NCBI GenBank assembly: GCA_020354625.1
Contig: CP070651.1
Span: forward strand, 3,171,776-3,235,775
Source: Trueperaceae bacterium
GTDB lineage: Bacteria; Deinococcota; Deinococci; Deinococcales; Trueperaceae
Reading direction: 5' to 3'
Length of the DNA stretch: 64,000 bases
A model generated the notes under the pieces. It was not told the origin of the DNA. It ran no database searches and saw only the letters and a list, made by a program, of their open reading frames with translations. Shown in pieces: positions 1-64,000 of the stretch. Numbering within the stretch: the first letter of the stretch is position 1; every line of letters starts with the position of its first letter. Made by a program: the position numbers and the translations under genes.

Positions 1-1
1 C

Positions 2-1273
2 GTCGAGTTTGCCGACGAAACCCCTATCCCGGAAACGCTCCAGTTCGTCTCGGTGGCGGTCGGAGATTCGAATGAGCTCTTCCCGGGCGACCTCATCACC
101 ATCGTCGGCTATCCGGGTATCTCCGGATCGACCGTGACCTTTACCGCCGGTCTCATGAGCGGTTGGCTCGGCGAAGACTTCGAGGCCGGCGGCAAGCAGT
201 GGATCAAGACCGACGCCAAGATCGCCCACGGAAACTCCGGCGGTGCTGCCTTCAATCAACGCGGCGAACTGGTCGGCATCCCCACCGCGGGCATCACGGT
301 CAAGTACGACGAGCTTGACGTCGAGGAACAAGCCTACGTGCGCCCCATCAGCCTGGCCTGGGCCTTGATCGGTCCTAATGTGGCTAACGTGGTGCGGCCA
401 GGCAGTCAGCCCGTCGTCTCCACCACCAGCCCAACAACGCCTCCCGCCACCACACCTTCAGCACAAACCTCCGGCGGAGATCCGAGCGGGGACTACGGCG
501 CCCTCACCATCAACCAGAGCGTCACCAGGACGATCGCGGCGCCTCCGAGCGAAAACGATCTGGTATACCACGCCTACTCGGTCGACGTACCAGCCGGGGT
601 CTCCCGACTCACCATCCAGGTCACGGGCGAAGGTCACGACTTCGACCTGGCCGTAAACGCCGGTGCGCCCATCCAAAACTACGAAGGGATCGATTACCTC
701 GACACCTCCGAGGAGCCCAATCCGAGCTATCTGCTCGACAACCCTGCGCCGGGACCCGTCTATATCGACGTACTCAATCTCATCGCATCGCCCGCCCGTT
801 ACCAATTGAGCGTTAGCGGTGGGGCTTCTGCAGCGAACCCGCTGGCACCCCAAAACCCGCTGGCGCCCCAAAACCCGCTGGCACCCCAAGCCCCAGCCGG
901 TCCCGTCATCACGGCAGGTACCACCGGCTCGGGCACCATCAGCGACCAGATGCAGATCGGCCAGAGCGCCACCGGCTCCCTGGTAGGGGCTTCCGAGGGG
1001 GGGAGTTTTCACACCTACGTCGTCAACGTCGCCACCGGCACACCTCGCCTCACCATTCGCATGACAGCAGACGTCGATATGGATCTGGCCGCTAAGTTCG
1101 GCAGCGATATGACCTCCTGGGGGGATGACGGCGACTGGCAGTACCGCGACAACAGTCTTGAGCAAAAAGCAGAGTTCATCATCGACAACCCCCAAGCAGG
1201 CCGCTGGTTCATCGACGTGATCAACTTCCTGGGTCCCACGGTGACCGGAAGCTACACCCTCACGGTCGAGTAA
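2..1273 (+). CDS. Secreted trypsin-like serine protease with two PPC domains (5' end missing)
   Basis: The frame is open from base 2, so the gene enters from outside the window and the catalytic His and Asp are not visible. The visible start of the protein matches the second half of a trypsin-fold (HtrA/S1-type) peptidase: a GYPG turn, then HGNSGGAAF, which holds the nucleophile Ser and the oxyanion motif. After the protease domain come a Ser/Thr/Pro-rich linker, a beta-sandwich of bacterial pre-peptidase C-terminal (PPC) type ending about residue 270, a short NPLAPQ-repeat linker, and a second PPC-type domain ending at the stop codon. PPC domains are usual in exported proteases and are often removed during maturation, so an extracytoplasmic role in protein degradation is likely. 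Substrate unknown. The family call is firm; the exact function is not. Confidence 0.8.
   Translation, partial: VEFADETPIPETLQFVSVAVGDSNELFPGDLITIVGYPGISGSTVTFTAGLMSGWLGEDFEAGGKQWIKTDAKIAHGNSGGAAFNQRGELVGIPTAGITVKYDELDVEEQAYVRPISLAWALIGPNVANVVRPGSQPVVSTTSPTTPPATTPSAQTSGGDPSGDYGALTINQSVTRTIAAPPSENDLVYHAYSVDVPAGVSRLTIQVTGEGHDFDLAVNAGAPIQNYEGIDYLDTSEEPNPSYLLDNPAPGPVYIDVLNLIASPARYQLSVSGGASAANPLAPQNPLAPQNPLAPQAPAGPVITAGTTGSGTISDQMQIGQSATGSLVGASEGGSFHTYVVNVATGTPRLTIRMTADVDMDLAAKFGSDMTSWGDDGDWQYRDNSLEQKAEFIIDNPQAGRWFIDVINFLGPTVTGSYTLTVE
836..889 (+). repeat. Three tandem 18-bp units encoding NPLAPQ linker
   Basis: Three nearly identical 18-bp units lie head to tail (836-853, 854-871, 872-889). The middle copy differs at one third-codon position (gca/gcg). 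In frame they encode Asn-Pro-Leu-Ala-Pro-Gln three times and form the Pro-rich hinge between the two PPC domains of the protease. Units this similar suggest recent slippage, so the copy number may vary between strains. Confidence 0.9.
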
Positions 1274-1331
1274 TCTGAAATCCTGCTGATCGTTCGAATC
1301 TCCGATTATCGATTCTTTCGATCGAAACGCC

Positions 1332-1364
1332 GTTGTCGGGCCCGGCTACGCCGGGCCAGACAAC
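1332..1364. repeat. REP-like hairpin behind the protease gene
   Basis: GTTGTC and GACAAC flank an inner pair GGCCCGGC/GCCGGGCC with loop TAC, giving a stem of about 14 bp with one mismatched pair. It lies 60-90 nt after the protease stop and has no following T-run. A related core (CCGGTCCGGCTATGCCGG) occurs near 37129, so it may belong to a dispersed palindromic family; it could also end or stabilise the transcript. Confidence 0.5.
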
Positions 1365-1464
1365 GGGAATCCCTTCCGCCCTGCGGCCCCACTGCGAAGT
1401 TCCTAATCACCCACACCCGGCCAGAGGAGCTAGCCTTAAGGAGAGGTGAGTTCCCCTGGCCATC

Positions 1465-2214
1465 ATGATTGAAGTCAATAACATCACCAAGCGCTTCGGG
1501 TTGATCCAGGCGGTCCGGAATCTGAGTTTCTCCGTGGCGGCGGGCGAGGTATTCGGTCTTCTCGGTCCCAACGGCGCCGGCAAAACGACCACGTTGCGAA
1601 TCTTGGCCACACTACTCAAAGCCGACGCGGGAACCGCCACCATCGGCGGGCTCGATATCGTTCGAGACGCCGAGCGTATCCGTACCAACATCGGAGTAGT
1701 CAACGGTGGTATGGGGCTCTACGACCGCCTGAGCGGCAGGGAAATCCTCCACTACTTCGGCAAGCTCTACGGCATGAACCGCAGCGCGATCGAAGATCGG
1801 ATTCGGGAGCTAGACGGCTTGCTCGAGCTCGGAGACACGCTCGAACGGCGGGCCGGTGGCTTCTCGACCGGAATGAAACAGAAAATCGTCATCGCCCGAG
1901 CCGTCCTGCACGATCCACCCGTGATCTTCTTCGACGAGGCCACCAGCGGTCTCGACGTCATGGCGCGCCGGGCGGTCCTGGACTTCGTCGGAAACTATGC
2001 GAGCCGTGCTCGAGCCGTGATCTACTCGACGCACGTCATGAGCGAAATCGAGGAGCTCTGCAAGCGGGTTGCGGTGGTCTACCGGGGCGAACTCATCGCC
2101 CTGGATCGAGTAGACGCGCTGCGCCTCAAGACGGGGGCCATCAACTTGGAACAGGCCTTTTTCCGCATCATCGAAAGCTCCGACCAGCCGCGAGAGCAGG
2201 TGGCTCTGACATGA
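1465..2214 (+). CDS. natA: ABC-2 exporter ATP-binding protein, NatA-like
   Basis: A 249-residue ATPase. Walker A is GPNGAGKTT (about residue 34), the signature is the degenerate FSTGMKQK form seen in NatA and other ABC-2 exporters, and Walker B is VIFFDEATSGLD. The D-loop and the switch His (STHV) follow. It would energise the membrane protein encoded directly downstream, whose start overlaps this stop by 4 bp (ATGA), so the two are translationally coupled. NatAB of Bacillus exports sodium; the substrate here cannot be read from the sequence. The upstream purine-rich stretch AAGGAGAGGTGA lies about 15 nt before the ATG, a rather long spacing. Confidence 0.85.
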   Translation: MIEVNNITKRFGLIQAVRNLSFSVAAGEVFGLLGPNGAGKTTTLRILATLLKADAGTATIGGLDIVRDAERIRTNIGVVNGGMGLYDRLSGREILHYFGKLYGMNRSAIEDRIRELDGLLELGDTLERRAGGFSTGMKQKIVIARAVLHDPPVIFFDEATSGLDVMARRAVLDFVGNYASRARAVIYSTHVMSEIEELCKRVAVVYRGELIALDRVDALRLKTGAINLEQAFFRIIESSDQPREQVALT

Positions 2215-3437
2215 GGGGGAGAGTGATCTGGCAACTCGCTGGAAAGGAGATCCTCTCGACCATACGCGACCGCCGGGCGATCGTTTCGAACCTCCTGATC
2301 CCACTTCTCATCCTTCCACTCCTCATGCTCGGCCTACCCCTTATGGTCGGGGGCCTGTTCGAACGAGAACAAGAGACCCTTACAAGCGTGGCAATACGCG
2401 GCCTCGACGATCTACCCGGTGAATTGCACGACCTTATCACCGCACAAAACACCGTCCTCGAAGAGGTCGTCGACCCCGAAGCCGCCGTGTCTCGAGGAGA
2501 CTATCAGGTGGCCATCTCGGTGTCACCGGGCACCAGGGAGCTGCTCGAAAGCGGCATACCGGTGGAGCTCGAAGTCTATAGCAAACGGAGCAACCTGCGC
2601 AGCGAACTCAGCGCCAACAAGATCGAAGCTGCCGTGGGGAGCTACTCTCGTGGGCTCGTCGCCACCAGGCTACACCAGGCCGGTGTCGACCCCAGCCTCC
2701 TGGAACCGATCGACATCGTCTCGATCGATACCCGTTCCGAGGCAGAGCAGTCGAGCGGTCAACTCTCCTGGTTGATCCCCTTCTTTATCGCGATCTGGAC
2801 GCTGGCCGGAGGGCAGATGGCTGCCATCGATGCCACCGCCGGCGAGAAAGAACGGGGCACCCTCGAAGTCTTGTTGGTCGCGCCCGTGCGCCGTAGCGAG
2901 GTAGTGGTCGGAAAATTCATCGCCACGCTCCTATTCGGTCTAACGGCCGCTGTGATGGCGATCATCGGCTATGTAGCGGGCGGCGTTGTGATCCGCATCC
3001 TGCTCGTACCCCAACTCGGTACCGGTGGCAGCCAGGCGCTCGAGGTCTTGGGTGGGTCTATGAGTGTAGCGCCCTCATCGGTGTTCCTCCTGTTGGTGAG
3101 TGCGCTTCTGCTCGCCTCGCTGATCGCCGGTATCCTCCTCGGGCTGACCATGTTCGCGAGGTCTTTCAAGGAGGCACAATCGTATGTGGCCCCACTCAGC
3201 TTCTTGCTGATCCTGCCCGCTCTAGGGCTCCAATTCAAGGACCTGCTCACCTTGGGAGAAGCGGTCTATCTGATCCCGGTGTTCAACGTGCTCGTACTGA
3301 TGGACGACATCGTCAAGGGCAGCGTCAGCACGGTCGCAGTGGCAGCGACGTGGCTCTCTCTATCAGCCGTTATCGGTGTATTGCTGCTCCTGTCGTACCG
3401 GAACTTCAGGCGCGAGTCCGTGATCTTTAGAACCTAG
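2211..3437 (+). CDS. natB: ABC-2 exporter permease, NatB-like
   Basis: A 408-residue membrane protein with the NatB/ABC-2 layout: one N-terminal transmembrane helix (about residues 25-45), a soluble extracytoplasmic domain of about 130 residues, then five or six helices in the second half. The motif GEKERGTLEVLLVAPV just before the second cluster is typical of the family. It starts within the stop of the ATPase gene, so both subunits are made together. The gene ends 20 bp from the convergent malQ stop; no clear intrinsic terminator separates them. Sodium or drug efflux is possible; the substrate is unknown. Confidence 0.85.
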   Translation: MRGRVIWQLAGKEILSTIRDRRAIVSNLLIPLLILPLLMLGLPLMVGGLFEREQETLTSVAIRGLDDLPGELHDLITAQNTVLEEVVDPEAAVSRGDYQVAISVSPGTRELLESGIPVELEVYSKRSNLRSELSANKIEAAVGSYSRGLVATRLHQAGVDPSLLEPIDIVSIDTRSEAEQSSGQLSWLIPFFIAIWTLAGGQMAAIDATAGEKERGTLEVLLVAPVRRSEVVVGKFIATLLFGLTAAVMAIIGYVAGGVVIRILLVPQLGTGGSQALEVLGGSMSVAPSSVFLLLVSALLLASLIAGILLGLTMFARSFKEAQSYVAPLSFLLILPALGLQFKDLLTLGEAVYLIPVFNVLVLMDDIVKGSVSTVAVAATWLSLSAVIGVLLLLSYRNFRRESVIFRT

Positions 3438-3457
3438 TCGCTAGACGCAGTTCGAGC

Positions 3458-5020
3458 TCAGCCCTCGACCGTCTCGACCGCCACCTCGGTGACCGACTGA
3501 CGGTAGGGCGTGTCCTCGGCGACCTCGGTTGCAACGCGCCCATAGAGTTCGGCCATCTCGTAAAGTTGCGAAGCGAGCCAGCTCGGCAACTGCTCCCACC
3601 GGAAACGCCAGGACCAATTGCCGGTAGCAACCCCTGGCGTGTTCATACGGGCCCCGCTATCCAAACCGAGGAGATCTTGCAAGGGGATGACCACCAGGTC
3701 GGCCACCGAACTGCTCGCCAGACGCACCAGCTCCCAAGAGATATTCGAGTCATCGCGGGCCAAGTAGCGCCTCACCAAGTCGCGTTCGGCTTCGGGCGCG
3801 GTCCGGTACCACCCGAGGGTGGTGTCGTTGTCGTGGGTTCCGGTATAGACCACGCAGTTGCGGGTATAGTTGTGCGGCAAATAGGGATCCGAAGCGTTCC
3901 CTGCGAAGGCGAACTGCAAGACCCTCATGCCGGGAAGATCGTTTTGGTCACGCAGCTCCTCGACCTCAGGGGTGATCACGCCGAGGTCTTCAGCGATGAT
4001 CGGTAACTCACCCAGAGCTGCCTTGATGGCGTCGAAAAAAGCTTGTCCCGGACCGCGGACCCAACGACCCCTTACCGCTGTCGGTTCTGCTGCCGGTATC
4101 TCCCAGTACGCTTCGAAGCCGCGGAAGTGATCGACCCGAATGACGTCGAAAAACGTCAGCGTGGCCCGGAAGCGCTCGATCCACCAGCGAAAACCGTCCT
4201 CGGCCATCCGGTCCCAACGGTAGATGGGATTCCCCCAACGTTGACCCGTCTCGCTAAAGTAGTCCGGCGGCACACCGGCCACCACCGTAGGTTCCCCGTG
4301 CGCATCGAAATGGAACAGGTCGGGACTGGCCCAGGCATCGGCCGAATCGTATGCGATGAAGATGGGGATGTCACCGATGATGGTGATGTCCTTCCCAGCC
4401 GCATACCACTTGACCACCTGCCACTGCTCGAAAAAGAGCCACTGCCAGAACTGGTGCCTCCGGATATCATCTGAAAGGTTCTTGCGCCATACCTCCAGAG
4501 CTGTCAGCTCACGGAGCCGGATATCCGGGTCCCACAGGTTCCAGGGCTGCCCCCCGTGGTCCTCTTTGAGGGCCATAAAGAGGGCGTAGTCATCGAGCCA
4601 GGACGCATGCTGCTTTTGGAATTTTTCGAAATGCTCCCGCTGCGCTCTGTTCGCCCCGCGCGCAAACGAGGTGTAAGCGCGCGTCAACAGCTCGAGCTTG
4701 CGGGGGATGACGGTACCGTAATCGACCGAGTCAACCGCCTCCGACCGAGCATCTTTGAGATCCTCTTTTGTCAAAAACCCTTCATCAGCCAACGCATCGA
4801 GGCTGATGAGGTAGGGATTACCCGCAAACGCACTGAAGCACTGATAGGGGCTATCTCCATAGCCCGTAGGCCCGAGCGGCATGACCTGCCAGAGTCGCTG
4901 CCCTGCAGCCTCCAGAAAATCCAACCAGTCGAATGCCGACTGCCCCAAGTCTCCGATTCCATACTCGCCTGGGAGGGATGTCGGATGAAGCAGAATTCCG
5001 GCGCTACGTGTAAACGGCAT
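3458..5020 (-). CDS. malQ: 4-alpha-glucanotransferase (amylomaltase)
   Basis: A 520-residue GH77 enzyme. It disproportionates maltodextrins, moving glucan chains between acceptors and releasing glucose. The start MPFTRSAGILLHPTSLPG is the usual amylomaltase N terminus; VIRVDHFRGFEAYWEIP holds the nucleophile Asp, AEDLG the acid Glu, and YTGTHDNDTTLGW the third conserved carboxylate. I chose the ATG at 5020 because GGAGG stands 6 nt upstream; the frame is open for 12 more codons. It is monocistronic here, with no other maltose gene adjacent. The sugar importer at 40-44 kb is too far away to infer linkage. Confidence 0.95.
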   Translation of the reverse strand: MPFTRSAGILLHPTSLPGEYGIGDLGQSAFDWLDFLEAAGQRLWQVMPLGPTGYGDSPYQCFSAFAGNPYLISLDALADEGFLTKEDLKDARSEAVDSVDYGTVIPRKLELLTRAYTSFARGANRAQREHFEKFQKQHASWLDDYALFMALKEDHGGQPWNLWDPDIRLRELTALEVWRKNLSDDIRRHQFWQWLFFEQWQVVKWYAAGKDITIIGDIPIFIAYDSADAWASPDLFHFDAHGEPTVVAGVPPDYFSETGQRWGNPIYRWDRMAEDGFRWWIERFRATLTFFDVIRVDHFRGFEAYWEIPAAEPTAVRGRWVRGPGQAFFDAIKAALGELPIIAEDLGVITPEVEELRDQNDLPGMRVLQFAFAGNASDPYLPHNYTRNCVVYTGTHDNDTTLGWYRTAPEAERDLVRRYLARDDSNISWELVRLASSSVADLVVIPLQDLLGLDSGARMNTPGVATGNWSWRFRWEQLPSWLASQLYEMAELYGRVATEVAEDTPYRQSVTEVAVETVEG

Positions 5021-5223
5021 CTTTTGCCTCCATGACCACTGTGTCTCGCTGACCAAGGCGCCTACCGACCATGGCGCGCGCCGTTATCTCAAGTGACCGG
5101 CTCACGGATAACCCCGCGCTTAGCTACCGGGTAAGGGTGATGATACCCGCTTTCAGGTGCCCCCGGCAACGCCACCTCAACGCCCACTCTTGCAATCACC
5201 TTGCAGGACGCGGACTTGTTCAC

Positions 5224-6156
5224 TTACGGCTCATAGGGCTTCCCGATCGACTTGGGCGGTGTAGCCCGCCCCACAAACCCGGCCAGGGCCAGGATCGTCA
5301 ACACAAAGGGGATTGCCTGGACGATGGTGGGCGGCAACAGCTGCCTCCCCTGCAAGAGCGTGGCAGCCGCTTCAAACGAACCGAAGAGCAGGGTGGATCC
5401 GAGCACGCCGATCGGGTGCCACTTGCCGAAAATCAGGGCGGCGAGCGCGATAAAGCCGCGCCCACCCGACATCTCACCGATAAACTGATTAAAGTTTCCG
5501 ATGCTTAAGTACGCACCGCCGAGCCCAGCCAGGATCCCCGACAAGATCACCCCATAATAGCGCATACGCCGAACGTTGATCCCAACGCTATCGGCGGCTT
5601 CGGGGTGCTCCCCTACAGAACGGAGACGCAAGCCGAAGGGGGTGCGGAACACCACGTACCAGACCACCGGAACCAACAAAAAGGCCAAATAGATCAGGGG
5701 GCTGAACGCGAGCGGCTCAATCCCCCATAACGGCAGCCTGTTCCTGATCGGCTCACTCGTGGTCGAGTTATCGTAAAGCCCGGTCAAAAGCACCGCGGGA
5801 ATGCCTACCGCCATGAGGTTGATCGCGGTCCCCGAAATAATCTGATCCGCTTTGTAGCGGATACTGACCACAGCGTGGATCGAAGCGATGAGACCCCCGA
5901 CGATCATCGCGGCCAGCAGACCCACCCAGGGCGCAAACGCAACGACAGCGCTCGGATTCTCAGCGACGAATGGGGCTTCGATCAGCTGCGCCGCAATAGC
6001 AGCGGCCATGGCACCGAAGATCATGATGCCTTCGAGCGCGATGTTGACGACGCCGGAGCGCTCGCTAAAGAGGCCGCCGAGTGCTGCCAACAGTAGGGGC
6101 GCTGTCGCCCTCAAGGCGGAGGCGATCAGGGCGAACATCAGCGCAGCTTCCATCAA
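5224..6156 (-). CDS. Nucleoside-type ABC importer permease, second subunit (NupQ/YufQ-like)
   Basis: 310 residues, about 8-9 transmembrane helices, of the BPD_transp_2 family used by nucleoside (BmpA/NupOPQ-type) and branched-chain amino-acid importers. Family landmarks are the SERSGVVNIALEGIM start region and the cytoplasmic EAA-like loop FRTPFGLRLRSVGEHPEAADSVGIN. It overlaps the preceding permease gene by 4 bp (ATGA), so the two form a heterodimer made from one message. The binding protein and ATPase that complete such a system are not next to it. Substrate assigned by family only. Confidence 0.85.
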   Translation of the reverse strand: MMEAALMFALIASALRATAPLLLAALGGLFSERSGVVNIALEGIMIFGAMAAAIAAQLIEAPFVAENPSAVVAFAPWVGLLAAMIVGGLIASIHAVVSIRYKADQIISGTAINLMAVGIPAVLLTGLYDNSTTSEPIRNRLPLWGIEPLAFSPLIYLAFLLVPVVWYVVFRTPFGLRLRSVGEHPEAADSVGINVRRMRYYGVILSGILAGLGGAYLSIGNFNQFIGEMSGGRGFIALAALIFGKWHPIGVLGSTLLFGSFEAAATLLQGRQLLPPTIVQAIPFVLTILALAGFVGRATPPKSIGKPYEP

Positions 6157-8369
6157 CGACCCCCTTCGTCCGCGGTAACGGTCTGAGAAGAATCTGGTAC
6201 AGCAGGCTCGAGGACCTCGCGATCGATCTTCTTGAGCGGATTCGTGAATCGCTCGGGCAAGAATCCCCGCGCCGCGATAAACAGCACCACCAGAGCCAGA
6301 ATCATGCTCACCACATCACGAGTGAGATCGCTGTAGGTGATATTGAGAACAGAACCGCCATGTTTGAGCACCCCGAAGAGGAAGGCGGAGAGGATGACGC
6401 CGACCGGGGTATTGTTCCCTAGAAGGGCGACGGCAATCCCGTCGAAGCCGTCATTTGTGGGGAGGGATTGGCGGAGCGAGTAATCCTCTAGCGCCCCTCC
6501 CAATACGTAGTGACAGGCCGTAAGACCTGCAAAGGCGCCTCTCACCACCATCGCCAAGACGGTATTGCGGGGCACACTGGCGCCACCATACTCCGCCGCC
6601 TTGGGAGCGAGCCCGACCGCACGCAGCTCGTAGCCCCACTTGGTACGCCACATGAGATAGTGCATGAAGACGGCTGCCAACAGGGCGATCCCAAAAGATA
6701 GATTGAGTTTGGAGGGGGGAATCTCGGTGTCGACCGAGGTCAACCCCGCAGCTGCGGCAATCCCATAGGCGACGAGACCGATCAGGACAGCCCCTACAAC
6801 ACGCCTGACCCATCCCATTCGGAACGCGGTGAACCTCGGCAACAAGAGCAAGGCGAGCAAGGCGAGAAGTGGGGCGATCATCAGAGCGTAGTTCACCGCC
6901 ACCACGTTGACGCCCGGAGTCTCCTCGATATCGATCCCAAACAGGTGAGGTATCTGAGGCAACCGTGCAGCTTCGGACAACTCGGAAGATTTGGGCTCCG
7001 ATCCGGCTACCTTGAACGGGAGATTCAAGGTGATGGGCTCATCACCGGCTCGCGGGAGGCCAAACAGGATGACACCGAAGAGCACCAGTACACCGATGAC
7101 CGCCAAGCTCACCCTGGGCGACCGGCTCAGAAACCGCCGTAACAGGGGGATCAACAAACCCACGATGGAGGCAGCAATTACAGCGGCCAAGAAGAAGATA
7201 ATGCGTTTGGCCGGGGCTGCGAAGGTAGGATTGGAAGAGAGGATAAAAAGGAGCAGCGAAGCGGCTACGAAGTTGAGCAAGATGGTGTTGATCACCTCGT
7301 GCGCCCCAAAACGCGCCTTGAGCCAACCAGGAATGGCCCCCCACAAACCGCCCCCTAACGCGGCCACCAACACGGAGACAGGCAATACCAAGAACCGTGG
7401 ACCGGGCAAGTAGACACCGACCAACATCGCAAAGATAGCGCCCAAGACCATCTGTCCTGGCGCCCCGATATTGAAAAGACCGGCCTGAAACCCGAACGCC
7501 ACCGCTAGACCGGTAAAGATGAGCGGCGTGGCGAACTTGAGCGATTCCATAAAGCCCGGAAGCGTCCCGAGCGAATCGGCGAAGAGGGAAAAGTAGGCGT
7601 GCCAGAGCGTGTCCAACCTCCCGATGAACGCCATGAAGGGGCCGCTTATTTCAGTCGAACGGCCGAGTGGCGTCGACTGGAGAGCAAGAACCACCACCGC
7701 AGCCGCCACCAGCGAGAGCATAATGGATACGGCCGGCACAGCGATCATGGACACCAGGCGGTCGACTGTCTGATCGAAAGATGGGAGGAGGCGCAAGCCG
7801 AAGAACACCGCCAACACGCCGACTACAAAGCTGAGGAAGGCGGCAGGGCCGAAATCCGCTCCGCTGTAGGGTAGGCGGCGAACGGTAAGACCGGCTTCTC
7901 GTGCAGCGGCCAAAGAATCTTCTAGCGACCTGCCAGGCGCCTGCTCGGCCACTCGCTCGAGCTGCGGCACATCATAGCCCGATCGTGGGTTGGCGATGGC
8001 CCTCTCAACCGTCTGGACAAACGCTCCGACACGAGCCACGGCGACCGCATCCGCCAACTGGTTGAGACCCCATGAATTTGCAGCGATGAGACTGGCGCCT
8101 GCCACCACCCAGATCGTATAGCGCCGTCTGCCCCTGAAACCGGCGCCTGCGAGGATCGATCCGATCGCCACGAAACTCAGGGCCAGCACGGTAGTCTGAC
8201 CCGGCACTCGCACCGGTTCGGTCCGACCGGTAAAGTCGATCACCCGATTGGGGAGAAGCAAGACAGTGCCACGCGCTCCCGTCTCTCGATTGATCGCTGC
8301 CCAAGGCGCAAACCACAAGCCCAGCAACGCCACTAGAGCCAGGAGCGTCACACCTAAACGTTCATTCAC
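6153..8369 (-). CDS. Nucleoside-type ABC importer permease, first subunit, unusually long (738 aa)
   Basis: The C-terminal and central parts match the NupP/YufP permease: the GLFNIGAPGQMVLGA segment (about residues 295-310), GAHEVINTILLNF and the cytoplasmic loop WGYELRAVGLAPKAAEYGG. The protein is about twice the usual 350 residues. Extra material consists of an N-terminal region of about 200 residues with several helices and a soluble loop, and an additional segment (about 390-530) with more helices and a hydrophilic stretch between the two halves of the permease core. The reading frame is intact, so this is an expanded protein rather than two genes. A TAGAAT box lies 10 nt before the ATG, with GGGTGA close to the start. 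Confidence 0.8.
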   Translation of the reverse strand: MNERLGVTLLALVALLGLWFAPWAAINRETGARGTVLLLPNRVIDFTGRTEPVRVPGQTTVLALSFVAIGSILAGAGFRGRRRYTIWVVAGASLIAANSWGLNQLADAVAVARVGAFVQTVERAIANPRSGYDVPQLERVAEQAPGRSLEDSLAAAREAGLTVRRLPYSGADFGPAAFLSFVVGVLAVFFGLRLLPSFDQTVDRLVSMIAVPAVSIMLSLVAAAVVVLALQSTPLGRSTEISGPFMAFIGRLDTLWHAYFSLFADSLGTLPGFMESLKFATPLIFTGLAVAFGFQAGLFNIGAPGQMVLGAIFAMLVGVYLPGPRFLVLPVSVLVAALGGGLWGAIPGWLKARFGAHEVINTILLNFVAASLLLFILSSNPTFAAPAKRIIFFLAAVIAASIVGLLIPLLRRFLSRSPRVSLAVIGVLVLFGVILFGLPRAGDEPITLNLPFKVAGSEPKSSELSEAARLPQIPHLFGIDIEETPGVNVVAVNYALMIAPLLALLALLLLPRFTAFRMGWVRRVVGAVLIGLVAYGIAAAAGLTSVDTEIPPSKLNLSFGIALLAAVFMHYLMWRTKWGYELRAVGLAPKAAEYGGASVPRNTVLAMVVRGAFAGLTACHYVLGGALEDYSLRQSLPTNDGFDGIAVALLGNNTPVGVILSAFLFGVLKHGGSVLNITYSDLTRDVVSMILALVVLFIAARGFLPERFTNPLKKIDREVLEPAVPDSSQTVTADEGGR

Positions 8370-8436
8370 CCAGCCATTCTATCTGACGAACGAAAACATG
8401 CAAGGCACCCCTAGCCAAATCTCTAACAGGATCTGC

Positions 8437-9306
8437 CTAACGCTTGACCAAAATCCCTTCACGAATCAGCGAGGCGAAGGCCCCTCGCTCCAACTCATCC
8501 GCTGATTCGCGCCTAGCGATGAGGAGCGAATGGCGAAAACCGGCCTGCAAAATCGCCGCGCGCGTATGGCGCAGAAAGGTTTGCACAGCTCGCCGGTAGG
8601 AACGTACCTCCTCAGGGCCCACGTATAGCCTCTCTCTGCTCTCCACGTCCACCAGCTCGAATTGCCCCTCCTGGGGGTGTAGATCCTCCTCGGCCATTAC
8701 CTGGAGGAAGCCACCGTCAAACCCACGCGCTCGTAGCGCTGCCAAGGCAGGCTGGAGAGGGCCTTCATCGAAAAGATCTGAAATGATCAGGACCAGCGAC
8801 GCCCCTTGATGAAGCGGCATGCCGAGAACCAGCTCTTTGAGCGACAAGAAAGGGGGCAGAACCTCACCTTCGAGAACCGGGGCATCATCGATAAACTGCC
8901 AGGCCTCACCGATGCCCACCTTACCTTGAGAAGGGTTGCTGTGCTGGCCGTTCAGCAAATGGATCTGGCTCCGGTTGTCCCGCTGGGCCACATAGCTAAG
9001 CAACTCCGCAACGATGCGGGCATAGCGGAGTTTTCCACCCAGCTGCATACTCGAACTGGTATCGAGAACCAGGTGGAGATCGATGGTGCGCTCCGCTTGG
9101 TAGAGCCTGGTATACAAACGATTGGTCCTGGCATAGACACGCCAATCGACATAGCGTAACTCGTCCCCCGGCTGGTAGGGTCTGAAGTCGTGAAACTCGA
9201 CGCTCTGACCGGCTTCGGTCGCAAGCCGCTCCCCAGAACTGCGGCTGAGGGCTTTGGAGGCGAGAGCGTAGCGGTCGAGGAGCGCCCGACTACGGGGAGA
9301 GATCAC
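8437..9306 (-). CDS. DUF58 domain protein with a von Willebrand A-like fold
   Basis: 289 residues. The N-terminal signature FRPYQPGDELRYVDWRVYART, followed by LYTRLYQAE, defines DUF58. The middle contains LVLDTSSSM, a MIDAS-like metal site (D-x-S-x-S), so the domain adopts a von Willebrand A fold. Such proteins are partners of MoxR AAA+ ATPases and act in assembly or quality control of enzyme complexes or envelope proteins. The MoxR gene ends 5 bp upstream, so both are cotranscribed. The usual third members (a membrane VWA protein or a transglutaminase-like protein) are absent. No transmembrane segment is seen; the protein is probably cytoplasmic. The client is unknown. Confidence 0.85.
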   Translation of the reverse strand: MISPRSRALLDRYALASKALSRSSGERLATEAGQSVEFHDFRPYQPGDELRYVDWRVYARTNRLYTRLYQAERTIDLHLVLDTSSSMQLGGKLRYARIVAELLSYVAQRDNRSQIHLLNGQHSNPSQGKVGIGEAWQFIDDAPVLEGEVLPPFLSLKELVLGMPLHQGASLVLIISDLFDEGPLQPALAALRARGFDGGFLQVMAEEDLHPQEGQFELVDVESRERLYVGPEEVRSYRRAVQTFLRHTRAAILQAGFRHSLLIARRESADELERGAFASLIREGILVKR

Positions 9307-9311
9307 GGTAC

Positions 9312-10280
9312 TTATCGGCCGATCTTGTCGGCCTTATCGAGCACTTCACTGATAATGTCATCAGGATCGGCCGCTTCGACTTCTGCCTCGAAGCTCAAAA
9401 GCAAGCGGTGGCGCAACGCAGCGGGTGCCGAGCGGCGGATGTCTTCGAGTTCGACGTTGGGCCGGCCTTCTGCCAGAGCGTACCCTTTGGCCGCAAGGAT
9501 CATCGCCTGCGCACCACGTGGACTCGCCCCGAGACGCACCAGTGGGTGTTGGTGGGTGGCGTCCACCAGGCCCACCACATACTCTAGCGCATGGCTTGCG
9601 ACGGGTACCGCGCGTAACATCGACTGCAACTCGAGCAGCTCTTCTCTGGTAAAGATCGGTTCGAGTACGGCCTCGCTGGAACCGGTGGTGGCCGCCAGGA
9701 TACGTTGCAAAGTGTGAGAATCGGGCCGGCGAATCATGACCTTGAACAGAAAGCGGTCCAACTGCGCTTCGGGTAACGGGTACGTCCCCTCCATCTCAAT
9801 AGGGTTTTGAGTCGCGAGCACCACAAAGGGCTCCGGCAAAGGGTAACTGGTTCCCGAGGCGGTCACCGCCCGCTCCTGCATGGCTTCCAGAAGAGCGGAT
9901 TGAGTTTTGGGAGTCGCGCGGTTGATCTCGTCTGCCAGTAACACGTTGGAGAAAACCGGACCCTGTTGAAATTCGAAACGAGACCCACTCGCAAGCTCGA
10001 TAAAGACTGTGGTTCCCGTCACATCTGCCGGCATCAGATCCGGCGTGAATTGGATGCGACCGAAGCTCAGATCGGTCGCTTCGGCAAAGGCACGAACCAG
10101 GCGCGTCTTCCCGAGACCAGGCGCCCCTTCGATCAGCACATGACCCCGTGCAAGCGAGGCGATCAGCAGATCCTCAACCACCTGCTCTTGCCCGATAATG
10201 ACCCTCCCGATAGCGTCCCGTAACGCCTTGAATTTTTCGGCAAAGGTCGAAAATTCGGCTTGTGTCTCGGTCCTATCCAT
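9312..10280 (-). CDS. MoxR-family AAA+ ATPase
   Basis: 322 residues. Walker A is GAPGLGKTRL (about residue 57), Walker B is VLLADEINRATPKTQ, and FVVLATQNPIEMEGTYPLPEAQLDRF contains the MoxR-specific sensor 1 and Arg-finger region. These ATPases remodel client proteins together with DUF58/VWA partners, here the gene 5 bp downstream. I place the start at the ATG at 10280, preceded by AAAGGGA; a GTG 16 codons upstream is also in frame. A TATAGT box on the minus strand at 10327-10332 would give a leader of about 40 nt. Confidence 0.9.
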   Translation of the reverse strand: MDRTETQAEFSTFAEKFKALRDAIGRVIIGQEQVVEDLLIASLARGHVLIEGAPGLGKTRLVRAFAEATDLSFGRIQFTPDLMPADVTGTTVFIELASGSRFEFQQGPVFSNVLLADEINRATPKTQSALLEAMQERAVTASGTSYPLPEPFVVLATQNPIEMEGTYPLPEAQLDRFLFKVMIRRPDSHTLQRILAATTGSSEAVLEPIFTREELLELQSMLRAVPVASHALEYVVGLVDATHQHPLVRLGASPRGAQAMILAAKGYALAEGRPNVELEDIRRSAPAALRHRLLLSFEAEVEAADPDDIISEVLDKADKIGR

Positions 10281-10326
10281 CGTGTCCCTTTCGGTGTCTA
10301 CGTAACCAAAACTCCTTCTTACGTAC

Positions 10327-10332
10327 ACTATA
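10327..10332 (-). promoter_or_regulatory. Probable -10 element for the moxR-DUF58 operon
   Basis: Read on the minus strand this is TATAGT, followed by a leader with AAAGGGA before the moxR ATG. It lies back to back with the leaderless promoter of the acetyltransferase gene on the plus strand. No good -35 hexamer is visible. Confidence 0.4.
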
Positions 10333-10411
10333 ACGCCAGACTTTCAGCATCCGTGGCCTCCCAGACTGCTTTTCCTACTGCCAATTTCACGAAAAGCCAC
10401 GCCCGTCACGG

Positions 10412-10417
10412 TAAACT
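10412..10417 (+). promoter_or_regulatory. Leaderless -10 element of the acetyltransferase gene
   Basis: TAAACT ends 7 nt before the ATG at 10425, with no Shine-Dalgarno sequence between. Transcription would begin at or next to the start codon. Confidence 0.5.
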
Positions 10418-10424
10418 ATTGAAT

Positions 10425-10976
10425 ATGAGGCCAGGGTATGGACGCGTTTCCTTGAAGCCTCTGAACGAACTCGACCAGCGCGCGTGGAGACGCGTCCAAG
10501 CGCACTTCAGGGACCCCGAAATCGCTCATCTCAATGGGACTCCACCGAACCGTCTACCGCTCTGGCTCTTGAAGCGCATCCTCAAAGCCGAAGGCCGACG
10601 CGCCGACCGTGAGACGTTTGGAATCTTCGACGAAACCGGTCAATACATCGGAACGATCGAGCTCTACGATATCCGCTATGCCAGCGCAACCCTGGGGATC
10701 ATCATCGGTGAGCGGAGTCACTGGGGTCGAGGGTACGGCCCGGAAGCCATGCACGCCTTGCTCGATTACGCCTTTCACGCTCTCGACCTCGAAAACATCC
10801 GGCTGAGCGCCTTTGCCGACAACCTCCGTGCCCTCTCAGCGTACGAGAAGGTCGGCTTCCAGGAGATCCGGCGCGTCAAGGCGTCAGGGGGCCGTGTCGA
10901 TGTTCAGATGGAGATCCGGAAACGGGACTGGCTTGCGCACGCCGGCACGAGCGCCGCGATGCCTTCAGAAGGGTAG
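10425..10976 (+). CDS. GNAT-family N-acetyltransferase (RimJ/RimL type)
   Basis: 183 residues of the Acetyltransf_3 type. Visible motifs are the strand GTIELYDIR, the acetyl-CoA pyrophosphate loop GRGYGPEAMHALLDYAF and the C-terminal NLRALSAYEKVGFQE. Members acetylate protein N termini, ribosomal proteins, aminoglycosides or small amines using acetyl-CoA; the acceptor is not predictable here. The ATG at 10425 is chosen because homology begins there and a TAAACT box lies 7 nt upstream, although the frame is open for 55 codons more. The next small gene starts 6 bp after the stop. Confidence 0.85.
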   Translation: MRPGYGRVSLKPLNELDQRAWRRVQAHFRDPEIAHLNGTPPNRLPLWLLKRILKAEGRRADRETFGIFDETGQYIGTIELYDIRYASATLGIIIGERSHWGRGYGPEAMHALLDYAFHALDLENIRLSAFADNLRALSAYEKVGFQEIRRVKASGGRVDVQMEIRKRDWLAHAGTSAAMPSEG

Positions 10977-10982
10977 TCCGGC

Positions 10983-11213
10983 GTGCGAGCGATCCACCTC
11001 CGAATCATCCTGCTGCTCATCAGCGTAACCCTACTGACCGCAATCGCCCTCTCACTCACGCGAAATACGCGCTTGGGCATCGAAGAAACAAATGGCGCAA
11101 GCGGGGCTTTGACCGTGGAGACGACCTTGCCCAATGCGACTTGTCAGAAGGTGCTTACGACCACCTTCCCCTTTGTAACGATTCGATGCAAAGAGCTGCA
11201 AGGCCTTGACTAA
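10983..11213 (+). CDS. Small membrane-anchored protein of unknown function
   Basis: 76 residues beginning with GTG just after the acetyltransferase. Residues 6-25 are a hydrophobic helix after a basic start (MRAIHLR), fitting a signal anchor, and no Ala-x-Ala cleavage site is obvious. The tail of about 50 residues would lie outside the membrane; it has two Cys (CQKVLTTTFPFVTIRC) that could form a disulfide. The TAA overlaps the convergent uvrC stop by 3 bp, so the ORF exactly fills the gap between two genes, which favours a real gene. I recognise no family. Confidence 0.55.
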   Translation: MRAIHLRIILLLISVTLLTAIALSLTRNTRLGIEETNGASGALTVETTLPNATCQKVLTTTFPFVTIRCKELQGLD

Positions 11214-12994
11214 GCACCCGCAAAATAGTCCTTGACCGCCTCGGCTGCTGCCACGCCCATACCTGGGATGGTAGCTAGGTCTTCCAACTTGGCCATCTTG
11301 ATCTGATCGATGCTCGAGAAGTGTGCGAGAAGCGCATCCCGGCGCTTGGGACCGATACCGGGGATCTCTTCGAGGATACTCCGGGTCATGGCTCGCCCGC
11401 GGCGCTGCCGGTTATACCCCACTGCAGTCCGGTGAGCTTCATCTCTCACACTCACCAGCAACCTCAGAGCCGGATGCGTTTCGGGGACGAGGATCTCGGG
11501 CCCTGATTCACGAATGATGGCTTCACGCTTCTTGGCGAGACCGAGCATTGGGATGTCGATCCCAGCGTCGTCGAGCGCTCGCCGAGCCGCGCTCAACTGC
11601 CCCTTGCCACCGTCGATGAGAAGCAAGTCGGGGAGGGGTAAGCTGTCGGCCAACGACCCGGTAAAGCGGCGATGTACAGCCTGATGCATACTGTAGAAGT
11701 CGTCCGGTTTATCCAGACCACGGATTCGGATTCGGCGATACTCCGACTTCCTGGCCCTGCCCCCTTCGAAAACGACTAAGCTGGCAACGGTGTGACTCCC
11801 CATCAGGTTGCTGATATCGAACCCTTCTATACGGTAAGGCGGGTGCACGAGAGAGGCGAGATGCTGAAGCTCGCTCACGCCCGGCGCCTCCCCACGACGC
11901 TCCAACAGAGCGAGTTCGGCCTCGACACCCGTACGTGCATTGCGTTCGGCCATCTCCATCAGTTCCAGTTTGTCGCCCCGTTGCGGAGTTCGCAGCTCCA
12001 CCTTCTTTTGCGAGACCTGGCGTAAAAAAGCCTGCCACACTTCTACATCGAGATCGCTTTCAGGCACGAGCACCAGGGGCGGGAGATGAGTGGCCTGACG
12101 ATAATAGTCCACCATGAACGCCTCGAGAATCTCGGTGTGGGAGGCATCGCTCGCGTTGGTCAAGAATCGTTTATCCCGACCGATCACTCGTCCCCTACGC
12201 ATCTGAAAGAGCTGCACCATGGCGTAGTTTCCCGCCTGAGCCAGGCCGAGGAAGTCGAGGTCTTCAGCCCGCACCTTGGCAACCTCACCACCACCTACCA
12301 AACGCTGTAACGCTTGCAGCCGGTCGCGATAAACAGTAGCCAACTCGAAATCCTTCCGACCGGCAGCAGCCCTCATCTGCTCTTCGAGAGAGTCGATGAC
12401 GTCTCCCATCCGCCCCTCGAGAAATGCCCGGACCTGCTCGACGACTCGAGCGTACACAGCCGGGGTAGTCTCCCCCACACAAGGCGCCAGACAGCGACCC
12501 ATGTGAAAACGCAAACAAGGCTTTTTGCGCTTTTGCATGGGGCTGCCACTGTTTTCTCGCAGCGGGAAGATCGAGGCGATAAGCTCCCTAACCTGGCGAA
12601 CCGCACCGGGATTCGGATAGGGTCCGAAGTAGATTCCACCATCGGGTAAAACCCGGCGCGTGAACTCCAACTTGGGATAGGTCTCGTGGGTGAGCTTGAG
12701 AAAGGGGTAGCTCTTGTCGTCTTTTAAAAGGACGTTGTAGTGCGGTTTGTGGCGCTTGATCAAGTTCGCTTCCAAGATCAGCGCTTCGACTTCGTTCTTG
12801 GTGACGATGAACTCCAAGCGCTCCGCCTCATGTGCAATACGCTTCGCCTTGGACTCAGCACTCCTGCCGAAGTAGCTGGCCACCCGACTGCGCAGGTTGA
12901 CGGCCTTGCCTACATAGATCACGGTACCGTCTTGATGGTGGTACAGGTAACAGCCTGGCTGGATGGGTAAGACGGGGAGATCGTCACGCGTCAT
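11210..12994 (-). CDS. uvrC: Excinuclease ABC subunit C
   Basis: 594 residues, normal length. It makes both incisions around bulky DNA lesions in nucleotide excision repair. In order: a GIY-YIG nuclease (GCYLYHHQDGTVIYVGKA, about residues 12-90), a Cys cluster (CLRFHMGRCLAPC), the UVR helical hairpin (about 200-235), the RNase H-like second nuclease with FDISNLMGS and LLIDGGKGQLSAA, and a C-terminal helix-hairpin-helix pair (IPGIGPKRRDALL, IPGMGVAAAEAV). It starts 30 bp after the E2 gene stop on the same strand and may be read through from the bkd operon. No clear ribosome-binding site precedes the ATG. Confidence 0.97.
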   Translation of the reverse strand: MTRDDLPVLPIQPGCYLYHHQDGTVIYVGKAVNLRSRVASYFGRSAESKAKRIAHEAERLEFIVTKNEVEALILEANLIKRHKPHYNVLLKDDKSYPFLKLTHETYPKLEFTRRVLPDGGIYFGPYPNPGAVRQVRELIASIFPLRENSGSPMQKRKKPCLRFHMGRCLAPCVGETTPAVYARVVEQVRAFLEGRMGDVIDSLEEQMRAAAGRKDFELATVYRDRLQALQRLVGGGEVAKVRAEDLDFLGLAQAGNYAMVQLFQMRRGRVIGRDKRFLTNASDASHTEILEAFMVDYYRQATHLPPLVLVPESDLDVEVWQAFLRQVSQKKVELRTPQRGDKLELMEMAERNARTGVEAELALLERRGEAPGVSELQHLASLVHPPYRIEGFDISNLMGSHTVASLVVFEGGRARKSEYRRIRIRGLDKPDDFYSMHQAVHRRFTGSLADSLPLPDLLLIDGGKGQLSAARRALDDAGIDIPMLGLAKKREAIIRESGPEILVPETHPALRLLVSVRDEAHRTAVGYNRQRRGRAMTRSILEEIPGIGPKRRDALLAHFSSIDQIKMAKLEDLATIPGMGVAAAEAVKDYFAGA

Positions 12995-13024
12995 GGGGTT
13001 TTCCGGGTACGCTTTTCGCCCTTC

Positions 13025-14389
13025 CTAGTCTTCGAGCAGCAGCGCTTCAGGGCTCTCGAGGAGCTCGATCACATGTCCGGTGAACTGGGCAGCTTCCGCC
13101 CCGTCGACGAGACGATGGTCGAAAGACAGGCTCAAATAGAGCATCTGCCGGGCGGCGATGGTGTCATCTGCCAAAACCACCGGCCGCTTCTTGATCGAGT
13201 GAACGCCGAGAATGGCTGCCTCTGGCACGTTGATGATCGGAAAGCTAAAGAGCCCCCCCAGGTTTCCGATGTTGGTGACCGAAAAGGTGCCATCTCCGAC
13301 ATCATTCGGCTCGAGCCGGCCCTGCCGGGCCTTGTCGGCGACAGCGCGCACCTCGGCCGCGAGGTCGAGCAGGCTCTTTCGATCGACGTCTCTGACGACA
13401 GGCACCACCAAGCCGGGCTCGGTAGCGACCGCGATGCCCAGGTGATAGTAATACTTACGAACGATTTCACCGGCCGACTCGTCCATGCAAGCGTTGATCA
13501 TCGGGAAAGCCTTGAGCCCCGACACTACCGCCTTCATGACAAACGGTAAGTAAGACAACCTGACCCCCCGCTTTTCTGCACGCGGCAGGAGACGCTTTCT
13601 CATCGCCACCAACTCGGTCACATCGGCCTCGTCGACGTGCAGGGTACGTACCGACTCGAGGTGCGATGCCATCATCTGATTGGCAATGGCGCGCCTGAGG
13701 CCACGGAAGGGGATGCGCTCTTCACGCGCTGCCGCGTCAACGGGGGCGTGCACGGACCTGCTCGCCGGGGTAGGCATGACCCGAACCCCCTGTTCGACCT
13801 CATCGTAGTAGGCCCTTACGTCCTCGATACGGATCCGACCGTTCGGCCCGCTGCCCTGAACCGATTCGATATCGATTCCGAGTGTTCGCGCCAATTTTCT
13901 GGCTGCGGGTACTGCCAGCACGCGCCCATACGGGCCTGTGACCCGCTTCCCTGGTTCAGGTGGACTGCCACGACCCCCACCGTGGACGCGCAAATAGGGT
14001 TCTTGCACCTCGCTCGACGGCGTAAAGAGGCTTAGTGCTTCACCGTCATCGTGCTCCTCGACCAGTACCGGTTCGACGAGCGAACGCTCCTCTCGCGCCT
14101 GAAACGGGGGCTGTGCTTGAGATGCCGCACTCCCCTGCTGGTCTGTATCTTCGCGGCTAGCGAAACGGGCGATGGGCTCGTGAACGGGGACCACATCCCC
14201 CTCTTTGACAAGGTGCCTTTCAAGTACACCGGCATAGGGGCTGGGTAACTCCACGGTTACCTTGTCGGTCATCACTTCGACCAGCGGCTGATCCTCTTCG
14301 ACGGTTTCACCCTCGGCAACGAGCCACTTGATGATTTCACCCTCAACCACCGACTCGGCAAGTTCCGGCATTCGAAATTCTCTGGCCAT
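13025..14389 (-). CDS. bkdB: Branched-chain 2-oxo acid dehydrogenase E2 (dihydrolipoyl acyltransferase)
   Basis: 454 residues. One lipoyl domain (residues 1-80, lipoyl Lys43 in MTDKVTVE), a linker, a peripheral subunit-binding domain (about 145-185, AVPAARKLARTLGID), a second linker, and the catalytic acyltransferase domain ending with SFDHRLVDGAEAAQF, which holds the active His and Asp. E2 forms the complex core and transfers the acyl group from the lipoyl arm to CoA. Genes for E1beta and E1alpha precede it on the same strand; E3 (lpd) is absent here and is probably shared from elsewhere. A gap of 185 bp separates it from E1beta. Confidence 0.92.
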   Translation of the reverse strand: MAREFRMPELAESVVEGEIIKWLVAEGETVEEDQPLVEVMTDKVTVELPSPYAGVLERHLVKEGDVVPVHEPIARFASREDTDQQGSAASQAQPPFQAREERSLVEPVLVEEHDDGEALSLFTPSSEVQEPYLRVHGGGRGSPPEPGKRVTGPYGRVLAVPAARKLARTLGIDIESVQGSGPNGRIRIEDVRAYYDEVEQGVRVMPTPASRSVHAPVDAAAREERIPFRGLRRAIANQMMASHLESVRTLHVDEADVTELVAMRKRLLPRAEKRGVRLSYLPFVMKAVVSGLKAFPMINACMDESAGEIVRKYYYHLGIAVATEPGLVVPVVRDVDRKSLLDLAAEVRAVADKARQGRLEPNDVGDGTFSVTNIGNLGGLFSFPIINVPEAAILGVHSIKKRPVVLADDTIAARQMLYLSLSFDHRLVDGAEAAQFTGHVIELLESPEALLLED

Positions 14390-14574
14390 GGCGTCTCCTC
14401 GTTATACCAGTTCACCAGACCCTGGGTCGTACCACAAGATCCCGAACCGCATTCATAAGATACGGTGTTCAACCGACGAGTGCTACCAGCGTAGCAGGGT
14501 CGTCCCCACCAAAAAGTCGTACCGAACGGTATCGGTGAGAGATTATCCGGCTCTGCCAGATGAAAACCCCTCCC

Positions 14575-15549
14575 TCAGTAGCTCAACACCTTCTGCACCG
14601 CCTTCAAGATCCGGTTGGGACCCGGCAAATACTCCCGGTCATACGCATAAGGATAAGGCGTATCGAAACCCGTGACGCGTATCGGAGGTGCGAGCAACGC
14701 ATCCAAGATCTCTTCAGTAAGGGTGGCAGACACCTCGCTCATGAAGTTGGCCATACGAGGGGCCTCGCTGACAAGCACCACCCGTCCCACCCTGGCCACC
14801 GAGCGGCAGACGGTCGTTTTATCCCAAGGGAGGAGCGAACGGAGGTCGATCACCTCAGCCGAGATACCCTGTTCGTGGAGTGCATCGGCGGCTTTCAACG
14901 TCTCTGCCATTGTGGCGCCGTAGGAGACCAGTACCACATCGTCCCCTTTTCTGCGGAGATGGGCCTTGCCGAACTCGATGCAGTAGTCCTCTTCCGGCAC
15001 CTCTTCTTTGATCGCCCGGTAGAGCCTTTTCGGCTCCATGAAGACTACCGGATCGTCATCGCGAATCGCAGTTTTGAGGAGGCCTTTGGTATCGTGCGGG
15101 GTCGATGGATAGACGACCTTGAGGCCTGGGGTGTGAACAAAGTGCGTCTCGGGGCTCTGGGAGTGGTGATGCCCCCCTTTGACACCTCCCCCGGCCGGCA
15201 TGCGGATCACCATGGGAGCACTAAACTGACCGCCGGAACGGTAGCGCAGTTTGGCAGCCTGGGACACCAGTTGATCGAAGCCCGGAAAGATGTAATCGGC
15301 GAACTGAATCTCCGCCACCGGCCTGAGACCGTGAACAGCCATGCCTACGGCCGCGCCGATAATGGCCGCTTCAGATAGGGGCGTATCGATGACACGATCA
15401 GGCCCATACTTCTGGAAGAGCGCCTCGGTGGCCAGGAACACGCCCCCACGCTTGCCGACATCTTCACCCAGAATCACCACCCGGTCGTCTCGTCGCATCT
15501 CCTCGTCGAGGGTATGCGCAATGGTCTGTACGATCGTCGCCAAGCCCAC
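14575..15549 (-). CDS. bkdA2: 2-oxo acid dehydrogenase E1 beta subunit (branched-chain type)
   Basis: 324 residues, the normal size for E1beta. Motifs include [15 protein letters not shown] near the N terminus, [38 protein letters not shown] and [17 protein letters not shown]. With E1alpha it forms the thiamin-diphosphate heterotetramer that decarboxylates branched-chain 2-oxo acids and acylates the lipoyl group of E2. The start is a GTG with ACGGAG 7 nt upstream; it begins 50 bp after the E1alpha stop. Confidence 0.93.
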
Positions 15550-15599
15550 AGAATGCTCCGTCCGTCATCAGGTGGCCAGATTGTAATACCACCCAAAGG

Positions 15600-16742
<1,143 letters not shown>

Positions 16743-16810
16743 TCATCCTGCCAGATCGGGAGGTTGTACATCGGCACCCGCCGGCAGCCCGGGGAGAAAG
16801 AGCCTGGAAG

Positions 16811-16850
16811 ACGTGTAGGTCGAGGCTACCACCCGCATCGACCTGCACGT
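16811..16850. promoter_or_regulatory. 13-bp inverted repeat at the predicted bkd transcription start
   Basis: ACGTGTAGGTCGA (16811-16823) and TCGACCTGCACGT (16838-16850) are inverted copies with one A/G difference (a G-U pair in RNA), separated by 14 nt. On the minus strand the repeat begins about 7 nt after a TATAAT box, so it would be either an operator next to the start site or a hairpin at the very 5' end of the mRNA. Confidence 0.6.
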
Positions 16851-16857
16851 GTAGCGA

Positions 16858-16863
16858 ATTATA
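16858..16863 (-). promoter_or_regulatory. -10 element of the bkd operon
   Basis: On the minus strand this reads TATAAT, matching the consensus. The upstream TCGAAT at 16-nt spacing is a weak -35. It implies a 5' leader of about 155 nt before bkdA1. The rest of the 338-bp gap between bkdA1 and the plus-strand membrane gene shows no coding potential; TACACT at 16911-16916 may serve the plus-strand gene. Confidence 0.55.
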
Positions 16864-17032
16864 CAGAAAGACTCTGTAGATTCGACGGAAGTGGTCCGCT
16901 CAGAATCCGCTACACTAAACTATAGATGAGGCTTGGACATCTACGGAGAAGATGGTCTCGTACCTTCCCAAGTTTCGCCTGCAGACCACAACGCTGCTCT
17001 CCAAACCGACGTGCCTTAAGGGGGAGTCGACC

Positions 17033-17845
17033 ATGAAAAACCAACAGCTCATCGCATACGCACTGATCGCCATCGGAGCTGTCACCCTGTTAACGCGTAT
17101 CAACTTCTTGGCACAGTGGCTCTGGATCGGCCTGATCGCAGTAGGTTTCTTGGCAGCCTATCTCAACAAGAGGCAGTACGGATTTTTGGTGGCCGGTTCG
17201 ATTCTCACCGGTATCGCGTTCGGCATCATGCTCGAGCGTAGCTTGGGCTCCGGCGCGTTTCTCATCAGCCTCGGGTTCGGCTGTATCGCCATCGACCAGG
17301 TGGAACGCAGAGACAATCGCTGGCCCAGATCGCTCGGTGGGCTGTTGATCGCCTTGGGCATCTTCGCCGGGCTGCTCGACTCGGGCTTCTTTGCTTCGGC
17401 GTGGTTCCCCCTCATCCTGATCGCCCTGGGCATCTTCCTCTTTATCCGCCGTCAGCGCAGCGGAGCGGGGCAACGTCCCTTCTCGACTTTCCCGATACCC
17501 GACATCACCGTCCCAGCAGAACCGGCACCGGTCGAGACCGAGAGCCCCCTTCAAGAAGAGGGGGTCACCGCGCAACCGGAGCTGCAGGGGTCTTCGCAAG
17601 ATGAGAACGAAACGGCTCTCGACGAAACGACCCAACACCGCCTGCAGATTCTGGAAGGGTGGCGCCGCGACCGAGCCGAGCGCGACAATCGAGCCCCCTA
17701 CCTCATTCTCAACAACGAGACGCTCGGGTTGGTGGCGCAGGCGAACCCGAAGACGCTCGAGGCGCTCTTGGCGATCAAGGGCATCGGACCGGTCAAGCTC
17801 GAACGCTATGGGCCCGACATCCTCGACGTGTTGAAAGACTCTTAG
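17033..17845 (+). CDS. Membrane protein with a C-terminal HRDC domain
   Basis: 270 residues. Residues 1-145 form about six short hydrophobic helices (LIAIGAVTLLTRINFL, WLWIGLIAVGFLAAYL, YGFLVAGSILTGIAF, then FLISLGFGCIAI, SLGGLLIALGIFAGLL, WFPLILIALGIFLFI) like the LiaI/LiaF transmembrane region. A charged Pro-rich linker (about 146-195) leads to residues 196-268, which match an HRDC domain: HRLQILEGWRRDRAE, a hydrophobic turn, then ALLAIKGIGPVKLERYGPDILDVL. HRDC domains bind nucleic acid in RecQ and RNase D; on a membrane protein they are unusual. The start at 17033 has GGGGAG 6 nt upstream. Function unknown. Confidence 0.75.
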   Translation: MKNQQLIAYALIAIGAVTLLTRINFLAQWLWIGLIAVGFLAAYLNKRQYGFLVAGSILTGIAFGIMLERSLGSGAFLISLGFGCIAIDQVERRDNRWPRSLGGLLIALGIFAGLLDSGFFASAWFPLILIALGIFLFIRRQRSGAGQRPFSTFPIPDITVPAEPAPVETESPLQEEGVTAQPELQGSSQDENETALDETTQHRLQILEGWRRDRAERDNRAPYLILNNETLGLVAQANPKTLEALLAIKGIGPVKLERYGPDILDVLKDS

Positions 17846-18015
17846 GGCGCCCTAGAGAGTCTCGCCACATGTACCTAGCCCTCACAACACCACTACCGAA
17901 CACAGCACCACCTACCGAGGGATTAAGGTCGTTTTATCGCTTCACGCCATCAGAGGGCGCGGCCATATCTACGTTGTTGGAGGATCCCACCGACATCGTG
18001 GTTTGGTGGTAGGAC

Positions 18016-19272
18016 ATGGATTCAGCAACTCCTATCTGGTCGCTTCTCAGCGCTGCACTTCTGGGACTGCTCATCGGTCTTGAGCGGGAGCGAAAGCGCA
18101 ACTTACTCGGCTCGATCGTCGCTGGCGTGCGCACCTTTCCACTCATCGCCCTGATTGGATCCAGTGTCGGACAGCTATCGGCTTTCACACCTCTTCTGCC
18201 CATCGCAGGCTTTCTCGCCATCACCACTTTGATCGGTCTTGCGTACTGGCGATCCTCGGAAGGTGAAAAGATGGGGGCTACGACCGAGGTCGCGGCCTTG
18301 GTAGCCTTCGGTCTCGGGGTGTTGGCGGGCTATGGGGAGTTCGTGGTAGCGCTAGCCGGAGCCGTCATCACCACAGGGATCCTCTCCCTGCGCGAAGAGC
18401 TTCGCAGTTTCGTAGGAGCGATCACCCGTGAAGATCTCTTCGCCACCGTGCAATTCCTGGCGCTCTCCCTCGTCATCCTCCCGCTCGTACCGAACCGATC
18501 CTTGGGTCCTTGGGGGGTGTGGAATCCTCGCACCATCTGGCTGTTGGTAGTGCTGATCTCCGGTATCTCCTTTGTAGGTTACATCGCCACAAAGATCGTC
18601 GGCACCCGACGGGGCATCGGCATAAGCGGGCTACTCGGAGGCCTGGCCTCCAGCACAGCGGTTACGCTCTCGTTCAGCGAGCAGAGCAGGAAACAGACCG
18701 ACCTCAGCCACCTCTACTCGGTCGGTGTGTTCGGCGCATCGGCCATAGCAGCCCCCAGATTGCTGTTCCTGATCGGGGTGGTGCAGCCTGCCTTGATCCC
18801 CTACGCCCTCGTTCCGCTCGGTACACTCTTGCTCATCCCTACCCTGATGGGTCTGATCATGGCAAAACGGCTCTCCGCAACCGAGATCGAGAGCATTCAG
18901 CTTACCAATCCCTTCGAACTCAGACCCGCCCTCCAATTTGCTGCCCTTTTCGTTCTCATCTTACTCCTGACTCGAGCGGCAGACGAATTTTTCGGCCAAG
19001 AGGGACTGTATCTGGCGATCGTGCTGGCCGGCGTGACACAGCTCGACGCCGTTACGTTGTCACTTGGGAAGCAGATTGGCGGAGGTCTCGATTATCACGT
19101 GGCCTCCAAAAGCCTCGCCATCGCCATCGCCAGCAACAACGTCTTCAAGGCCGCTTTGGCTCTGGCGATCGGAAGCCGCCCGTTTGGTCGCATCGTCACC
19201 GGCACCTTACTCCTCACCGCCTTGGGCTGCATCGCGGTCACCTGGTTCCTCTTGCCCCGACTGCCGCTCTGA
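18016..19272 (+). CDS. MgtC/SapB-DUF4010 family membrane protein
   Basis: 418 residues with about 12 hydrophobic helices. The start (SAALLGLLIGLERERK) has the MgtC/SapB N-terminal signature with its conserved GLERE; the second half (GISGLLGGLASSTAVTLSFSEQSR, then AVTLSLGKQI) matches DUF4010. MgtC-like proteins are linked to magnesium homeostasis and membrane-potential control, but members with a DUF4010 tail are uncharacterised. The ATG has GGTAGG just upstream. It is separate from the HRDC gene by 170 bp, in which a 12-bp palindrome (TAGGGCGCCCTA) overlaps the stop of the preceding gene. Confidence 0.85.
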   Translation: MDSATPIWSLLSAALLGLLIGLERERKRNLLGSIVAGVRTFPLIALIGSSVGQLSAFTPLLPIAGFLAITTLIGLAYWRSSEGEKMGATTEVAALVAFGLGVLAGYGEFVVALAGAVITTGILSLREELRSFVGAITREDLFATVQFLALSLVILPLVPNRSLGPWGVWNPRTIWLLVVLISGISFVGYIATKIVGTRRGIGISGLLGGLASSTAVTLSFSEQSRKQTDLSHLYSVGVFGASAIAAPRLLFLIGVVQPALIPYALVPLGTLLLIPTLMGLIMAKRLSATEIESIQLTNPFELRPALQFAALFVLILLLTRAADEFFGQEGLYLAIVLAGVTQLDAVTLSLGKQIGGGLDYHVASKSLAIAIASNNVFKAALALAIGSRPFGRIVTGTLLLTALGCIAVTWFLLPRLPL

Positions 19273-19490
19273 CCAGGGGTTTGCTGGTTTATCTGTGGGA
19301 TCAGACCGGCGTCCTCTACCACGGAAACTTCAACCCCGACGGGATATTCGTGGGGTAAAATGGAAATCTATCGTGGGGACGACACGTTTCCCCTTGAGGC
19401 GACAGGTCTAGGAAAATGCGTGTGCCCGGATAATGCTTCACCTCTAACAGGCGCAGCGAGCGGGCTGTTGACGGGCTTAATGGAGGACTG

Positions 19491-20633
19491 ATGGAACCGA
19501 CAATCAATCGTGGTTTAGACGGAATCAATATCGACACGAGTCAGATCTGCAGCATCGATGGCATGAAGGGCGAGCTCATCTACCGTGGGTACGATATTAG
19601 CGAACTCGCCGACAAGGTGTCGCTCGAGGAGGTCATCTACCTCCTTTGGGAGGGTGAACTACCCGATCGGCAACAGCTCGATGCGTTCCGCCAAGAACTG
19701 AGCGAGCTCTTCACGGTTCCGACCGAAGTGATCGACATCTTTAGAACCCTACCCAAAGATGCTCACCCCATGCACGCGATGCGTACTGCCGTATCGGCAC
19801 TCGCCTCCTTCGATGAAAATCCCGATGATGTCGGCGCCGCCAACATACGCCGCATCGGCGCGAAACTCGTGGCGCAGTTCCCAACGTTTACCGCAGCGTT
19901 CGAACGCATTCGCAACGGTCAGGAGCCGATCGACCCCGATCCCGGGCTGAGCATCGCCGGCAACTTCCTCTTCATGCTCAGCGGTGAGCGCCCCTCGGAA
20001 GCAGCGACGAAGGTGATGGATGTAGCGCTGGTGCTCCACGCCGAACACGGAACCAATGCCAGCACCTTCGTCGCCAGGGCAACAGCGTCTACCCTGACCG
20101 ACGTCTACAGCGCCATCACAGCAGCCGTCTCCTCTCTCAAAGGGCCCTTGCACGGAGGTGCCAACACCGCCGTCATGCAGACGCTCGAGCAGATCGGCAG
20201 CGTCGAAGGCATCGAACCCTATGTGCTCGATACGCTGTCCCAGCCGGGCGGCCGGATCATGGGATTTGGCCACCGCGTCTACCGGGTACTCGATCCGCGC
20301 GCCATCATCCTCAAAGAGGTTTCTCGGCACCTGGCACAAGAGTCGGGTGATAGCAAGTGGTTCGAGATGAGCCTCGAAATGGAACGAGTAATGGACCGGG
20401 AAATGGCGAGGGACGGTAAGCAGATCAAACCCAATGTAGACTTCTTCTCGGCCAGTGTCTACCGTATGCTCGGCTTCCCCTCTGACATGTACACCCCGAT
20501 TTTCGCGGTGGCACGCATCTCCGGCTGGATGGCACACCTCTACGAACAGTATGGAGACAATCGCATCATGCGTCCCAGGCTGATCTATGAGGGACCGATG
20601 GGGAGGGCGTTCAAGCCGCTGGGAGAACGCTGA
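19491..20633 (+). CDS. gltA: Citrate synthase
   Basis: 380 residues, the short type found in Gram-positive bacteria, archaea and thermophiles. It condenses oxaloacetate and acetyl-CoA to citrate. Catalytic residues: His in LHGGANTAV, His in GFGHRVYRVLDPRA and Asp in NVDFFSASVYRMLG. GLDGINIDTSQICSIDG and GELIYRGYDI at the N terminus are family hallmarks. GGAGG stands 7 nt before the ATG. TAAAAT at 19356-19361 is a possible -10 in the 218-bp upstream gap, without a clear -35. Its 3' end overlaps the convergent hydrolase gene by 23 bp. A 2-methylcitrate synthase activity cannot be excluded. Confidence 0.93.
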   Translation: MEPTINRGLDGINIDTSQICSIDGMKGELIYRGYDISELADKVSLEEVIYLLWEGELPDRQQLDAFRQELSELFTVPTEVIDIFRTLPKDAHPMHAMRTAVSALASFDENPDDVGAANIRRIGAKLVAQFPTFTAAFERIRNGQEPIDPDPGLSIAGNFLFMLSGERPSEAATKVMDVALVLHAEHGTNASTFVARATASTLTDVYSAITAAVSSLKGPLHGGANTAVMQTLEQIGSVEGIEPYVLDTLSQPGGRIMGFGHRVYRVLDPRAIILKEVSRHLAQESGDSKWFEMSLEMERVMDREMARDGKQIKPNVDFFSASVYRMLGFPSDMYTPIFAVARISGWMAHLYEQYGDNRIMRPRLIYEGPMGRAFKPLGER

Positions 20634-21756
20634 GCACATCGTTCAAAAACGTTTTCAACCACCCCTGGTAGGCCTCGGGATCGCTGTTCCAAGCCTCGAC
20701 GTGATCGACACCTTCGAGCCGCCGGTAGCTGAGGGGTGCTTGTAGCCGTTCGGCGAACCGGTCGATCAGATGGATCGGGATGGTTTGATCTGCGGTTCCA
20801 GCCACCAACAACACCGGCACCGTGATCTCGGCTGCGCTCTGAGGCTGATCGAGGGCCGACCAGTTGAGCTTGGCCCGTCGCCCACCGACCAACAAAACCA
20901 ATTCGATCAAGGGGTGACTGAAGATTCCCATCCCCATGGCCCTGGCACCCTGCTTGAACACCGTACGCGGATCGAGGAGCGGCGAGTCGAAGATCAAGGC
21001 GAGCGGCTGCGCGAGGGTGGCCGGCCAACGTTTCAGTGCCTCGAGCGCCACCGCCCCTCCCATGGAGAAGCCGTAGATAACGATGTGCCGCACCCCATGC
21101 TCGGTGAGGAACTCGACCGCAGTGAGCACATCACGGTACTCACCGGCACCGTAGCGATAGAAACCGCTGGAGCAAGGATCGCTCTGGTCGTGATTCCGAT
21201 ATGCGAGCGAGAGCACCGAAAGACCCGTTTCGACCACAACCGGCATGGCCCGCAACGTCTCGGTACGGTCCGCACGCCGCCGGCCGTGCAACATCAGCAC
21301 CGCCGTCTCCGCACCCTGATCGACCCACCAAGCCCTGAGCAGACCGCTCTCCCCGCTCAGGCTGAGATCTTCAAAGGGGATCTCATGATCTTGCCAAGGG
21401 TCTCGGCGAAAGACCGTGATATCGATTCGGGCAGCGTCACCGGTCTGGGGCGGACGACCACAAACGATCTCGAGTTTCCGGACCACCCGGTGATCGCCCT
21501 GCTCCAACATCTCCCCCAAACGACCGTATCCACCTTGCCAAAGCAGGTTGTAGACGCCGGTTCTCAAGGTATCGGCAAACTGTTCTTTACGCGACGGGAG
21601 AGGTAGGGTCACGGTGCCGTCTCCAGCTTCGAGGACCTCGAACTCCGGCATGAGCGTGTACGGCTTGGGCACGAGGATATGGTTGGAAAAATGCCACCCG
21701 ACCAGCACCAGAGCCAACACGGTGATCGCTAGGGAGAAGACGATCCAGAAAAGCAC
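20611..21756 (-). CDS. Membrane-anchored alpha/beta hydrolase
   Basis: 381 residues. An N-terminal hydrophobic helix (about 3-22) anchors it to the membrane. The alpha/beta-hydrolase fold starts about residue 165 (VLMLHGRRRADR); the nucleophile Ser lies in GFSMGGAVA, the acid in VAGTADQTIP and the His in EGVDHVEAW. It resembles the YqkD/FrsA-like hydrolases of unknown substrate. The start codon is GTG with TATACT ending 5 nt upstream and no ribosome-binding site, so it is probably leaderless. Its end overlaps the end of gltA on the opposite strand by 23 bp. Confidence 0.85.
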   Translation of the reverse strand: MLFWIVFSLAITVLALVLVGWHFSNHILVPKPYTLMPEFEVLEAGDGTVTLPLPSRKEQFADTLRTGVYNLLWQGGYGRLGEMLEQGDHRVVRKLEIVCGRPPQTGDAARIDITVFRRDPWQDHEIPFEDLSLSGESGLLRAWWVDQGAETAVLMLHGRRRADRTETLRAMPVVVETGLSVLSLAYRNHDQSDPCSSGFYRYGAGEYRDVLTAVEFLTEHGVRHIVIYGFSMGGAVALEALKRWPATLAQPLALIFDSPLLDPRTVFKQGARAMGMGIFSHPLIELVLLVGGRRAKLNWSALDQPQSAAEITVPVLLVAGTADQTIPIHLIDRFAERLQAPLSYRRLEGVDHVEAWNSDPEAYQGWLKTFLNDVLSVLPAA

Positions 21757-21761
21757 GGTTC

Positions 21762-21767
21762 AGTATA
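21762..21767 (-). promoter_or_regulatory. Leaderless -10 element of the hydrolase gene
   Basis: Minus-strand TATACT ends 5 nt before the GTG start at 21756. Confidence 0.5.
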
Positions 21768-21835
21768 GCGAAGGTCGAGATCCACGCGCTGAGAGCGATC
21801 CGACGACCGATCTTCAGCCGGTCGTCGAGCACCCA

Positions 21836-23050
21836 CTACCCTTCGAAGTGTATCTCCCCATAGGTGTCCTCACGATCCGGACTGGTCGAAAACATAGAGA
21901 CCGGCGTGCGGGTATAGCTCTCGATCAACTCGAGGTAGCCGTGAACCTCAGCCGGCAACTCCTCTCGACTCCCCAAGCCGCGCAGTTCACCCCAGCCTGG
22001 CAGATCACGGTAGACGGGCCGACCATCTTTATAGGCGACGCAGACGCGCAAGGGGTCGATGCCCGACAGCACATCGAGTTTGGTAACGACCAAGCCATCA
22101 AAACCGTTGATCTCACAGGCATAGCGAAGTTGCACCAGATCGAGCCACCCGACACGCCGAGGTCGACCGGTAGTGGTGCCGTACTCATCCCACTGGTTCT
22201 TCCCCGTACCACGCAAGCGGAGCGCCATATCCCCTTCGATCTCGGTCATGAAAGGACCGTGACCGACGCGACTCGTAAAGGCCTTGACCACCCCAAATAC
22301 TCCACCCAGCGCTCGGTGACTCACCCCCGCACCGACCAAAATGCCACCTACGGTCGGATGGCTACTCGTCACATAGGGATAGGTGCCGTAGGAGAGGTCG
22401 AGCATGGTCCCCTGCCCCCCCTCGAAGAGTACCCGTTTCCCACGCCTGAGCTCCTCCCTAACCAGCTTCCCGGTGTCTTGAATAAACGGTAGGACGAACT
22501 CCCTGAGCTCGTCTAGCTCAGCAAAGGCTATTTCGACATCGGTCCAGCCGACGCGAGCGGTTGAGTTGGGCTTGGCCGCGAGCAGGCGCTCGAGCCGCTC
22601 TCGTAAAACACCCTCCTCCCGGAGGTCGCCGAAACGCAAGCCGACACGACGTGCCTTATCGCTATAACAGGGCCCAATACCGCGCCGGGTCGTACCGATA
22701 AAACTCCCGCTCTCATCGTTTTTGCGGTGGTGAGGCAAGACCAGATGTGCCTCGTGAGAGATCGCTACTTCACCCGGTTCCCGCCTCTCGGAGAGCCCCT
22801 GGTACTCCTCACGAAAAGCCCAGGGATCGACCACCATCCCACCGCCCAAGATCGATGTGGCCCTGTCGTGGAGCACCCCACAAGGAAGGTGGTGGAGTTT
22901 AAAGATCTCCTCTCCCACGACAACGGTATGACCGGCGTTAGCACCGCCTGAGAAACGGACGACGTAATCCGCTTCGCTGGCTAAGGCGTCGACGACCTTT
23001 CCCTTACCTTCATCACCCCACTGGGCACCGATGACAGCTACTCCAGGCAT
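21836..23050 (-). CDS. purA: Adenylosuccinate synthetase
   Basis: 404 residues. It condenses IMP and aspartate using GTP, the first committed step to AMP. The N-terminal GAQWGDEGKGKVVD is the P-loop-like GTP site with the catalytic Asp; GGANAGHTVVV carries the catalytic His; GTTRRGIGPCYSDKA, FEGGQGTMLDLSYGTYPYVTSSH and TTGRPRRVGWLD are diagnostic. The ATG at 23050 has GGAGG 4 nt upstream. Monocistronic and divergent from modA. It is slightly shorter than the 430-residue Escherichia coli enzyme, as in many thermophilic homologues. Confidence 0.97.
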   Translation of the reverse strand: MPGVAVIGAQWGDEGKGKVVDALASEADYVVRFSGGANAGHTVVVGEEIFKLHHLPCGVLHDRATSILGGGMVVDPWAFREEYQGLSERREPGEVAISHEAHLVLPHHRKNDESGSFIGTTRRGIGPCYSDKARRVGLRFGDLREEGVLRERLERLLAAKPNSTARVGWTDVEIAFAELDELREFVLPFIQDTGKLVREELRRGKRVLFEGGQGTMLDLSYGTYPYVTSSHPTVGGILVGAGVSHRALGGVFGVVKAFTSRVGHGPFMTEIEGDMALRLRGTGKNQWDEYGTTTGRPRRVGWLDLVQLRYACEINGFDGLVVTKLDVLSGIDPLRVCVAYKDGRPVYRDLPGWGELRGLGSREELPAEVHGYLELIESYTRTPVSMFSTSPDREDTYGEIHFEG

Positions 23051-23133
23051 GCAACCTCCAAAAACCACCCGCTAGTATGACACGCCGCCCCAACCCAGGT
23101 CAGCCCGCCTCCCCCAAACGACGCACCGGTTGA

Positions 23134-23139
23134 TAGAAT
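23134..23139 (+). promoter_or_regulatory. -10 element directly before modA
   Basis: TAGAAT ends 8 nt before the modA ATG, with no ribosome-binding site in the gap: a leaderless or nearly leaderless start. Confidence 0.45.
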
Positions 23140-23147
23140 CCAGCTGT

Positions 23148-23897
23148 ATGAAAGTAGTCCTAACAGCGGCGCTCTTCTTTTTCAGCCACCTCTGTGCAGC
23201 TCAATCCCTGACCATCTTCGCCGCGTCAAGCCTCACCAACGCCTTCACCGCCATCGCCAAGGCGTTCGAAATCTCCCATCCAAACGTCGAGATCGTGCTC
23301 CATTTCGCCGGCTCCTCTACGCTTGCTACGCAGCTTCTCCAAGGGGCTCAGGCCGATCTCTTTGCAAGTGCCGACGCCTGGCAGATGGAACGAGTCGTCG
23401 GCGCCGACCTGGCTCAGCCTTCAACCACACCCTTTACCACCAACCGGCTCGTCATCCTGGTCCCTGAAGACTCGACCATCGACAGTTGGCAGGATCTGAA
23501 AGATCCTGGAACGCTCTTGGTCTTGGCCGCTCCCGAGGTTCCAGCAGGGAGTTACGCACGCACCCTGATCGACGACTTGAACCAACTCTACGGGCAGGAC
23601 TACCCCGCGGCAGTGCTGGCCAACGTCGTCTCTTTTGAACCCAACGTACGCCAGAGCGCTGCCAAAGTAGCGTTGGGAGAAGCAGATGCTGCGGTGGTCT
23701 ATCACACCGATGCCCAGGGGCTCGTCGCCACCCGTTCGATCGACCCACCAGCGCCGTACCACCTCACGGCGGAATACTGGTTGGTGCCGCTCGACGGAAG
23801 CCAACATCCGGAACTAGCCGGATCGTGGATCGATTTTGTGCACTCGGAAACCGGGCAATCGATCTTGGTCGACTTCGGCTTCTCCGCTCCACCGTGA
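23148..23897 (+). CDS. modA: Molybdate ABC transporter substrate-binding protein
   Basis: 249 residues. A signal peptide (hydrophobic core TAALFFFSHLCAA, cut after about residue 18) is followed by LTIFAASSLTNAFTAIAKAFE, the typical ModA start with the oxyanion-binding Ser residues, then FAGSSTLATQLLQGAQADLFASAD and GEADAAVVYHTDA. It captures molybdate or tungstate outside the membrane and delivers it to ModB. There is no lipobox, so the mature protein may be soluble. The next gene begins inside its stop (GTGA overlap). A close molybdenum cofactor gene (moaA at 28 kb) fits the role. Confidence 0.9.
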   Translation: MKVVLTAALFFFSHLCAAQSLTIFAASSLTNAFTAIAKAFEISHPNVEIVLHFAGSSTLATQLLQGAQADLFASADAWQMERVVGADLAQPSTTPFTTNRLVILVPEDSTIDSWQDLKDPGTLLVLAAPEVPAGSYARTLIDDLNQLYGQDYPAAVLANVVSFEPNVRQSAAKVALGEADAAVVYHTDAQGLVATRSIDPPAPYHLTAEYWLVPLDGSQHPELAGSWIDFVHSETGQSILVDFGFSAPP

Positions 23898-24676
23898 TCC
23901 GGCTACCCCCCGTCCTGCTCGCCGCCTCCAGCGCCCTTATGGTCGTGCTACTCGGATTACCGACTGTGGTGTTGCTCACGCGGGCGTTTCGCCCCGCCTT
24001 CATCGAAGCGCTGATGAGTTCGGTGGCGCTCGAGGCTTTGCGCCTGAGCTTTACCACAACTGCTATCAGCCTGGGGCTCACCATTCTCTTCGGTACCCCG
24101 ATTGCCTACCTCCTGGCCCGCTACTCTTTCCCGGGCCACCGGCTTTTGGATGCCCTGCTCGACCTCCCCTTGGTGCTTCCACCGGTAGTCGCCGGCGTGG
24201 GACTCCTCCTTGTCATCGGCCGTCAAGGGCTCCTCGGGAAACCACTCAGCCAACTCGGTATCGGGCTCGCTTTCACCACAACAGCTGTCGTCTTGGCACA
24301 ACTTTTTGTGGCTGCTCCGCTGTTTATCCGGGCGATGAAAGCGGGCTTCGGCAGCATCCCCCCTCACCTCGAAGCTGCTGCCGTGACACTGCACGCCAGT
24401 CGCTGGCGGGCCTTTTGGCGGGTGACGCTGCCGCTGACCGGTCCAAACTTCGTCGAGGGTTGCGTCCTGACCTGGACACGTGCCTTGGGAGAGTTCGGCG
24501 CTACCATCGTAGTAGCAGGTAGCCTGATCGGCCGTACCCAGACCATGCCGCTGGCGATCTACGCCACGCTCGAGCGTGACCTTGATGCTGCGCTGAGCCT
24601 ATCGGCGCTGCTAGCGGTCACAGCCTTCAGCCTCCTCTTTCTCTTCCGGCTGCTGATCCGCTCCGGACATAGATGA
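23894..24676 (+). CDS. modB: Molybdate ABC transporter permease
   Basis: 260 residues, five or six transmembrane helices. RYSFPGHRLLDALLDLPLVLPPVVAGVGLLL, then the cytoplasmic EAA loop LEAAAVTLHASRWRAFWRVTLPL and GRTQTMPLAIY, are typical of ModB/CysU-type permeases. I set the start at the GTG at 23894, which overlaps the modA stop by 4 bp and begins the hydrophobic N terminus; the frame is open 23 codons further upstream inside modA. The ATPase gene modC, which normally follows, is missing: a regulator gene starts 27 bp downstream. Confidence 0.9.
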   Translation: MIRLPPVLLAASSALMVVLLGLPTVVLLTRAFRPAFIEALMSSVALEALRLSFTTTAISLGLTILFGTPIAYLLARYSFPGHRLLDALLDLPLVLPPVVAGVGLLLVIGRQGLLGKPLSQLGIGLAFTTTAVVLAQLFVAAPLFIRAMKAGFGSIPPHLEAAAVTLHASRWRAFWRVTLPLTGPNFVEGCVLTWTRALGEFGATIVVAGSLIGRTQTMPLAIYATLERDLDAALSLSALLAVTAFSLLFLFRLLIRSGHR

Positions 24677-24691
24677 TCAGGAAGCCTTTGT

Positions 24692-24697
24692 TAGACT
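24692..24697 (+). promoter_or_regulatory. Leaderless -10 element of the Rrf2 regulator gene
   Basis: TAGACT ends 6 nt before the ATG at 24704, and no ribosome-binding site lies between. Confidence 0.5.
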
Positions 24698-24703
24698 AAA
24701 ACC

Positions 24704-25171
24704 ATGAGACTTTCGGCGACGGATATCTACGCCTTTCAAGCCTTAGGATATCTCGGCACACAACCGAGAGAGCGCTGGGTTGCGAGCGAGGACATAAGCG
24801 AGGCGACAGGAGTGGCACGCCCCTACCTGGTGCGCATCCTGGCAACCTTGACCAATAACCAGATCGTCGTCTCGAAGAAGGGGAGCGGAGGCGGTTACGC
24901 CCTCTCTAGAGATGCGCGAGACATCAACCTTCGAGACGTCATGCGCGCCATCGACGGTCCGGTCGCACCGCTCTCCTGCGTAAGCCTGAAGTGGCACGCT
25001 TCTTGTTCTGAAGAGTCGCGGTGCCACGTCCGATCTGCCGTTTGGGAACGCGTGCGCGATGCCCTTCTCGAGGTCTTGGCCGCCGTTACCATTGAAGACC
25101 TGGCCTCCGATTTCCGCCAAGGGGTCAACTACCGTCTCTGCCTAGAACATCTTCTCAGACCCAGTGCGTAA
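24704..25171 (+). CDS. Rrf2-family transcription regulator, probably with an Fe-S cluster
   Basis: 155 residues. An N-terminal winged helix (residues 5-80) has the Rrf2 hallmarks [24 protein letters not shown] and [29 protein letters not shown]. Three Cys follow in the spacing C-x8-C-x5-C (about residues 87, 96, 102), the place of the cluster ligands in IscR, NsrR and RsrR. It could therefore sense iron-sulfur status, nitric oxide or redox. The position 27 bp after modB suggests, but does not prove, that it controls modAB or molybdoenzyme genes; it appears to have its own promoter. Confidence 0.88.
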
Positions 25172-25236
25172 CCCCCCGCACCACGGGTGAAGATCGACCG
25201 GAGATACCCCGTCACCATGAAATCGGGAGGGACTGG

Positions 25237-25264
25237 TTGACACCCCTGAAAATTCTGATAAACT
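25237..25264 (+). promoter_or_regulatory. Promoter of the aroF-tyrA operon
   Basis: TTGACA (25237-25242) and TAAACT (25259-25264) with a 16-nt spacer form a near-consensus sigma-70-type promoter. It is the clearest full promoter in the window. The start site would be near 25271, giving a leader of about 250 nt before aroF. The part of the gap before it (25172-25236) shows no feature. Confidence 0.75.
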
Positions 25265-25301
25265 CCAAAGCATGTCGAATCAGCCACGTGGAGGTGATGC
25301 C

Positions 25302-25364
25302 ATGGAAGATGGCTATGGCTATGCGTTGGTAACCTCAGTGGCTCTCCTGCCCAGGGTTTTCTGA
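25302..25364 (+). CDS. Putative tyrosine-rich leader peptide of the aroF-tyrA operon
   Basis: A 20-codon ORF with GGAGG exactly 7 nt before its ATG. The peptide begins MEDGYGYAL and ends in Phe before TGA; Tyr codons are at positions 5 and 7. It lies between the strong promoter and a DAHP synthase-prephenate dehydrogenase operon, enzymes for tyrosine synthesis. The segment after the first Tyr codon (GGCT-AT-GCGTTG, 25317-25328) can pair with CAACGC-C-AGCC (25373-25383), while that CAACG can instead pair with CGTTG at 25383-25387. These exclusive pairings are what an attenuator needs. Function inferred only. A second frame starting at 25297 encodes MPWKMAMAMRW but has poor spacing to the ribosome-binding site. 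Confidence 0.5.
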   Translation: MEDGYGYALVTSVALLPRVF

Positions 25365-25520
25365 CAACTAGACAACGCCAGCCGTTGGGATCCAGACTCC
25401 GGATCGCCGTGCATGGCTGCTGAACCCCCGGCAGACCTTGGGGGGCACGATCAGCACGGGAAAGAAGCTACAACCTTACCTAAAACCGAGCATAGGAGAG
25501 AATATGTTACAGGAGGAACT
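25365..25520 (+). promoter_or_regulatory. Structured leader between the leader peptide and aroF
   Basis: Contains a short hairpin CAACG/CGTTG (25373-25387), the pair GATCC/GGATC, and a GC hairpin CCCCC (25425-25429)/GGGGG (25440-25445) without a following T-run. Near aroF a mini-ORF (ATG 25504, product MLQEELW, stop 25525-25527) overlaps the aroF ATG. No T-box consensus is present. Confidence 0.4.
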
Positions 25521-26537
25521 ATGGTAATCGTCATGCGCAAAGGCTCCTCGAACGAGACCGTAGAAACCATCATCAAAGAGATCGAAGCACTCGGCTTCAC
25601 AGCACACGTAAGCGAAGGAGAAACTCGAACCTTGATCGGGGCGATCGGTCCTGCACCCACCCCAGAAATACGCGAACATCTGCGCGCCTTCAACGACGTC
25701 GAGAGCGTCGTCGCTATTACCAAGCCGTTCAAACTCGCCTCACGAGAGTTCAAACACGATCCCAGCCGGATTTCGATCGGTGGCGTCGATACGGGCGATG
25801 GACACTTTGTGGTCGCCGCCGGTCCCTGTGGGGTCGAGACACGAGAGCAGACCGTGGAAGCGGCGAAGATTGCCAAAAAACACGGCGCCCGCGTCCTTCG
25901 TGGCGGCGCTTTCAAACCTCGGACAAGCCCCTACTCCTTTCAGGGACTCGGGCAACAGGGGCTCGATATCTTGGCCGAAGCCCGCGAACTCACCGATATG
26001 CCGGTGGTGACGGAGGTGACGGCGCCGGAGCTGGTAGAAGTTGTAGGCACAACCGCCGATATGTTGCAGATCGGCGCCCGCAACACGCAGAACTTCGCAC
26101 TACTCGAAGAGGTCGGTAGGATCGGCAAGCCGGTTCTATTCAAACGCGGCATGTCGACAACCCTCAACGAGTTCCTACAAGCCGCCGAGTACATCCTTTC
26201 ACAAGGCAATCCCAATGTGATTCTCTGTGAACGTGGGATCCGGACCTTCGAAACGGCCACGCGGTTTACGCTCGACGTCAGCGCCGTCCCAGTCCTCAAG
26301 GAGCTCTCCCACCTGCCGGTCTGGGTAGACCCGAGCCATGCCGCAGGCAGACGGAGCTTGGTGGCTTCACTGGCCCTGGCTGCAACAGCTGCTGGAGCCG
26401 ATGGGCTCATCATCGAAGTCCACCCTCACCCTGAGGAGGCGAAGTCTGATGCAGCGCAACAGCTTACCGAAGGTGAGTTCGGGGCGCTTATGACGCAGCT
26501 CCAAGCCGTGGTCGAGGCGATGGGGAAAACGCTGTAA
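25521..26537 (+). CDS. aroF: 3-deoxy-7-phosphoheptulonate (DAHP) synthase
   Basis: 338 residues, the single-domain type I-beta class of Bacillus and Thermotoga. It joins erythrose 4-phosphate and phosphoenolpyruvate, the first step of aromatic amino-acid synthesis. Residues 1-70 (MVIVMRKGSSNETVETIIKE...) form the ferredoxin-like regulatory domain that binds Tyr or Phe in Thermotoga. The TIM barrel follows with VAAGPCGVE, LRGGAFKPRTSPYSFQGLG, the metal Cys region and VDPSHAAGRRSLV. AGGAGG 5-6 nt before the ATG fixes the start. First gene of the operon with tyrA, 9 bp downstream. A Tyr-rich leader peptide upstream suggests attenuation control. Confidence 0.95.
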   Translation: MVIVMRKGSSNETVETIIKEIEALGFTAHVSEGETRTLIGAIGPAPTPEIREHLRAFNDVESVVAITKPFKLASREFKHDPSRISIGGVDTGDGHFVVAAGPCGVETREQTVEAAKIAKKHGARVLRGGAFKPRTSPYSFQGLGQQGLDILAEARELTDMPVVTEVTAPELVEVVGTTADMLQIGARNTQNFALLEEVGRIGKPVLFKRGMSTTLNEFLQAAEYILSQGNPNVILCERGIRTFETATRFTLDVSAVPVLKELSHLPVWVDPSHAAGRRSLVASLALAATAAGADGLIIEVHPHPEEAKSDAAQQLTEGEFGALMTQLQAVVEAMGKTL

Positions 26538-26546
26538 GCTGATCAG

Positions 26547-27635
26547 ATGCGCCCAGCAGCTCTTTTTCACACTGTCGCCATCGTCGGCGTTGGGCTCATC
26601 GGTGGCTCGATGGGGATCGGCATCAGGCAACGTTTTCTGGCAGAGCATGTCATCGGGATGGACCTCGACCCGGTAGCGCTCGACGCCGCCCGAGGGTTGG
26701 GGGCAATCGATGAAGCCCAGCTCGCCGCCGGCCCCTGGCTCGAGCAGGTGGATCTGATCGTGCTGGCCACGCCGGTGAGAACCCTGGTCCCGGTAGCTTC
26801 CACCCTGGAACCCTTCTTGACAAGTGACACCATCATCACGGACGTGGGCAGCGTCAAACAGGATGTAGTGAAAGACCTACAGCACCTCCGCTTCGTCGGT
26901 GGCCACCCGATGACAGGCAGCGAGAAGGTCGGCGTACAAAACGCCGATGCAGCCCTGTTGGAAAACGCCGTCTGGGTACTCACACCGACCGAAACGACCC
27001 CCCGAGATGCCTTGGTGCGCGTCCAGGAATTCATCACCCATCTCGGAGCCAAAACACTTACCACCACACCCGTTCAGCACGATCGTTTGGTCGCTGCCGT
27101 AAGCCACGTCCCCTACCTCGTCGCCGTTGCACTCACCCGGCTCGTGGCCGAAGACCAGGATCACGACCTGATGATGCTCTTGGCTGCAGGCGGGTTTCGC
27201 GACCTCACCCGCGTCGCCTCGGGAAACCCCCTGATGAGTCGTGACATGGTCGTCGGCAACCGGGAAGCGGTCGAGGCAACGCTACACAGTTTCACCGACC
27301 AGCTTCACAACCTAGCAACACTGCTCGAGCAACCCGAAAACCTTCTCAGGCAAGCAGAATCGGCCAAGCGCCACCGCGATAGCTTCCCCATCGTAAAGCG
27401 CAGCCTGCTACCTGCCCGCCACGAAGTGGTGATCGCGGTACCCGACCGCCCCGGCGAGTTTGCCAAAATCACCAGCGCACTGGGGAAAGCCGAGGTCAAC
27501 ATCAAAGATATCGAAGTACTGGGCATACGAGAAGCGGGCGGCGCGGTCCGTTTGGCGTTCGATAGCGAAGAGGCGCTCAGGCGTGGTAGCGAAGCGCTCG
27601 AGCAGGTCGGCTACGAGGTCAGGGGCCGTGGCTGA
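26547..27635 (+). CDS. tyrA: Prephenate dehydrogenase with ACT domain
   Basis: 362 residues. An NAD(P)-binding Rossmann domain starts at residue 8 (TVAIVGVGLIGGSMGIGIR), and IITDVGSVKQDVV, VGGHPMTGSEKVGVQNA (catalytic His) and the helical C-terminal dimer domain follow. The last 70 residues form an ACT domain (VVIAVPDRPGEFAKITSALGKAEVNIKDIEVLG), which in this family binds tyrosine for feedback inhibition. The enzyme converts prephenate to 4-hydroxyphenylpyruvate. It starts 9 bp after aroF. TAAGCT lies 6 nt before the ATG but includes the aroF stop codon, so a separate leaderless start is doubtful. Confidence 0.95.
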   Translation: MRPAALFHTVAIVGVGLIGGSMGIGIRQRFLAEHVIGMDLDPVALDAARGLGAIDEAQLAAGPWLEQVDLIVLATPVRTLVPVASTLEPFLTSDTIITDVGSVKQDVVKDLQHLRFVGGHPMTGSEKVGVQNADAALLENAVWVLTPTETTPRDALVRVQEFITHLGAKTLTTTPVQHDRLVAAVSHVPYLVAVALTRLVAEDQDHDLMMLLAAGGFRDLTRVASGNPLMSRDMVVGNREAVEATLHSFTDQLHNLATLLEQPENLLRQAESAKRHRDSFPIVKRSLLPARHEVVIAVPDRPGEFAKITSALGKAEVNIKDIEVLGIREAGGAVRLAFDSEEALRRGSEALEQVGYEVRGRG

Positions 27636-27683
27636 TCCTGGTTCGGTCGTGCGCGTACCGTGCCAGACTGCACACGATAGACC

Positions 27684-27941
27684 GTGAACCGAGCGACGCT
27701 CTTCGACCTAGCCGTCAACCGCGCCCTTAGCTATCTCGAACGACTAGGCGCACTCGAGGAATCCTTCGACCGGGAGGGGTGGAGTGACCATCTACAGACC
27801 TGGCAACGCAACACGCGCTTCGCATACCGTATACCGCTCGAGACGCTTCTGGAAGCCCTATCTAGCTATCCCGGCAAAGATCACTACTGGCAAGGTGGAC
27901 CGCTCGGGCGGTGGTGCCGGGGTATGAACCCTCGGCCGTGA
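27684..27941 (+). CDS. Small protein of unknown function behind tyrA
   Basis: 85 residues from a GTG start 48 bp after tyrA. The sequence is soluble and amphipathic, with repeated helices (LFDLAVNRALSYLERLGALEESF, WSDHLQTWQRNTRFAYRIPLETLLEAL) and a Trp/Gly/Arg-rich tail (HYWQGGPLGRWCRGMNPRP). I recognise no family. Codon use resembles the neighbours and no overlapping gene competes for the space, so it is probably real and may belong to the tyrosine operon. Two short hairpins without T-runs (27943-27982) follow it. Confidence 0.5.
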   Translation: MNRATLFDLAVNRALSYLERLGALEESFDREGWSDHLQTWQRNTRFAYRIPLETLLEALSSYPGKDHYWQGGPLGRWCRGMNPRP

Positions 27942-28109
27942 ACGCGAGGGCTCAAAGCTCTCGAGTCCGGGCGTAGGCCCGAATCGACCGTACGAATCGT
28001 GTCAGGTTGCCGTGATAGTGGACGACCATAGGGCCATTGTGCAACGATAGTCGAACGCCGGCACCGAATCGCCGGTCGAATGCGACTGATGACGGTAGGG
28101 AGTTAACAT

Positions 28110-29090
28110 ATGAGGTCTCTGGTAGACCGCTATGGGCGAGTCGTGCGCGATCTGCGTATCAGCGTTACACCTCGTTGTAACTACAAATGTTTCTATTGCG
28201 ACCCCTTGGGGGAAGGTTTCAACGATCCGACCGGAACCGTGACCGTTCAGGAAGTCGCTTGGGTACTGGAGGCCGGCGCTGGGCTCGGCATGAACTCGGT
28301 GCGTTTCACCGGTGGGGAGCCGCTTCTTCGCAAGGAATTGCCCGAGATGATCGAACACGCCCGGCGAGTGGTGGGAATCGAAGACGTTGCCTTGACCACC
28401 AATGCCAGTCTCCTGAAAAGACGCCTGCCCGAACTTCTGGAAGCGGGCCTGAACCGAGTCAACATCTCCCTGGACGCGATCGATCCGGACGCCTTCAAAC
28501 GCGCGACCAAGGGGGGAACCATCCGGCAAGTATGGCAGGGCATCGAAGCCGTAGCCGAGGCCGGGCTGACGCCCGTGAAGCTCAATGCCGTCATCGTCCG
28601 CGGCATCAACGACGGTGAGATCATTGCACTGGCCAGGCTTACGAAACACCATCCCTTTCACTTCCGCTTCATCGAATATATGCATCTCAACAACGCTGAC
28701 CACAACACCTACAAAGAGCACTTCATGCCCGGCCGAGAGATCAGGGCGCTGATCGAAGAGAGTCTCGGGTCGCTCGAGCCCCTCGAAACGGATCCGGCCG
28801 CTCCGGCCCGGCTCTTCAAAATCCCCGGCTGGCAGGGAGCGATCGGGTTCATCAACCCCGTCTCGGAACCCTTTTGTGGCACATGCAGCCGCATGCGCCT
28901 CACCAGTGACGCCAAACTGAGACCCTGTCTCTTGACAGACCGGGAACTCGATCTAAGACCCGCCCTTCAAGCCGCCGATCCAGTCGCCGCGATCCAAGAA
29001 TCATTTCTCATCGCTGCACACAGGAAGGTTGCTTCTGGGGTTACCACACCGACCCAACGCCCCCGCACCATGGTCGCGATAGGTGGTTAA
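28110..29090 (+). CDS. moaA: GTP 3',8-cyclase
   Basis: 326 residues, normal length. A radical SAM enzyme that starts molybdenum cofactor synthesis by turning GTP into 3',8-cyclo-7,8-dihydro-GTP. The N-terminal cluster motif is CNYKCFYC (C-x3-C-x2-C), then FTGGEPLLRKE. The C-terminal second Fe-S site is CGTCSRMRLTSDAKLRPC (C-x2-C-x13-C), and the essential Gly-Gly tail (VAIGG) closes the protein. GGGAG stands 7-8 nt before the ATG. Other moa/moe genes are not in the window, but modAB lies 4 kb upstream. No Moco riboswitch consensus is recognisable in the preceding 168 bp. Confidence 0.95.
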   Translation: MRSLVDRYGRVVRDLRISVTPRCNYKCFYCDPLGEGFNDPTGTVTVQEVAWVLEAGAGLGMNSVRFTGGEPLLRKELPEMIEHARRVVGIEDVALTTNASLLKRRLPELLEAGLNRVNISLDAIDPDAFKRATKGGTIRQVWQGIEAVAEAGLTPVKLNAVIVRGINDGEIIALARLTKHHPFHFRFIEYMHLNNADHNTYKEHFMPGREIRALIEESLGSLEPLETDPAAPARLFKIPGWQGAIGFINPVSEPFCGTCSRMRLTSDAKLRPCLLTDRELDLRPALQAADPVAAIQESFLIAAHRKVASGVTTPTQRPRTMVAIGG

Positions 29091-29140
29091 CTTCCCAGCT
29101 ACGTTTTAGGCGAGAGGCCTGGTAACTGGAGTTCCTGCTT

Positions 29141-29243
29141 TAAAGCGGTTGCCAAAATTATGTAAGCAGGTATCATCCAAGAAACGGGCTACAGGACAGG
29201 TTTTCAACCACTGACTTTGTCTATGACCAGATGATACCTGCTT
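29141..29243. repeat. 103-bp element with terminal-type inverted repeats, copy 1
   Basis: Matches 33808-33910 over 103 bp with about 7 substitutions and no gaps. It contains AAGCAGGTATCATC (29164-29177) and its exact reverse complement GATGATACCTGCTT (29230-29243), enclosing 52 bp. There is no ORF inside, so it is a non-autonomous MITE-like element or a structured RNA or terminator. It lies between the convergent ends of moaA and the thiolase gene. A partial end (CCTGCTTTAAA) also stands immediately to its left. Confidence 0.75.
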
Positions 29244-29307
29244 TAAACCGGCTTTCAGGGCAGTTGTTGCGCTGACTGAACGCCTCTGCTTTTACTCGCT
29301 CTGCTCG

Positions 29308-29334
29308 GGTGGTCTTGGCGCTGCCAAGACCACC
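29308..29334 (-). terminator. Hairpin with a 12-bp perfect stem after the thiolase gene
   Basis: GGTGGTCTTGGC, loop GCT, then GCCAAGACCACC. It begins 10 bp after the thiolase stop on the minus strand and sits between convergent genes, so it can serve both. A T-run is lacking on either side, so intrinsic termination would be inefficient or use another mechanism. Confidence 0.55.
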
Positions 29335-29344
29335 GAAAGACGGT

Positions 29345-30517
29345 TTAAAGCAGCTGGAATAGCCCCGCCATCCCCTGACCACCACCTACACACATCGAGA
29401 TAAGGCCGAACTCCTTGCCGCCCCGCTTCATCTCGGCAAAGAGATCTGCGGCGATGCGGGCCCCGGTCGCACCGAGCGGGTGCCCGATGGCGATCGCCCC
29501 ACCGTTGACGTTGAGCTTCTCGTCCGGGATACCGAGCTGCTGTTGACAGTAAAAACACTGGCTGGCAAACGCCTCGTTGATCTCGACGAGATCGATATCG
29601 GCCAGTCTCATCCCCGTCTCGGCCAAGAGTCGCTCGATGGCCGGCACGGGGCCGATGCCCATGATCTCCGGAGGGACACCGACCGCCACCGCGTGCACCA
29701 ACTTCACGAGCGGCGTCACCCCCAGCGTTTCCGCCTCTTCCCTACACATCACCACCGTCATGGCTGCGCCGTCATTCAGTGGGCTCGAGTTTCCAGCTGT
29801 GACGGTGGCCGCACCGTCGCTTGCAAACACCGTCTTGAGCGCCGCCAACTTCTCTAGATCGGTATCTTCCCGGGGCCCCTCATCGCGCAAAAGCGTCACG
29901 TCACCCCACTCGCCCTGGTCGTCTTTCACACGCGTCCGAACCGGCACGAGCTGCTCGGCGAACTTCCCACCCCGATACGCAGCCAGCGCCTTCTGATGAG
30001 ACTTGAGGGCAAAAGTATCCTGTTCTCGCCGGCTAATGCCGAACATCCTCGCTACCGCCTCTGCGGTCTGCCCCATGGTGTGATACGCTTCTGGGTGATC
30101 CCGGTAGAGCGCACGGTTGATGCTCATGGTGTGCCCTCCCATCGGTACGCGACTGGTGCAATCGCTCCCCCCTGCCAACACCACCCGGCTCATACCGAAC
30201 GAAACCGCATGCACACCCTGTACGATCGTTTGCAAGCTACTGGCGCAAAAACGGTTGATGGTGGCAGCAGCGACTCGGGTCGGTAACCCGGCGATCTGTG
30301 TCGCAATTCGAGCCAGGTTGTAGCCCGCCTCCCCTTCGGGATGAGCGTTCCCGATCAACACATCGTCGATCCGCCCCAAATCGAGATCAGGAATCTTGGC
30401 CAGCGCTTCACGGATCACCAACGCCGCCAGATCGTCCGGTCGGGTATCTTTGAGCCTTCCTTTGTGGGCGCGGCCTACCGGCGTGCGAACGGCGGCGACG
30501 ATAACGGCTTCGTTCAT
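29345..30517 (-). CDS. Acetyl-CoA acetyltransferase (thiolase)
   Basis: 390 residues. The nucleophilic Cys lies in NRFCASSLQTI (about residue 90), the active His in NVNGGAIAIGHPLGATGAR, and the second acid/base Cys in ISMCVGGGQGMAG. It either cleaves 3-ketoacyl-CoA in fatty acid oxidation or condenses acetyl-CoA; the FadA/AtoB choice cannot be made from sequence alone. The ATG at 30517 has AAGGAG upstream; the frame is open for 22 codons more. Monocistronic, with no other beta-oxidation gene adjacent. A strong hairpin lies just downstream. The 181-bp gap to minC shows no gene. Confidence 0.92.
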   Translation of the reverse strand: MNEAVIVAAVRTPVGRAHKGRLKDTRPDDLAALVIREALAKIPDLDLGRIDDVLIGNAHPEGEAGYNLARIATQIAGLPTRVAAATINRFCASSLQTIVQGVHAVSFGMSRVVLAGGSDCTSRVPMGGHTMSINRALYRDHPEAYHTMGQTAEAVARMFGISRREQDTFALKSHQKALAAYRGGKFAEQLVPVRTRVKDDQGEWGDVTLLRDEGPREDTDLEKLAALKTVFASDGAATVTAGNSSPLNDGAAMTVVMCREEAETLGVTPLVKLVHAVAVGVPPEIMGIGPVPAIERLLAETGMRLADIDLVEINEAFASQCFYCQQQLGIPDEKLNVNGGAIAIGHPLGATGARIAADLFAEMKRGGKEFGLISMCVGGGQGMAGLFQLL

Positions 30518-30698
30518 TGGCTTCTCCTTCAAACGAACTCGGGGGTACGTTGAACGGCTTCTCGGCCCATCATGAGATGACACGGGAGGAACGCTGGGTC
30601 TTGGGAATATGTTCGCCGAGATCGCCTGACGGGTATACCATCACTCTCACCCTAGCCCCTCGCCACCTCGCAGATCCGCGCAAGGCATCTAGACGGTC

Positions 30699-31253
30699 CT
30701 ACCAGGGACGCAAAACGATCTGTCCATCTTGGAGGTGAGCGACTTCGGGTCCACCGCTAGTCTTATCGATCCCTGAGGCTTGTGCCAGCGCGTCACCGAT
30801 GCGCAGCTGAGGCGAGAGGATCTGCCGCGCCCAAATCACGGCGTTCTCATTCCCGTTTGCACCGGCATGGGCTACCCCACGCAAGATACCGACCACGATG
30901 ACATCGTCATTGGCGATGATCTCTGCACCGGCGTTGACATCGCCCAGGACCACTACGGAACCGCTCGATTCCACGCGTCCGCCACTCCGGATCGTCTTCG
31001 CCACAATCACCGTCTCACCGCGTGCCTGCGAAAGGATTGGGGGCGGACGCACCTCCAAAACCGTCCCCCCCACAGAGGCCACCTTCTGCACGATCAGATC
31101 GATCACCGGCCAGGAAACAGCGTCGCCGATTTCGATCACGATGTTGTTCTCGAGCAGATGTTGATGATCGTTCAAGGTATCGGGCAAGTTCTCCAGCGTA
31201 TCGCCTGAATCCAAGCTCAGCAAGATACCACCACGTGTACCGCGCGCTCTCAT
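30699..31253 (-). CDS. minC: Septum site-determining protein MinC
   Basis: 184 residues. The last 100 form the MinC beta-helix: RSGGRVESSGSVVVLGDVNAGAEIIANDDVIVVGILRGVAHAGANGNENAVIWA, shown here in pieces by the conserved RSG, LGDVNAGAE, LRG and AHAG motifs. The N-terminal FtsZ-inhibiting part is shorter than in E. coli (231 residues). It inhibits Z-ring formation near the poles with MinD. It starts within the stop of mrdA (4-bp overlap), so it is the last gene of mreD-mrdA-minC. MinD and MinE are not next to it. Confidence 0.9.
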   Translation of the reverse strand: MRARGTRGGILLSLDSGDTLENLPDTLNDHQHLLENNIVIEIGDAVSWPVIDLIVQKVASVGGTVLEVRPPPILSQARGETVIVAKTIRSGGRVESSGSVVVLGDVNAGAEIIANDDVIVVGILRGVAHAGANGNENAVIWARQILSPQLRIGDALAQASGIDKTSGGPEVAHLQDGQIVLRPW

Positions 31254-33031
31254 CGATCGACCCCCCAGTAACCCGCCATAAAGTCTCGGGCGATCGGCAC
31301 GGAAACGCGCGAGCTCGAGCCACCATACTCAACAAACACAACTACCGCCAACTCGGGACTCTCAATGGGGCCATAACCCATGAACCAGGAGTGGGTATAG
31401 GGTTCACCGCGCGGCGTCTGAGAGGTGCCGGTCTTGCCCGCCACCTCTATAGGAAAGACGCCGGGACCCATGATGTAGCGTGATGGAAATTCGGTAAACA
31501 TCAGTCGCATACCATCTTTCAACGTGCTCCAGTGACGCCCGGGGATCTGGTGACTCTCCGGATCGATCTTCACACCCCCCGTCGCCGCGACCAGATGAGG
31601 CTGCACTCGCAACCCATCGAGCGCCAAGGTTGCAATCATTTGCGCTACTTGGATCGGGGTCGCAAGCACATCTCCCTGGCCGATCACGGTGTTGAGCGTG
31701 AAGCCGGGCAGCCAGCCGTGCTGGTACTGAGGTTGCGCCTCCACCCAGCTCTTATCGGGAATCCGCCCCGTTTTCTCCTCGCCCACGCCGATCCCGACCG
31801 GTTCATCGTACCCGAATTCGCGCGCGCGCCTCACGAGATCTTCGATGAAAGGACCCCAACCCTTGGTGGCGTTCGGGGTGTTCGACACCGCGTGCCAAAA
31901 ATAGGTGTTGCAGCTATCGGCAATCGCCTCTTTGACCGTATAGGACCCCTTGTGTCCAGGATGCCAATTCCTCCAGGTGATGCCACCCAACGAAAAGCTC
32001 GCAGAGCAAGGCAAAAGGCTATCACTTTTCACGTAGCCTCTTTCAAGGAGAACCGAGCTCGTTACCAATTTGAAAGTCGAGGCCGGAGGATAGGCTTCGA
32101 CAGCACGGTTGCTGAGAGGGAAATTCAAGGTATCGTTGAGCAGCGGATTCACTTTTTCGGCATCGATTGGACGCTTGGTAAACAGGTTCTGATCGAACGT
32201 AGGCAGGCTCGCCATAGCCAAGATCTCACCACTTCGCGGGTCCAAGGCGATCAACGCTCCCCTGATGACCTCTTCGAATTCTACATCGTAACGGGCCCTG
32301 TCTTCGTTGACGTAGGAAAGCGCATTTTGCAAGGTATCCTCGGCGAGACGCTGCAACCTGGGATCGAGCGTCAACACCACATCCTTACCCGGCTGGGCCG
32401 GCAAGAGTTCTTGCGACCGCAATACCACACGGCGGTTATCGAGTTCGACGAGCTTCATGCCCGGTGAACCGAAAAGCTCCCGCTCCTGGCTCGCCTCGAT
32501 GCCCATGATGCCGATCAGATCGTCATTGCCGTATCCTGGGAAACGCTCGGAATCGGCCGCGCTGGTATAGCCGACGACCTGGGCCGCGAGGTTGGTCGGG
32601 TAGGTCCGCTCTACACGTTCGCGTAGATACAGGTTCGGCTGTCCAGCGGCAAGCTCTTCGACCGCCGGGATGAACCGGTCAGGGATATTCCAAGCCAGAA
32701 CCGCTCCGTTGCGACGCTCATCCGGCTTGCTCCGATCGGGGCCGCGCGGCTCTCCTGCAAGGTTCAGCAGGTATGCCAAACGCTCCCAATTCTCGATCGC
32801 CCCACCCCAATACATGAGATCGTAAGCCACCCGGTTATCTGCCAACACCGTCCCGTCCCGCGCCAGAATTCGACCTCGCAGGGGCGAAATACGCCGCTCC
32901 TCCAAAAAGTTCTGTTCGCTTAGGACGGTAAACTCCTCAGCCATCGCCAACTGCAAATACATGAGGCGCCCCGTAAAGAGCACGAGGCTGGTCAGAAGAG
33001 CAGCGAGCAAAAAGCGGAGACGCGTTGTCAC
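31250..33031 (-). CDS. mrdA: Penicillin-binding protein 2 (elongation-specific transpeptidase)
   Basis: 593 residues. An N-terminal transmembrane helix (residues 6-28), a pedestal region with LRGRILARDGTVLADN, and the transpeptidase domain with the active-site triad of motifs PPASTFK (S-x-x-K), ADSCNTY (S-x-N) and AGKTGTSQ (K-T-G). It crosslinks peptidoglycan during elongation together with RodA and the Mre proteins. It overlaps mreD upstream and minC downstream by 4 bp each, which implies a translationally coupled operon. RodA is not present nearby. Confidence 0.95.
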   Translation of the reverse strand: MTTRLRFLLAALLTSLVLFTGRLMYLQLAMAEEFTVLSEQNFLEERRISPLRGRILARDGTVLADNRVAYDLMYWGGAIENWERLAYLLNLAGEPRGPDRSKPDERRNGAVLAWNIPDRFIPAVEELAAGQPNLYLRERVERTYPTNLAAQVVGYTSAADSERFPGYGNDDLIGIMGIEASQERELFGSPGMKLVELDNRRVVLRSQELLPAQPGKDVVLTLDPRLQRLAEDTLQNALSYVNEDRARYDVEFEEVIRGALIALDPRSGEILAMASLPTFDQNLFTKRPIDAEKVNPLLNDTLNFPLSNRAVEAYPPASTFKLVTSSVLLERGYVKSDSLLPCSASFSLGGITWRNWHPGHKGSYTVKEAIADSCNTYFWHAVSNTPNATKGWGPFIEDLVRRAREFGYDEPVGIGVGEEKTGRIPDKSWVEAQPQYQHGWLPGFTLNTVIGQGDVLATPIQVAQMIATLALDGLRVQPHLVAATGGVKIDPESHQIPGRHWSTLKDGMRLMFTEFPSRYIMGPGVFPIEVAGKTGTSQTPRGEPYTHSWFMGYGPIESPELAVVVFVEYGGSSSRVSVPIARDFMAGYWGVDR

Positions 33032-33519
33032 AACAACTCCTTTCGCATGACCGAGCGACGCTTGACGAAGCGCTCAGCGACCGATAAGAGCCAGACACCG
33101 ACCAGCACGGTAAAGACCGTTTCGAGCGCGGCCACCGGTAGGCTCCTTAGCAAGGCCTCCGGCGTTGTGCTGAGCCAGAGCAACAGACCACCTACCGCAA
33201 GCCACTTGCCTACCTCTGCAGCCAAAATCACCACCGAGCGCTCGAACACCCCCTGTTGCGAGAGCTGCGCTCGCACCAGGGCCGCCAGGAGCGCCCCGCC
33301 GGCCAAGCCGAAGGCGTGAAGCCCCAACTCACCGTGTCCCACCAAGTCCTGAAACAGACCTACCCCATAAGCGACCGCCACAAGCTGCCAAGGGCTCAGG
33401 CGCCGAAGCAAGGTCAGCACCCCGATCAAAAACAGATCGGGCGCAGGCCAGGGACCGAGTACTGCCGACAAAAAACCCTGTGCGACGAGCAGCACAAGGT
33501 AGAAGAGCAGCAGCCTCAT
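33028..33519 (-). CDS. mreD: Rod shape-determining protein MreD
   Basis: 163 residues, mostly hydrophobic with about five transmembrane helices (LLLFYLVLLVAQGFLSAVLG, APDLFLIGVLTLLRRL, LVAVAYGVGLFQDLVGHGELGLHAFG...). The PDLFLIGVLTLL and GLFQDL motifs and its place directly before mrdA identify MreD, which links MreBC to the cell-wall elongation complex. mreB and mreC, normally upstream, are absent: 410 bp without genes separate it from ftsK. A TAGTAT box 8 nt before its ATG suggests it is the first gene of its transcript. Confidence 0.85.
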   Translation of the reverse strand: MRLLLFYLVLLVAQGFLSAVLGPWPAPDLFLIGVLTLLRRLSPWQLVAVAYGVGLFQDLVGHGELGLHAFGLAGGALLAALVRAQLSQQGVFERSVVILAAEVGKWLAVGGLLLWLSTTPEALLRSLPVAALETVFTVLVGVWLLSVAERFVKRRSVMRKELL

Positions 33520-33807
33520 AGTTCCCTATACTACATGCCTCAACCTGTACAAGATGAGGACAAAACAGACAACAGATGGACCGTGTGCTCTCTGTACCAG
33601 CGACAACGAGGGCGCGAGCGAAGCGGCTGCCAACATCAGATCGTGATCCATACCGTTACCGCCATCCCAACCCTCGACTTGAGCTACCGGGTCTCAAAAT
33701 TGATGGGGACGAAAAGGGTTCTCGCCTATGTTGTTATGCTGTTCTGGCGAGAAAGACGACCCCGTCCTACCCACTCGTTCGAAGTTGGCCCACGCATTGC
33801 TCATTAC
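33520..33807. other. Non-coding gap upstream of mreD
   Basis: 288 bp without a convincing gene on either strand. The minus-strand TAGTAT at 33528-33533 ends 8 nt before the mreD start and is probably its -10. Near the right end, ACGCATTGCTCATTACT (33793-33809) resembles part of the dispersed ACTCATTACC-type repeats at 39.06 kb. I found no trace of an mreC reading frame. Confidence 0.5.
33528..33533 (-). promoter_or_regulatory. -10 element of the mreD-mrdA-minC operon
   Basis: Minus-strand TAGTAT, 8 nt before the mreD ATG. AGGGA in the gap could be a weak ribosome-binding site, so the transcript is leaderless or has a very short leader. Confidence 0.4.
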
Positions 33808-33910
33808 TAAAGCGGTTGCCATAATTACGTAAGCAGGTATCATCCAAGAAACGGAATACAGGACAGTATTTCACCCACTGACTTTGTCTATGACCAGATG
33901 ATACCTGCTT
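33808..33910. repeat. 103-bp element with terminal-type inverted repeats, copy 2
   Basis: Second copy of the element at 29141-29243, same orientation and length. The 14-bp inverted repeats are perfect and lie at 33831-33844 and 33897-33910; substitutions fall outside them. It lies between the ftsK stop (33930) and the mreD promoter. No open frame inside. Confidence 0.75.
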
Positions 33911-33929
33911 TACTCCCTGATCACCGTTC

Positions 33930-36900
33930 TTATTTCCCAAAGATCTCCGGCAGCTCTTCGGTGGCCACCAGCACCTCGCGGGGTTTGCTACCGAGGTGTG
34001 GCCCCACAACTCCGAGCGCTTCGAGGGAGTCCATGAGCTTGCCGGCTCGAGCGTGGCCGACGCTGAGGCGTCGCTGCAACCTCGATACGCTGGCGTGCCC
34101 TTCAGCGATGACAAGCTCAGCAGCAGACCTCAGCTTATCGTCGTTCCAATCGATGAGACCTTCTCCCTCTGCCTCGGACACCACCGGAGGGTCGAAGTCG
34201 TCGCCATACGCCTCGACAAACTCATCGTCGAAGTACTGCCTGCGCAAGAACCCGCTCAAGTTGGCGATCTCCGACTCACTGATAAAGGGCCCTTGCAACC
34301 GCGCTGCTTTGACCATACCCGGCTGGTAAAAGAGCATGTCCCCCAACCCCACCAGGCGCTCGGCACCCATGGAGTCGAGGATGGTTCGCGAGTCGTGACC
34401 GCTGCTAACGGCAAAGGCGATGCGCGCCGGCACATTCACCTTGATCAGGCTGGTCAAGATATCGACGCTGGGGCGCTGCGTCGCCAGCACCAGATGCATC
34501 CCCGTCGCTCGCGCCATCTGGGCAAGACGCATGATGGCACTTTCGACTTCCTTGGGGCTGGTGATCATGAGATCGGCCAACTCGTCGATGATGACGATGA
34601 TAAAAGGCATCTGTGGCAAGTCGAGATTGCGAGCCTTCTCGTTGTACTGGTCGAGATTCTTGGCACCGATCTTGCTCATCATCTTGTAACGCCGCTCCAT
34701 ATGAGCCACCGCGCCGAGGAGCACACCGGCACTATCGCTCGGGTTGGTCACTACTGGGCGCAAGAGGTGTGGGATACCGTCGTAGGGGGTCAGCTCCACC
34801 ATCTTGGGGTCGATCATGAGAAAACGCAACTCCGTCGGCAGAAACTTGTAGAGCAGGCTGCCGATCAGGGTGTTGACCGCGACCGACTTTCCAGAACCGG
34901 TCGAACCTGCGATGAGCAGATGGGGCATCCTGGCCAGATCCTTGATGACCATCTCACCGTCGATCGATTTGCCGAGAATCAGGGGCAGCCTCGCCTTGCT
35001 GCGCCGGAAGCCCACCGACTCCGCTGCCTCGCGAAACTTGATGAGGTCGCGCCTGGCGTTGGGGACTTCGAGGCCGATAACGCTCTTACCTGGGATGGGC
35101 GCCTCGATTCGAACGCTGCCAACCGCCATCGCCAAGGCCAAATCGTCACTCAGATTGGCAAAACGGCTGATCTTCTCTCCTGGGGCGGGTTCGACCTCAA
35201 AGCGGGTGACTGTAGGACCCCGCACCGAAGCGACGACCCGACCCTGGAGACTAAAGTTCGAGAGCGTTTCGTCGATCTTGCGCACGCGCTCCTGTACCTC
35301 TTTGGCCAGCTGGGCCGGGTCTTCATTCTGCTGCTCCGACGGATCGAGGTGTTCGAAACTAGGGAGCTGGATCGGGATACCTCCAAACTCGACCACTTCC
35401 GGCGCCCGACCCTCCTCGAGCGACTCATCCTCGTCAGCGGCTTCCACCAGACCTGGTTCAGAAACAACCCATCCGCCTGCGGCGTCAATGGCATCGAGCC
35501 CCTCGAACCGAACCTCTCCCTCTAGCGGCATCTCGAAAAAGTCTGCGTCGATCCCACCCCCGTCGGCAGCAGCGTAGCGCTCGAACGGGTCGTGTCCACC
35601 GACCGCAACACCCGGTGGCGAGATCTCCTGGCCGCCCACAGCTGCGATGCCCCCCGACACAACCGCATCTCGCTTCCGGAGATCGATCTCGACCGCGTCG
35701 AGCTCCCGCTGCCATTCCTCGAAGACCATGAGCTGCTTCCGACCCTCACTACGGAGTTCCCGGATCAAACGTTCCTCAAACGTCTCGAGCGGCTCGGCTT
35801 GAGGAAACTCACCACAAAGCCGCAGAAACCGGCCGCTGAGCTCACGCCAGACCTCGAGCAGATCGGCATCGGCTTCGAGCCCGGTCGCGTCAGCCGAGAT
35901 CTGCTGGTACTCGAGCAAGCGCTCAGCGTGACGAGAGGAGGCTTTGGCCAATTCACGCGGCCGTAATTCGGGCAGAGCGACAACCGTCACGTCGCGTTCA
36001 TGCAACAGGCGTTGGTGCCGCGTGACCAGCCCGGTGAGATCGAGCGCAAGCGTGTTGCGTAATCCGTCTAATTGGCGTCCAAGACGACTGGTCTCGCCGA
36101 TGGGGTCTTCGAGCTGTACCCTGAGCCCTTGGGACCACTCGAAGAAGTTCGCCACCCCCTCCGCCTGAAAGTGGGTCTGTAGGTCGATAGCACGATCCCG
36201 GGCGAAATCGACCACCGCACTCTGCCAAGCCGAGAGATTGGCTTGTGCGTCCTCGAACTCCCCCCTATCCGGATTCCGCAAGCTCTCATGCGAAGCCTTG
36301 AGGGCTTTGCGCCACTTGCCGAGTTCAGCGCTGCCAGGATAGAGAGTCATCAAAGCCAATAGATCCCGGTCTAGCTCTGCCAACGCCCCCTTGACGAGTG
36401 CAACGTCAGCGTAGAAGGAGGCCCGGTCTTTCATGCGCCGACGGAGCGACCAACCGGCCTTGAGAGCATCCTTGGCCAGTTCGATCGACAAGATGGCAGC
36501 AGACCGGAAGATACGCGTAGGACGCCAAGCCATGATCAGTTCAAAACCGAGCGTGGCAAAGAAGAGAAAGGGGAAGAAGGCGAGCCACCCCCCACCGCTG
36601 AGCGCGCGGCGAAGCGCTGCTCCCCAAACACCGCTGTAACGCGTCGCACCGAGCATCAACAGTCCCCAGAGACCGAAGACCAACACGAGGTAACCCACCA
36701 ACATTCGCGGCCACGTCCGGGGATTGCGCCTGAGCAGAAACAAGCCACCCAGCACCAGGGCGGGCCAAGGGAGTCCATACGCCCCCCAACCGATCCGAGA
36801 CAAGACTGCGTCTCGGAGGCGTTGACCCAGCTCTCCCGTCGGCACCACGGGGACCAAAAAGCCCAACACGAACACCCCGAGCGCCAACAGGATCAGACCG

Positions 36901-36968
36901 ATGGCCTCGAGATCCAACTGGTTGCTTCGCCTTCCAGATTTCTTTCCAGCCTTACCCTTGCTCGCCAC
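33930..36968 (-). CDS. ftsK: DNA translocase FtsK
   Basis: 1012 residues. Four transmembrane helices lie in residues 20-165. A long helical, charged region follows (about 170-440) where most FtsK proteins have a Pro/Gln-rich linker. The motor starts near 590: [27 protein letters not shown], Walker [13 protein letters not shown] (about 690), Walker [13 protein letters not shown]. The C-terminal winged-helix gamma domain ([29 protein letters not shown]) reads KOPS-type sites. It pumps chromosomal DNA through the division septum. The start is GTG with TACACT ending 6 nt upstream, so probably leaderless. Confidence 0.95.
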
Positions 36969-36974
36969 GGAGTC

Positions 36975-36980
36975 AGTGTA
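36975..36980 (-). promoter_or_regulatory. Leaderless -10 element of ftsK
   Basis: Minus-strand TACACT ends 6 nt before the GTG start at 36968. No ribosome-binding site. Confidence 0.5.
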
Positions 36981-37083
36981 ACGCGTTTAGCTGGGAGCTT
37001 ACGACCCGATCCAAACCTCCCACTGCACAAGGGGCCGTCTTACACCACAAATGTGATCGACTTCACACCGAACGGCTCACACC

Positions 37084-37119
37084 GTGCCACGCAAAGTGCC
37101 GCACAAAGTGCCGCGCAAA
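37084..37119. repeat. Three 12-bp tandem repeats with a REP-like palindrome beside them
   Basis: GTGCCACGCAAA, GTGCCGCACAAA and GTGCCGCGCAAA follow each other. Directly after, CCGGTCCGGCTATGCCGG (37129-37146) includes a short palindrome similar to that at 1332-1364. It lies between the ftsK start and the end of the AI-2E gene, and no gene covers it. Confidence 0.7.
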
Positions 37120-37164
37120 GCCCCGTTTCCCGGTCCGGCTATGCCGGATCAGAGGTTCGGCCGC

Positions 37165-38412
37165 TCACTCCTCCTCGACCAGCTCCTCACCGGAAGGCTC
37201 TGGCTCATAGGGTGGCGCTTGAGCATCGGGAACCTGAAACGCAGGGCGCTTGAGCAGATATTCTTCGAGGATCACCTTGCTGAGAGCTACTACGGGCACG
37301 GCTAGCAGCGCCCCCACAAAGCCCAACAGGCCGAGGCCGGTGATGATCGCCAACAAAACCGTCACCGGGTGCAGGTTGACGCTCCTCGAAAGGATCAGTG
37401 GGGCCAGGAGATTCCCCTCTAGCTGATTGACGATGGTAAAGACAGCAATCGCCAAGAATGATGTCAACAAGGGAGAAAACGGGCCGTCGGTGGTAAAACC
37501 GAGCAGCACCGCAGGCGTCACACCGATTATCGCACCGAGATAGGGGACCAGGTTGAAGACGGCTGCAAGGAAGCTGATCGCCAGCGCCAACGGCACCCCG
37601 ATGAGGCTCAAACCGATCCATATCAAGAATCCGAGAATGGTCGTGATCAAGAGCTGGCCCCGCAGGTATCCGCCCACGGCCCGGTCCGCCTTGGCGATGA
37701 CATCGTCGTAAAAAACACGCCAGCGGAGCGGAGCGAAGCGGCGAAAGTTGCTTGTGAACTTCGGGAAATCGTAAAGGAAGTAGGCGCTGGCCAGCAAAAT
37801 CAAGAAGATCTGCAGGGTAGCCGAAATAAGGCTGGTGGCACCGGTCAAGAGGAGGTTGGGGCCACCGGTAATCAAACGTTCGAGGAGGGCGTTTACCCCT
37901 TCGGCAGCACGCGCCAGCAAATTGGTGAGTTGCTCCTGTACCTGCTGAGAGACCTCATCGTTGGTGGTCTCGACCCCAAAGCGGTCGGATAGAAACTGGG
38001 GGAGGCGGTCGATCAGCCCGTAGAACCAGATCGAGAATTCCTCGGCATAGGTGCTCATGTTGTCGAAGGCGGTCGGGATGAGGTTGATAAAACGCCGGGT
38101 CTCGGTGACTACCTGCGAGATGAGCAGCGACCCGAGCACGAAGAGCTGCAGCAGCAGCAGGTAGACGAGCACCACCGCCAGGGTCCGGTGCAAGCGGATC
38201 CGTTCCAATAACTCGACGATCGGATTGAGGATATAGGCAATGACAAAACCGATCAGACCGACCTGCAACGCGAAGGTATACCCGGCGCGAAAGCGCCACA
38301 ATACCCAGAAGACGAAGATGAACGCACCGACATAGGTGATCGACCGCACCCAGGGGTTACGCCACACCGTCTCGACGGCGGTGACCTCGGGAGTGTCGTT
38401 GCCAGGCGTCAC
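37165..38412 (-). CDS. AI-2E/PerM-family membrane transporter
   Basis: 415 residues with about seven or eight helices. Landmarks of the family (PF01594): the N-terminal pair around FALQVGLIGFVIAYILNPIVELLER, a long amphipathic loop (residues 75-150), then SAYFLYDFPKFTSNFRRFAP, GYLRGQLLITTILGFLIWIGLSLIGVPLALAISFLAAVFNLVPYLGAIIG broken over several helices, and an acidic C-terminal tail (EELVEEE). Known members export AI-2, act as Na+/H+ antiporters or assist sporulation channels; the substrate here is open. GTG start with GGAGGTG 5 nt upstream. Confidence 0.88.
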   Translation of the reverse strand: MTPGNDTPEVTAVETVWRNPWVRSITYVGAFIFVFWVLWRFRAGYTFALQVGLIGFVIAYILNPIVELLERIRLHRTLAVVLVYLLLLQLFVLGSLLISQVVTETRRFINLIPTAFDNMSTYAEEFSIWFYGLIDRLPQFLSDRFGVETTNDEVSQQVQEQLTNLLARAAEGVNALLERLITGGPNLLLTGATSLISATLQIFLILLASAYFLYDFPKFTSNFRRFAPLRWRVFYDDVIAKADRAVGGYLRGQLLITTILGFLIWIGLSLIGVPLALAISFLAAVFNLVPYLGAIIGVTPAVLLGFTTDGPFSPLLTSFLAIAVFTIVNQLEGNLLAPLILSRSVNLHPVTVLLAIITGLGLLGFVGALLAVPVVALSKVILEEYLLKRPAFQVPDAQAPPYEPEPSGEELVEEE

Positions 38413-38513
38413 CGGTCCACCTCCGCCAGAGCACTACGCATATCTGAGTCTACGCCGCGAGCCCCGCACCCCGCTAACCCGACCTCGCTCAGCTTTTCCT
38501 CAGTTTGAGATCC

Positions 38514-38741
38514 TCAGGCCGCCAGCGTCTTACCGTCACGGATACACGAGGTACAGACCCGCATGGTGCGCGCTGCACCGTTGCGCCAGACCTTGACCCG
38601 CTGAAGGTTGGGGGACTTCCACTTTTTGGTGATGCCGGTCGTCTTCTTGCCGACACCGCCCTCACGCTTCGCCTTACCGCTTTGTACGACATCATTTCGT
38701 ACAATCGGCCTCTTGCCACAAATCGAACAGACCTTTGCCAT
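38514..38741 (-). CDS. rpmB: Ribosomal protein bL28
   Basis: 75 residues. [18 protein letters not shown] with the zinc-type Cys pair, KRKW-like [10 protein letters not shown] and [12 protein letters not shown] with the second Cys pair identify the zinc-binding (C+) form of bL28. The ATG at 38741 begins the family consensus; GAGGTGG lies 9 nt upstream, and a TTG two codons earlier is an alternative. Monocistronic, as is common for L28. A promoter on the minus strand is visible at 38790-38819. Confidence 0.95.
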
Positions 38742-38789
38742 AGTCAAGTACCACCTCGAGCCGCCTTATACCAAGACGAGAGCCTTAAG

Positions 38790-38819
38790 AGTCTAGCATA
38801 TGGGGAAGCCACCAGTAAA
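38790..38819 (-). promoter_or_regulatory. Probable rpmB promoter
   Basis: On the minus strand, TTTACT (38819-38814) and TAGACT (38795-38790) with an 18-nt spacer. It would give a leader of about 40 nt with the GAGGTGG ribosome-binding site. Confidence 0.45.
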
Positions 38820-38845
38820 GATGTGCGCTGCCCACGGTAGTGCCT

Positions 38846-39092
38846 GAAGGTGATGAGTGATGAGTCATGGGTAATGGGTAATGGGTGCTACGAAGGTTTG
38901 CGGATACGCCAATCTTCCGCAACAGCTACGTAAATAACGGATAAGGTGATGAGTGATGGGTAATGGACGTTGCGAAATTCGCGCTTCGGCTCACCACCCG
39001 TTACGTTCGCATGGTCAAAGCGAACTCAATATGCGTGTTCTCTCGCAATGGTCTCACGCATTACTCATAACCCATTCCTCATTACCTTATAT
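38846..39092. repeat. Inverted array of GATGAGTGATGGGTAATG-type repeats
   Basis: Between rpmB and trmN. Two forward copies (AAGGTGATGAGTGATGAGT at 38848 and ATAAGGTGATGAGTGATGG at 38941) and one inverted copy ending CTCATTACCTTAT (39079-39091) form a degenerate inverted repeat of about 150 bp for the inner pair. The 384-bp gap otherwise shows no gene. The same motif recurs at 63248-63355. It may be a non-autonomous mobile element or an RNA structure. Confidence 0.65.
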
Positions 39093-39125
39093 GACTATTT
39101 GGTGGCAACGCCTCTGAATCTCGCC

Positions 39126-40211
39126 TTATGCCTCCGGCCGGAGCAGATAGATCCTCGGATAGTGCCCACCGTGATAGACACGCCTCACGTCGACAACGCG
39201 CCAGCTCCGCTGAGCAGCCAACACGCCTTCAAACAGCTTGATGTCGTGGGTAAGAAGCACCATACGTGCCGCGGGCGCGGCGACGCGCCGCATCTCTTCT
39301 AAAAAAGCTGGGTATAGATCCAGATTGCTCTGATGGGATCCCACAGCATCACCCCAAGGGAGGTCGGCCGTGATCACGTCGATGCCCCCCTCAGGGAGCG
39401 ACAGGCGCGTCGCGTCCTCTTGAACGAGCCGTACGCGGTCTACCATCCCGGCGGCTTGGAGGTTGCACCGGGCACAGGCCACGGCCTCTCGGTCGAGATC
39501 ACAGCCTGTGAGCTGGGAGGCCGGAGCCATCTCGGCACGTTCGATCAGCAAGGTACCGGAACCGCACATGGCGTTCAGGTAACGGTCGCGGTCGCCTGTA
39601 CCCGAGAGCCGATTCATCGCCGCCGCCAGCGAGGCGTTCAGACCCCCGGGCATGTTACAAACCCGCCAGGAGCGTGCCGAAAGCGGCCTAGGCGTGACTC
39701 GGGTGAGCACCTCCCAACCCGAACCCTCCGGCGAAGGGCGAAAGCGCAAGAGAAGCTCCCCATCATCAGGGTCGAACCTGAGGCCGGTCGCTTCCTGGAG
39801 GGCATCTGCGAGCCGCTGCATCACTTTCGACTCGCGACCTGCAGCACCGAAACGGAAGCTCTGGAACGCGTCTTCACGCGTAACGGCACCGACCGTGGCC
39901 ACGAGACGCCTGAAGTGCTGGTCACCGAGCATCGCCTTGGGCCTGGGAATATCGAAGTGGTCGAGACGGTAGACGGCCTTGACGGTCCGGAGGCCTTTGA
40001 CTAGCCTCAAGGCACCTTTGGCCAGGAGGTGGATCGCATCCTCACGCAACGGTTCGGCGCGTAGACCCACATCGCGCGCTTCGGCCAACGCAACCGGTGC
40101 CAAACCTGCCAGCACCTCGGCTTCAAAAATCTGCGGCCGCCGCCGCCGTGCATTCGGCATCTCGATTCGAAAAAACGCGCCGGGATGAGGGCTAGCCCCC
40201 AGCCGGCACAC
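39126..40211 (-). CDS. trmN: tRNA (guanine-N2)-methyltransferase, TrmN/Trm14 type
   Basis: 361 residues from GTG at 40211 (AGAGG near it) or 344 from ATG at 40160. The N-terminal half is a ferredoxin-like/THUMP-type RNA-binding region (EAEVLAGLAPVALAEARD, then FRFGAAGRESKVMQRLADAL). The C-terminal half is a Rossmann methyltransferase: SAM loop LNAMCGSGTLLIERA, acidic GCDLDREAV and catalytic motif ADLPWGDAVGSH. This arrangement matches the Thermus enzyme that makes m2G6 in tRNA-Phe. RNA target inferred by family resemblance; RlmL/RlmN2-like rRNA methylation is an alternative. Confidence 0.8.
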   Translation of the reverse strand: MCRLGASPHPGAFFRIEMPNARRRRPQIFEAEVLAGLAPVALAEARDVGLRAEPLREDAIHLLAKGALRLVKGLRTVKAVYRLDHFDIPRPKAMLGDQHFRRLVATVGAVTREDAFQSFRFGAAGRESKVMQRLADALQEATGLRFDPDDGELLLRFRPSPEGSGWEVLTRVTPRPLSARSWRVCNMPGGLNASLAAAMNRLSGTGDRDRYLNAMCGSGTLLIERAEMAPASQLTGCDLDREAVACARCNLQAAGMVDRVRLVQEDATRLSLPEGGIDVITADLPWGDAVGSHQSNLDLYPAFLEEMRRVAAPAARMVLLTHDIKLFEGVLAAQRSWRVVDVRRVYHGGHYPRIYLLRPEA

Positions 40212-40301
40212 CCCCTCTCGCCCCGGTAGCTTACCAGGTAACCCCCACTTGAACGTGCAACCGTCGTACCGATGATATGACTACCCACCTACTCTGTTCG
40301 T

Positions 40302-40307
40302 TATAGT
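40302..40307 (+). promoter_or_regulatory. -10 element of the sugar ABC importer operon
   Basis: TATAGT ends 8 nt before the ATG at 40316, with TGACTA 18 nt upstream as a possible -35. No ribosome-binding site in the gap, so leaderless or nearly so. Confidence 0.5.
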
Positions 40308-40315
40308 AATCTCGG

Positions 40316-41653
40316 ATGAAACCACGGCCCGAAGCCTCCCTCATCCTCCCACCCTCACGAAACGAAGTGGGGCGCTGGCAGACGCCGCTTTGGCTCACGA
40401 CCCTATTCGTGACCATCACGGCGCTGGGGTGCTCGGGTATCTACCTGCTCGAGCTCCTCGGGCCCGAAGCCACACCCACCCTCGAACCTCTGGCCATCTT
40501 TTTCGTCGCCCTGGCAGCTGCATCGCTTGCGCTACTCGGATCCCTGCAACAGGGACCTTCACGCTGGTTTGGACCCACCGCCGGCGCCCTGATGATCCTC
40601 TCGCTCACGTTCGCGCCTGACCCCCCACTTATCGGGTTCGTGGCGGCCGGGCTCACATCGATCGTAGGCTTGATGAGCATCTACGGCTTCGCCCGTGAGC
40701 AGCTCAGCGAGAAGACCCTCGATCACCTGAGCGGTTGGCTGTTTGTTCTCCCCGCTCTGCTCCTGATGCTGGTCTGGATCTACTTCCCAGCCATCTACGC
40801 GTTCTGGATCAGCCTCTTCAAGGACTTCAACTATCTCGGGGCGGCCGAGTACGTCGGCTTGGAGAACTATGCCATCGCTTTCCGCGATCCGCTCTTCTTA
40901 CGAGCCCTTACCAACACCGCATGGTATGTGGTAGGTACCGTCCCCATCAGCATCTTTCTCGGGGGTTTCGTCGCCATCTTGTTGAATGAGCGCATCAAGG
41001 GCCTCCCACTCTTTCGGCTCGTGTACTTCTTGCCCTATATCACTGCCCTCACAGCAGCAGCTGCGGTGTGGCGCTGGATCTACAACCCAAACGTCGGGCT
41101 CCTCAACTGGGTGCTCGGCCTGGAAGGGTTTCGGTGGTTGGCCAATCCCGACGGGCTATTCGAGCTGCTCTTGGCACCCCTCGGCCTCTCTTTACCGCAG
41201 TTCCTGGCCGGTCCCAGCGTGGCCCTTTGCGCCATCATGCTCATGAGCATCTGGCACTTCCTCGGCTACAACGTGGTGATCTTCCTCGCCGGCCTCCAGG
41301 CGATCCCCCGCGAGTACTACGAAGCGGCCCGCATCGACGGGGCCAGCTGGCTGCAACAGGTTCGTTACCTGACTTGGCCGCTGCTCTCCCCCACCACGTT
41401 CTTCGTCCTCATCATCAGCTTGATCGGCTCACTCAACGTCTTTACGCAGATCTTTATCATGACCCCGACCGGAGGCGTACTCAACGACACCCTGTCGGCC
41501 GTGATGTACCTCTATTTCAAAGGCTTCCGCGATTTCGACTTCGGCTACGCTTCCGCCCTCGCCTTTATCCTCTTCGTGCTCACCCTGGCCCTGACGCTCT
41601 TGCAACGCCGCATTTTTACCCGCCTACAGGGCGCTGATCGCGAGGCGATATGA
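40316..41653 (+). CDS. Carbohydrate ABC importer permease, MalF/UgpA type with extra N-terminal helices
   Basis: 445 residues. The core permease (about residues 135-440) is of the UgpA/MalF type: LPALLLMLVWIYFPAIYAFWISLFKDF, VGLENYAIAFRDPLF, and the cytoplasmic EAA loop EYYEAARIDGASWLQQVRYLTWPLL. Ahead of it lie about 130 residues with four more hydrophobic helices (WLTTLFVTITALGCSGIYLL, LAIFFVALAAASLALLG, and so on), absent from standard 290-residue UgpA proteins. It forms a heterodimer with the next gene product, whose start overlaps its stop by 4 bp. No ATPase gene is nearby. Confidence 0.88.
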   Translation: MKPRPEASLILPPSRNEVGRWQTPLWLTTLFVTITALGCSGIYLLELLGPEATPTLEPLAIFFVALAAASLALLGSLQQGPSRWFGPTAGALMILSLTFAPDPPLIGFVAAGLTSIVGLMSIYGFAREQLSEKTLDHLSGWLFVLPALLLMLVWIYFPAIYAFWISLFKDFNYLGAAEYVGLENYAIAFRDPLFLRALTNTAWYVVGTVPISIFLGGFVAILLNERIKGLPLFRLVYFLPYITALTAAAAVWRWIYNPNVGLLNWVLGLEGFRWLANPDGLFELLLAPLGLSLPQFLAGPSVALCAIMLMSIWHFLGYNVVIFLAGLQAIPREYYEAARIDGASWLQQVRYLTWPLLSPTTFFVLIISLIGSLNVFTQIFIMTPTGGVLNDTLSAVMYLYFKGFRDFDFGYASALAFILFVLTLALTLLQRRIFTRLQGADREAI

Positions 41654-42897
41654 GCTTCCGCCAGTTCGGCAGCCGCCTCAGCATCTACCTGCTGCTCTCG
41701 ATCGGCGCGGTCGCCATGGTCTTCCCGTTCTACTGGATGCTATCCACCTCATTCAAAACGCAGCGAGAGGCCTCGTCGATCGTACCGGTCTTGCTCCCCG
41801 AGCAGTTGCGACCCCAAAACTGGTCCGCCGCCTACCGTCTCGGTTCACAGGGACGCCCCGGCCTCATAGGTGGCCTTCTCGGGGGGTTTTTCCCCGGACG
41901 CTCGGTCACCCTCGAGATCGTGCTGCAAGAAGAGGAAGAGGGCGCGGGCGTGAGCGTCACCATACCCAAACCCTTGGGAGTACTGAGCTTTCCCCTCAGC
42001 GACGACACCCTCATCGAGACCGACCCGGTGACCGTAACCGGTGACGGGAACCTCTACCGCATCCACCTCACCAACACCGGCACCGAACGCTACAGCCGGC
42101 TCCCGGTCGAACTGCGCATTCCCAAAGAGAGTTCCTTCGTGTCGAGTACTCTAGCCCCAGATGGAGTTCGGAGTGCGCGGCGCTCTAACCGCATCAGCTT
42201 CGACGACATCGCGCCGGGGGCGCTTTCATATCTCTTTCGAAACTACCTCTCGGCCTGGAACGCCGCCCCCTTCGGACGCTACTTCTTCAATTCCGCCTTC
42301 ACCGCGGTAATCCAAGTTCTCGCCGGCCTCTGGGTGGCCAGCATGGCGGCTTTCGCCCTGGCGCGTATCCCCTTCTGGGGACGCGAGGTGATCTTCATTT
42401 TGATCCTCGGCACGCTGATGATCCCGGGCGAAGTCCTGCTGATCCCCAACTACGTACTGCTGGCGAGATTGGATTGGATCGACACCTACTACGCCTTGAT
42501 CGTTCCCTTCGTGGCCAGTGCCTTCGGCATCTTCTTGTTGCGCCAGTTCTTCCTCACGTTGCCACAAGAGCTATTCGACGCCGCACGCATCGATGGTGCC
42601 GGCTGGTCGGTTCAACTCTGGCAGATCGCCCTACCGTTAGCCCTCCCCGGCCTGCTGACCTATGCACTCTTCGCCTTCTTGGGTGCCTGGAACGCACTCC
42701 TTTGGCCGCTGATCGTTACCAACAGCGAGCACATGCGCACCGTCCAGGTCGGTTTGCGCTTCTTTGTCGAGGAGTCTGGGACCGACTACAGCCAGCTGAT
42801 GGCTGCCTCTACACTCGCCATCCTACCTATCATCATCGGCTTCTTCTTCGTACAGAAGCAGTTCATCCAAGGCATCGCGCGATCGGGGTTGAAATAG
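41650..42897 (+). CDS. Carbohydrate ABC importer permease, MalG/UgpE type with an inserted soluble domain
   Basis: 415 residues against about 280 usual. The first helix (residues 10-32, VAMVFPFYWMLSTSFK) and the permease core from about 198 (NYLSAWNAAPFGRYFFNSAFTA) are standard, with the EAA loop QELFDAARIDGAGWSVQLWQIALPLALPG. Between them about 125 residues (68-195) form a beta-rich region (VTLEIVLQEEEEGAGVSVT, YRIHLTNTGTERYSRLPVEL) that would sit on the outer face. Its frame is intact. The insert could contact the binding protein. Overlaps the preceding permease by 4 bp; the binding protein gene follows after 163 bp. Confidence 0.88.
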   Translation: MSFRQFGSRLSIYLLLSIGAVAMVFPFYWMLSTSFKTQREASSIVPVLLPEQLRPQNWSAAYRLGSQGRPGLIGGLLGGFFPGRSVTLEIVLQEEEEGAGVSVTIPKPLGVLSFPLSDDTLIETDPVTVTGDGNLYRIHLTNTGTERYSRLPVELRIPKESSFVSSTLAPDGVRSARRSNRISFDDIAPGALSYLFRNYLSAWNAAPFGRYFFNSAFTAVIQVLAGLWVASMAAFALARIPFWGREVIFILILGTLMIPGEVLLIPNYVLLARLDWIDTYYALIVPFVASAFGIFLLRQFFLTLPQELFDAARIDGAGWSVQLWQIALPLALPGLLTYALFAFLGAWNALLWPLIVTNSEHMRTVQVGLRFFVEESGTDYSQLMAASTLAILPIIIGFFFVQKQFIQGIARSGLK

Positions 42898-43060
42898 CGA
42901 TCTACCGTGCATAGAGGGGGTGGGTGGGTACTGCGAAACGGAACCACACGGCGGTTACGTTGATATGATGACGTTCCAAGCGGTTGAGAGCTCACACGCT
43001 CTTTCAGAATCGATGGTGCGCTCAATCGACTCGAAAGGTCGCAATCATAGGGAGAACATC

Positions 43061-44401
43061 ATGATCGAGGTCTTCACGAAAAAGGTCTTGCTCGCCTGCG
43101 TCACGTTCCTGCTAGTGCTGCTTGCTTCCGGGGCTGCCCTAGGCCAAACGGTCGAAGAGGAGATCCAAACCCTCTGCAACGAAAGCCCACAAGTGCTCGA
43201 GTTCTGGCACGGCTTCCGCAGTGGGGCGCCCCGTGAGGCGCTCGAGAACCTGACGCTCGAGTTCGATCGGGCAAACCGCGGCCAGATCTGTGTAAAGCCT
43301 ATCAGCCAGGGCAGTTATCGCGATCTCTCCACCAAGATCCTGGCCGCCTCTGCCGCGGGAGAACTACCCGTCTTGGCACAGGGCTTTGAGAACAACATCG
43401 CCACCTACCTCGCTGCCGGCGTGGTCAGCGATCTCGAGTCGATCGGCGTGAGTGCTGAAGGCCTCTACGACAACTTCGTCGAGGCCGTGAGGTGGGATGG
43501 CACGCTCTACGGAATCCCTTTCAACAAGTCGGTGCACGTCCTTTACTACAACCGCGACCTCTTACTCGAGTCGGCCGACGCCTTGGCGGAAGCCGGCATC
43601 CCTGAAAACGAAGACGGCGTTCGCGTACCCACGACCGTCGACGAGTTCATCGCTGCGTCCTCTGTTCTCACCGCAACCTACGGCGAACCGGTCTACTGGT
43701 TCCGCCCGAGCGACCTGGCCACCTATGAAGACTGGTTCTGGACGCTCGGTGGCTCGTACTTCGATGATGCAGGCAACCTCACGCTCAATAGCGAGACCGG
43801 TGTCGAGGCGCTCGAGCTGCTGGTTAGCTTCGTACACGAACTCGGCATCGCCCGACCGATCACCGACGGGAGCTTCATCAACGAGAACTTCGCCACCGGC
43901 GTGTTCGGCTTCGCCACCGACACCACCGCCGGCTACCGCTTCTACCTGCGAGCTGCCGAGTTCGATGTAGGCTTGGCAACCATGCCGGGCCGGAACCCGG
44001 GTACGATCGGCGCCAGCGTCTTCCAGGGCACCAACATTTTGGTCTTCAACACCGCTTCCAGCGAGGATCAAAATGCGGCTGCCGAATACATCAATTTCCT
44101 GATCGCACCTCAGATCAACGCCGTCTTCGCCACCGCCACCGGATACGCTCCGCTCGGCAACGCCGCCGCTATGGAACCCGGCTTCGAACTCTACCTGGAC
44201 GACAACCCCGACTTTAGCGCCATCATCGACCAACTCCCCGCTGCCCGCTTCGAACCGAACCTGCCGGAGTGGGAACAGATCCGCTTCGATATCCTCGGCC
44301 AGGCGATCGTAAAAGCGGTCTTGCAAGAAGCGACACCACAAGAAGCGCTCGACGAGGCCCAGGCTGCCACAGAAGCCCTCTTGGCTGGTGAGACACGCTA
44401 A
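43061..44401 (+). CDS. Carbohydrate ABC importer substrate-binding protein, UgpB-like
   Basis: 446 residues. The N terminus is a signal peptide (KKVLLACVTFLLVLLASGAALG), without lipobox Cys. The mature protein resembles UgpB/family 1 binding proteins: LEFWHGFRSGAPREALENLTLEFDRAN near the start, GIPFNKSVHVLYYNRDL, and FQGTNILVFNTASSEDQNAAAEYINFL. UgpB relatives bind glycerol 3-phosphate, its diesters or oligosaccharides; the ligand is not fixed here. GGGAG stands 7 nt before the ATG; the frame is open 47 codons further. It is the third gene of the importer set. Confidence 0.88.
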   Translation: MIEVFTKKVLLACVTFLLVLLASGAALGQTVEEEIQTLCNESPQVLEFWHGFRSGAPREALENLTLEFDRANRGQICVKPISQGSYRDLSTKILAASAAGELPVLAQGFENNIATYLAAGVVSDLESIGVSAEGLYDNFVEAVRWDGTLYGIPFNKSVHVLYYNRDLLLESADALAEAGIPENEDGVRVPTTVDEFIAASSVLTATYGEPVYWFRPSDLATYEDWFWTLGGSYFDDAGNLTLNSETGVEALELLVSFVHELGIARPITDGSFINENFATGVFGFATDTTAGYRFYLRAAEFDVGLATMPGRNPGTIGASVFQGTNILVFNTASSEDQNAAAEYINFLIAPQINAVFATATGYAPLGNAAAMEPGFELYLDDNPDFSAIIDQLPAARFEPNLPEWEQIRFDILGQAIVKAVLQEATPQEALDEAQAATEALLAGETR

Positions 44402-44552
44402 CACCAAGAAACCGAGACCGTTAGCGGGCTCTATGCCCGGTATTACCGCGAAGAGCGGCGTGATTTGCCCCGCTGGTCTGTCCGAAACAGAGAATACAGC
44501 GGGCAACAAACCGAGAGGGCCGTTGATCGAGCATTCCGGTCGATCGGCAGGG

Positions 44553-45707
44553 ATGCCTGTGAAAGAGCCCTCTCATCAGGTAGTGCCGGTGAGTGAGCCG
44601 CGCTCGCTCTACCTGCACATCCCCTTCTGTCCGAGCATCTGCCCCTATTGCAACTTTCACAAGATGCGCCGCAACGAGGGGTTGGTCGCGGCCTTTCTCG
44701 AAAGGCTCACAGAGGAAGCCGGAGCGCTCTACGCACACTTTGGGGGGGAGCTCGACACCATCTACTTCGGCGGGGGAACCCCTTCACACCTGAGCGATGG
44801 CGAGTTGGCAGCGGTGATCGCCATCTTGGAGCGTACCTGGGGTTGGCCCGCCAAAAAGGAGACCACGCTCGAAGCCGATCCGCTGACGTTCGATCGAAAC
44901 AGACTCGACACCTTTGGGGTGCTCGGCTTCGACCGGCTCTCGATCGGCGTGCAGTCGAGCCAAGACGATGTATTACGCTTCCTCGGACGCCTCCACCGTG
45001 GCCACGAGGGATTGGCAGCAATCGACATGGCGTTGGAAGCGGGTTTCAACGTGTCAGCCGACCTCATGACCGCCGTGCCGGGACAAGATACCGCCCGAGA
45101 CCTCCATACCCTGGCGCAAACCGGCGTACCCCACCTGAGTGTCTACACCCTCACGATCGAACCCCAAACGCCTTTTGCACGGCGCGGCGTTACCGTCGAT
45201 CAGGACCGGGATGCAGACGACTTCGAATTGGCACATACCGTTCTCCACGGGTACGGCTTGGAGCGCTACGAGGTCTCGAGCCACGCCCGTCCCGGCTTCG
45301 AATCGGTGCACAACCGGGTGTACTGGCGCGGCTCGACCTTCTTCGGGCTCGGCCCCTCGGCAGCGAGCTTCTTGCCGGTTAGGGGTGCGATCGGCGAGCG
45401 CCGCAAGAACCACGTGATCAAGGCGTGGTTGGCGGGCGAACCCGCCGAGGTGCTGCCGGTGACAGCCGAGGATTACCTTCTCGAGATGCTCATGACCGGC
45501 TTGAGGACCAGGCACGGTGTAGAGCTCGACACTCTTGCAGCCCGTACGGGCCTACACCTCGAAGAACGCTACCGGCCGGTCCTCGAGGATGCGTTCAAGC
45601 AGGGGCTGCTCCGACGGGTGGGAAGACGACTCATCGCCACCGAACAGGGCCTTTTGAGACTCGACGGGCTCCTGAGACGCTTTTTTCAGCAGCCGCCACA
45701 AGATTGA
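44553..45707 (+). CDS. hemW: Radical SAM protein, HemW-like (coproporphyrinogen oxidase-related)
   Basis: 384 residues from ATG 44553; the frame is open from 44388 and a GTG at 44590 is possible. SLYLHIPFCPSICPYCNFHK gives the C-x3-C-x2-C cluster site followed by Asn-Phe, the HemW form, without the fourth Cys of true HemN. IYFGGGTPS, RLSIGVQS and NVSADLMTAVPGQD follow. HemW proteins bind heme and act as heme chaperones rather than coproporphyrinogen oxidases. It starts 150 bp after the binding protein gene and is probably unrelated in function. No strong ribosome-binding site for any start. Confidence 0.85.
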   Translation: MPVKEPSHQVVPVSEPRSLYLHIPFCPSICPYCNFHKMRRNEGLVAAFLERLTEEAGALYAHFGGELDTIYFGGGTPSHLSDGELAAVIAILERTWGWPAKKETTLEADPLTFDRNRLDTFGVLGFDRLSIGVQSSQDDVLRFLGRLHRGHEGLAAIDMALEAGFNVSADLMTAVPGQDTARDLHTLAQTGVPHLSVYTLTIEPQTPFARRGVTVDQDRDADDFELAHTVLHGYGLERYEVSSHARPGFESVHNRVYWRGSTFFGLGPSAASFLPVRGAIGERRKNHVIKAWLAGEPAEVLPVTAEDYLLEMLMTGLRTRHGVELDTLAARTGLHLEERYRPVLEDAFKQGLLRRVGRRLIATEQGLLRLDGLLRRFFQQPPQD

Positions 45708-45754
45708 TACGGAGGTAGGTAGGTCCAGGCTACGCTGGCCTGCAACACAAAGGA

Positions 45755-48700
45755 TCATCCCAGCGCCATCGGCCGCGCCGGCACACTAGCGAGCTCGAGT
45801 GCCCGGAAGAGGAGGCGCGTGAGCACCTTGCCACTCGCCAAAGAGAGCATCTCTCCCTCGCGTATCTCGTTGAGCGTCAGATCGTACCGAATGAGGTCGA
45901 GCTCCGCCTCCAAAAAGCGCTTCACGCTCAAGGACTCGTCACCCTTTTGAGCTTCGAGATAAAGGCAGACCAGGTTGCGCTGGGCCCTACGCAGCTCGAT
46001 CACCAAACCGCTCACAGCGATCTTCTCCCACTTGTCCTTCGACGGTAACGCCACCAGACCGTCCCGCAACCACCCGAGCCCCAGACGCTCACCCAGAACG
46101 AAGTAGCTCTTGGCGACCACCTTGAGCTCGACGCCAGAGCTATGGTTCGCCTCCACCACCCCGATGCCACTCGCCAGGTAGTCGAAGCTGGCGACGTCCT
46201 GAGCGAGGTGGGTTGGGACCCCTTGGTGCTCCAAACGCCTCACGACACTACGGTAGTTCCTCCGCTCAGAAGGGGGTAACAGCTTCACAAGATCCCCTCG
46301 CAGGCTGCGAAGTGGCTTGCGGTAAAAGGAGACGAAATCGGTTACCGGTTCGATGGTTAGATCGCTGAGGAGCATCCAGTTGGCGATGGCCTCGACCGAA
46401 GCGACCATCTTGTCGAGCACATGGTACTGCAACGCCGTCGGCACCTCACCATCGAGGTTGAAGAGCCCCTCGAGGAACGTCTGCGCTTCCAAGATCTCCA
46501 ACGTCACCAGGGCGGCCTTGATGATCTCCTCGGGCGTCGCACCCGTTTCGTTGATGCCCCGGTGTACAAAGGAGATTCCGAGGATGTCTACCACTGTGTT
46601 GGTGAACTGGGTAGCGATGATTTCACGGCGGAGCGGGTGGGAACCGATCGCCTCGGGGAACCGTTCCCTTACCCCGGTCGGAAAGTAAGAAGTCAGGTAG
46701 TGCTGGAAGCGGGGATCGTCCGGAAAAGAGGTCGTGAGTAGATGACGATAGAGCCCCTGCTTGACATAGGACAGCAAGATCGTCAGCTCCGGACGAGTCA
46801 ACCCCTCCCCTGCGCGTTCACGATCTAGAAATTGCTTGTGTGTAGGCAAAAACTCGACCCGTGGTCGCAACCCACCCCGCTCGGAAAGATACTCTTGCAG
46901 CGAGACAAAGAGCGATAGATCCTGACGACTGCGCCGCTCAGCCGACGAGAGCGCCAGCGACTGATGGTAGTTGTTGCGCAACACCAAACTGCTGACTTCG
47001 GACGTCCAGTCTTTCAAGAGCCGGTTGCGCTGCACCTCGGTGAGATCACCAGAATCGACCAGGGATTGGAGCAGAATCTTGAGATTCACTTCCCGGTCGC
47101 TCATATCGACTCCGGCTGAATTATCGATGGCGTCAGTATTGATCTTACCCCCGGCCCGCGCGTATTCGACGCGGGCGAGTTGGGTAAGACCGAGGTTTCC
47201 ACCCTCCCCAACCACACGCGCCCGCAGCTCGCTCGCATCGATCCTCACGGCGTCATTTCCAGCGTCGCCGACATCGGCATTACGCTCGCTACTGGCCTTG
47301 ACATAGGTTCCGACCCCACCGTTCCAAAGAAGATCGACCGGCATCTTGAGTAGGGCATGTATTAAATCCTGACCGCTCAAAGCGTCGTTCTCGAGACCGA
47401 GGAGCGCTCTGATTTGGGGGCTGAGAGGGATCGACTTGGCAGCACGATCGAACACCCCCCCACCGGCGCTGATCAGCGCTCGGTCGTAGTCTTGCCAGCT
47501 CGAGCGGGAGAGCTCGAATAGGCGCCTGCGCTCCCGGTAGCTCGCACGCGGATCGGGATCAGGATCGAGAAAGATATGCAGGTGGTTGAAAGCGGCGAGC
47601 AGCCGGATCTTTTCGGTAAAGAGCATGCCGTTGCCAAAAACGTCACCCGACATGTCGCCGATGCCGAGCACCGTTATCGGATCCTCGAACACATTCACCC
47701 CAAGCTCCCTGAAGTGACGGCCCACACACTCCCAGGCACCTCGGGCAGTGATGCCTTCAGCCTTGTGATCGTATCCCTGGGAACCGCCCGAGGCGAAGGC
47801 GTCTCCCAACCAGAAGTTGTACTCGGCGGCGGTCTCATTAGCGAGGTCGCTGAACGCAGCCGTCCCCTTGTCGGCGGCAACGACAAGATAGGGATCGGGA
47901 TCGTCATAGCAAAGGACGCCGTCGGGTTGAACCGTGCGACCGTTCACGATGTTGTCGGTCACATCGAGCAAGCCCCGAATAAAGGTTTGGTACTTCATGC
48001 GAACGTATTCCCTCAACGCCACGCGATCGCTAGGGGGGTGCTTGAGAACGAACCCCCCCTTCGAACCGACCGGGACGATCACGGCATTCTTGGTCATCTG
48101 AGTCTTCATAAGCCCCAGGATCTCGGAGCGAAAATCGTCGGGACGATCGCTCCACCGCACCCCACCGCGTGCGACCCGCCCACCACGTAAGTGAGTCCCT
48201 TCGATACCCGGTCCCATCACCGCGATCTCGAACATCGGGCGGGGATCAGGCATGTCGAACACATCGGCCGAGGCGATCTTGAAGCTGATGTGATCACGTC
48301 CCAGGTAGAAATTGGTCCGTAGGGTAGCCTCTATGAGGTTGAAAAGGCCGCGCAAGACACGGTCTTCTGAGAGCGAGGAGACTGCCGCCAATGCCTCGGA
48401 CAGCTCTTCTGCGATGCGTGCCGATTCTGCAGAGCGCTCCCCCTCAAAGCCGGGATCGAACTTGGCGGCAAAGTAGCGATACAACTGACAGGCGATCGAG
48501 GGATGGTTGAGGAGGGTAGAGGCGATGTAACCCCGGCTCGTTCCGGTGCTGAGCTGGGCGTAGTACATCTGGTAGGCTCTCAACAAGAGTACCTGGCGAA
48601 CCGTCAGTCCCGCATAGAGCACCAGGTGGTTCAGGTGATCGTTCTCATAAGCTCCCTCTAATAGGCTCTCTAGCGCCTCGATCAGCCGCAGACGGTGGTT

Positions 48701-50575
48701 GCGTATGTCGAGACGCCCACCACCCAAGTCCTGAACCCGAAAGACATCGATGCCCTTTGCTCCACGTGGGGCGAGCTGGTAGGAGACCTGCTCGAGCACC
48801 TTGAGCCCAAGATTCTCGAGGATGGGGAGCACCTCGCTGAGCACCAAGCCCCGACTGTGGTGGTAGATTTTTAGGAGCGTAACCTCATCCCCATGCACGC
48901 CTCCAACCCCCACCGGGTTGAACAGATCGACCCGGTAGGTGCCTGTAATCCGCTCCAGATTCAAGATGTCTCGCACGGCAGATCGGCTATTGCTAGACGC
49001 TTTGTAGCGCTCGTCGAACGCGAACTGGTAACGCTCAGCAAGCCCTCTTCCCTCAGCCTCCCCAACCTCGGTGACGAGCGCCTCAACCAGGTGATCGTCC
49101 CAGCTGCGGATCAGCTCGGTGACCTCACGCTGGATGAGCTTGATATCCACCTCGAAAGGGGTCATCTCGGTGGTCAGAAAGAAGTGGAACCGCACCTGCG
49201 CCTCGTCCTCACCCATCGCCAACTGGTAGTCGACGTGGCTCGCCCGAAGCTTGTCGGCCAAGAGCTCCTGTATCCTGCCCCGCACCACCGCGTTGAACCG
49301 GTCGCGTGGCATGATCACCATAATGGCCAAACCACGCCCCAGCGGGTCGGGGCGCGAGGTAAGGCGAACGCCCCGTTCCTGTTCGAGACTCATGATGGTA
49401 CGAATCTCTTGATGCAGGCTCCCGGCATCGGCCCAGAAGAGTTCGCCGCGCGGCATCGAGTTGAAGATGGTGCTGATCTGCTTGTAGTCGTGTGATTCGG
49501 GAGCGGCATTGTCGAGCTCGAGCACCTGCCTCAATTTGTGCCGCAGGATCGGCGTCTCTTCGACGGGCGTCGAAAGCGCCTTGGAGGTAAAGAGACCGAG
49601 CAAACGCTGCTCCCCTCGGACTTGCCAGCTATGGGACAACTTCTTGACCCCGATGTAATCCATCCGCGCGGGGCGGTGCACACTCGACTCGGCATTGGTC
49701 TTGGTTACGATCAAGAGCCGTCCACCTGTCACCCGCTCACGCAAGCCCTCAGAGATATCGGCCAGCCGCACCGGCTCCCGGTAAGCGCTCTTCTCGGTCT
49801 TACGGAGGATGCCGAGCCCACTCCCTTCGGTCAACTGCAGGTACGGAACCTCGTCGCGGGTGAGGATATCGTACTCGCGGTACCCAAGATAGACGAAATG
49901 GTCGTCGTCGAGCCAATCCAGAAAGGCGGCGTACTCCTCGAGCTCTTCAGCCCGGTCTCGGTAGTACCCCTGAGCGCTCATCCGCCGCAGCTGCCGCAGG
50001 TAATCACCCAACCTGCTCCCTTGTTCCCGCATGGCCTGGTAATCCTCGGTGGCCAAGACCACGTCTTCGAGCACCTCGGTTACGGCCTGCTCGAGCTTTT
50101 TCAGGGCACGTTCGTCCTCCTGTTTTTGCACGAAGTAGAGTTCGAAGGCCTCGTTCTTCCCCTTGCGCCTATGATCTTCGAGGTTGGTGATCACACCCGC
50201 TTCGTCACGCTCGATGCTGTAGATGGGGTGGAGGAGGTGATAGAGCTCATATCCCTGCCGGCGCAGTTCGGCCCTTACAGAATCGACGATAAATGGCCGG
50301 TTATCGAGAGCGAGCATGAGGACGGTATAGGGTCCCTCCCACCCGTCGGCTGGGAAGCTGGGGTTGAAGACGCGCACCCGAATGCTCCTGTCACCGCGAT
50401 CTTGCAACAGCGAGAGGCCACTGACCGCCATAGCGAAGAGGCCGTCACAGTCGAACGCCTCCAAAAATTCTGGGGCCGCTTTATCGAAAAGGACCTCGCC
50501 GAACCGGCGGAGCAGAATCTCACTATCCGACAACCGAGTAAAACGTTCCCGGATCCGTTCAAGTGTGGTCGACAT
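45755..50575 (-). CDS. gdhB: NAD-specific glutamate dehydrogenase, large type
   Basis: 1606 residues, the usual size of the L-GDH180-like class of Pseudomonas and Streptomyces. It deaminates glutamate to 2-oxoglutarate, mainly for catabolism. The long N-terminal regulatory part (residues 1-700) has ACT-like domains; the catalytic domain begins near 800 with RGGVRWSDRPDDFRSEILGLMKTQ, then VPVGSKGGFVLKHPP (about 840) and KYQTFIRGLLDVTDNIV. NAD-binding IGDMSGDVFGNGMLF lies near 980. The last 500 residues are the class-specific helical region. Monocistronic. This is the largest gene of the window. The start MSTTLERIRERF has no strong ribosome-binding site. Confidence 0.95.
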   Translation of the reverse strand: MSTTLERIRERFTRLSDSEILLRRFGEVLFDKAAPEFLEAFDCDGLFAMAVSGLSLLQDRGDRSIRVRVFNPSFPADGWEGPYTVLMLALDNRPFIVDSVRAELRRQGYELYHLLHPIYSIERDEAGVITNLEDHRRKGKNEAFELYFVQKQEDERALKKLEQAVTEVLEDVVLATEDYQAMREQGSRLGDYLRQLRRMSAQGYYRDRAEELEEYAAFLDWLDDDHFVYLGYREYDILTRDEVPYLQLTEGSGLGILRKTEKSAYREPVRLADISEGLRERVTGGRLLIVTKTNAESSVHRPARMDYIGVKKLSHSWQVRGEQRLLGLFTSKALSTPVEETPILRHKLRQVLELDNAAPESHDYKQISTIFNSMPRGELFWADAGSLHQEIRTIMSLEQERGVRLTSRPDPLGRGLAIMVIMPRDRFNAVVRGRIQELLADKLRASHVDYQLAMGEDEAQVRFHFFLTTEMTPFEVDIKLIQREVTELIRSWDDHLVEALVTEVGEAEGRGLAERYQFAFDERYKASSNSRSAVRDILNLERITGTYRVDLFNPVGVGGVHGDEVTLLKIYHHSRGLVLSEVLPILENLGLKVLEQVSYQLAPRGAKGIDVFRVQDLGGGRLDIRNHRLRLIEALESLLEGAYENDHLNHLVLYAGLTVRQVLLLRAYQMYYAQLSTGTSRGYIASTLLNHPSIACQLYRYFAAKFDPGFEGERSAESARIAEELSEALAAVSSLSEDRVLRGLFNLIEATLRTNFYLGRDHISFKIASADVFDMPDPRPMFEIAVMGPGIEGTHLRGGRVARGGVRWSDRPDDFRSEILGLMKTQMTKNAVIVPVGSKGGFVLKHPPSDRVALREYVRMKYQTFIRGLLDVTDNIVNGRTVQPDGVLCYDDPDPYLVVAADKGTAAFSDLANETAAEYNFWLGDAFASGGSQGYDHKAEGITARGAWECVGRHFRELGVNVFEDPITVLGIGDMSGDVFGNGMLFTEKIRLLAAFNHLHIFLDPDPDPRASYRERRRLFELSRSSWQDYDRALISAGGGVFDRAAKSIPLSPQIRALLGLENDALSGQDLIHALLKMPVDLLWNGGVGTYVKASSERNADVGDAGNDAVRIDASELRARVVGEGGNLGLTQLARVEYARAGGKINTDAIDNSAGVDMSDREVNLKILLQSLVDSGDLTEVQRNRLLKDWTSEVSSLVLRNNYHQSLALSSAERRSRQDLSLFVSLQEYLSERGGLRPRVEFLPTHKQFLDRERAGEGLTRPELTILLSYVKQGLYRHLLTTSFPDDPRFQHYLTSYFPTGVRERFPEAIGSHPLRREIIATQFTNTVVDILGISFVHRGINETGATPEEIIKAALVTLEILEAQTFLEGLFNLDGEVPTALQYHVLDKMVASVEAIANWMLLSDLTIEPVTDFVSFYRKPLRSLRGDLVKLLPPSERRNYRSVVRRLEHQGVPTHLAQDVASFDYLASGIGVVEANHSSGVELKVVAKSYFVLGERLGLGWLRDGLVALPSKDKWEKIAVSGLVIELRRAQRNLVCLYLEAQKGDESLSVKRFLEAELDLIRYDLTLNEIREGEMLSLASGKVLTRLLFRALELASVPARPMALG

Positions 50576-50823
50576 GTTCTCACTAACTTTCTACGATAAT
50601 CGCTCAATCTGGCTACGGCGAGTCGGATACCGACACAGACGAGGCGCTGCTTTCGATAGTTCACCTTAAACGCCCCGCGTATTCTTCGTATGCAAGGTAT
50701 TATACTGGCTCCGCCTCTACAGCCGCGCTACGCTGAGGGAGCGAGAAGAACCCCCAGTCCATAGCCTCCGAACGAACTTCGGGCCGGCATGCCGTACACG
50801 ACATATAGAAAGAATCCCGCCCG

Positions 50824-50829
50824 TATACT
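50824..50829 (+). promoter_or_regulatory. Leaderless -10 element of lspA
   Basis: TATACT ends 7 nt before the ATG at 50837, with no ribosome-binding site. A second TATACT at 50701-50706 is farther upstream in the same 261-bp divergent gap. Confidence 0.55.
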
Positions 50830-50836
50830 AAGAATC

Positions 50837-51409
50837 ATGTTCCTGCTGCTTGCCGCCGTCCTTATCGCCGCCGATCAGATCAGCAAATTCTGGGTCAAGG
50901 GTAGCTTCAGTCTGGGCCATGAGTTTCCACTCGGGCTCGGCTTCTCCCTCACCTACGTCCAGAACAACGGTGCGGCCTTCGGCATGCTTCGCGACCTGTC
51001 GGTCCCACTCGGCTCGTTGACCCTCGACGGCACCTTGCTGTTGGGGCTCCTTTCGGCCGCGGTGGCCACCGTCTTGCTGGTCTATCTACTGGTAAACGGC
51101 CGACGGCTCCCCGCATTGCCCCTCCTCGGCTTGACGCTGATCTTCAGCGGCGCTGTCGGCAACATGATCGATCGCCTGAGACTCGGATACGTGGTCGATT
51201 TCATCCACTTCCAAGTGCCAAACTTCAACTTTCCCGTGTTCAATCTAGCCGACAGTTGCGTGGTCGTCGGGGCCGCTCTGGTGCTCTTGAGCAACGTGCT
51301 GCCGAAGCGGAGCGCACCACGAACTGCCCATCAGCAAGACGACGCCGAACTATTTCGTGACTTCGAGTTCGATCCCGGTCTCGAGCTCAACTCGCCAGAC
51401 CGCGATTGA
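50837..51409 (+). CDS. lspA: Lipoprotein signal peptidase
   Basis: 190 residues with four transmembrane helices. It cleaves the signal peptide of diacylglyceryl-modified prolipoproteins in the membrane. Conserved boxes: AADQISKFWV near the start, YVQNNGAAFGML, GAVGNMIDRLRLGYVVDFI with the first catalytic Asp, and VFNLADSCVVVG with the second. The C-terminal tail of about 40 residues (PKRSAPRTAHQQDDAELF...) is longer than usual and hydrophilic. Start ATG 50837 chosen because the first helix begins there and TATACT lies 7 nt upstream. The P-type ATPase gene starts 25 bp after its stop. Confidence 0.93.
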   Translation: MFLLLAAVLIAADQISKFWVKGSFSLGHEFPLGLGFSLTYVQNNGAAFGMLRDLSVPLGSLTLDGTLLLGLLSAAVATVLLVYLLVNGRRLPALPLLGLTLIFSGAVGNMIDRLRLGYVVDFIHFQVPNFNFPVFNLADSCVVVGAALVLLSNVLPKRSAPRTAHQQDDAELFRDFEFDPGLELNSPDRD

Positions 51410-51434
51410 TCCGCGATCCCAAAGGATCGTAGCC

Positions 51435-53555
51435 GTGCCGAACCGAACCACCCTCCTCAGCGTAACGGGGATGGACTGTGCCGACTGCACCAGACAGGTC
51501 GAAAGAGCGCTTTGTAGCGTCTCCGGCGTTCACGCGGTCGAGGTATCCCTCGCTTCAGAACGAGCGAAGGTCACGTTCGATCCGGCGCTGGTCACGATCA
51601 GTGAGTTGACAGCGGCCGTGACCAAACAAGGGTACGGCTGTTCGCTCCCAGGTACTGGGCCAGACAATGCCGACCTCACAACGAGAGCCGAGTGGCCGTT
51701 CGCCTGGCTCATCGCCGCATTCTTGATGCTGGTGGTCGTGGCGGAGTGGTTCGGACTGTTCGACCGGCTCGACGACCGGCTCCCCTGGTTCGCCTGGCTG
51801 CTCGCTGTCCTCGGGGCCGGCTATCCCGTCTTTCGTAAGGTCGTTGAGGCCGCATTACGGCGCCAGATCATCGCCCACACGCTCATGACCTTGGGGGTGA
51901 CCGCGGCCATGCTGGTCGGTGAGTATTCGGCTGCCATCGTCATCGTGCTCTTTATGCGCGTCGCCAACTACACCGAACACTTCACCATGACGCGCGCCCG
52001 GCAGGCCATCAAGGATCTCACCAAGCTGGCGCCCCAGAACGCCCGGGTGCTTCGGAACGGTGTGGAACAGACCCTTCCTATCGAGCAGGTCCAGCGCGGG
52101 GATATCGTAGTGGTGCGCCCTGGAGATCGCATCCCCGTCGACGGCGTCGTGATCGAAGGAGCTGCCACCGTCAATCAGTCGACCATCACCGGCGAATCGA
52201 TGCCGGTCGAGGTGGGGCCGGGAACAGAGGTGTTCGCCGCCAGCCTGGCGGAGCTCGGTAGCCTGAGAATCGAAGTCTGGCGGAGGGGTGAGCAGACGAC
52301 ATTCGGGCGCATCATCACGCTAGTCGAGGAGGCCGAAACCGGCCGTTCCGATGCCCAGCAGCTCGCCGACAGAGTCGCCAGCTACTACCTACCGGTCATC
52401 TCGGGTGTAGCGGCTCTGACCTTCGTACTGAGCCGCGATCCCCTGGCCACCGCTGCAGTGCTTTTGGTCGCCTGTGCCTGCGCATTTGCCATGGCGACCC
52501 CCGTGGCGATGCTCGCCTCGATCGGTGCAGCTGCCAAACAGGGGCTCCTCATCAAAGGCGGCAGGCACCTCGAAGCGCTCGCGCGCGCAGATGTGCTCTT
52601 GGTGGACAAGACCGGCACACTGACGCTCGGCACTCCCGAAATCACCGATATCGTGTCCCTAGGAACCCACACCGAAGAGGCTATTCTCACCTGCGCCGCC
52701 TCGGCCGAACAGGACTCCGAACATCCACTCGCTGAAGCTGTAAGACGGGCCGCCGACGAGAAGGGTCTCAGCTTCTCCCCTCCCGACACCTTCAGCGCCC
52801 TCCCCGGTTTCGGGATCAGGGCCCGCTTCGGCACACAGGAGGTGACCGTCGGCAGCCACCGTGTGCTCGACGGCCAAACCGTACCGAAGCGCGTCAGGGA
52901 GTTGCAAAAAGAGGGAAAGACCCTGCTCTACCTCTTGGTGAATGGCGAGCTCGAAGGCGTGCTAGCAGCGGCTGATCGACTGCGATCTGATGCCGTCTGG
53001 AACGTACGAAATCTTAAAACACTCGGCTTCTCCACCGTAGAAATGCTCACTGGCGACCACGAAGCCACCGCACAGGCGCTGGCCGAGAAGCTCGACATCG
53101 CCTACCGGGCGAACCTCCTCCCAGAAGAAAAGATCGCGGTCGTGCGCCGCTACCAAGCCGAAGGACACCGGGTAGTGATGGTGGGCGATGGGGTCAACGA
53201 CGCACCTGCTTTGGCCCAAGCCGACGTCGGCATCGCGATGGGGAACGTGGGCACCGAAGTGGCGATGGAGGCCGCTCACCTGATATTGATGCGCGACGAC
53301 TGGGCACTGGTCCCCGAAGCCGTGCGGATCGCCCGCCGTACTATGCAGATCGTCCGCAGCAACCTCGGCTTTACCATCGCCTTCAACACGGTAGGGGTAT
53401 CGCTGGCGGCCTTCGGCATCTTACCCCCCATCTTCGCCGCCGCCGCCCAATCGATCCCCGATCTCGGCATCATGGCTAATTCCGCACGTCTCTTGCGCCA
53501 GCCCCACGCCCGGCATGAAGAGGAAGGCCCAGACCACTCGACTCGCGGCGGCTAA
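51435..53555 (+). CDS. Heavy-metal P1B-type ATPase with a CAC instead of a CPC motif
   Basis: 706 residues. An N-terminal metal-binding domain has GMDCADCTRQVERAL (C-x2-C, with the GMDC form common in Zn/Cd pumps). The actuator loop TITGESMP, phosphorylation site DKTGTLTLG, nucleotide site SEHPLAEAV and hinge GDGVNDAPALAQAD are all intact. The membrane ion site, usually Cys-Pro-Cys, reads Cys347-Ala-Cys349 (VACACAFAMATP); the codons are tgt gcc tgc. The last helix has IPDLGIMANSARLL with an Asp as in Zn pumps. Metal transport out of the cytoplasm is expected; Cu or Zn class uncertain. GTG start with AAAGGAT 7 nt upstream. Confidence 0.88.
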   Translation: MPNRTTLLSVTGMDCADCTRQVERALCSVSGVHAVEVSLASERAKVTFDPALVTISELTAAVTKQGYGCSLPGTGPDNADLTTRAEWPFAWLIAAFLMLVVVAEWFGLFDRLDDRLPWFAWLLAVLGAGYPVFRKVVEAALRRQIIAHTLMTLGVTAAMLVGEYSAAIVIVLFMRVANYTEHFTMTRARQAIKDLTKLAPQNARVLRNGVEQTLPIEQVQRGDIVVVRPGDRIPVDGVVIEGAATVNQSTITGESMPVEVGPGTEVFAASLAELGSLRIEVWRRGEQTTFGRIITLVEEAETGRSDAQQLADRVASYYLPVISGVAALTFVLSRDPLATAAVLLVACACAFAMATPVAMLASIGAAAKQGLLIKGGRHLEALARADVLLVDKTGTLTLGTPEITDIVSLGTHTEEAILTCAASAEQDSEHPLAEAVRRAADEKGLSFSPPDTFSALPGFGIRARFGTQEVTVGSHRVLDGQTVPKRVRELQKEGKTLLYLLVNGELEGVLAAADRLRSDAVWNVRNLKTLGFSTVEMLTGDHEATAQALAEKLDIAYRANLLPEEKIAVVRRYQAEGHRVVMVGDGVNDAPALAQADVGIAMGNVGTEVAMEAAHLILMRDDWALVPEAVRIARRTMQIVRSNLGFTIAFNTVGVSLAAFGILPPIFAAAAQSIPDLGIMANSARLLRQPHARHEEEGPDHSTRGG

Positions 53556-53610
53556 GCACCTTAAGGCTCACTTTTTACTCGGTCGCACGGCCCTACCGGG
53601 TACCAGGGTC

Positions 53611-54453
53611 TCACCCTTTCACAAGCTTCAAAAACCGCTCTCGACCAGCCAAATCCTCGAAGATCGAAGCATCGGCCCAGCCGCGGCTGCTCTCTAGCGC
53701 CGCACGAACGTTTCGTGGATCGAGTTCCATCAACAAGACCGCCCCGGGGGTAAGCAAGCGGCGCGCCTGGCGCTCCAGCCGCCGGGCCTGGCGCAACCCC
53801 GAGCGGCCCCCGTAAAGCGCCGATTCCGGATCGCGCTTTACCTCCGGGCTCACCACCGCGCGGTCCCGATCGGGCAGGTAGGGTGGGTTGGAGACCATCA
53901 GACCGACCCTGGCAGCAATCTCTTTCACCGCGGGCGTATCCAAGAGATCTGCCCTCAAAAAAGATACTGCCAACCCGAGTCTCTGCGCGTTGGTTGCCGC
54001 GACGTTGAGCGCTTCTGTCGAGATGTCGGTGGCCACCACTTCGGCATCGGGACGCCGGCACTTGATGGCCAACGCGATGGCCCCACTGCCGGTGCCGACC
54101 TCGAGCACCTTAGGATCGGCGACGCCTCGGAGCGTCTCGAGACACAGAACTACCAGCTGTTCGGTCTCCGGCCTGGGGATGAACACTCCTGGCCCCACCA
54201 CGAGCTCCAAGCCATAGAAGTGGCTCCTCGCAAGAATGTGTTGCAGGGGCTCGCGGCCTTCACGACGCACGAGCCACTGCTCGAGTACGGTCTGCTCGCG
54301 AGCCGTCAGCTCCCGCGACGGAGAAAGGATCAGCTCCGAACGAGACAGCTTAACAGCAGCCTCGAGCAAGAGCAGTGCCTCCACTTCCGCACTGACGATC
54401 CCAGCAGCCCGTAGTCTGTTGGCGACCTGGGCCCTCGCCTCCTCAAGCGTCAT
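53611..54453 (-). CDS. prmC: Peptide chain release factor N5-glutamine methyltransferase
   Basis: 280 residues. It methylates the Gln of the GGQ motif in RF1 and RF2. The N-terminal helical domain (MTLEEARAQVANRLRAAG) is followed by PLQHILARSHFYGLELVVGPGVFIPRPETE, broken here, then the SAM loop LEVGTGSGAIAL and the catalytic NPPY in VSNPPYLPD, which holds the target Gln. The ATG at 54453 starts the family consensus; the frame is open 44 codons upstream into the Qng1 gene. Normally next to prfA, but here it closes the rpmH-to-prmC minus-strand run, 37 bp after the Qng1 gene. Convergent with the ATPase gene. Confidence 0.93.
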   Translation of the reverse strand: MTLEEARAQVANRLRAAGIVSAEVEALLLLEAAVKLSRSELILSPSRELTAREQTVLEQWLVRREGREPLQHILARSHFYGLELVVGPGVFIPRPETEQLVVLCLETLRGVADPKVLEVGTGSGAIALAIKCRRPDAEVVATDISTEALNVAATNAQRLGLAVSFLRADLLDTPAVKEIAARVGLMVSNPPYLPDRDRAVVSPEVKRDPESALYGGRSGLRQARRLERQARRLLTPGAVLLMELDPRNVRAALESSRGWADASIFEDLAGRERFLKLVKG

Positions 54454-54490
54454 CGGGTGCTGGGTCCACTTCGAGCACGCAGAGAACTCA

Positions 54491-55453
54491 TCAATAAAAC
54501 ACCGTGCGGGTGCGGTGCCGCGGCAACCGCTTGTAGCGTGGTTCCTGCCCCCTATTCCACAGGGCGATGTCGATCTGCCGAGCACTTACCTCGAGACCCC
54601 GTCCGCGCAACTCCCGTACCAACTCTTCGACCGCGTGGAGCGCCACCGCCCGGATCTCGACCTCCTCGGGAGATCCAGGGGCGACGAGCTCTCCACGCGC
54701 CAGCTTCGTTGCCAACTCCGGGCCGTAGACCAACAATCCGTCGGTCCGAAGAACGTGGGGCACCAGATTGTCTGCGAACATCGTCAGCTGGTCGAGATCT
54801 TCGAAAAAACCGTATCCACGTCCCCCAAACGCCAACGCCAGATCCGAGACGGTGATCTGGGCGCGCTTATAAAACGGCACCTCGAAACCTCGGTAGTAGG
54901 CTATGTCTCGAAAGTCCTTCAGCCTGCTCAAGCCGGCAACCAACCGGCCGGCCGAGTGGTCGGCCTCTTCGAGCAACGCCGCATAACGCCCCTGGTACTT
55001 CTCTACCAGCAGAGAACCCAACTCGTTGAGCGCGCCTGCGTAGAGGGACATGAGTTCTGCCCGCACAGGATCTTCGAGGTCCTGACCCAAGAGGCTCGTA
55101 ACCTGTTCGGGTGAGAGCTCGGACAACTCCTGAGCGCTCGGCGCCCCACGGGCCTCGAAGACATCCTTGAGGCGCGAAGCGACGGTGAAGTAGCCCGACA
55201 TACCCTTACGCTTGATCAGCCTGGGGAAGTACCCCGAACCGAAATTGACGGTGTCCAGCATGAGGAGATACGCCACCGTCGCCTCGGCATCACCTCTGAA
55301 ATGATGTCGTTCGTCGTAACTGGGAACGCTGACACTACGAGGGTCGAATCGGTCGGCGTAGAGCGTGATATCCCCCACTAGCCTGACGTGATCGGCTACT
55401 GCAGCTACCCGGGCACAAGCCTCACGAACGGTCTCGAACAAGCCTTTGCCCAT
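54491..55453 (-). CDS. qng1: Queuosine salvage protein (queuosine 5'-phosphate N-glycosylase, DUF2419)
   Basis: 320 residues, full length for the family. FRGDAEATVAYLLMLDTVNFGSGYFP, given here by its core TVNFGSGYFP, contains substrate-site residues; YKRAQITVSDLALAF, LTMFADNLVPHVLR, EIRAVALHAVEEL and the C-terminal DIALWNRGQEPRYK plus HRTRTVFY are DUF2419 signatures. Qng1 frees queuine from queuosine 5'-phosphate so that the base can be reused for tRNA. Common in eukaryotes and found in scattered bacteria. Lies between the dehalogenase-like gene (129 bp) and prmC (37 bp) on the same strand. No queuosine synthesis gene is in the window. Confidence 0.88.
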   Translation of the reverse strand: MGKGLFETVREACARVAAVADHVRLVGDITLYADRFDPRSVSVPSYDERHHFRGDAEATVAYLLMLDTVNFGSGYFPRLIKRKGMSGYFTVASRLKDVFEARGAPSAQELSELSPEQVTSLLGQDLEDPVRAELMSLYAGALNELGSLLVEKYQGRYAALLEEADHSAGRLVAGLSRLKDFRDIAYYRGFEVPFYKRAQITVSDLALAFGGRGYGFFEDLDQLTMFADNLVPHVLRTDGLLVYGPELATKLARGELVAPGSPEEVEIRAVALHAVEELVRELRGRGLEVSARQIDIALWNRGQEPRYKRLPRHRTRTVFY

Positions 55454-55582
55454 CTGTCACCAGTATCCTCACATCGAACCGAGCCGACCAATCACCGTGA
55501 ACTCCTGCGGGTCGAATGTTTGAACCTACCTCGTCTTTCAGGCTTGTACGCGTAGGCATGAACCGAACAGCAGCCTCGGCTG

Positions 55583-56245
55583 TTAGGAACCGAGGTACCG
55601 CACCAACGCCTCGAGGTCGGTCGTGATCAGGTCCGGGCTGAAGCCGAGCGCCTCCGGAGGGGCTCCGGAGCGATTGAGCCAGCAGGTCCAAAATCCGAAC
55701 GCCTTGGCACCGCTCACATCCCACGCGTTGGCAGAGATGAAGCCGATCGACGCCCTGTCGAGCCCTCCCTCCAACACGAGGGCGTATACGCGTGGATCCG
55801 GTTTGAAAGAGCGTACCTCATCAGCGCTCAAAACAGCGACCAGCTCGCCGGTCAATCCAGCTGCAGACACCACTTCGTTCAACATGCGGGGCGAACCGTT
55901 GGACAGAATCACACGCTCATACGCTGAGAGCGCACCGAGCGACGCTTTCACTTCGGGATAGAGTTCTAGCTGGGTATAACTCTCCATGACCTCTGCTGCC
56001 CACGCCACATCGAGCTCGAGCGTACGCATGGCGTACGTCAAGGCCTCCTCGGTAACCGACCAAAAATCCACATAACGCCCCATCAGCGCCCGTAACCAGC
56101 TGTACTCGAGCTGCTTTTGCCGCCAGAGCCGGCTGAGCTCCCCACCACGACCAGGGAATAGCGCTTCACAGGTCGTCACCACCGAGTGCACGTCGAAAAG
56201 AGTGCCGTAGGCGTCGAACGCCAGCAGCTGGAGTTGGGGCCGCAT
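55583..56245 (-). CDS. Haloacid dehalogenase-type II HAD hydrolase
   Basis: 220 residues. Motif I is LAFDAYGTLFD with the nucleophile Asp; motif II is VILSNGSP; the Lys lies in FKPDPRVYALVL; the last motif is ISANAWDVSGAKAFGFW, whose SANAWD form is specific for L-2-haloacid dehalogenases. Trp, Asn and Arg residues expected near the halide site are present in part. It may dechlorinate 2-haloacids or act as a phosphatase. It begins 30 bp after jag, where many bacteria have mnmE, and so may be read with the rpmH cluster. Confidence 0.87.
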   Translation of the reverse strand: MRPQLQLLAFDAYGTLFDVHSVVTTCEALFPGRGGELSRLWRQKQLEYSWLRALMGRYVDFWSVTEEALTYAMRTLELDVAWAAEVMESYTQLELYPEVKASLGALSAYERVILSNGSPRMLNEVVSAAGLTGELVAVLSADEVRSFKPDPRVYALVLEGGLDRASIGFISANAWDVSGAKAFGFWTCWLNRSGAPPEALGFSPDLITTDLEALVRYLGS

Positions 56246-56275
56246 CGAAATGCCTGTTCTATAGCGTGGGGGCCG

Positions 56276-56875
56276 CTACGAATCCTCTTGGGTATCGGGT
56301 ATAATCACCACCCGGCGGTCGCGTCCCTCGCCGGTCGACTCGCTCTTCACGTAAGGATCGTCAGCCAACGCCAGATGGATCACGCGGCGTTCGGCCGCAC
56401 TCATCGGCTCGAGCTCGACGGGCTGGCCGGTCTTCTGAACCTCGCTCGACACCCGGCGAGCTTGATCCTGCAAACGCTCGTCCCGACGGCGTTTGTACCC
56501 GCCCACATCGATGTTGACCCGCACGTTCTGCCCCTCTTCACGGTTCATGACGGCGTTGGTGACATACTCCAGCGCGTGGAGCGTCCGACCGCTGCGGCCG
56601 ATGATCTTCCCGGGATCGCCGCCGAACACCTCTACCTCGATCCGATCTTCTTCCACATGCGAGATCTCTACCGCATAAGCCGGATCGAAGTTGAGGAGCA
56701 AATTGACCAGGAACGATTCACACCGCTCCGACGCGTCTCCCTCGACCCGTACACTGCTAGGGATCGTGAAGGTCTCCTCCGCATCGACCGCTTCCAAGAA
56801 CTGCGGTTCGGTCTCTTCCTCCATGTCGATCCCGATATCTTCGAGGTACTTGTCCAGATCGTTGTCTGCCATCAT
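56276..56875 (-). CDS. jag: KH-R3H RNA-binding protein Jag/KhpB
   Basis: 199 residues. An acidic N-terminal segment, then a KH domain with the GxxG loop in VFGGDPGKIIGRSGRTLHALEY, and an R3H domain with the R-x3-H core in SAAERRVIHLALADDPYVKSESTGEGRDRRVVI. Jag/KhpB binds RNA and affects cell division and elongation. It follows yidC by 13 bp, the usual order. Two adjacent ATG codons (56875 and 56872) are possible; AAGGATG lies just upstream. Confidence 0.92.
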   Translation of the reverse strand: MMADNDLDKYLEDIGIDMEEETEPQFLEAVDAEETFTIPSSVRVEGDASERCESFLVNLLLNFDPAYAVEISHVEEDRIEVEVFGGDPGKIIGRSGRTLHALEYVTNAVMNREEGQNVRVNIDVGGYKRRRDERLQDQARRVSSEVQKTGQPVELEPMSAAERRVIHLALADDPYVKSESTGEGRDRRVVIIPDTQEDS

Positions 56876-56888
56876 ACATCCTTACGCC

Positions 56889-58460
56889 CTACTTGGCTGC
56901 AGCCGTCGACGGTTGCTGGCGGCTGATAAGCCAGTATTGTAGCACCTGAATCAACATCGACACCACAAAGTACAGGATGACACCCGCTGGGAAATTGATA
57001 ATGATAAAGACGAAGACCAGGTTGATGATCACCTGCTGCCTGAGGCTCTGTGGGTTTCCGCGGGCGGCAAAGTAGGACTGGCCGAGCATCACCGCCACGT
57101 AGAGCGCCGGCAGGATGTAGATAGGGTCGGCTTGCCCGAGATCGGGTAACCACAGAAAGCCCTCGTTGAACTCGAAGTTGACAAAGACGCGCCACAAGAT
57201 GATAAAGAGCGGCATCTGCAAAATCACAGGCAGGCAGCCCCCCGCCGGGTTGACTCCCGCCTCACGATAGAGCTTCATGGTCTCTTGAGTAAGCTTCTCG
57301 CGGTCATCTTTATGCTTTTTCTGCAGCGCTTGAATCTTGGGTTGGAGCTGCTGCATGCCGTACATCGACTTGGTCTGGGTCGAAATGAGCGGCCAGACCA
57401 CCGCCCGAAACAGCAGGGTCAGCACGATGATGGAGAGTCCCCAGTTACCCACAAACCCATGGATCCACTCGAGCACCCAGATGATCGCCAGCGACAAGCG
57501 ACCGAGGATATTGGGCGTGAACAGGCCGGGCAGCTCCGCATACCCCTCTTGGTCGTACCGGACGAGCTCGTTGGGGCCGGTGTACACCCCAAGAGCGAAC
57601 GAAACACTGCTACCGGCATCGGCCGCAAGGGGTTTTTGCATGGCGATGCGGTTCGACGGAAGAGATTGCGCCTCGAGTCCCTCGAAGCGACTTTCGCCGG
57701 GCCGCATGATGATGGCAATTCCCCTGGTCTGATTGGACTGCAGCGAGATATAAGTGGGATCGGCGACAGGTTGGGGGAGCGGATCCTGACTGAAGGTCGC
57801 CCCTTGGCCGAGTTTTATGATAGGATTTTGCGCGCGCCCAATGCCCGGAAACGCATACTGCACGGTTACAGCGTCTTCCTCAGCGATACCGGTCTCTCCC
57901 GCATCCTCCGAAGCCCCCGCTTGCCCAACCCTGGCTACCTCGAGCGAGATCTCGAGCGTGTGGCTGACGTTGCTGACAAGCACCGTCTTGTCGACTTGAA
58001 GATCCGCCACCCGGTAACGGAACGTACCCAGAAAGCTGGTCCGTCCTGTCCGCTCCCACTCCCCTTCCAGGTCTTCGGGCGCGAAGAACTCGCCGTCCAA
58101 GAGCACCGAACCACCTGGGATCGCCGCCTCGAAGGGGATAAGGTCTTGACCGTTATCGACAGTGTAAGAGCGGAGATTTTGGCCTTTCTGATGCTTGGCG
58201 AAAGCAGCCACCAGATGACCGGCCTGATCGAAGAAAAAGTCGACCCCTTTGGTGGAGATCTTGGTCAAGGTAGCATCGAGATCGTGGCAGAAAAACGATG
58301 CGGCCGCGGGTTGGCCGCAGTGCTCCTCGATCTTTCCAAAATCACGGAACTCTGAAAGGTCGAAGGGGGTTGCCTCAAACTCCGTCTGGGCAACCGCTGC
58401 AGTGAAAAGCGATCCCACAAGCAGCCCGAGGCATACGACAAACAAACGTAGGCTCTTCAA
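56889..58460 (-). CDS. yidC: Membrane protein insertase YidC
   Basis: 523 residues, Gram-negative type. An N-terminal signal-anchor helix (LRLFVVCLGLLVGSLFTAAVA), a periplasmic beta-domain (residues 30-310), then the insertase core: GLSIIVLTLLFRAVVWPL with the hydrophilic-groove Arg, STQTKSMYGMQQLQPKIQALQKKHKDDREKL in the coiled-coil loop, NPAGGCLPVILQMPLFIILW and two C-terminal helices. It inserts and folds inner-membrane proteins with or without SecYEG. The start is a TTG at 58460: GGAGG stands 4 nt upstream and the TTG overlaps the yidD stop (TTGA). A GTG 23 codons upstream is the first in-frame start. Confidence 0.93.
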   Translation of the reverse strand: MKSLRLFVVCLGLLVGSLFTAAVAQTEFEATPFDLSEFRDFGKIEEHCGQPAAASFFCHDLDATLTKISTKGVDFFFDQAGHLVAAFAKHQKGQNLRSYTVDNGQDLIPFEAAIPGGSVLLDGEFFAPEDLEGEWERTGRTSFLGTFRYRVADLQVDKTVLVSNVSHTLEISLEVARVGQAGASEDAGETGIAEEDAVTVQYAFPGIGRAQNPIIKLGQGATFSQDPLPQPVADPTYISLQSNQTRGIAIIMRPGESRFEGLEAQSLPSNRIAMQKPLAADAGSSVSFALGVYTGPNELVRYDQEGYAELPGLFTPNILGRLSLAIIWVLEWIHGFVGNWGLSIIVLTLLFRAVVWPLISTQTKSMYGMQQLQPKIQALQKKHKDDREKLTQETMKLYREAGVNPAGGCLPVILQMPLFIILWRVFVNFEFNEGFLWLPDLGQADPIYILPALYVAVMLGQSYFAARGNPQSLRQQVIINLVFVFIIINFPAGVILYFVVSMLIQVLQYWLISRQQPSTAAAK

Positions 58461-58711
58461 AATTCCTCCGTCAGCTGTTCGGTTCTCGGAGGGACGGGAT
58501 CCACACCTCCGGGGTGGAAGGGATGGCACTTGGCGAGACGCTGCAACGCCAGAACCGACCCCTTGAGCACTCCATGGCGCTCGACGGCTTCGAGCGCATA
58601 AGCGCTACAAGTCGGGTGGAAGCGGCAGCTCCCCTGCAACTTTAGGGGTGAAAGATAACGGCGATAGCCACGAATCGACGACATCAGCAAACCCTTGACC
58701 AGCCGCATCAT
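58457..58711 (-). CDS. yidD: Membrane protein insertion efficiency factor YidD
   Basis: 84 residues. IRGYRRYLSPLKLQGSCRFHPTCSAYALEAVERHGVLKG, cited by its core CRFHPTCSAYALEA, and the C-terminal CHPFHPGGVDPVP are the family signature with three conserved Cys. A small membrane-associated protein that aids YidC. Overlaps rnpA (4 bp) and yidC (4 bp, TTGA), so all three are translationally coupled. Confidence 0.95.
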   Translation of the reverse strand: MMRLVKGLLMSSIRGYRRYLSPLKLQGSCRFHPTCSAYALEAVERHGVLKGSVLALQRLAKCHPFHPGGVDPVPPRTEQLTEEF

Positions 58712-59058
58712 AGGAGCTTTCCTCGCTCGAGAGCGCGTCGCAACGCATCTTTGAGCTGCCAGAAACTCGCGCCGGCTGCTTCGGGGCGCGCGATCACAAC
58801 CAGATCGAAACTGGCAGCGCCGCGATGCCGGACCGAGACCTCTTCATCGAGCAAGAGACTACGCAGGGCCTCCCGTAGACGGCGGCGCACAAGGTTGCGT
58901 ACCACAGCTTTACCGACTCTCTTACTCACCACAATTCCTACACGCACCTGCCCTCTTCTCGTCGCCTGCCAACGTAGGCTGAGCAATTTGGCACCGCCGG
59001 AACGGCCTCTACGCAAGCGCCGAAAGGCACGGTCACCCTTTAACGAGCGAAGGACCAC
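58708..59058 (-). CDS. rnpA: Ribonuclease P protein component
   Basis: 116 residues. It binds the RNase P RNA and helps process tRNA 5' ends. The basic N terminus (SLKGDRAFRRLRRGR) and the RNR motif region VGIVVSKRVGKAVVRNLVRRRLREALRSLL, represented by RNLVRRRLREAL, are diagnostic. GTG start 28 bp after the rpmH stop; the first upstream in-frame stop is close, so the start is well bounded. It does not show the long N-terminal extension or rpmH overlap known from Thermus. Confidence 0.95.
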   Translation of the reverse strand: MVLRSLKGDRAFRRLRRGRSGGAKLLSLRWQATRRGQVRVGIVVSKRVGKAVVRNLVRRRLREALRSLLLDEEVSVRHRGAASFDLVVIARPEAAGASFWQLKDALRRALERGKLL

Positions 59059-59086
59059 GGCGGAGAACGAACGACCCCATCAGCTC

Positions 59087-59230
59087 CTAGTGATCGGATA
59101 CCGTCAGCCTCTTACGACCCTTGGCACGGCGGCGCCTTAGAATATTGCGCCCCCCTGGAGTGCTCATGCGGGATCGAAATCCGTGTGTCTTGGCACGCTT
59201 ACGGCGGTTCGGTTGGTAGGTGCGTTTCAT
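59087..59230 (-). CDS. rpmH: Ribosomal protein bL34
   Basis: 47 residues: [40 protein letters not shown], then RLTVSDH. Near-identical to the universal consensus. AAGGAG stands 7 nt before the ATG. First gene of the run rpmH-rnpA-yidD-yidC-jag. In many bacteria dnaA and oriC lie upstream; here the 188 bp before it contain no DnaA-box cluster and gatA follows, so the origin is not at this place. Confidence 0.97.
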
Positions 59231-59418
59231 AGGTCGACTCCTTGAAGTCTCTTTCTAAGTCCGTAAATGAGGCGTCCGCAGAATACTCGATCGCGGCACG
59301 GCCGAGCTGGCTCCCGGCCCCGTTTCGGCTCACCACCTAGCAGGCGGAGCGCAAGCCGTCAGAGCATACCACACCAGAGCCCCAAACGCCAACTCCCAAG
59401 CCACGTACCAGACCCCGC

Positions 59419-60879
59419 TCAAAGAGGTGCCAAAGGCGCAAATTTCTCACCTACGTGGCGCTCGAGCAACGCTGTCACTCCGACCAAACGCTCATCCTGG
59501 AGAGCCGGTGCCATGAACTGAACCCCACAAGGGAGTCGCTCCGCCGTGAATCCGGCCGGGACGCTGATAGCTGCGATCCCCACCAAGTTGGCCAGACAGG
59601 TATCGATATCCCCCAAATACATAGCGAGTGGGTCATCTACCTTTTCACCCAGCGGGTAGGCGACAGAGGGGACGGTTGGCGTCAACAGCAGATCGACTTC
59701 CTCGAAAGCACGCTCGATCTCATGAGCGATCAGGCGCCGTACCTTGAGCGCCTTTCCGTAGTAGGCATCGTAATACCCCGCAGATAGGGCATAGGTCCCC
59801 ATGAGAATCCGTCGGCGCACCTCCGGACCGAGACTCGAGCCCCGACTCTTCATCATCACATCGGCCTGTCCGAGGCGATCCTCTCCGGTGCGAGAACTGT
59901 ATACCATGCCGTCGTAACGAGCCAAGTTGCTGCTCGCTTCAGCCATCGCCACCAGGTAGTAAGCGGGGATCCCGTCACGAGCCGTAGGTACGGATACCTG
60001 CTGCAATTCTGCGCCGAGCTGGACAAGGCGCTCGCAGGTCAGCTCCAATGCAGCCATTACCCCGGCACTGTTCCCTTCACCCGTCAGTTCCTCGATGAGT
60101 CCCACCCGAACCCCCGTGAGATCGGAGGCCCCAGTCACGGCCTTTGCAAATGCCGGAGCGACTCCCGCCAGGCTGGTGGCATCTTTGGGATCGTGCCCAG
60201 CCATCACATCCATCGAGAGTGCTAGATCCTCGGCACTTCGGCACAGAACCCCCACTTGGTCGAGGGAGCTGGCGTAAGCGATCACACCGTAACGAGACAA
60301 GCGGCCGTAGGTCGGTTTGAAACCGATCACACCCGTAAAACTTCCCGGCTGCCTCACCGAGCCGCCGGTATCGGTTCCCAGGGCGATCGGCACAACCCCG
60401 GTGGCCACCGCAACAGCCGATCCGCCCGAAGAGCCCCCCGGTACCCGGCTGGTGTCCCAAGGGTTCTTGACCGCTCCAAACGCGGAGTTCTCGTTACTGC
60501 TCCCCATCCCGAACTCATCCAGGTTGGCCTTGGCAACGACCACGGCTCCAGCCTGCTCGAGCCGCTCCACCACGGTTGCGCTATAAGGCGGCACAAAGCT
60601 GGCCAGGCTTTCGGAAGCAGCAGTCGAGCGCAGGCCCTCGGTACAGATGTTGTCTTTGACCACGATCGGTACGCCCGCCAGCGGTCCGACGTCCTCGCCG
60701 GCAGCGAGCCGCTCATCGATCTTCTCGGCCTGCTCGAGCGCGGACTCATGGGCGATGGTGATAAAGGCGTTCAGCTCGACCTGGGTAAGCTCCGCACGCT
60801 CTAGCGCTGCCCGCACGATCTCTTGGGCCCGGACGCGCCCCGAGGCCACCTGCCTGCCGATCTCAACCGCTGTCATCAT
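59419..60879 (-). CDS. gatA: Aspartyl/glutamyl-tRNA amidotransferase subunit A
   Basis: 486 residues. An amidase-signature enzyme that releases ammonia from glutamine for Glu-tRNA-Gln or Asp-tRNA-Asn transamidation with GatB and GatC. The Ser-cisSer-Lys triad is seen as Lys in IVVKDNI, and the Ser pair in VPGGSSGGSAVAVA with GTDTGGSVRQPGSF. MGSSNENSAFGAVKNPWD is typical for GatA. The ATG at 60879 has minus-strand TATGCT 6 nt upstream; a second ATG follows directly. The frame is open 85 codons upstream without homology. gatB and gatC are not adjacent. Confidence 0.94.
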   Translation of the reverse strand: MMTAVEIGRQVASGRVRAQEIVRAALERAELTQVELNAFITIAHESALEQAEKIDERLAAGEDVGPLAGVPIVVKDNICTEGLRSTAASESLASFVPPYSATVVERLEQAGAVVVAKANLDEFGMGSSNENSAFGAVKNPWDTSRVPGGSSGGSAVAVATGVVPIALGTDTGGSVRQPGSFTGVIGFKPTYGRLSRYGVIAYASSLDQVGVLCRSAEDLALSMDVMAGHDPKDATSLAGVAPAFAKAVTGASDLTGVRVGLIEELTGEGNSAGVMAALELTCERLVQLGAELQQVSVPTARDGIPAYYLVAMAEASSNLARYDGMVYSSRTGEDRLGQADVMMKSRGSSLGPEVRRRILMGTYALSAGYYDAYYGKALKVRRLIAHEIERAFEEVDLLLTPTVPSVAYPLGEKVDDPLAMYLGDIDTCLANLVGIAAISVPAGFTAERLPCGVQFMAPALQDERLVGVTALLERHVGEKFAPLAPL

Positions 60880-60885
60880 GAGAGG

Positions 60886-60891
60886 AGCATA
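60886..60891 (-). promoter_or_regulatory. Leaderless -10 element of gatA
   Basis: Minus-strand TATGCT ends 6 nt before the ATG at 60879, with no ribosome-binding site. Confidence 0.45.
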
Positions 60892-60952
60892 ACAGATGCC
60901 CGACACCGGCTTGCGCCCAGTCCAGAACCTATGACAGGCTAGGGAGACACCG

Positions 60953-62140
60953 ATGAACGACCCGATTCCCCCATCGATCGTGCAAAACCCCAACGCTCGC
61001 CTCACAGCAGGGCTCGAGCCCGCCACCCGCGAGCCGCTCGACTTCCACCGGCGGCTTCCAGGATACGCCGCCACCCCCCTTTTGGAGGCGCCCGCCATCG
61101 CCGAAGCACTCGGGGTCGCCACAGTGCTCATCAAGGACGAAGCGTCACGCTTCGGCCTCCCCGCCTACAAGATGCTCGGCGCATCGTGGGCAACCTACCG
61201 AAGCCTGCGCCAGCGCTTGGGGACGACGGCGAACTGGCACGCCATCGACGATCTCAAACGGCAATTCGCCCCTTTGAAACCGCTCACGCTGGTCGCCGCC
61301 ACCGACGGCAACCACGGTCGTGCCGTAGCCCGCGTGGCGAGCTGGTTCGACTTCTCGGCCCATATCTATGTACCAAACGATATGGTTCCGGCGCGCATCG
61401 AAGCGATCCGTAGCGAAGGGGCAGAGGTCACGGTCGTTCCCGGTAGCTACGATGACGCGGTGGAGGTGGCTGCCACGCAGGTGGGAAATCACCTCCACGT
61501 CATCTCGGACACGGCCTGGGAAGGGTATGAACAGATCCCCCATTGGGTAGTCGAAGGCTACGGCACCATCTTCTGGGAGCTCGAGGACCAACTCGCTGCC
61601 AAGGCCACACGCTACCCCGATCTGGTCGCCGTTCAGATCGGTGTCGGCTCGTTGGCGGCTTCGGTCGTCCGCCACTTCCGCTGTGAAGGGCGATCCAAAT
61701 GCCCCACCATCCTCGGGGTGGAACCGCTCGCCGCTGCCTGTCTCCAGGCGTCTATCCGCGCTGGAGAGATCCAGTCGATACCGGGGCCACACCGCTCGAT
61801 CATGTCCGGCCTCAACGCCGGCAGACCGTCCCTTACCGCCTGGCCACTCGTATCCAAAGGAGTAGATGCCTTCAGCGCCATCAGCGACGAGACAGCAAGG
61901 GAAGCGATGCGCCTGTTGGCACACTCGGGCATCGTCGCCGGTGAGAGCGGTGCCGCCGGACTCGGAGGCGTACTGGAGATCGTCGAGAACACCCGTTGGC
62001 GCAAGGCGCTCGGGATAGGGCGAGACAGCTGCCTCCTCTTTCTCAACACAGAAGCCGATACCGATCCCACAGGCTACCGCGTCATCACCGGGGCATCTTC
62101 AGCCGAAGTACGGCGTCGAATCCGGCGCGGACAGAGCTAA
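60953..62140 (+). CDS. dpaL: Diaminopropionate ammonia-lyase-like PLP enzyme
   Basis: 395 residues, fold type II. FHRRLPGYAATPLLEAP followed by LIKDEASRFGLPAYKMLGA, with the PLP Lys in the last motif, resembles diaminopropionate ammonia-lyase (YgeX), as do the ATDGNHGRAVA phosphate-side motif, the substrate-region IMSGLNAGRPS and the Gly-rich ESGAAGLGG. It would convert 2,3-diaminopropionate to pyruvate and ammonia; threonine or serine dehydratase activity is an alternative. AGGGAGA stands 6-7 nt before the ATG. Divergent from gatA. No related catabolic genes nearby. Confidence 0.85.
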   Translation: MNDPIPPSIVQNPNARLTAGLEPATREPLDFHRRLPGYAATPLLEAPAIAEALGVATVLIKDEASRFGLPAYKMLGASWATYRSLRQRLGTTANWHAIDDLKRQFAPLKPLTLVAATDGNHGRAVARVASWFDFSAHIYVPNDMVPARIEAIRSEGAEVTVVPGSYDDAVEVAATQVGNHLHVISDTAWEGYEQIPHWVVEGYGTIFWELEDQLAAKATRYPDLVAVQIGVGSLAASVVRHFRCEGRSKCPTILGVEPLAAACLQASIRAGEIQSIPGPHRSIMSGLNAGRPSLTAWPLVSKGVDAFSAISDETAREAMRLLAHSGIVAGESGAAGLGGVLEIVENTRWRKALGIGRDSCLLFLNTEADTDPTGYRVITGASSAEVRRRIRRGQS

Positions 62141-62200
62141 CAGCTGAACACGACGACCGACAGTGGTGTTTTTCAATGATGACCTGTTCGGACCACCAGA

Positions 62201-62206
62201 TATAAT
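62201..62206 (+). promoter_or_regulatory. Consensus -10 element of the PP2C gene
   Basis: TATAAT ends 8 nt before the ATG at 62215, without ribosome-binding site: leaderless or nearly leaderless. Confidence 0.6.
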
Positions 62207-62214
62207 GATTTTCT

Positions 62215-63204
62215 ATGGGGTCGCAAAGCCCAGCGCTGCCTAGGCCGCGCTCCACCACTGTGCGGCTGGGTGGGTATAGCGAACCGGGTCGCGTTCGCAC
62301 AGTCAATCAGGACAGTTATTTTGTCGGCGAAATCCCCGGCAAGGGGTTTCTCGCTGCTGTAGCAGACGGCATGGGCGGTCATCAAACAGGCGAGGTGGCC
62401 AGCCAAAAAGCTGTTTCCATCTTGCACCACGAAGTGTTGAGAAGCCGCACTCAGCCGCCCGCCGCCATCGCGAAGGCCGTCCAGAGCGCCAACTTGGAAG
62501 TGTTCAACTACGCCTCGGCCCACCCCGAGCACCGCGGCATGGGCACCACGCTGACCACAGTCTTCATCGATGATCAGGTTGGGCTGGTAGGGCATGTGGG
62601 CGACTCCCGGGCCTATCTGGTACGCGACGGCGATATCCGGCAGCTGACTCACGACCACAGCTGGGTGGCCGACCGTGTGCGGCAAGGCCTCCTCACCGCG
62701 GCCGAAGCCAAACACCATCGCTGGCGCAACGTCATCACCAACGCTCTCGGCGCCACGCCGAGTTTCAAGCTCGATATCCTGCACTTCAAGATCCAAAAGG
62801 GCGACCGGCTCCTGTTATGCAGCGACGGGGTCAGCATGCTGCTCTCCGAGATCATGATGATGCAGATCGTGACCGAATACACACCAGAGCAGGCTGCCAG
62901 GGAACTCGTCTACGAGGCCAACGACCGCGGCAGCCCCGACAATGTCACCGCTGTGGTTTTGGAAGTGTGCGAACTCGAGGAAAACCCGAAACGCTACACC
63001 TTGCCCCCCCACTATCGCCAACCTGCCTCGGTAAGCATCAGCGAGTCCGAAAGCGGTATACGCAAGATCGAAAAAGACTTCCCCATCCGAGATCTCTTCA
63101 CGAAACTGCGCGAAAAACCGTGGTATCCCTATAGATTCTGGATCGTCGGAAGCCTCTATCTGATCCTGCTCTTTTTGCTCTTTAGCCTCTGGCCACGTTT
63201 CTAG
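62215..63204 (+). CDS. PP2C-type Ser/Thr protein phosphatase with a C-terminal membrane anchor
   Basis: 329 residues. The PPM/PP2C domain covers 15-255: RTVNQDSYFVGE and AAVADGMGGHQTGEVAS give the first metal-site Asp residues, GMGTTLTTVFID, GHVGDSRAYLVRDGDIRQLTHDHSW, LLCSDGVSML and GSPDNVTAVVLE the others. After a charged linker a single helix close to the C terminus (FWIVGSLYLILLFLLFSL) anchors it to the membrane. It would reverse Ser/Thr phosphorylation by Hanks-type kinases, but no kinase gene is adjacent. TATAAT lies 8 nt before the ATG. Confidence 0.93.
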   Translation: MGSQSPALPRPRSTTVRLGGYSEPGRVRTVNQDSYFVGEIPGKGFLAAVADGMGGHQTGEVASQKAVSILHHEVLRSRTQPPAAIAKAVQSANLEVFNYASAHPEHRGMGTTLTTVFIDDQVGLVGHVGDSRAYLVRDGDIRQLTHDHSWVADRVRQGLLTAAEAKHHRWRNVITNALGATPSFKLDILHFKIQKGDRLLLCSDGVSMLLSEIMMMQIVTEYTPEQAARELVYEANDRGSPDNVTAVVLEVCELEENPKRYTLPPHYRQPASVSISESESGIRKIEKDFPIRDLFTKLREKPWYPYRFWIVGSLYLILLFLLFSLWPRF

Positions 63205-63247
63205 AGAGCTCCAAAGACCGTCTCGGCGAGACCATCAAGAAGACCAG

Positions 63248-63361
63248 AGGGTGATGAGTCGTGAGTGATGCGTGATGAGAGCAGCGAAAGCCGTGGTCTG
63301 GAAAAAACCGTTTGCCTGCCCCCCACTCATCACTCATCCCTGTTTACTCATCACTGTGAAA
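63248..63361. repeat. Inverted GTGATGAGT-type repeat between PP2C and ridA genes
   Basis: GGGTGATGAGTCGTGAGTGATG (63250-63271, in part) faces CACTCATCACTCATCCC and ACTCATCACTGTG (63324-63358) on the other side of about 55 bp. The words GATGAGT/ACTCATC recur four times. It is the same family as 38846-39092. The remaining part of the 207-bp gap shows no gene. Confidence 0.6.
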
Positions 63362-63399
63362 GGTTTCTTTCGCCTGCCCTTTCGACCGTCACAACAGGG

Positions 63400-63405
63400 T
63401 AAGGT
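63400..63405 (+). promoter_or_regulatory. Leaderless -10 element of the ridA gene
   Basis: TAAGGT ends 6 nt before the ATG at 63412, with no ribosome-binding site between. Confidence 0.45.
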
Positions 63406-63411
63406 ATCGCT

Positions 63412-63798
63412 ATGGACAAAAGTGCTGTTCAAACCGAATCCGCCCCCGCCGCTATCGGTCCCTACTCCCAAGCCATCCGCACCGGCAATCTGGTGTTCAC
63501 CTCTGGACAGATCCCGCTCCACCCCGATGGAACACTGGTCGAGGGAGGGATCGAGGTGCAGACCACACAGGTGATGCACAACCTCCAAGCCGTGCTTGAA
63601 GCCGCCGGCTCGAGCCTCGAGCACGTCGTCAAGTGTACCTGTTTCGTCGCCGACTTGAACGACTTCGGTGCGATCAACAAGGTCTACGGGAGTTTCTTCA
63701 AGAAAACGCCGCCGGCCCGTAGTGCGGTCGAAGTGGCGAGGCTTCCACTCGACGTCAAGATCGAAATCGAAGCCGTGGCCGTATTGGCAGACGGTTGA
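63412..63798 (+). CDS. ridA: RidA/YjgF-family enamine/imine deaminase
   Basis: 128 residues, full length. AIGPYSQAIRTGNLVFTSGQIPLHPDG, shown by its core GPYSQAI, and the C-terminal PPARSAVEVARLPLDVKIEIEAVA with the carboxylate-binding Arg are family signatures. RidA hydrolyses reactive enamine intermediates formed by PLP-dependent dehydratases such as threonine dehydratase. A PLP ammonia-lyase gene lies 1.3 kb upstream, a plausible source of such intermediates, though they are not one operon. The TAAGGT box 6 nt before the ATG indicates a leaderless mRNA. Confidence 0.93.
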   Translation: MDKSAVQTESAPAAIGPYSQAIRTGNLVFTSGQIPLHPDGTLVEGGIEVQTTQVMHNLQAVLEAAGSSLEHVVKCTCFVADLNDFGAINKVYGSFFKKTPPARSAVEVARLPLDVKIEIEAVAVLADG

Positions 63799-63808
63799 TC
63801 ACCGCGTC

Positions 63809-64000
63809 CTAGCTGGCCTCCAGAACTTTCAACACGGCCTTCGGATCGAGCCTGCCTTTGAACCAGACAATGCGTGCCGAGGCGCTGTTGAACTCGACAC
63901 CCGCCTTCTCGAGGTTGAGCCGTTCGGAGAAGGCCAGCACGACGTGATCCAATTTCGCCTTGCGGAGCTCTGCCACCTTCTTGCGCAGGTGTTCAGGGCG
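63809..64000 (-). CDS. C-terminal end of an unidentified protein (possibly DUF790-like)
   Basis: On the minus strand the frame is open from the window edge to the TAG at 63809-63811, giving the last 63 residues. Visible pieces are RPEHLRKKVAELRKAKLDHV, VLAFSERLNL and IVWFKGRLDPKAVLKVLEAS. The pattern of a strand (VVLAFSERL) between helices followed by a strand and a final helix resembles the end of a restriction-endonuclease-like domain such as DUF790, but this is a weak resemblance. Convergent with ridA, 10 bp apart. The larger part of the gene lies outside the window. Confidence 0.6.
   Translation of the reverse strand, partial: RPEHLRKKVAELRKAKLDHVVLAFSERLNLEKAGVEFNSASARIVWFKGRLDPKAVLKVLEAS

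Follow-up and report, generated by a model that had tools for sequence, protein, structure and literature searches.

A short TA-flanked repeat of Trueperaceae genomes as a probable non-autonomous transposable element

The closest described counterparts of the repeat reported here are RUP, the repeat unit of pneumococcus, and the Correia (NEMIS) elements of Neisseria. RUP, in the parts of the reports that describe it, is about 107 bp long, non-coding and present in about 100 copies, with TA at both ends and an over-representation between convergent genes (PMC2229807, PMC3049150). Against that partial description, the present element is alike in its length (105 bp with both TAs), copy number (about 50), lack of coding capacity, TA ends and bias towards convergent genes. 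By contrast, the ends of RUP are common to IS630-Spn1, whereas the genome that carries the present element (G000) contains no IS630-type (DDE_3) gene (0 found, with 3 of 14 control genomes positive), and the two sequences are apparently unrelated, as judged without alignment. The Correia elements are described in the relevant part of the source as a 107-bp class with TA termini, inverted repeats, target duplication and terminal repeats of 24 bp (PMC2229807). Compared by description, the size class, TA termini, inverted repeats and target duplication are shared; however, the Correia repeats are terminal, whereas the left arm of the present element lies 21 bp inside. The pneumococcal BOX element, again as partly described, provides a gene with its stop codon in 36 cases and has a module that may occur in several copies (PMC3049150), and it is built of modules (A-B-C) and spans 67-637 bp. 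The present element likewise supplies stop codons, which is therefore not new in principle, and its right end also occurs in multiple copies, although the stop codons come from the TAA at its terminus, and the multiplication, seen in relatives, is confined to the right end. The REP/BIME elements with RAYT, 20-40 bp palindromes with a GTAG/CGTC-type tag, look unlike a 101-bp unit with a 52-base loop, by description.

As far as the searches show, the element belongs to a new family of an ordinary known kind, a RUP- and Correia-like MITE set apart from both by their descriptions; no paper title or abstract opening that was found names it. We consider it very probable that these 101 bp make up a MITE, a transposable element of the Trueperaceae that is not autonomous but mobilised in trans at its two conserved ends. 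With this family, the Deinococcota gain a MITE for which the tolerated sites are clear, namely stop codons that the element itself rebuilds; among the families and ends searched, its transposase is missing from genomes with 50-80 similar copies. For annotation, such repeats are mistakable for terminators or regulatory RNAs.

Structure and distribution of the element

Two copies are located in the window, the 64-kb stretch of DNA that was analysed. An earlier note on this DNA had described them as 103-bp units at 29141-29243 and 33808-33910; the coordinates, shared strand, equal length and 93.2% identity are borne out, and perfect 14-bp arms are present at 29164-29177/29230-29243 and 33831-33844/33897-33910. 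The extent of the unit needs revision since 103 bp takes in one TA: the mobile unit is probably 101 bp long, with a TA dinucleotide on either side, and reads AAGCGG...CCTGCTT. The features are as follows.

29143..29243, + strand: copy 1 of the probable MITE, 101 bp, flanked by TA 29141-29142 and TA 29244-29245
33810..33910, + strand: copy 2 of the probable MITE, 101 bp, flanked by TA 33808-33809 and TA 33911-33912
29143..29154, + strand: conserved left end AAGCGGTTGCCA of copy 1, nearly invariant in 39 copies (copy 2: 33810-33821)
29164..29177, + strand: left (subterminal) arm of the 14-bp inverted repeat of copy 1 (copy 2: 33831-33844)
29230..29243, + strand: right (terminal) arm of the inverted repeat of copy 1 (copy 2: 33897-33910)
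29246..29345, + strand: copy of a second TA-flanked repeat family, about 104 bp with its borders (29244-29347), abutting copy 1 with a TA in common

The inverted repeat is asymmetric: the right arm is terminal and the perfect left arm is subterminal, with 52 bases between the arms, and the left terminus itself fits the right one imperfectly (AAGC-GG / AAGCAGG). The ends comprise AAGCGGTTGCCA and the inner arm on the left and TGACCAGATGATACCTGCTT on the right, the pair also being given as AAGCGGTTGCCA / AAGCAGGTATCATCTGGTCA. Aligned copies of G000 start with TAAAGCGG and finish with CCTGCTTTA; the edges are sharp at TAAAGC and GCTTTA, and the flanks are unrelated immediately beyond both ends. 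Among 39 aligned full-length copies that have the standard start and contain no N, 1.1% of cells vary in the 5′ arm, 0.9% in the 3′ arm and 5.4% in the loop. The earlier view that substitutions spare the arms thus holds, but the initial 12 bases, AAGCGGTTGCCA, are just as invariant, a point that had escaped notice; the loop is approximately five times more variable than these bases and both arms. Copy 1 starts approximately 50 bases past moaA and adjoins the second repeat family on its other side, and copy 2 has the start of an mreD-like ORF on one side and the end of ftsK on the other. Five of the six window neighbours have Pfam support, the mreD-like ORF being without a match.

The right end, GACCAGATGATACCTGCTTTA, occurs 52 times in the 4.29 Mb genome of this Trueperaceae member at up to 3 mismatches (reversed control, 0), and the 14-mer occurs 141 times at up to 2 mismatches, vs 6 for the reversed control pattern. 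With copy 1 as whole-genome query, 40 scored matches were obtained among 58 candidates. The element is short and non-coding, with many dispersed copies (approximately 50) and defined ends, as in a MITE. Related elements are patchy, being found in 6 of 39 Trueperaceae genomes with 8 to 70 matches each (17-mer, up to 1 mismatch; control, 0). When one genome per species was scanned with the 19-mer TGACCAGATGATACCTGCT, 17 of 19 stretches came from Trueperaceae or Truepera records; the remaining two, L094 and L084 (the latter from a Roseburia record), show no other part of the element by eye. Viral contigs gave 0 matches. The partial relative that the earlier note saw at 5138-5152 is a lone one-mismatch 14-mer (5139-5152) with the rest of the element absent around it, and is near chance: 3 unpaired one-mismatch 14-mers are listed genome-wide vs approximately 1.4 expected by simple arithmetic. 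At another position (L053, 3931040 of G000), an exact lone AAGCAGGTATCATC precedes a short hairpin, GCAGGTAT...ATACCTGC, with the rest of the element absent. Two further G000 copies (L030 and L050, at 511714 and 2797930) have an identical right flank of at least 102 bp, and the segment carrying the element seems to have been duplicated.

The relatives differ in form. The G009 form, CAGCGGTTTTCACAAATACTGA...GCAGGTATCATC...ACCAGATGATACCTGCTA, falls into classes of 116 and 134 bp, AGCGG through CCTGC, whereas the common form of G001, TATAGCACTCTAAA...GACCAGATGATACCTGCTATA, keeps the right end and is missing the complementary left arm. What stays constant across the family is the right end, and the right arm with the bases preceding it is the part most widely common to relatives. 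Furthermore, the sampled loci contain 20 right-end arrays of 2 to 6 repeats, the periods mostly falling between 20 and 32 bases and the spacers starting with TA in 20 of 37 cases; in three loci of G001 (L210, L154, and L101), such arrays are built on a 32-bp unit (GACCAGATGATACCTGCTACTCAAGGTTGTTT or variants of it) and apparently lack all other parts of the element. Self-insertion followed by collapse fits a nested copy of G009 (L178, below) and part of the G009 arrays; for G001, where array spacers are unlike the sequence preceding the first arm, this origin is a guess.

Insertion in a relative and the search for a mobilising enzyme

Evidence of mobility was obtained in G009 from the flanks of 35 copies, at chosen contig places among 70 matches, of which 31 have both ends. 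Target duplications of 2-3 bp flank 28 of these 31 complete copies: an identical 3-mer (TCA or TGA) stands on both sides in 18 (5.7 in shuffles) and a 2-mer in 10 more (1.7 in shuffles), and neither count was reached in 2000 shuffles, the offsets having been picked after viewing the listing, in a scan of 45 length/offset combinations. The empty target is mostly CTNAG, as judged by eye. A duplication length that varies between 2 and 3 bp, with no duplication in 3 of 31 copies, is unusual for a single transposase. At L178, one copy is nested in another, and a TGA of the host copy is duplicated on either side of it; the order is AAATACTGA, the whole inner copy and TGAGTCGGCTTAGCG, where uninterrupted copies have ACTGAGTCG. 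At L271 (about 1800-2060, minus strand), a different element of approximately 240 bp is inserted at the same TGA of a first-family copy and obeys the same end rule, TGA|C...TA|TGA. These two loci are direct evidence of insertion. The MITE-like character proposed by the earlier note is accordingly supported by the dispersed copies and conserved ends and by the duplications and nested insertion in a relative; terminators at conserved positions with no sign of mobility, the finding that the note had said would count against it, do not describe these copies. In G000, TA is present on both sides of nearly all copies, which suggests a duplication of TA, although only an empty site could prove it.

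In the mechanism that we propose, a trans-acting transposase, presumably of the DDE type, would recognise both conserved ends (on the left AAGCGGTTGCCA with the inner arm, on the right TGACCAGATGATACCTGCTT), and insertion would occur at TA in G000, or at a TNA-type site within CTNAG in G009, with 2-3 bp being duplicated. A full-length transposon sharing these ends, which the earlier note suggested looking for, was found in neither G000 nor G009, and nor was a transposase with these ends, among the families and ends searched; the families covered were DDE_3, DDE_Tnp_1, and DDE_Tnp_4. An origin from IS630 or Tc1-mariner was rejected, given the lack of DDE_3 in G000 and the duplication of TCA, TGA, TT, AA, and CA besides TA in G009. 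A DDE_Tnp_1 partner was likewise rejected: three such genes, whose proteins we take to resemble the ISAs1 and IS1634 types, are without these ends except for loose matches with 2-3 mismatches. TNA or TA target duplications are made by members of the IS5 family (IS1031 and IS427 groups), but the corresponding DDE_Tnp_4 gene is absent from G000, G009, and G001, and common ends are not shown. It was not found in G013 either; G017 has one such gene and G021 has four fragments, and the right end is absent from these five loci at up to 2 mismatches, the sole match being a single AGCGGCTTTCA per locus in three of the G021 loci. The 14 G009 loci with an unpaired left end are mostly complete copies with a right end that is mutated or cut by the contig; one is interrupted by another element of approximately 240 bp and others are truncated, and no transposase-sized insert was found between the ends. 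Either the source has been lost, or the partner belongs to a family outside the search, or its ends are more divergent than was allowed.

Gene ends and alternative explanations

Genes were called with a simple home-made codon-score method, which recovered the expected window genes, and context was counted for 49 distinct right flanks of G000, with L030 dropped (its right flank being that of L050) and two weak solo right ends excluded. Copies are located between convergent genes in 27 cases, between genes in line in 7 and 10, and between divergent genes in 5, and none of the 49 extends more than 30 bases into a called gene. The convergent share, 27 of 49 copies, compares with 33 of 349 permissible (gene-sparing) TA sites in the window. 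Moreover, 16 of the 49 copies coincide precisely with a stop codon, that of the gene which faces their right end, and supply it through their terminal TAA, vs 7.4-7.6% expected (P about 3e-7); the gene-context nulls rest on one 64-kb window and the home-made caller. Ten of the 16 genes were scanned and nine have clear domains: RuvA_C extends as far as the final residue, and in the pyruvate kinase and the aminotransferase the domain stops within a few residues of the end. Since domains reach near the gene ends, these genes look naturally ended. Both ends of the element read TAA inward from the flanking TA, and because of this an insertion into TAA or TAG leaves a stop codon. An element landing in such a codon would rebuild TAA and be harmless, and hence copies would persist on stop codons and between convergent genes; the bias would thus reflect survival under selection rather than active targeting.

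The bias towards convergent genes also speaks for a transcription terminator or 3′-end RNA element selected at gene ends for its 14-bp stem, as do the stable folds, with z of -3.2 to -3.8 (copy 2 on both strands, copy 1 minus) and -2.0 (copy 1 plus). This explanation is nevertheless very unlikely: the stem is followed only by TTTA and no T run, the window has 0 Rfam matches at gathering scores, G001 has lost the stem and retained the right end, the right-end 17-mer is wholly absent from 33 of 39 family genomes, and mobility is demonstrated in G009. The RNA stem that the earlier note offered as one reason for the arms is not a general requirement, as G001 relatives have no complementary left arm. 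A conserved stem had also been considered for one locus of G013 (L170), where GCAGGTAGTATC with GATGCTACCTGC looked compensatory, and was set aside because no pairing left arm occurs in G001.

A riboswitch-like, cis-regulatory RNA leader is more improbable still. Some diverged G013 copies are located 11 to 30 bp upstream of start codons (L149, L155, and L165), yet a following gene in the same direction is found for only 12 of 49 G000 copies, and the window lacks an Rfam match. Equally hard to credit is that the two copies are scars of a single rearrangement of the thiolase-minC-mrdA-mreD block, which the earlier note thought they might have framed. They share an orientation and stand 4.7 kb apart on either side of the block; however, their flanks differ and copy 1 abuts another repeat. 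Neighbouring pairs within 5 kb number 5 vs 3.0 expected among 52 copies (P = 0.18), and since close pairs occur at chance frequency, nothing ties the two window copies together.

Neighbouring repeats

The second family (TAAACCGGCTTTC...GAAAGACGGTTTA) is likewise MITE-like and has a strong inner hairpin and 39 matches genome-wide, and the thiolase stop codon is formed by the right end of its window copy and the following TA. Several families of unrelated sequence might belong to one Trueperaceae-specific superfamily of mini-elements, which would obey one end rule (TGA|C...TA|TGA in G009; TA|...|TA in G000), be moved by an integrase outside the usual IS transposases, use gene ends as a safe haven through stop-regenerating ends, and multiply their own right end as extra binding sites; we regard this wider proposal as speculative and rather unlikely.

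Copies of the first family repeatedly adjoin the TA border of the second (in the window and at L007, L034, and L024). Furthermore, the flanks of four G000 copies (L001, L018, L028, and L041) have in common a third kind of dispersed repeat, roughly 110 bp long and approximately 70% identical.
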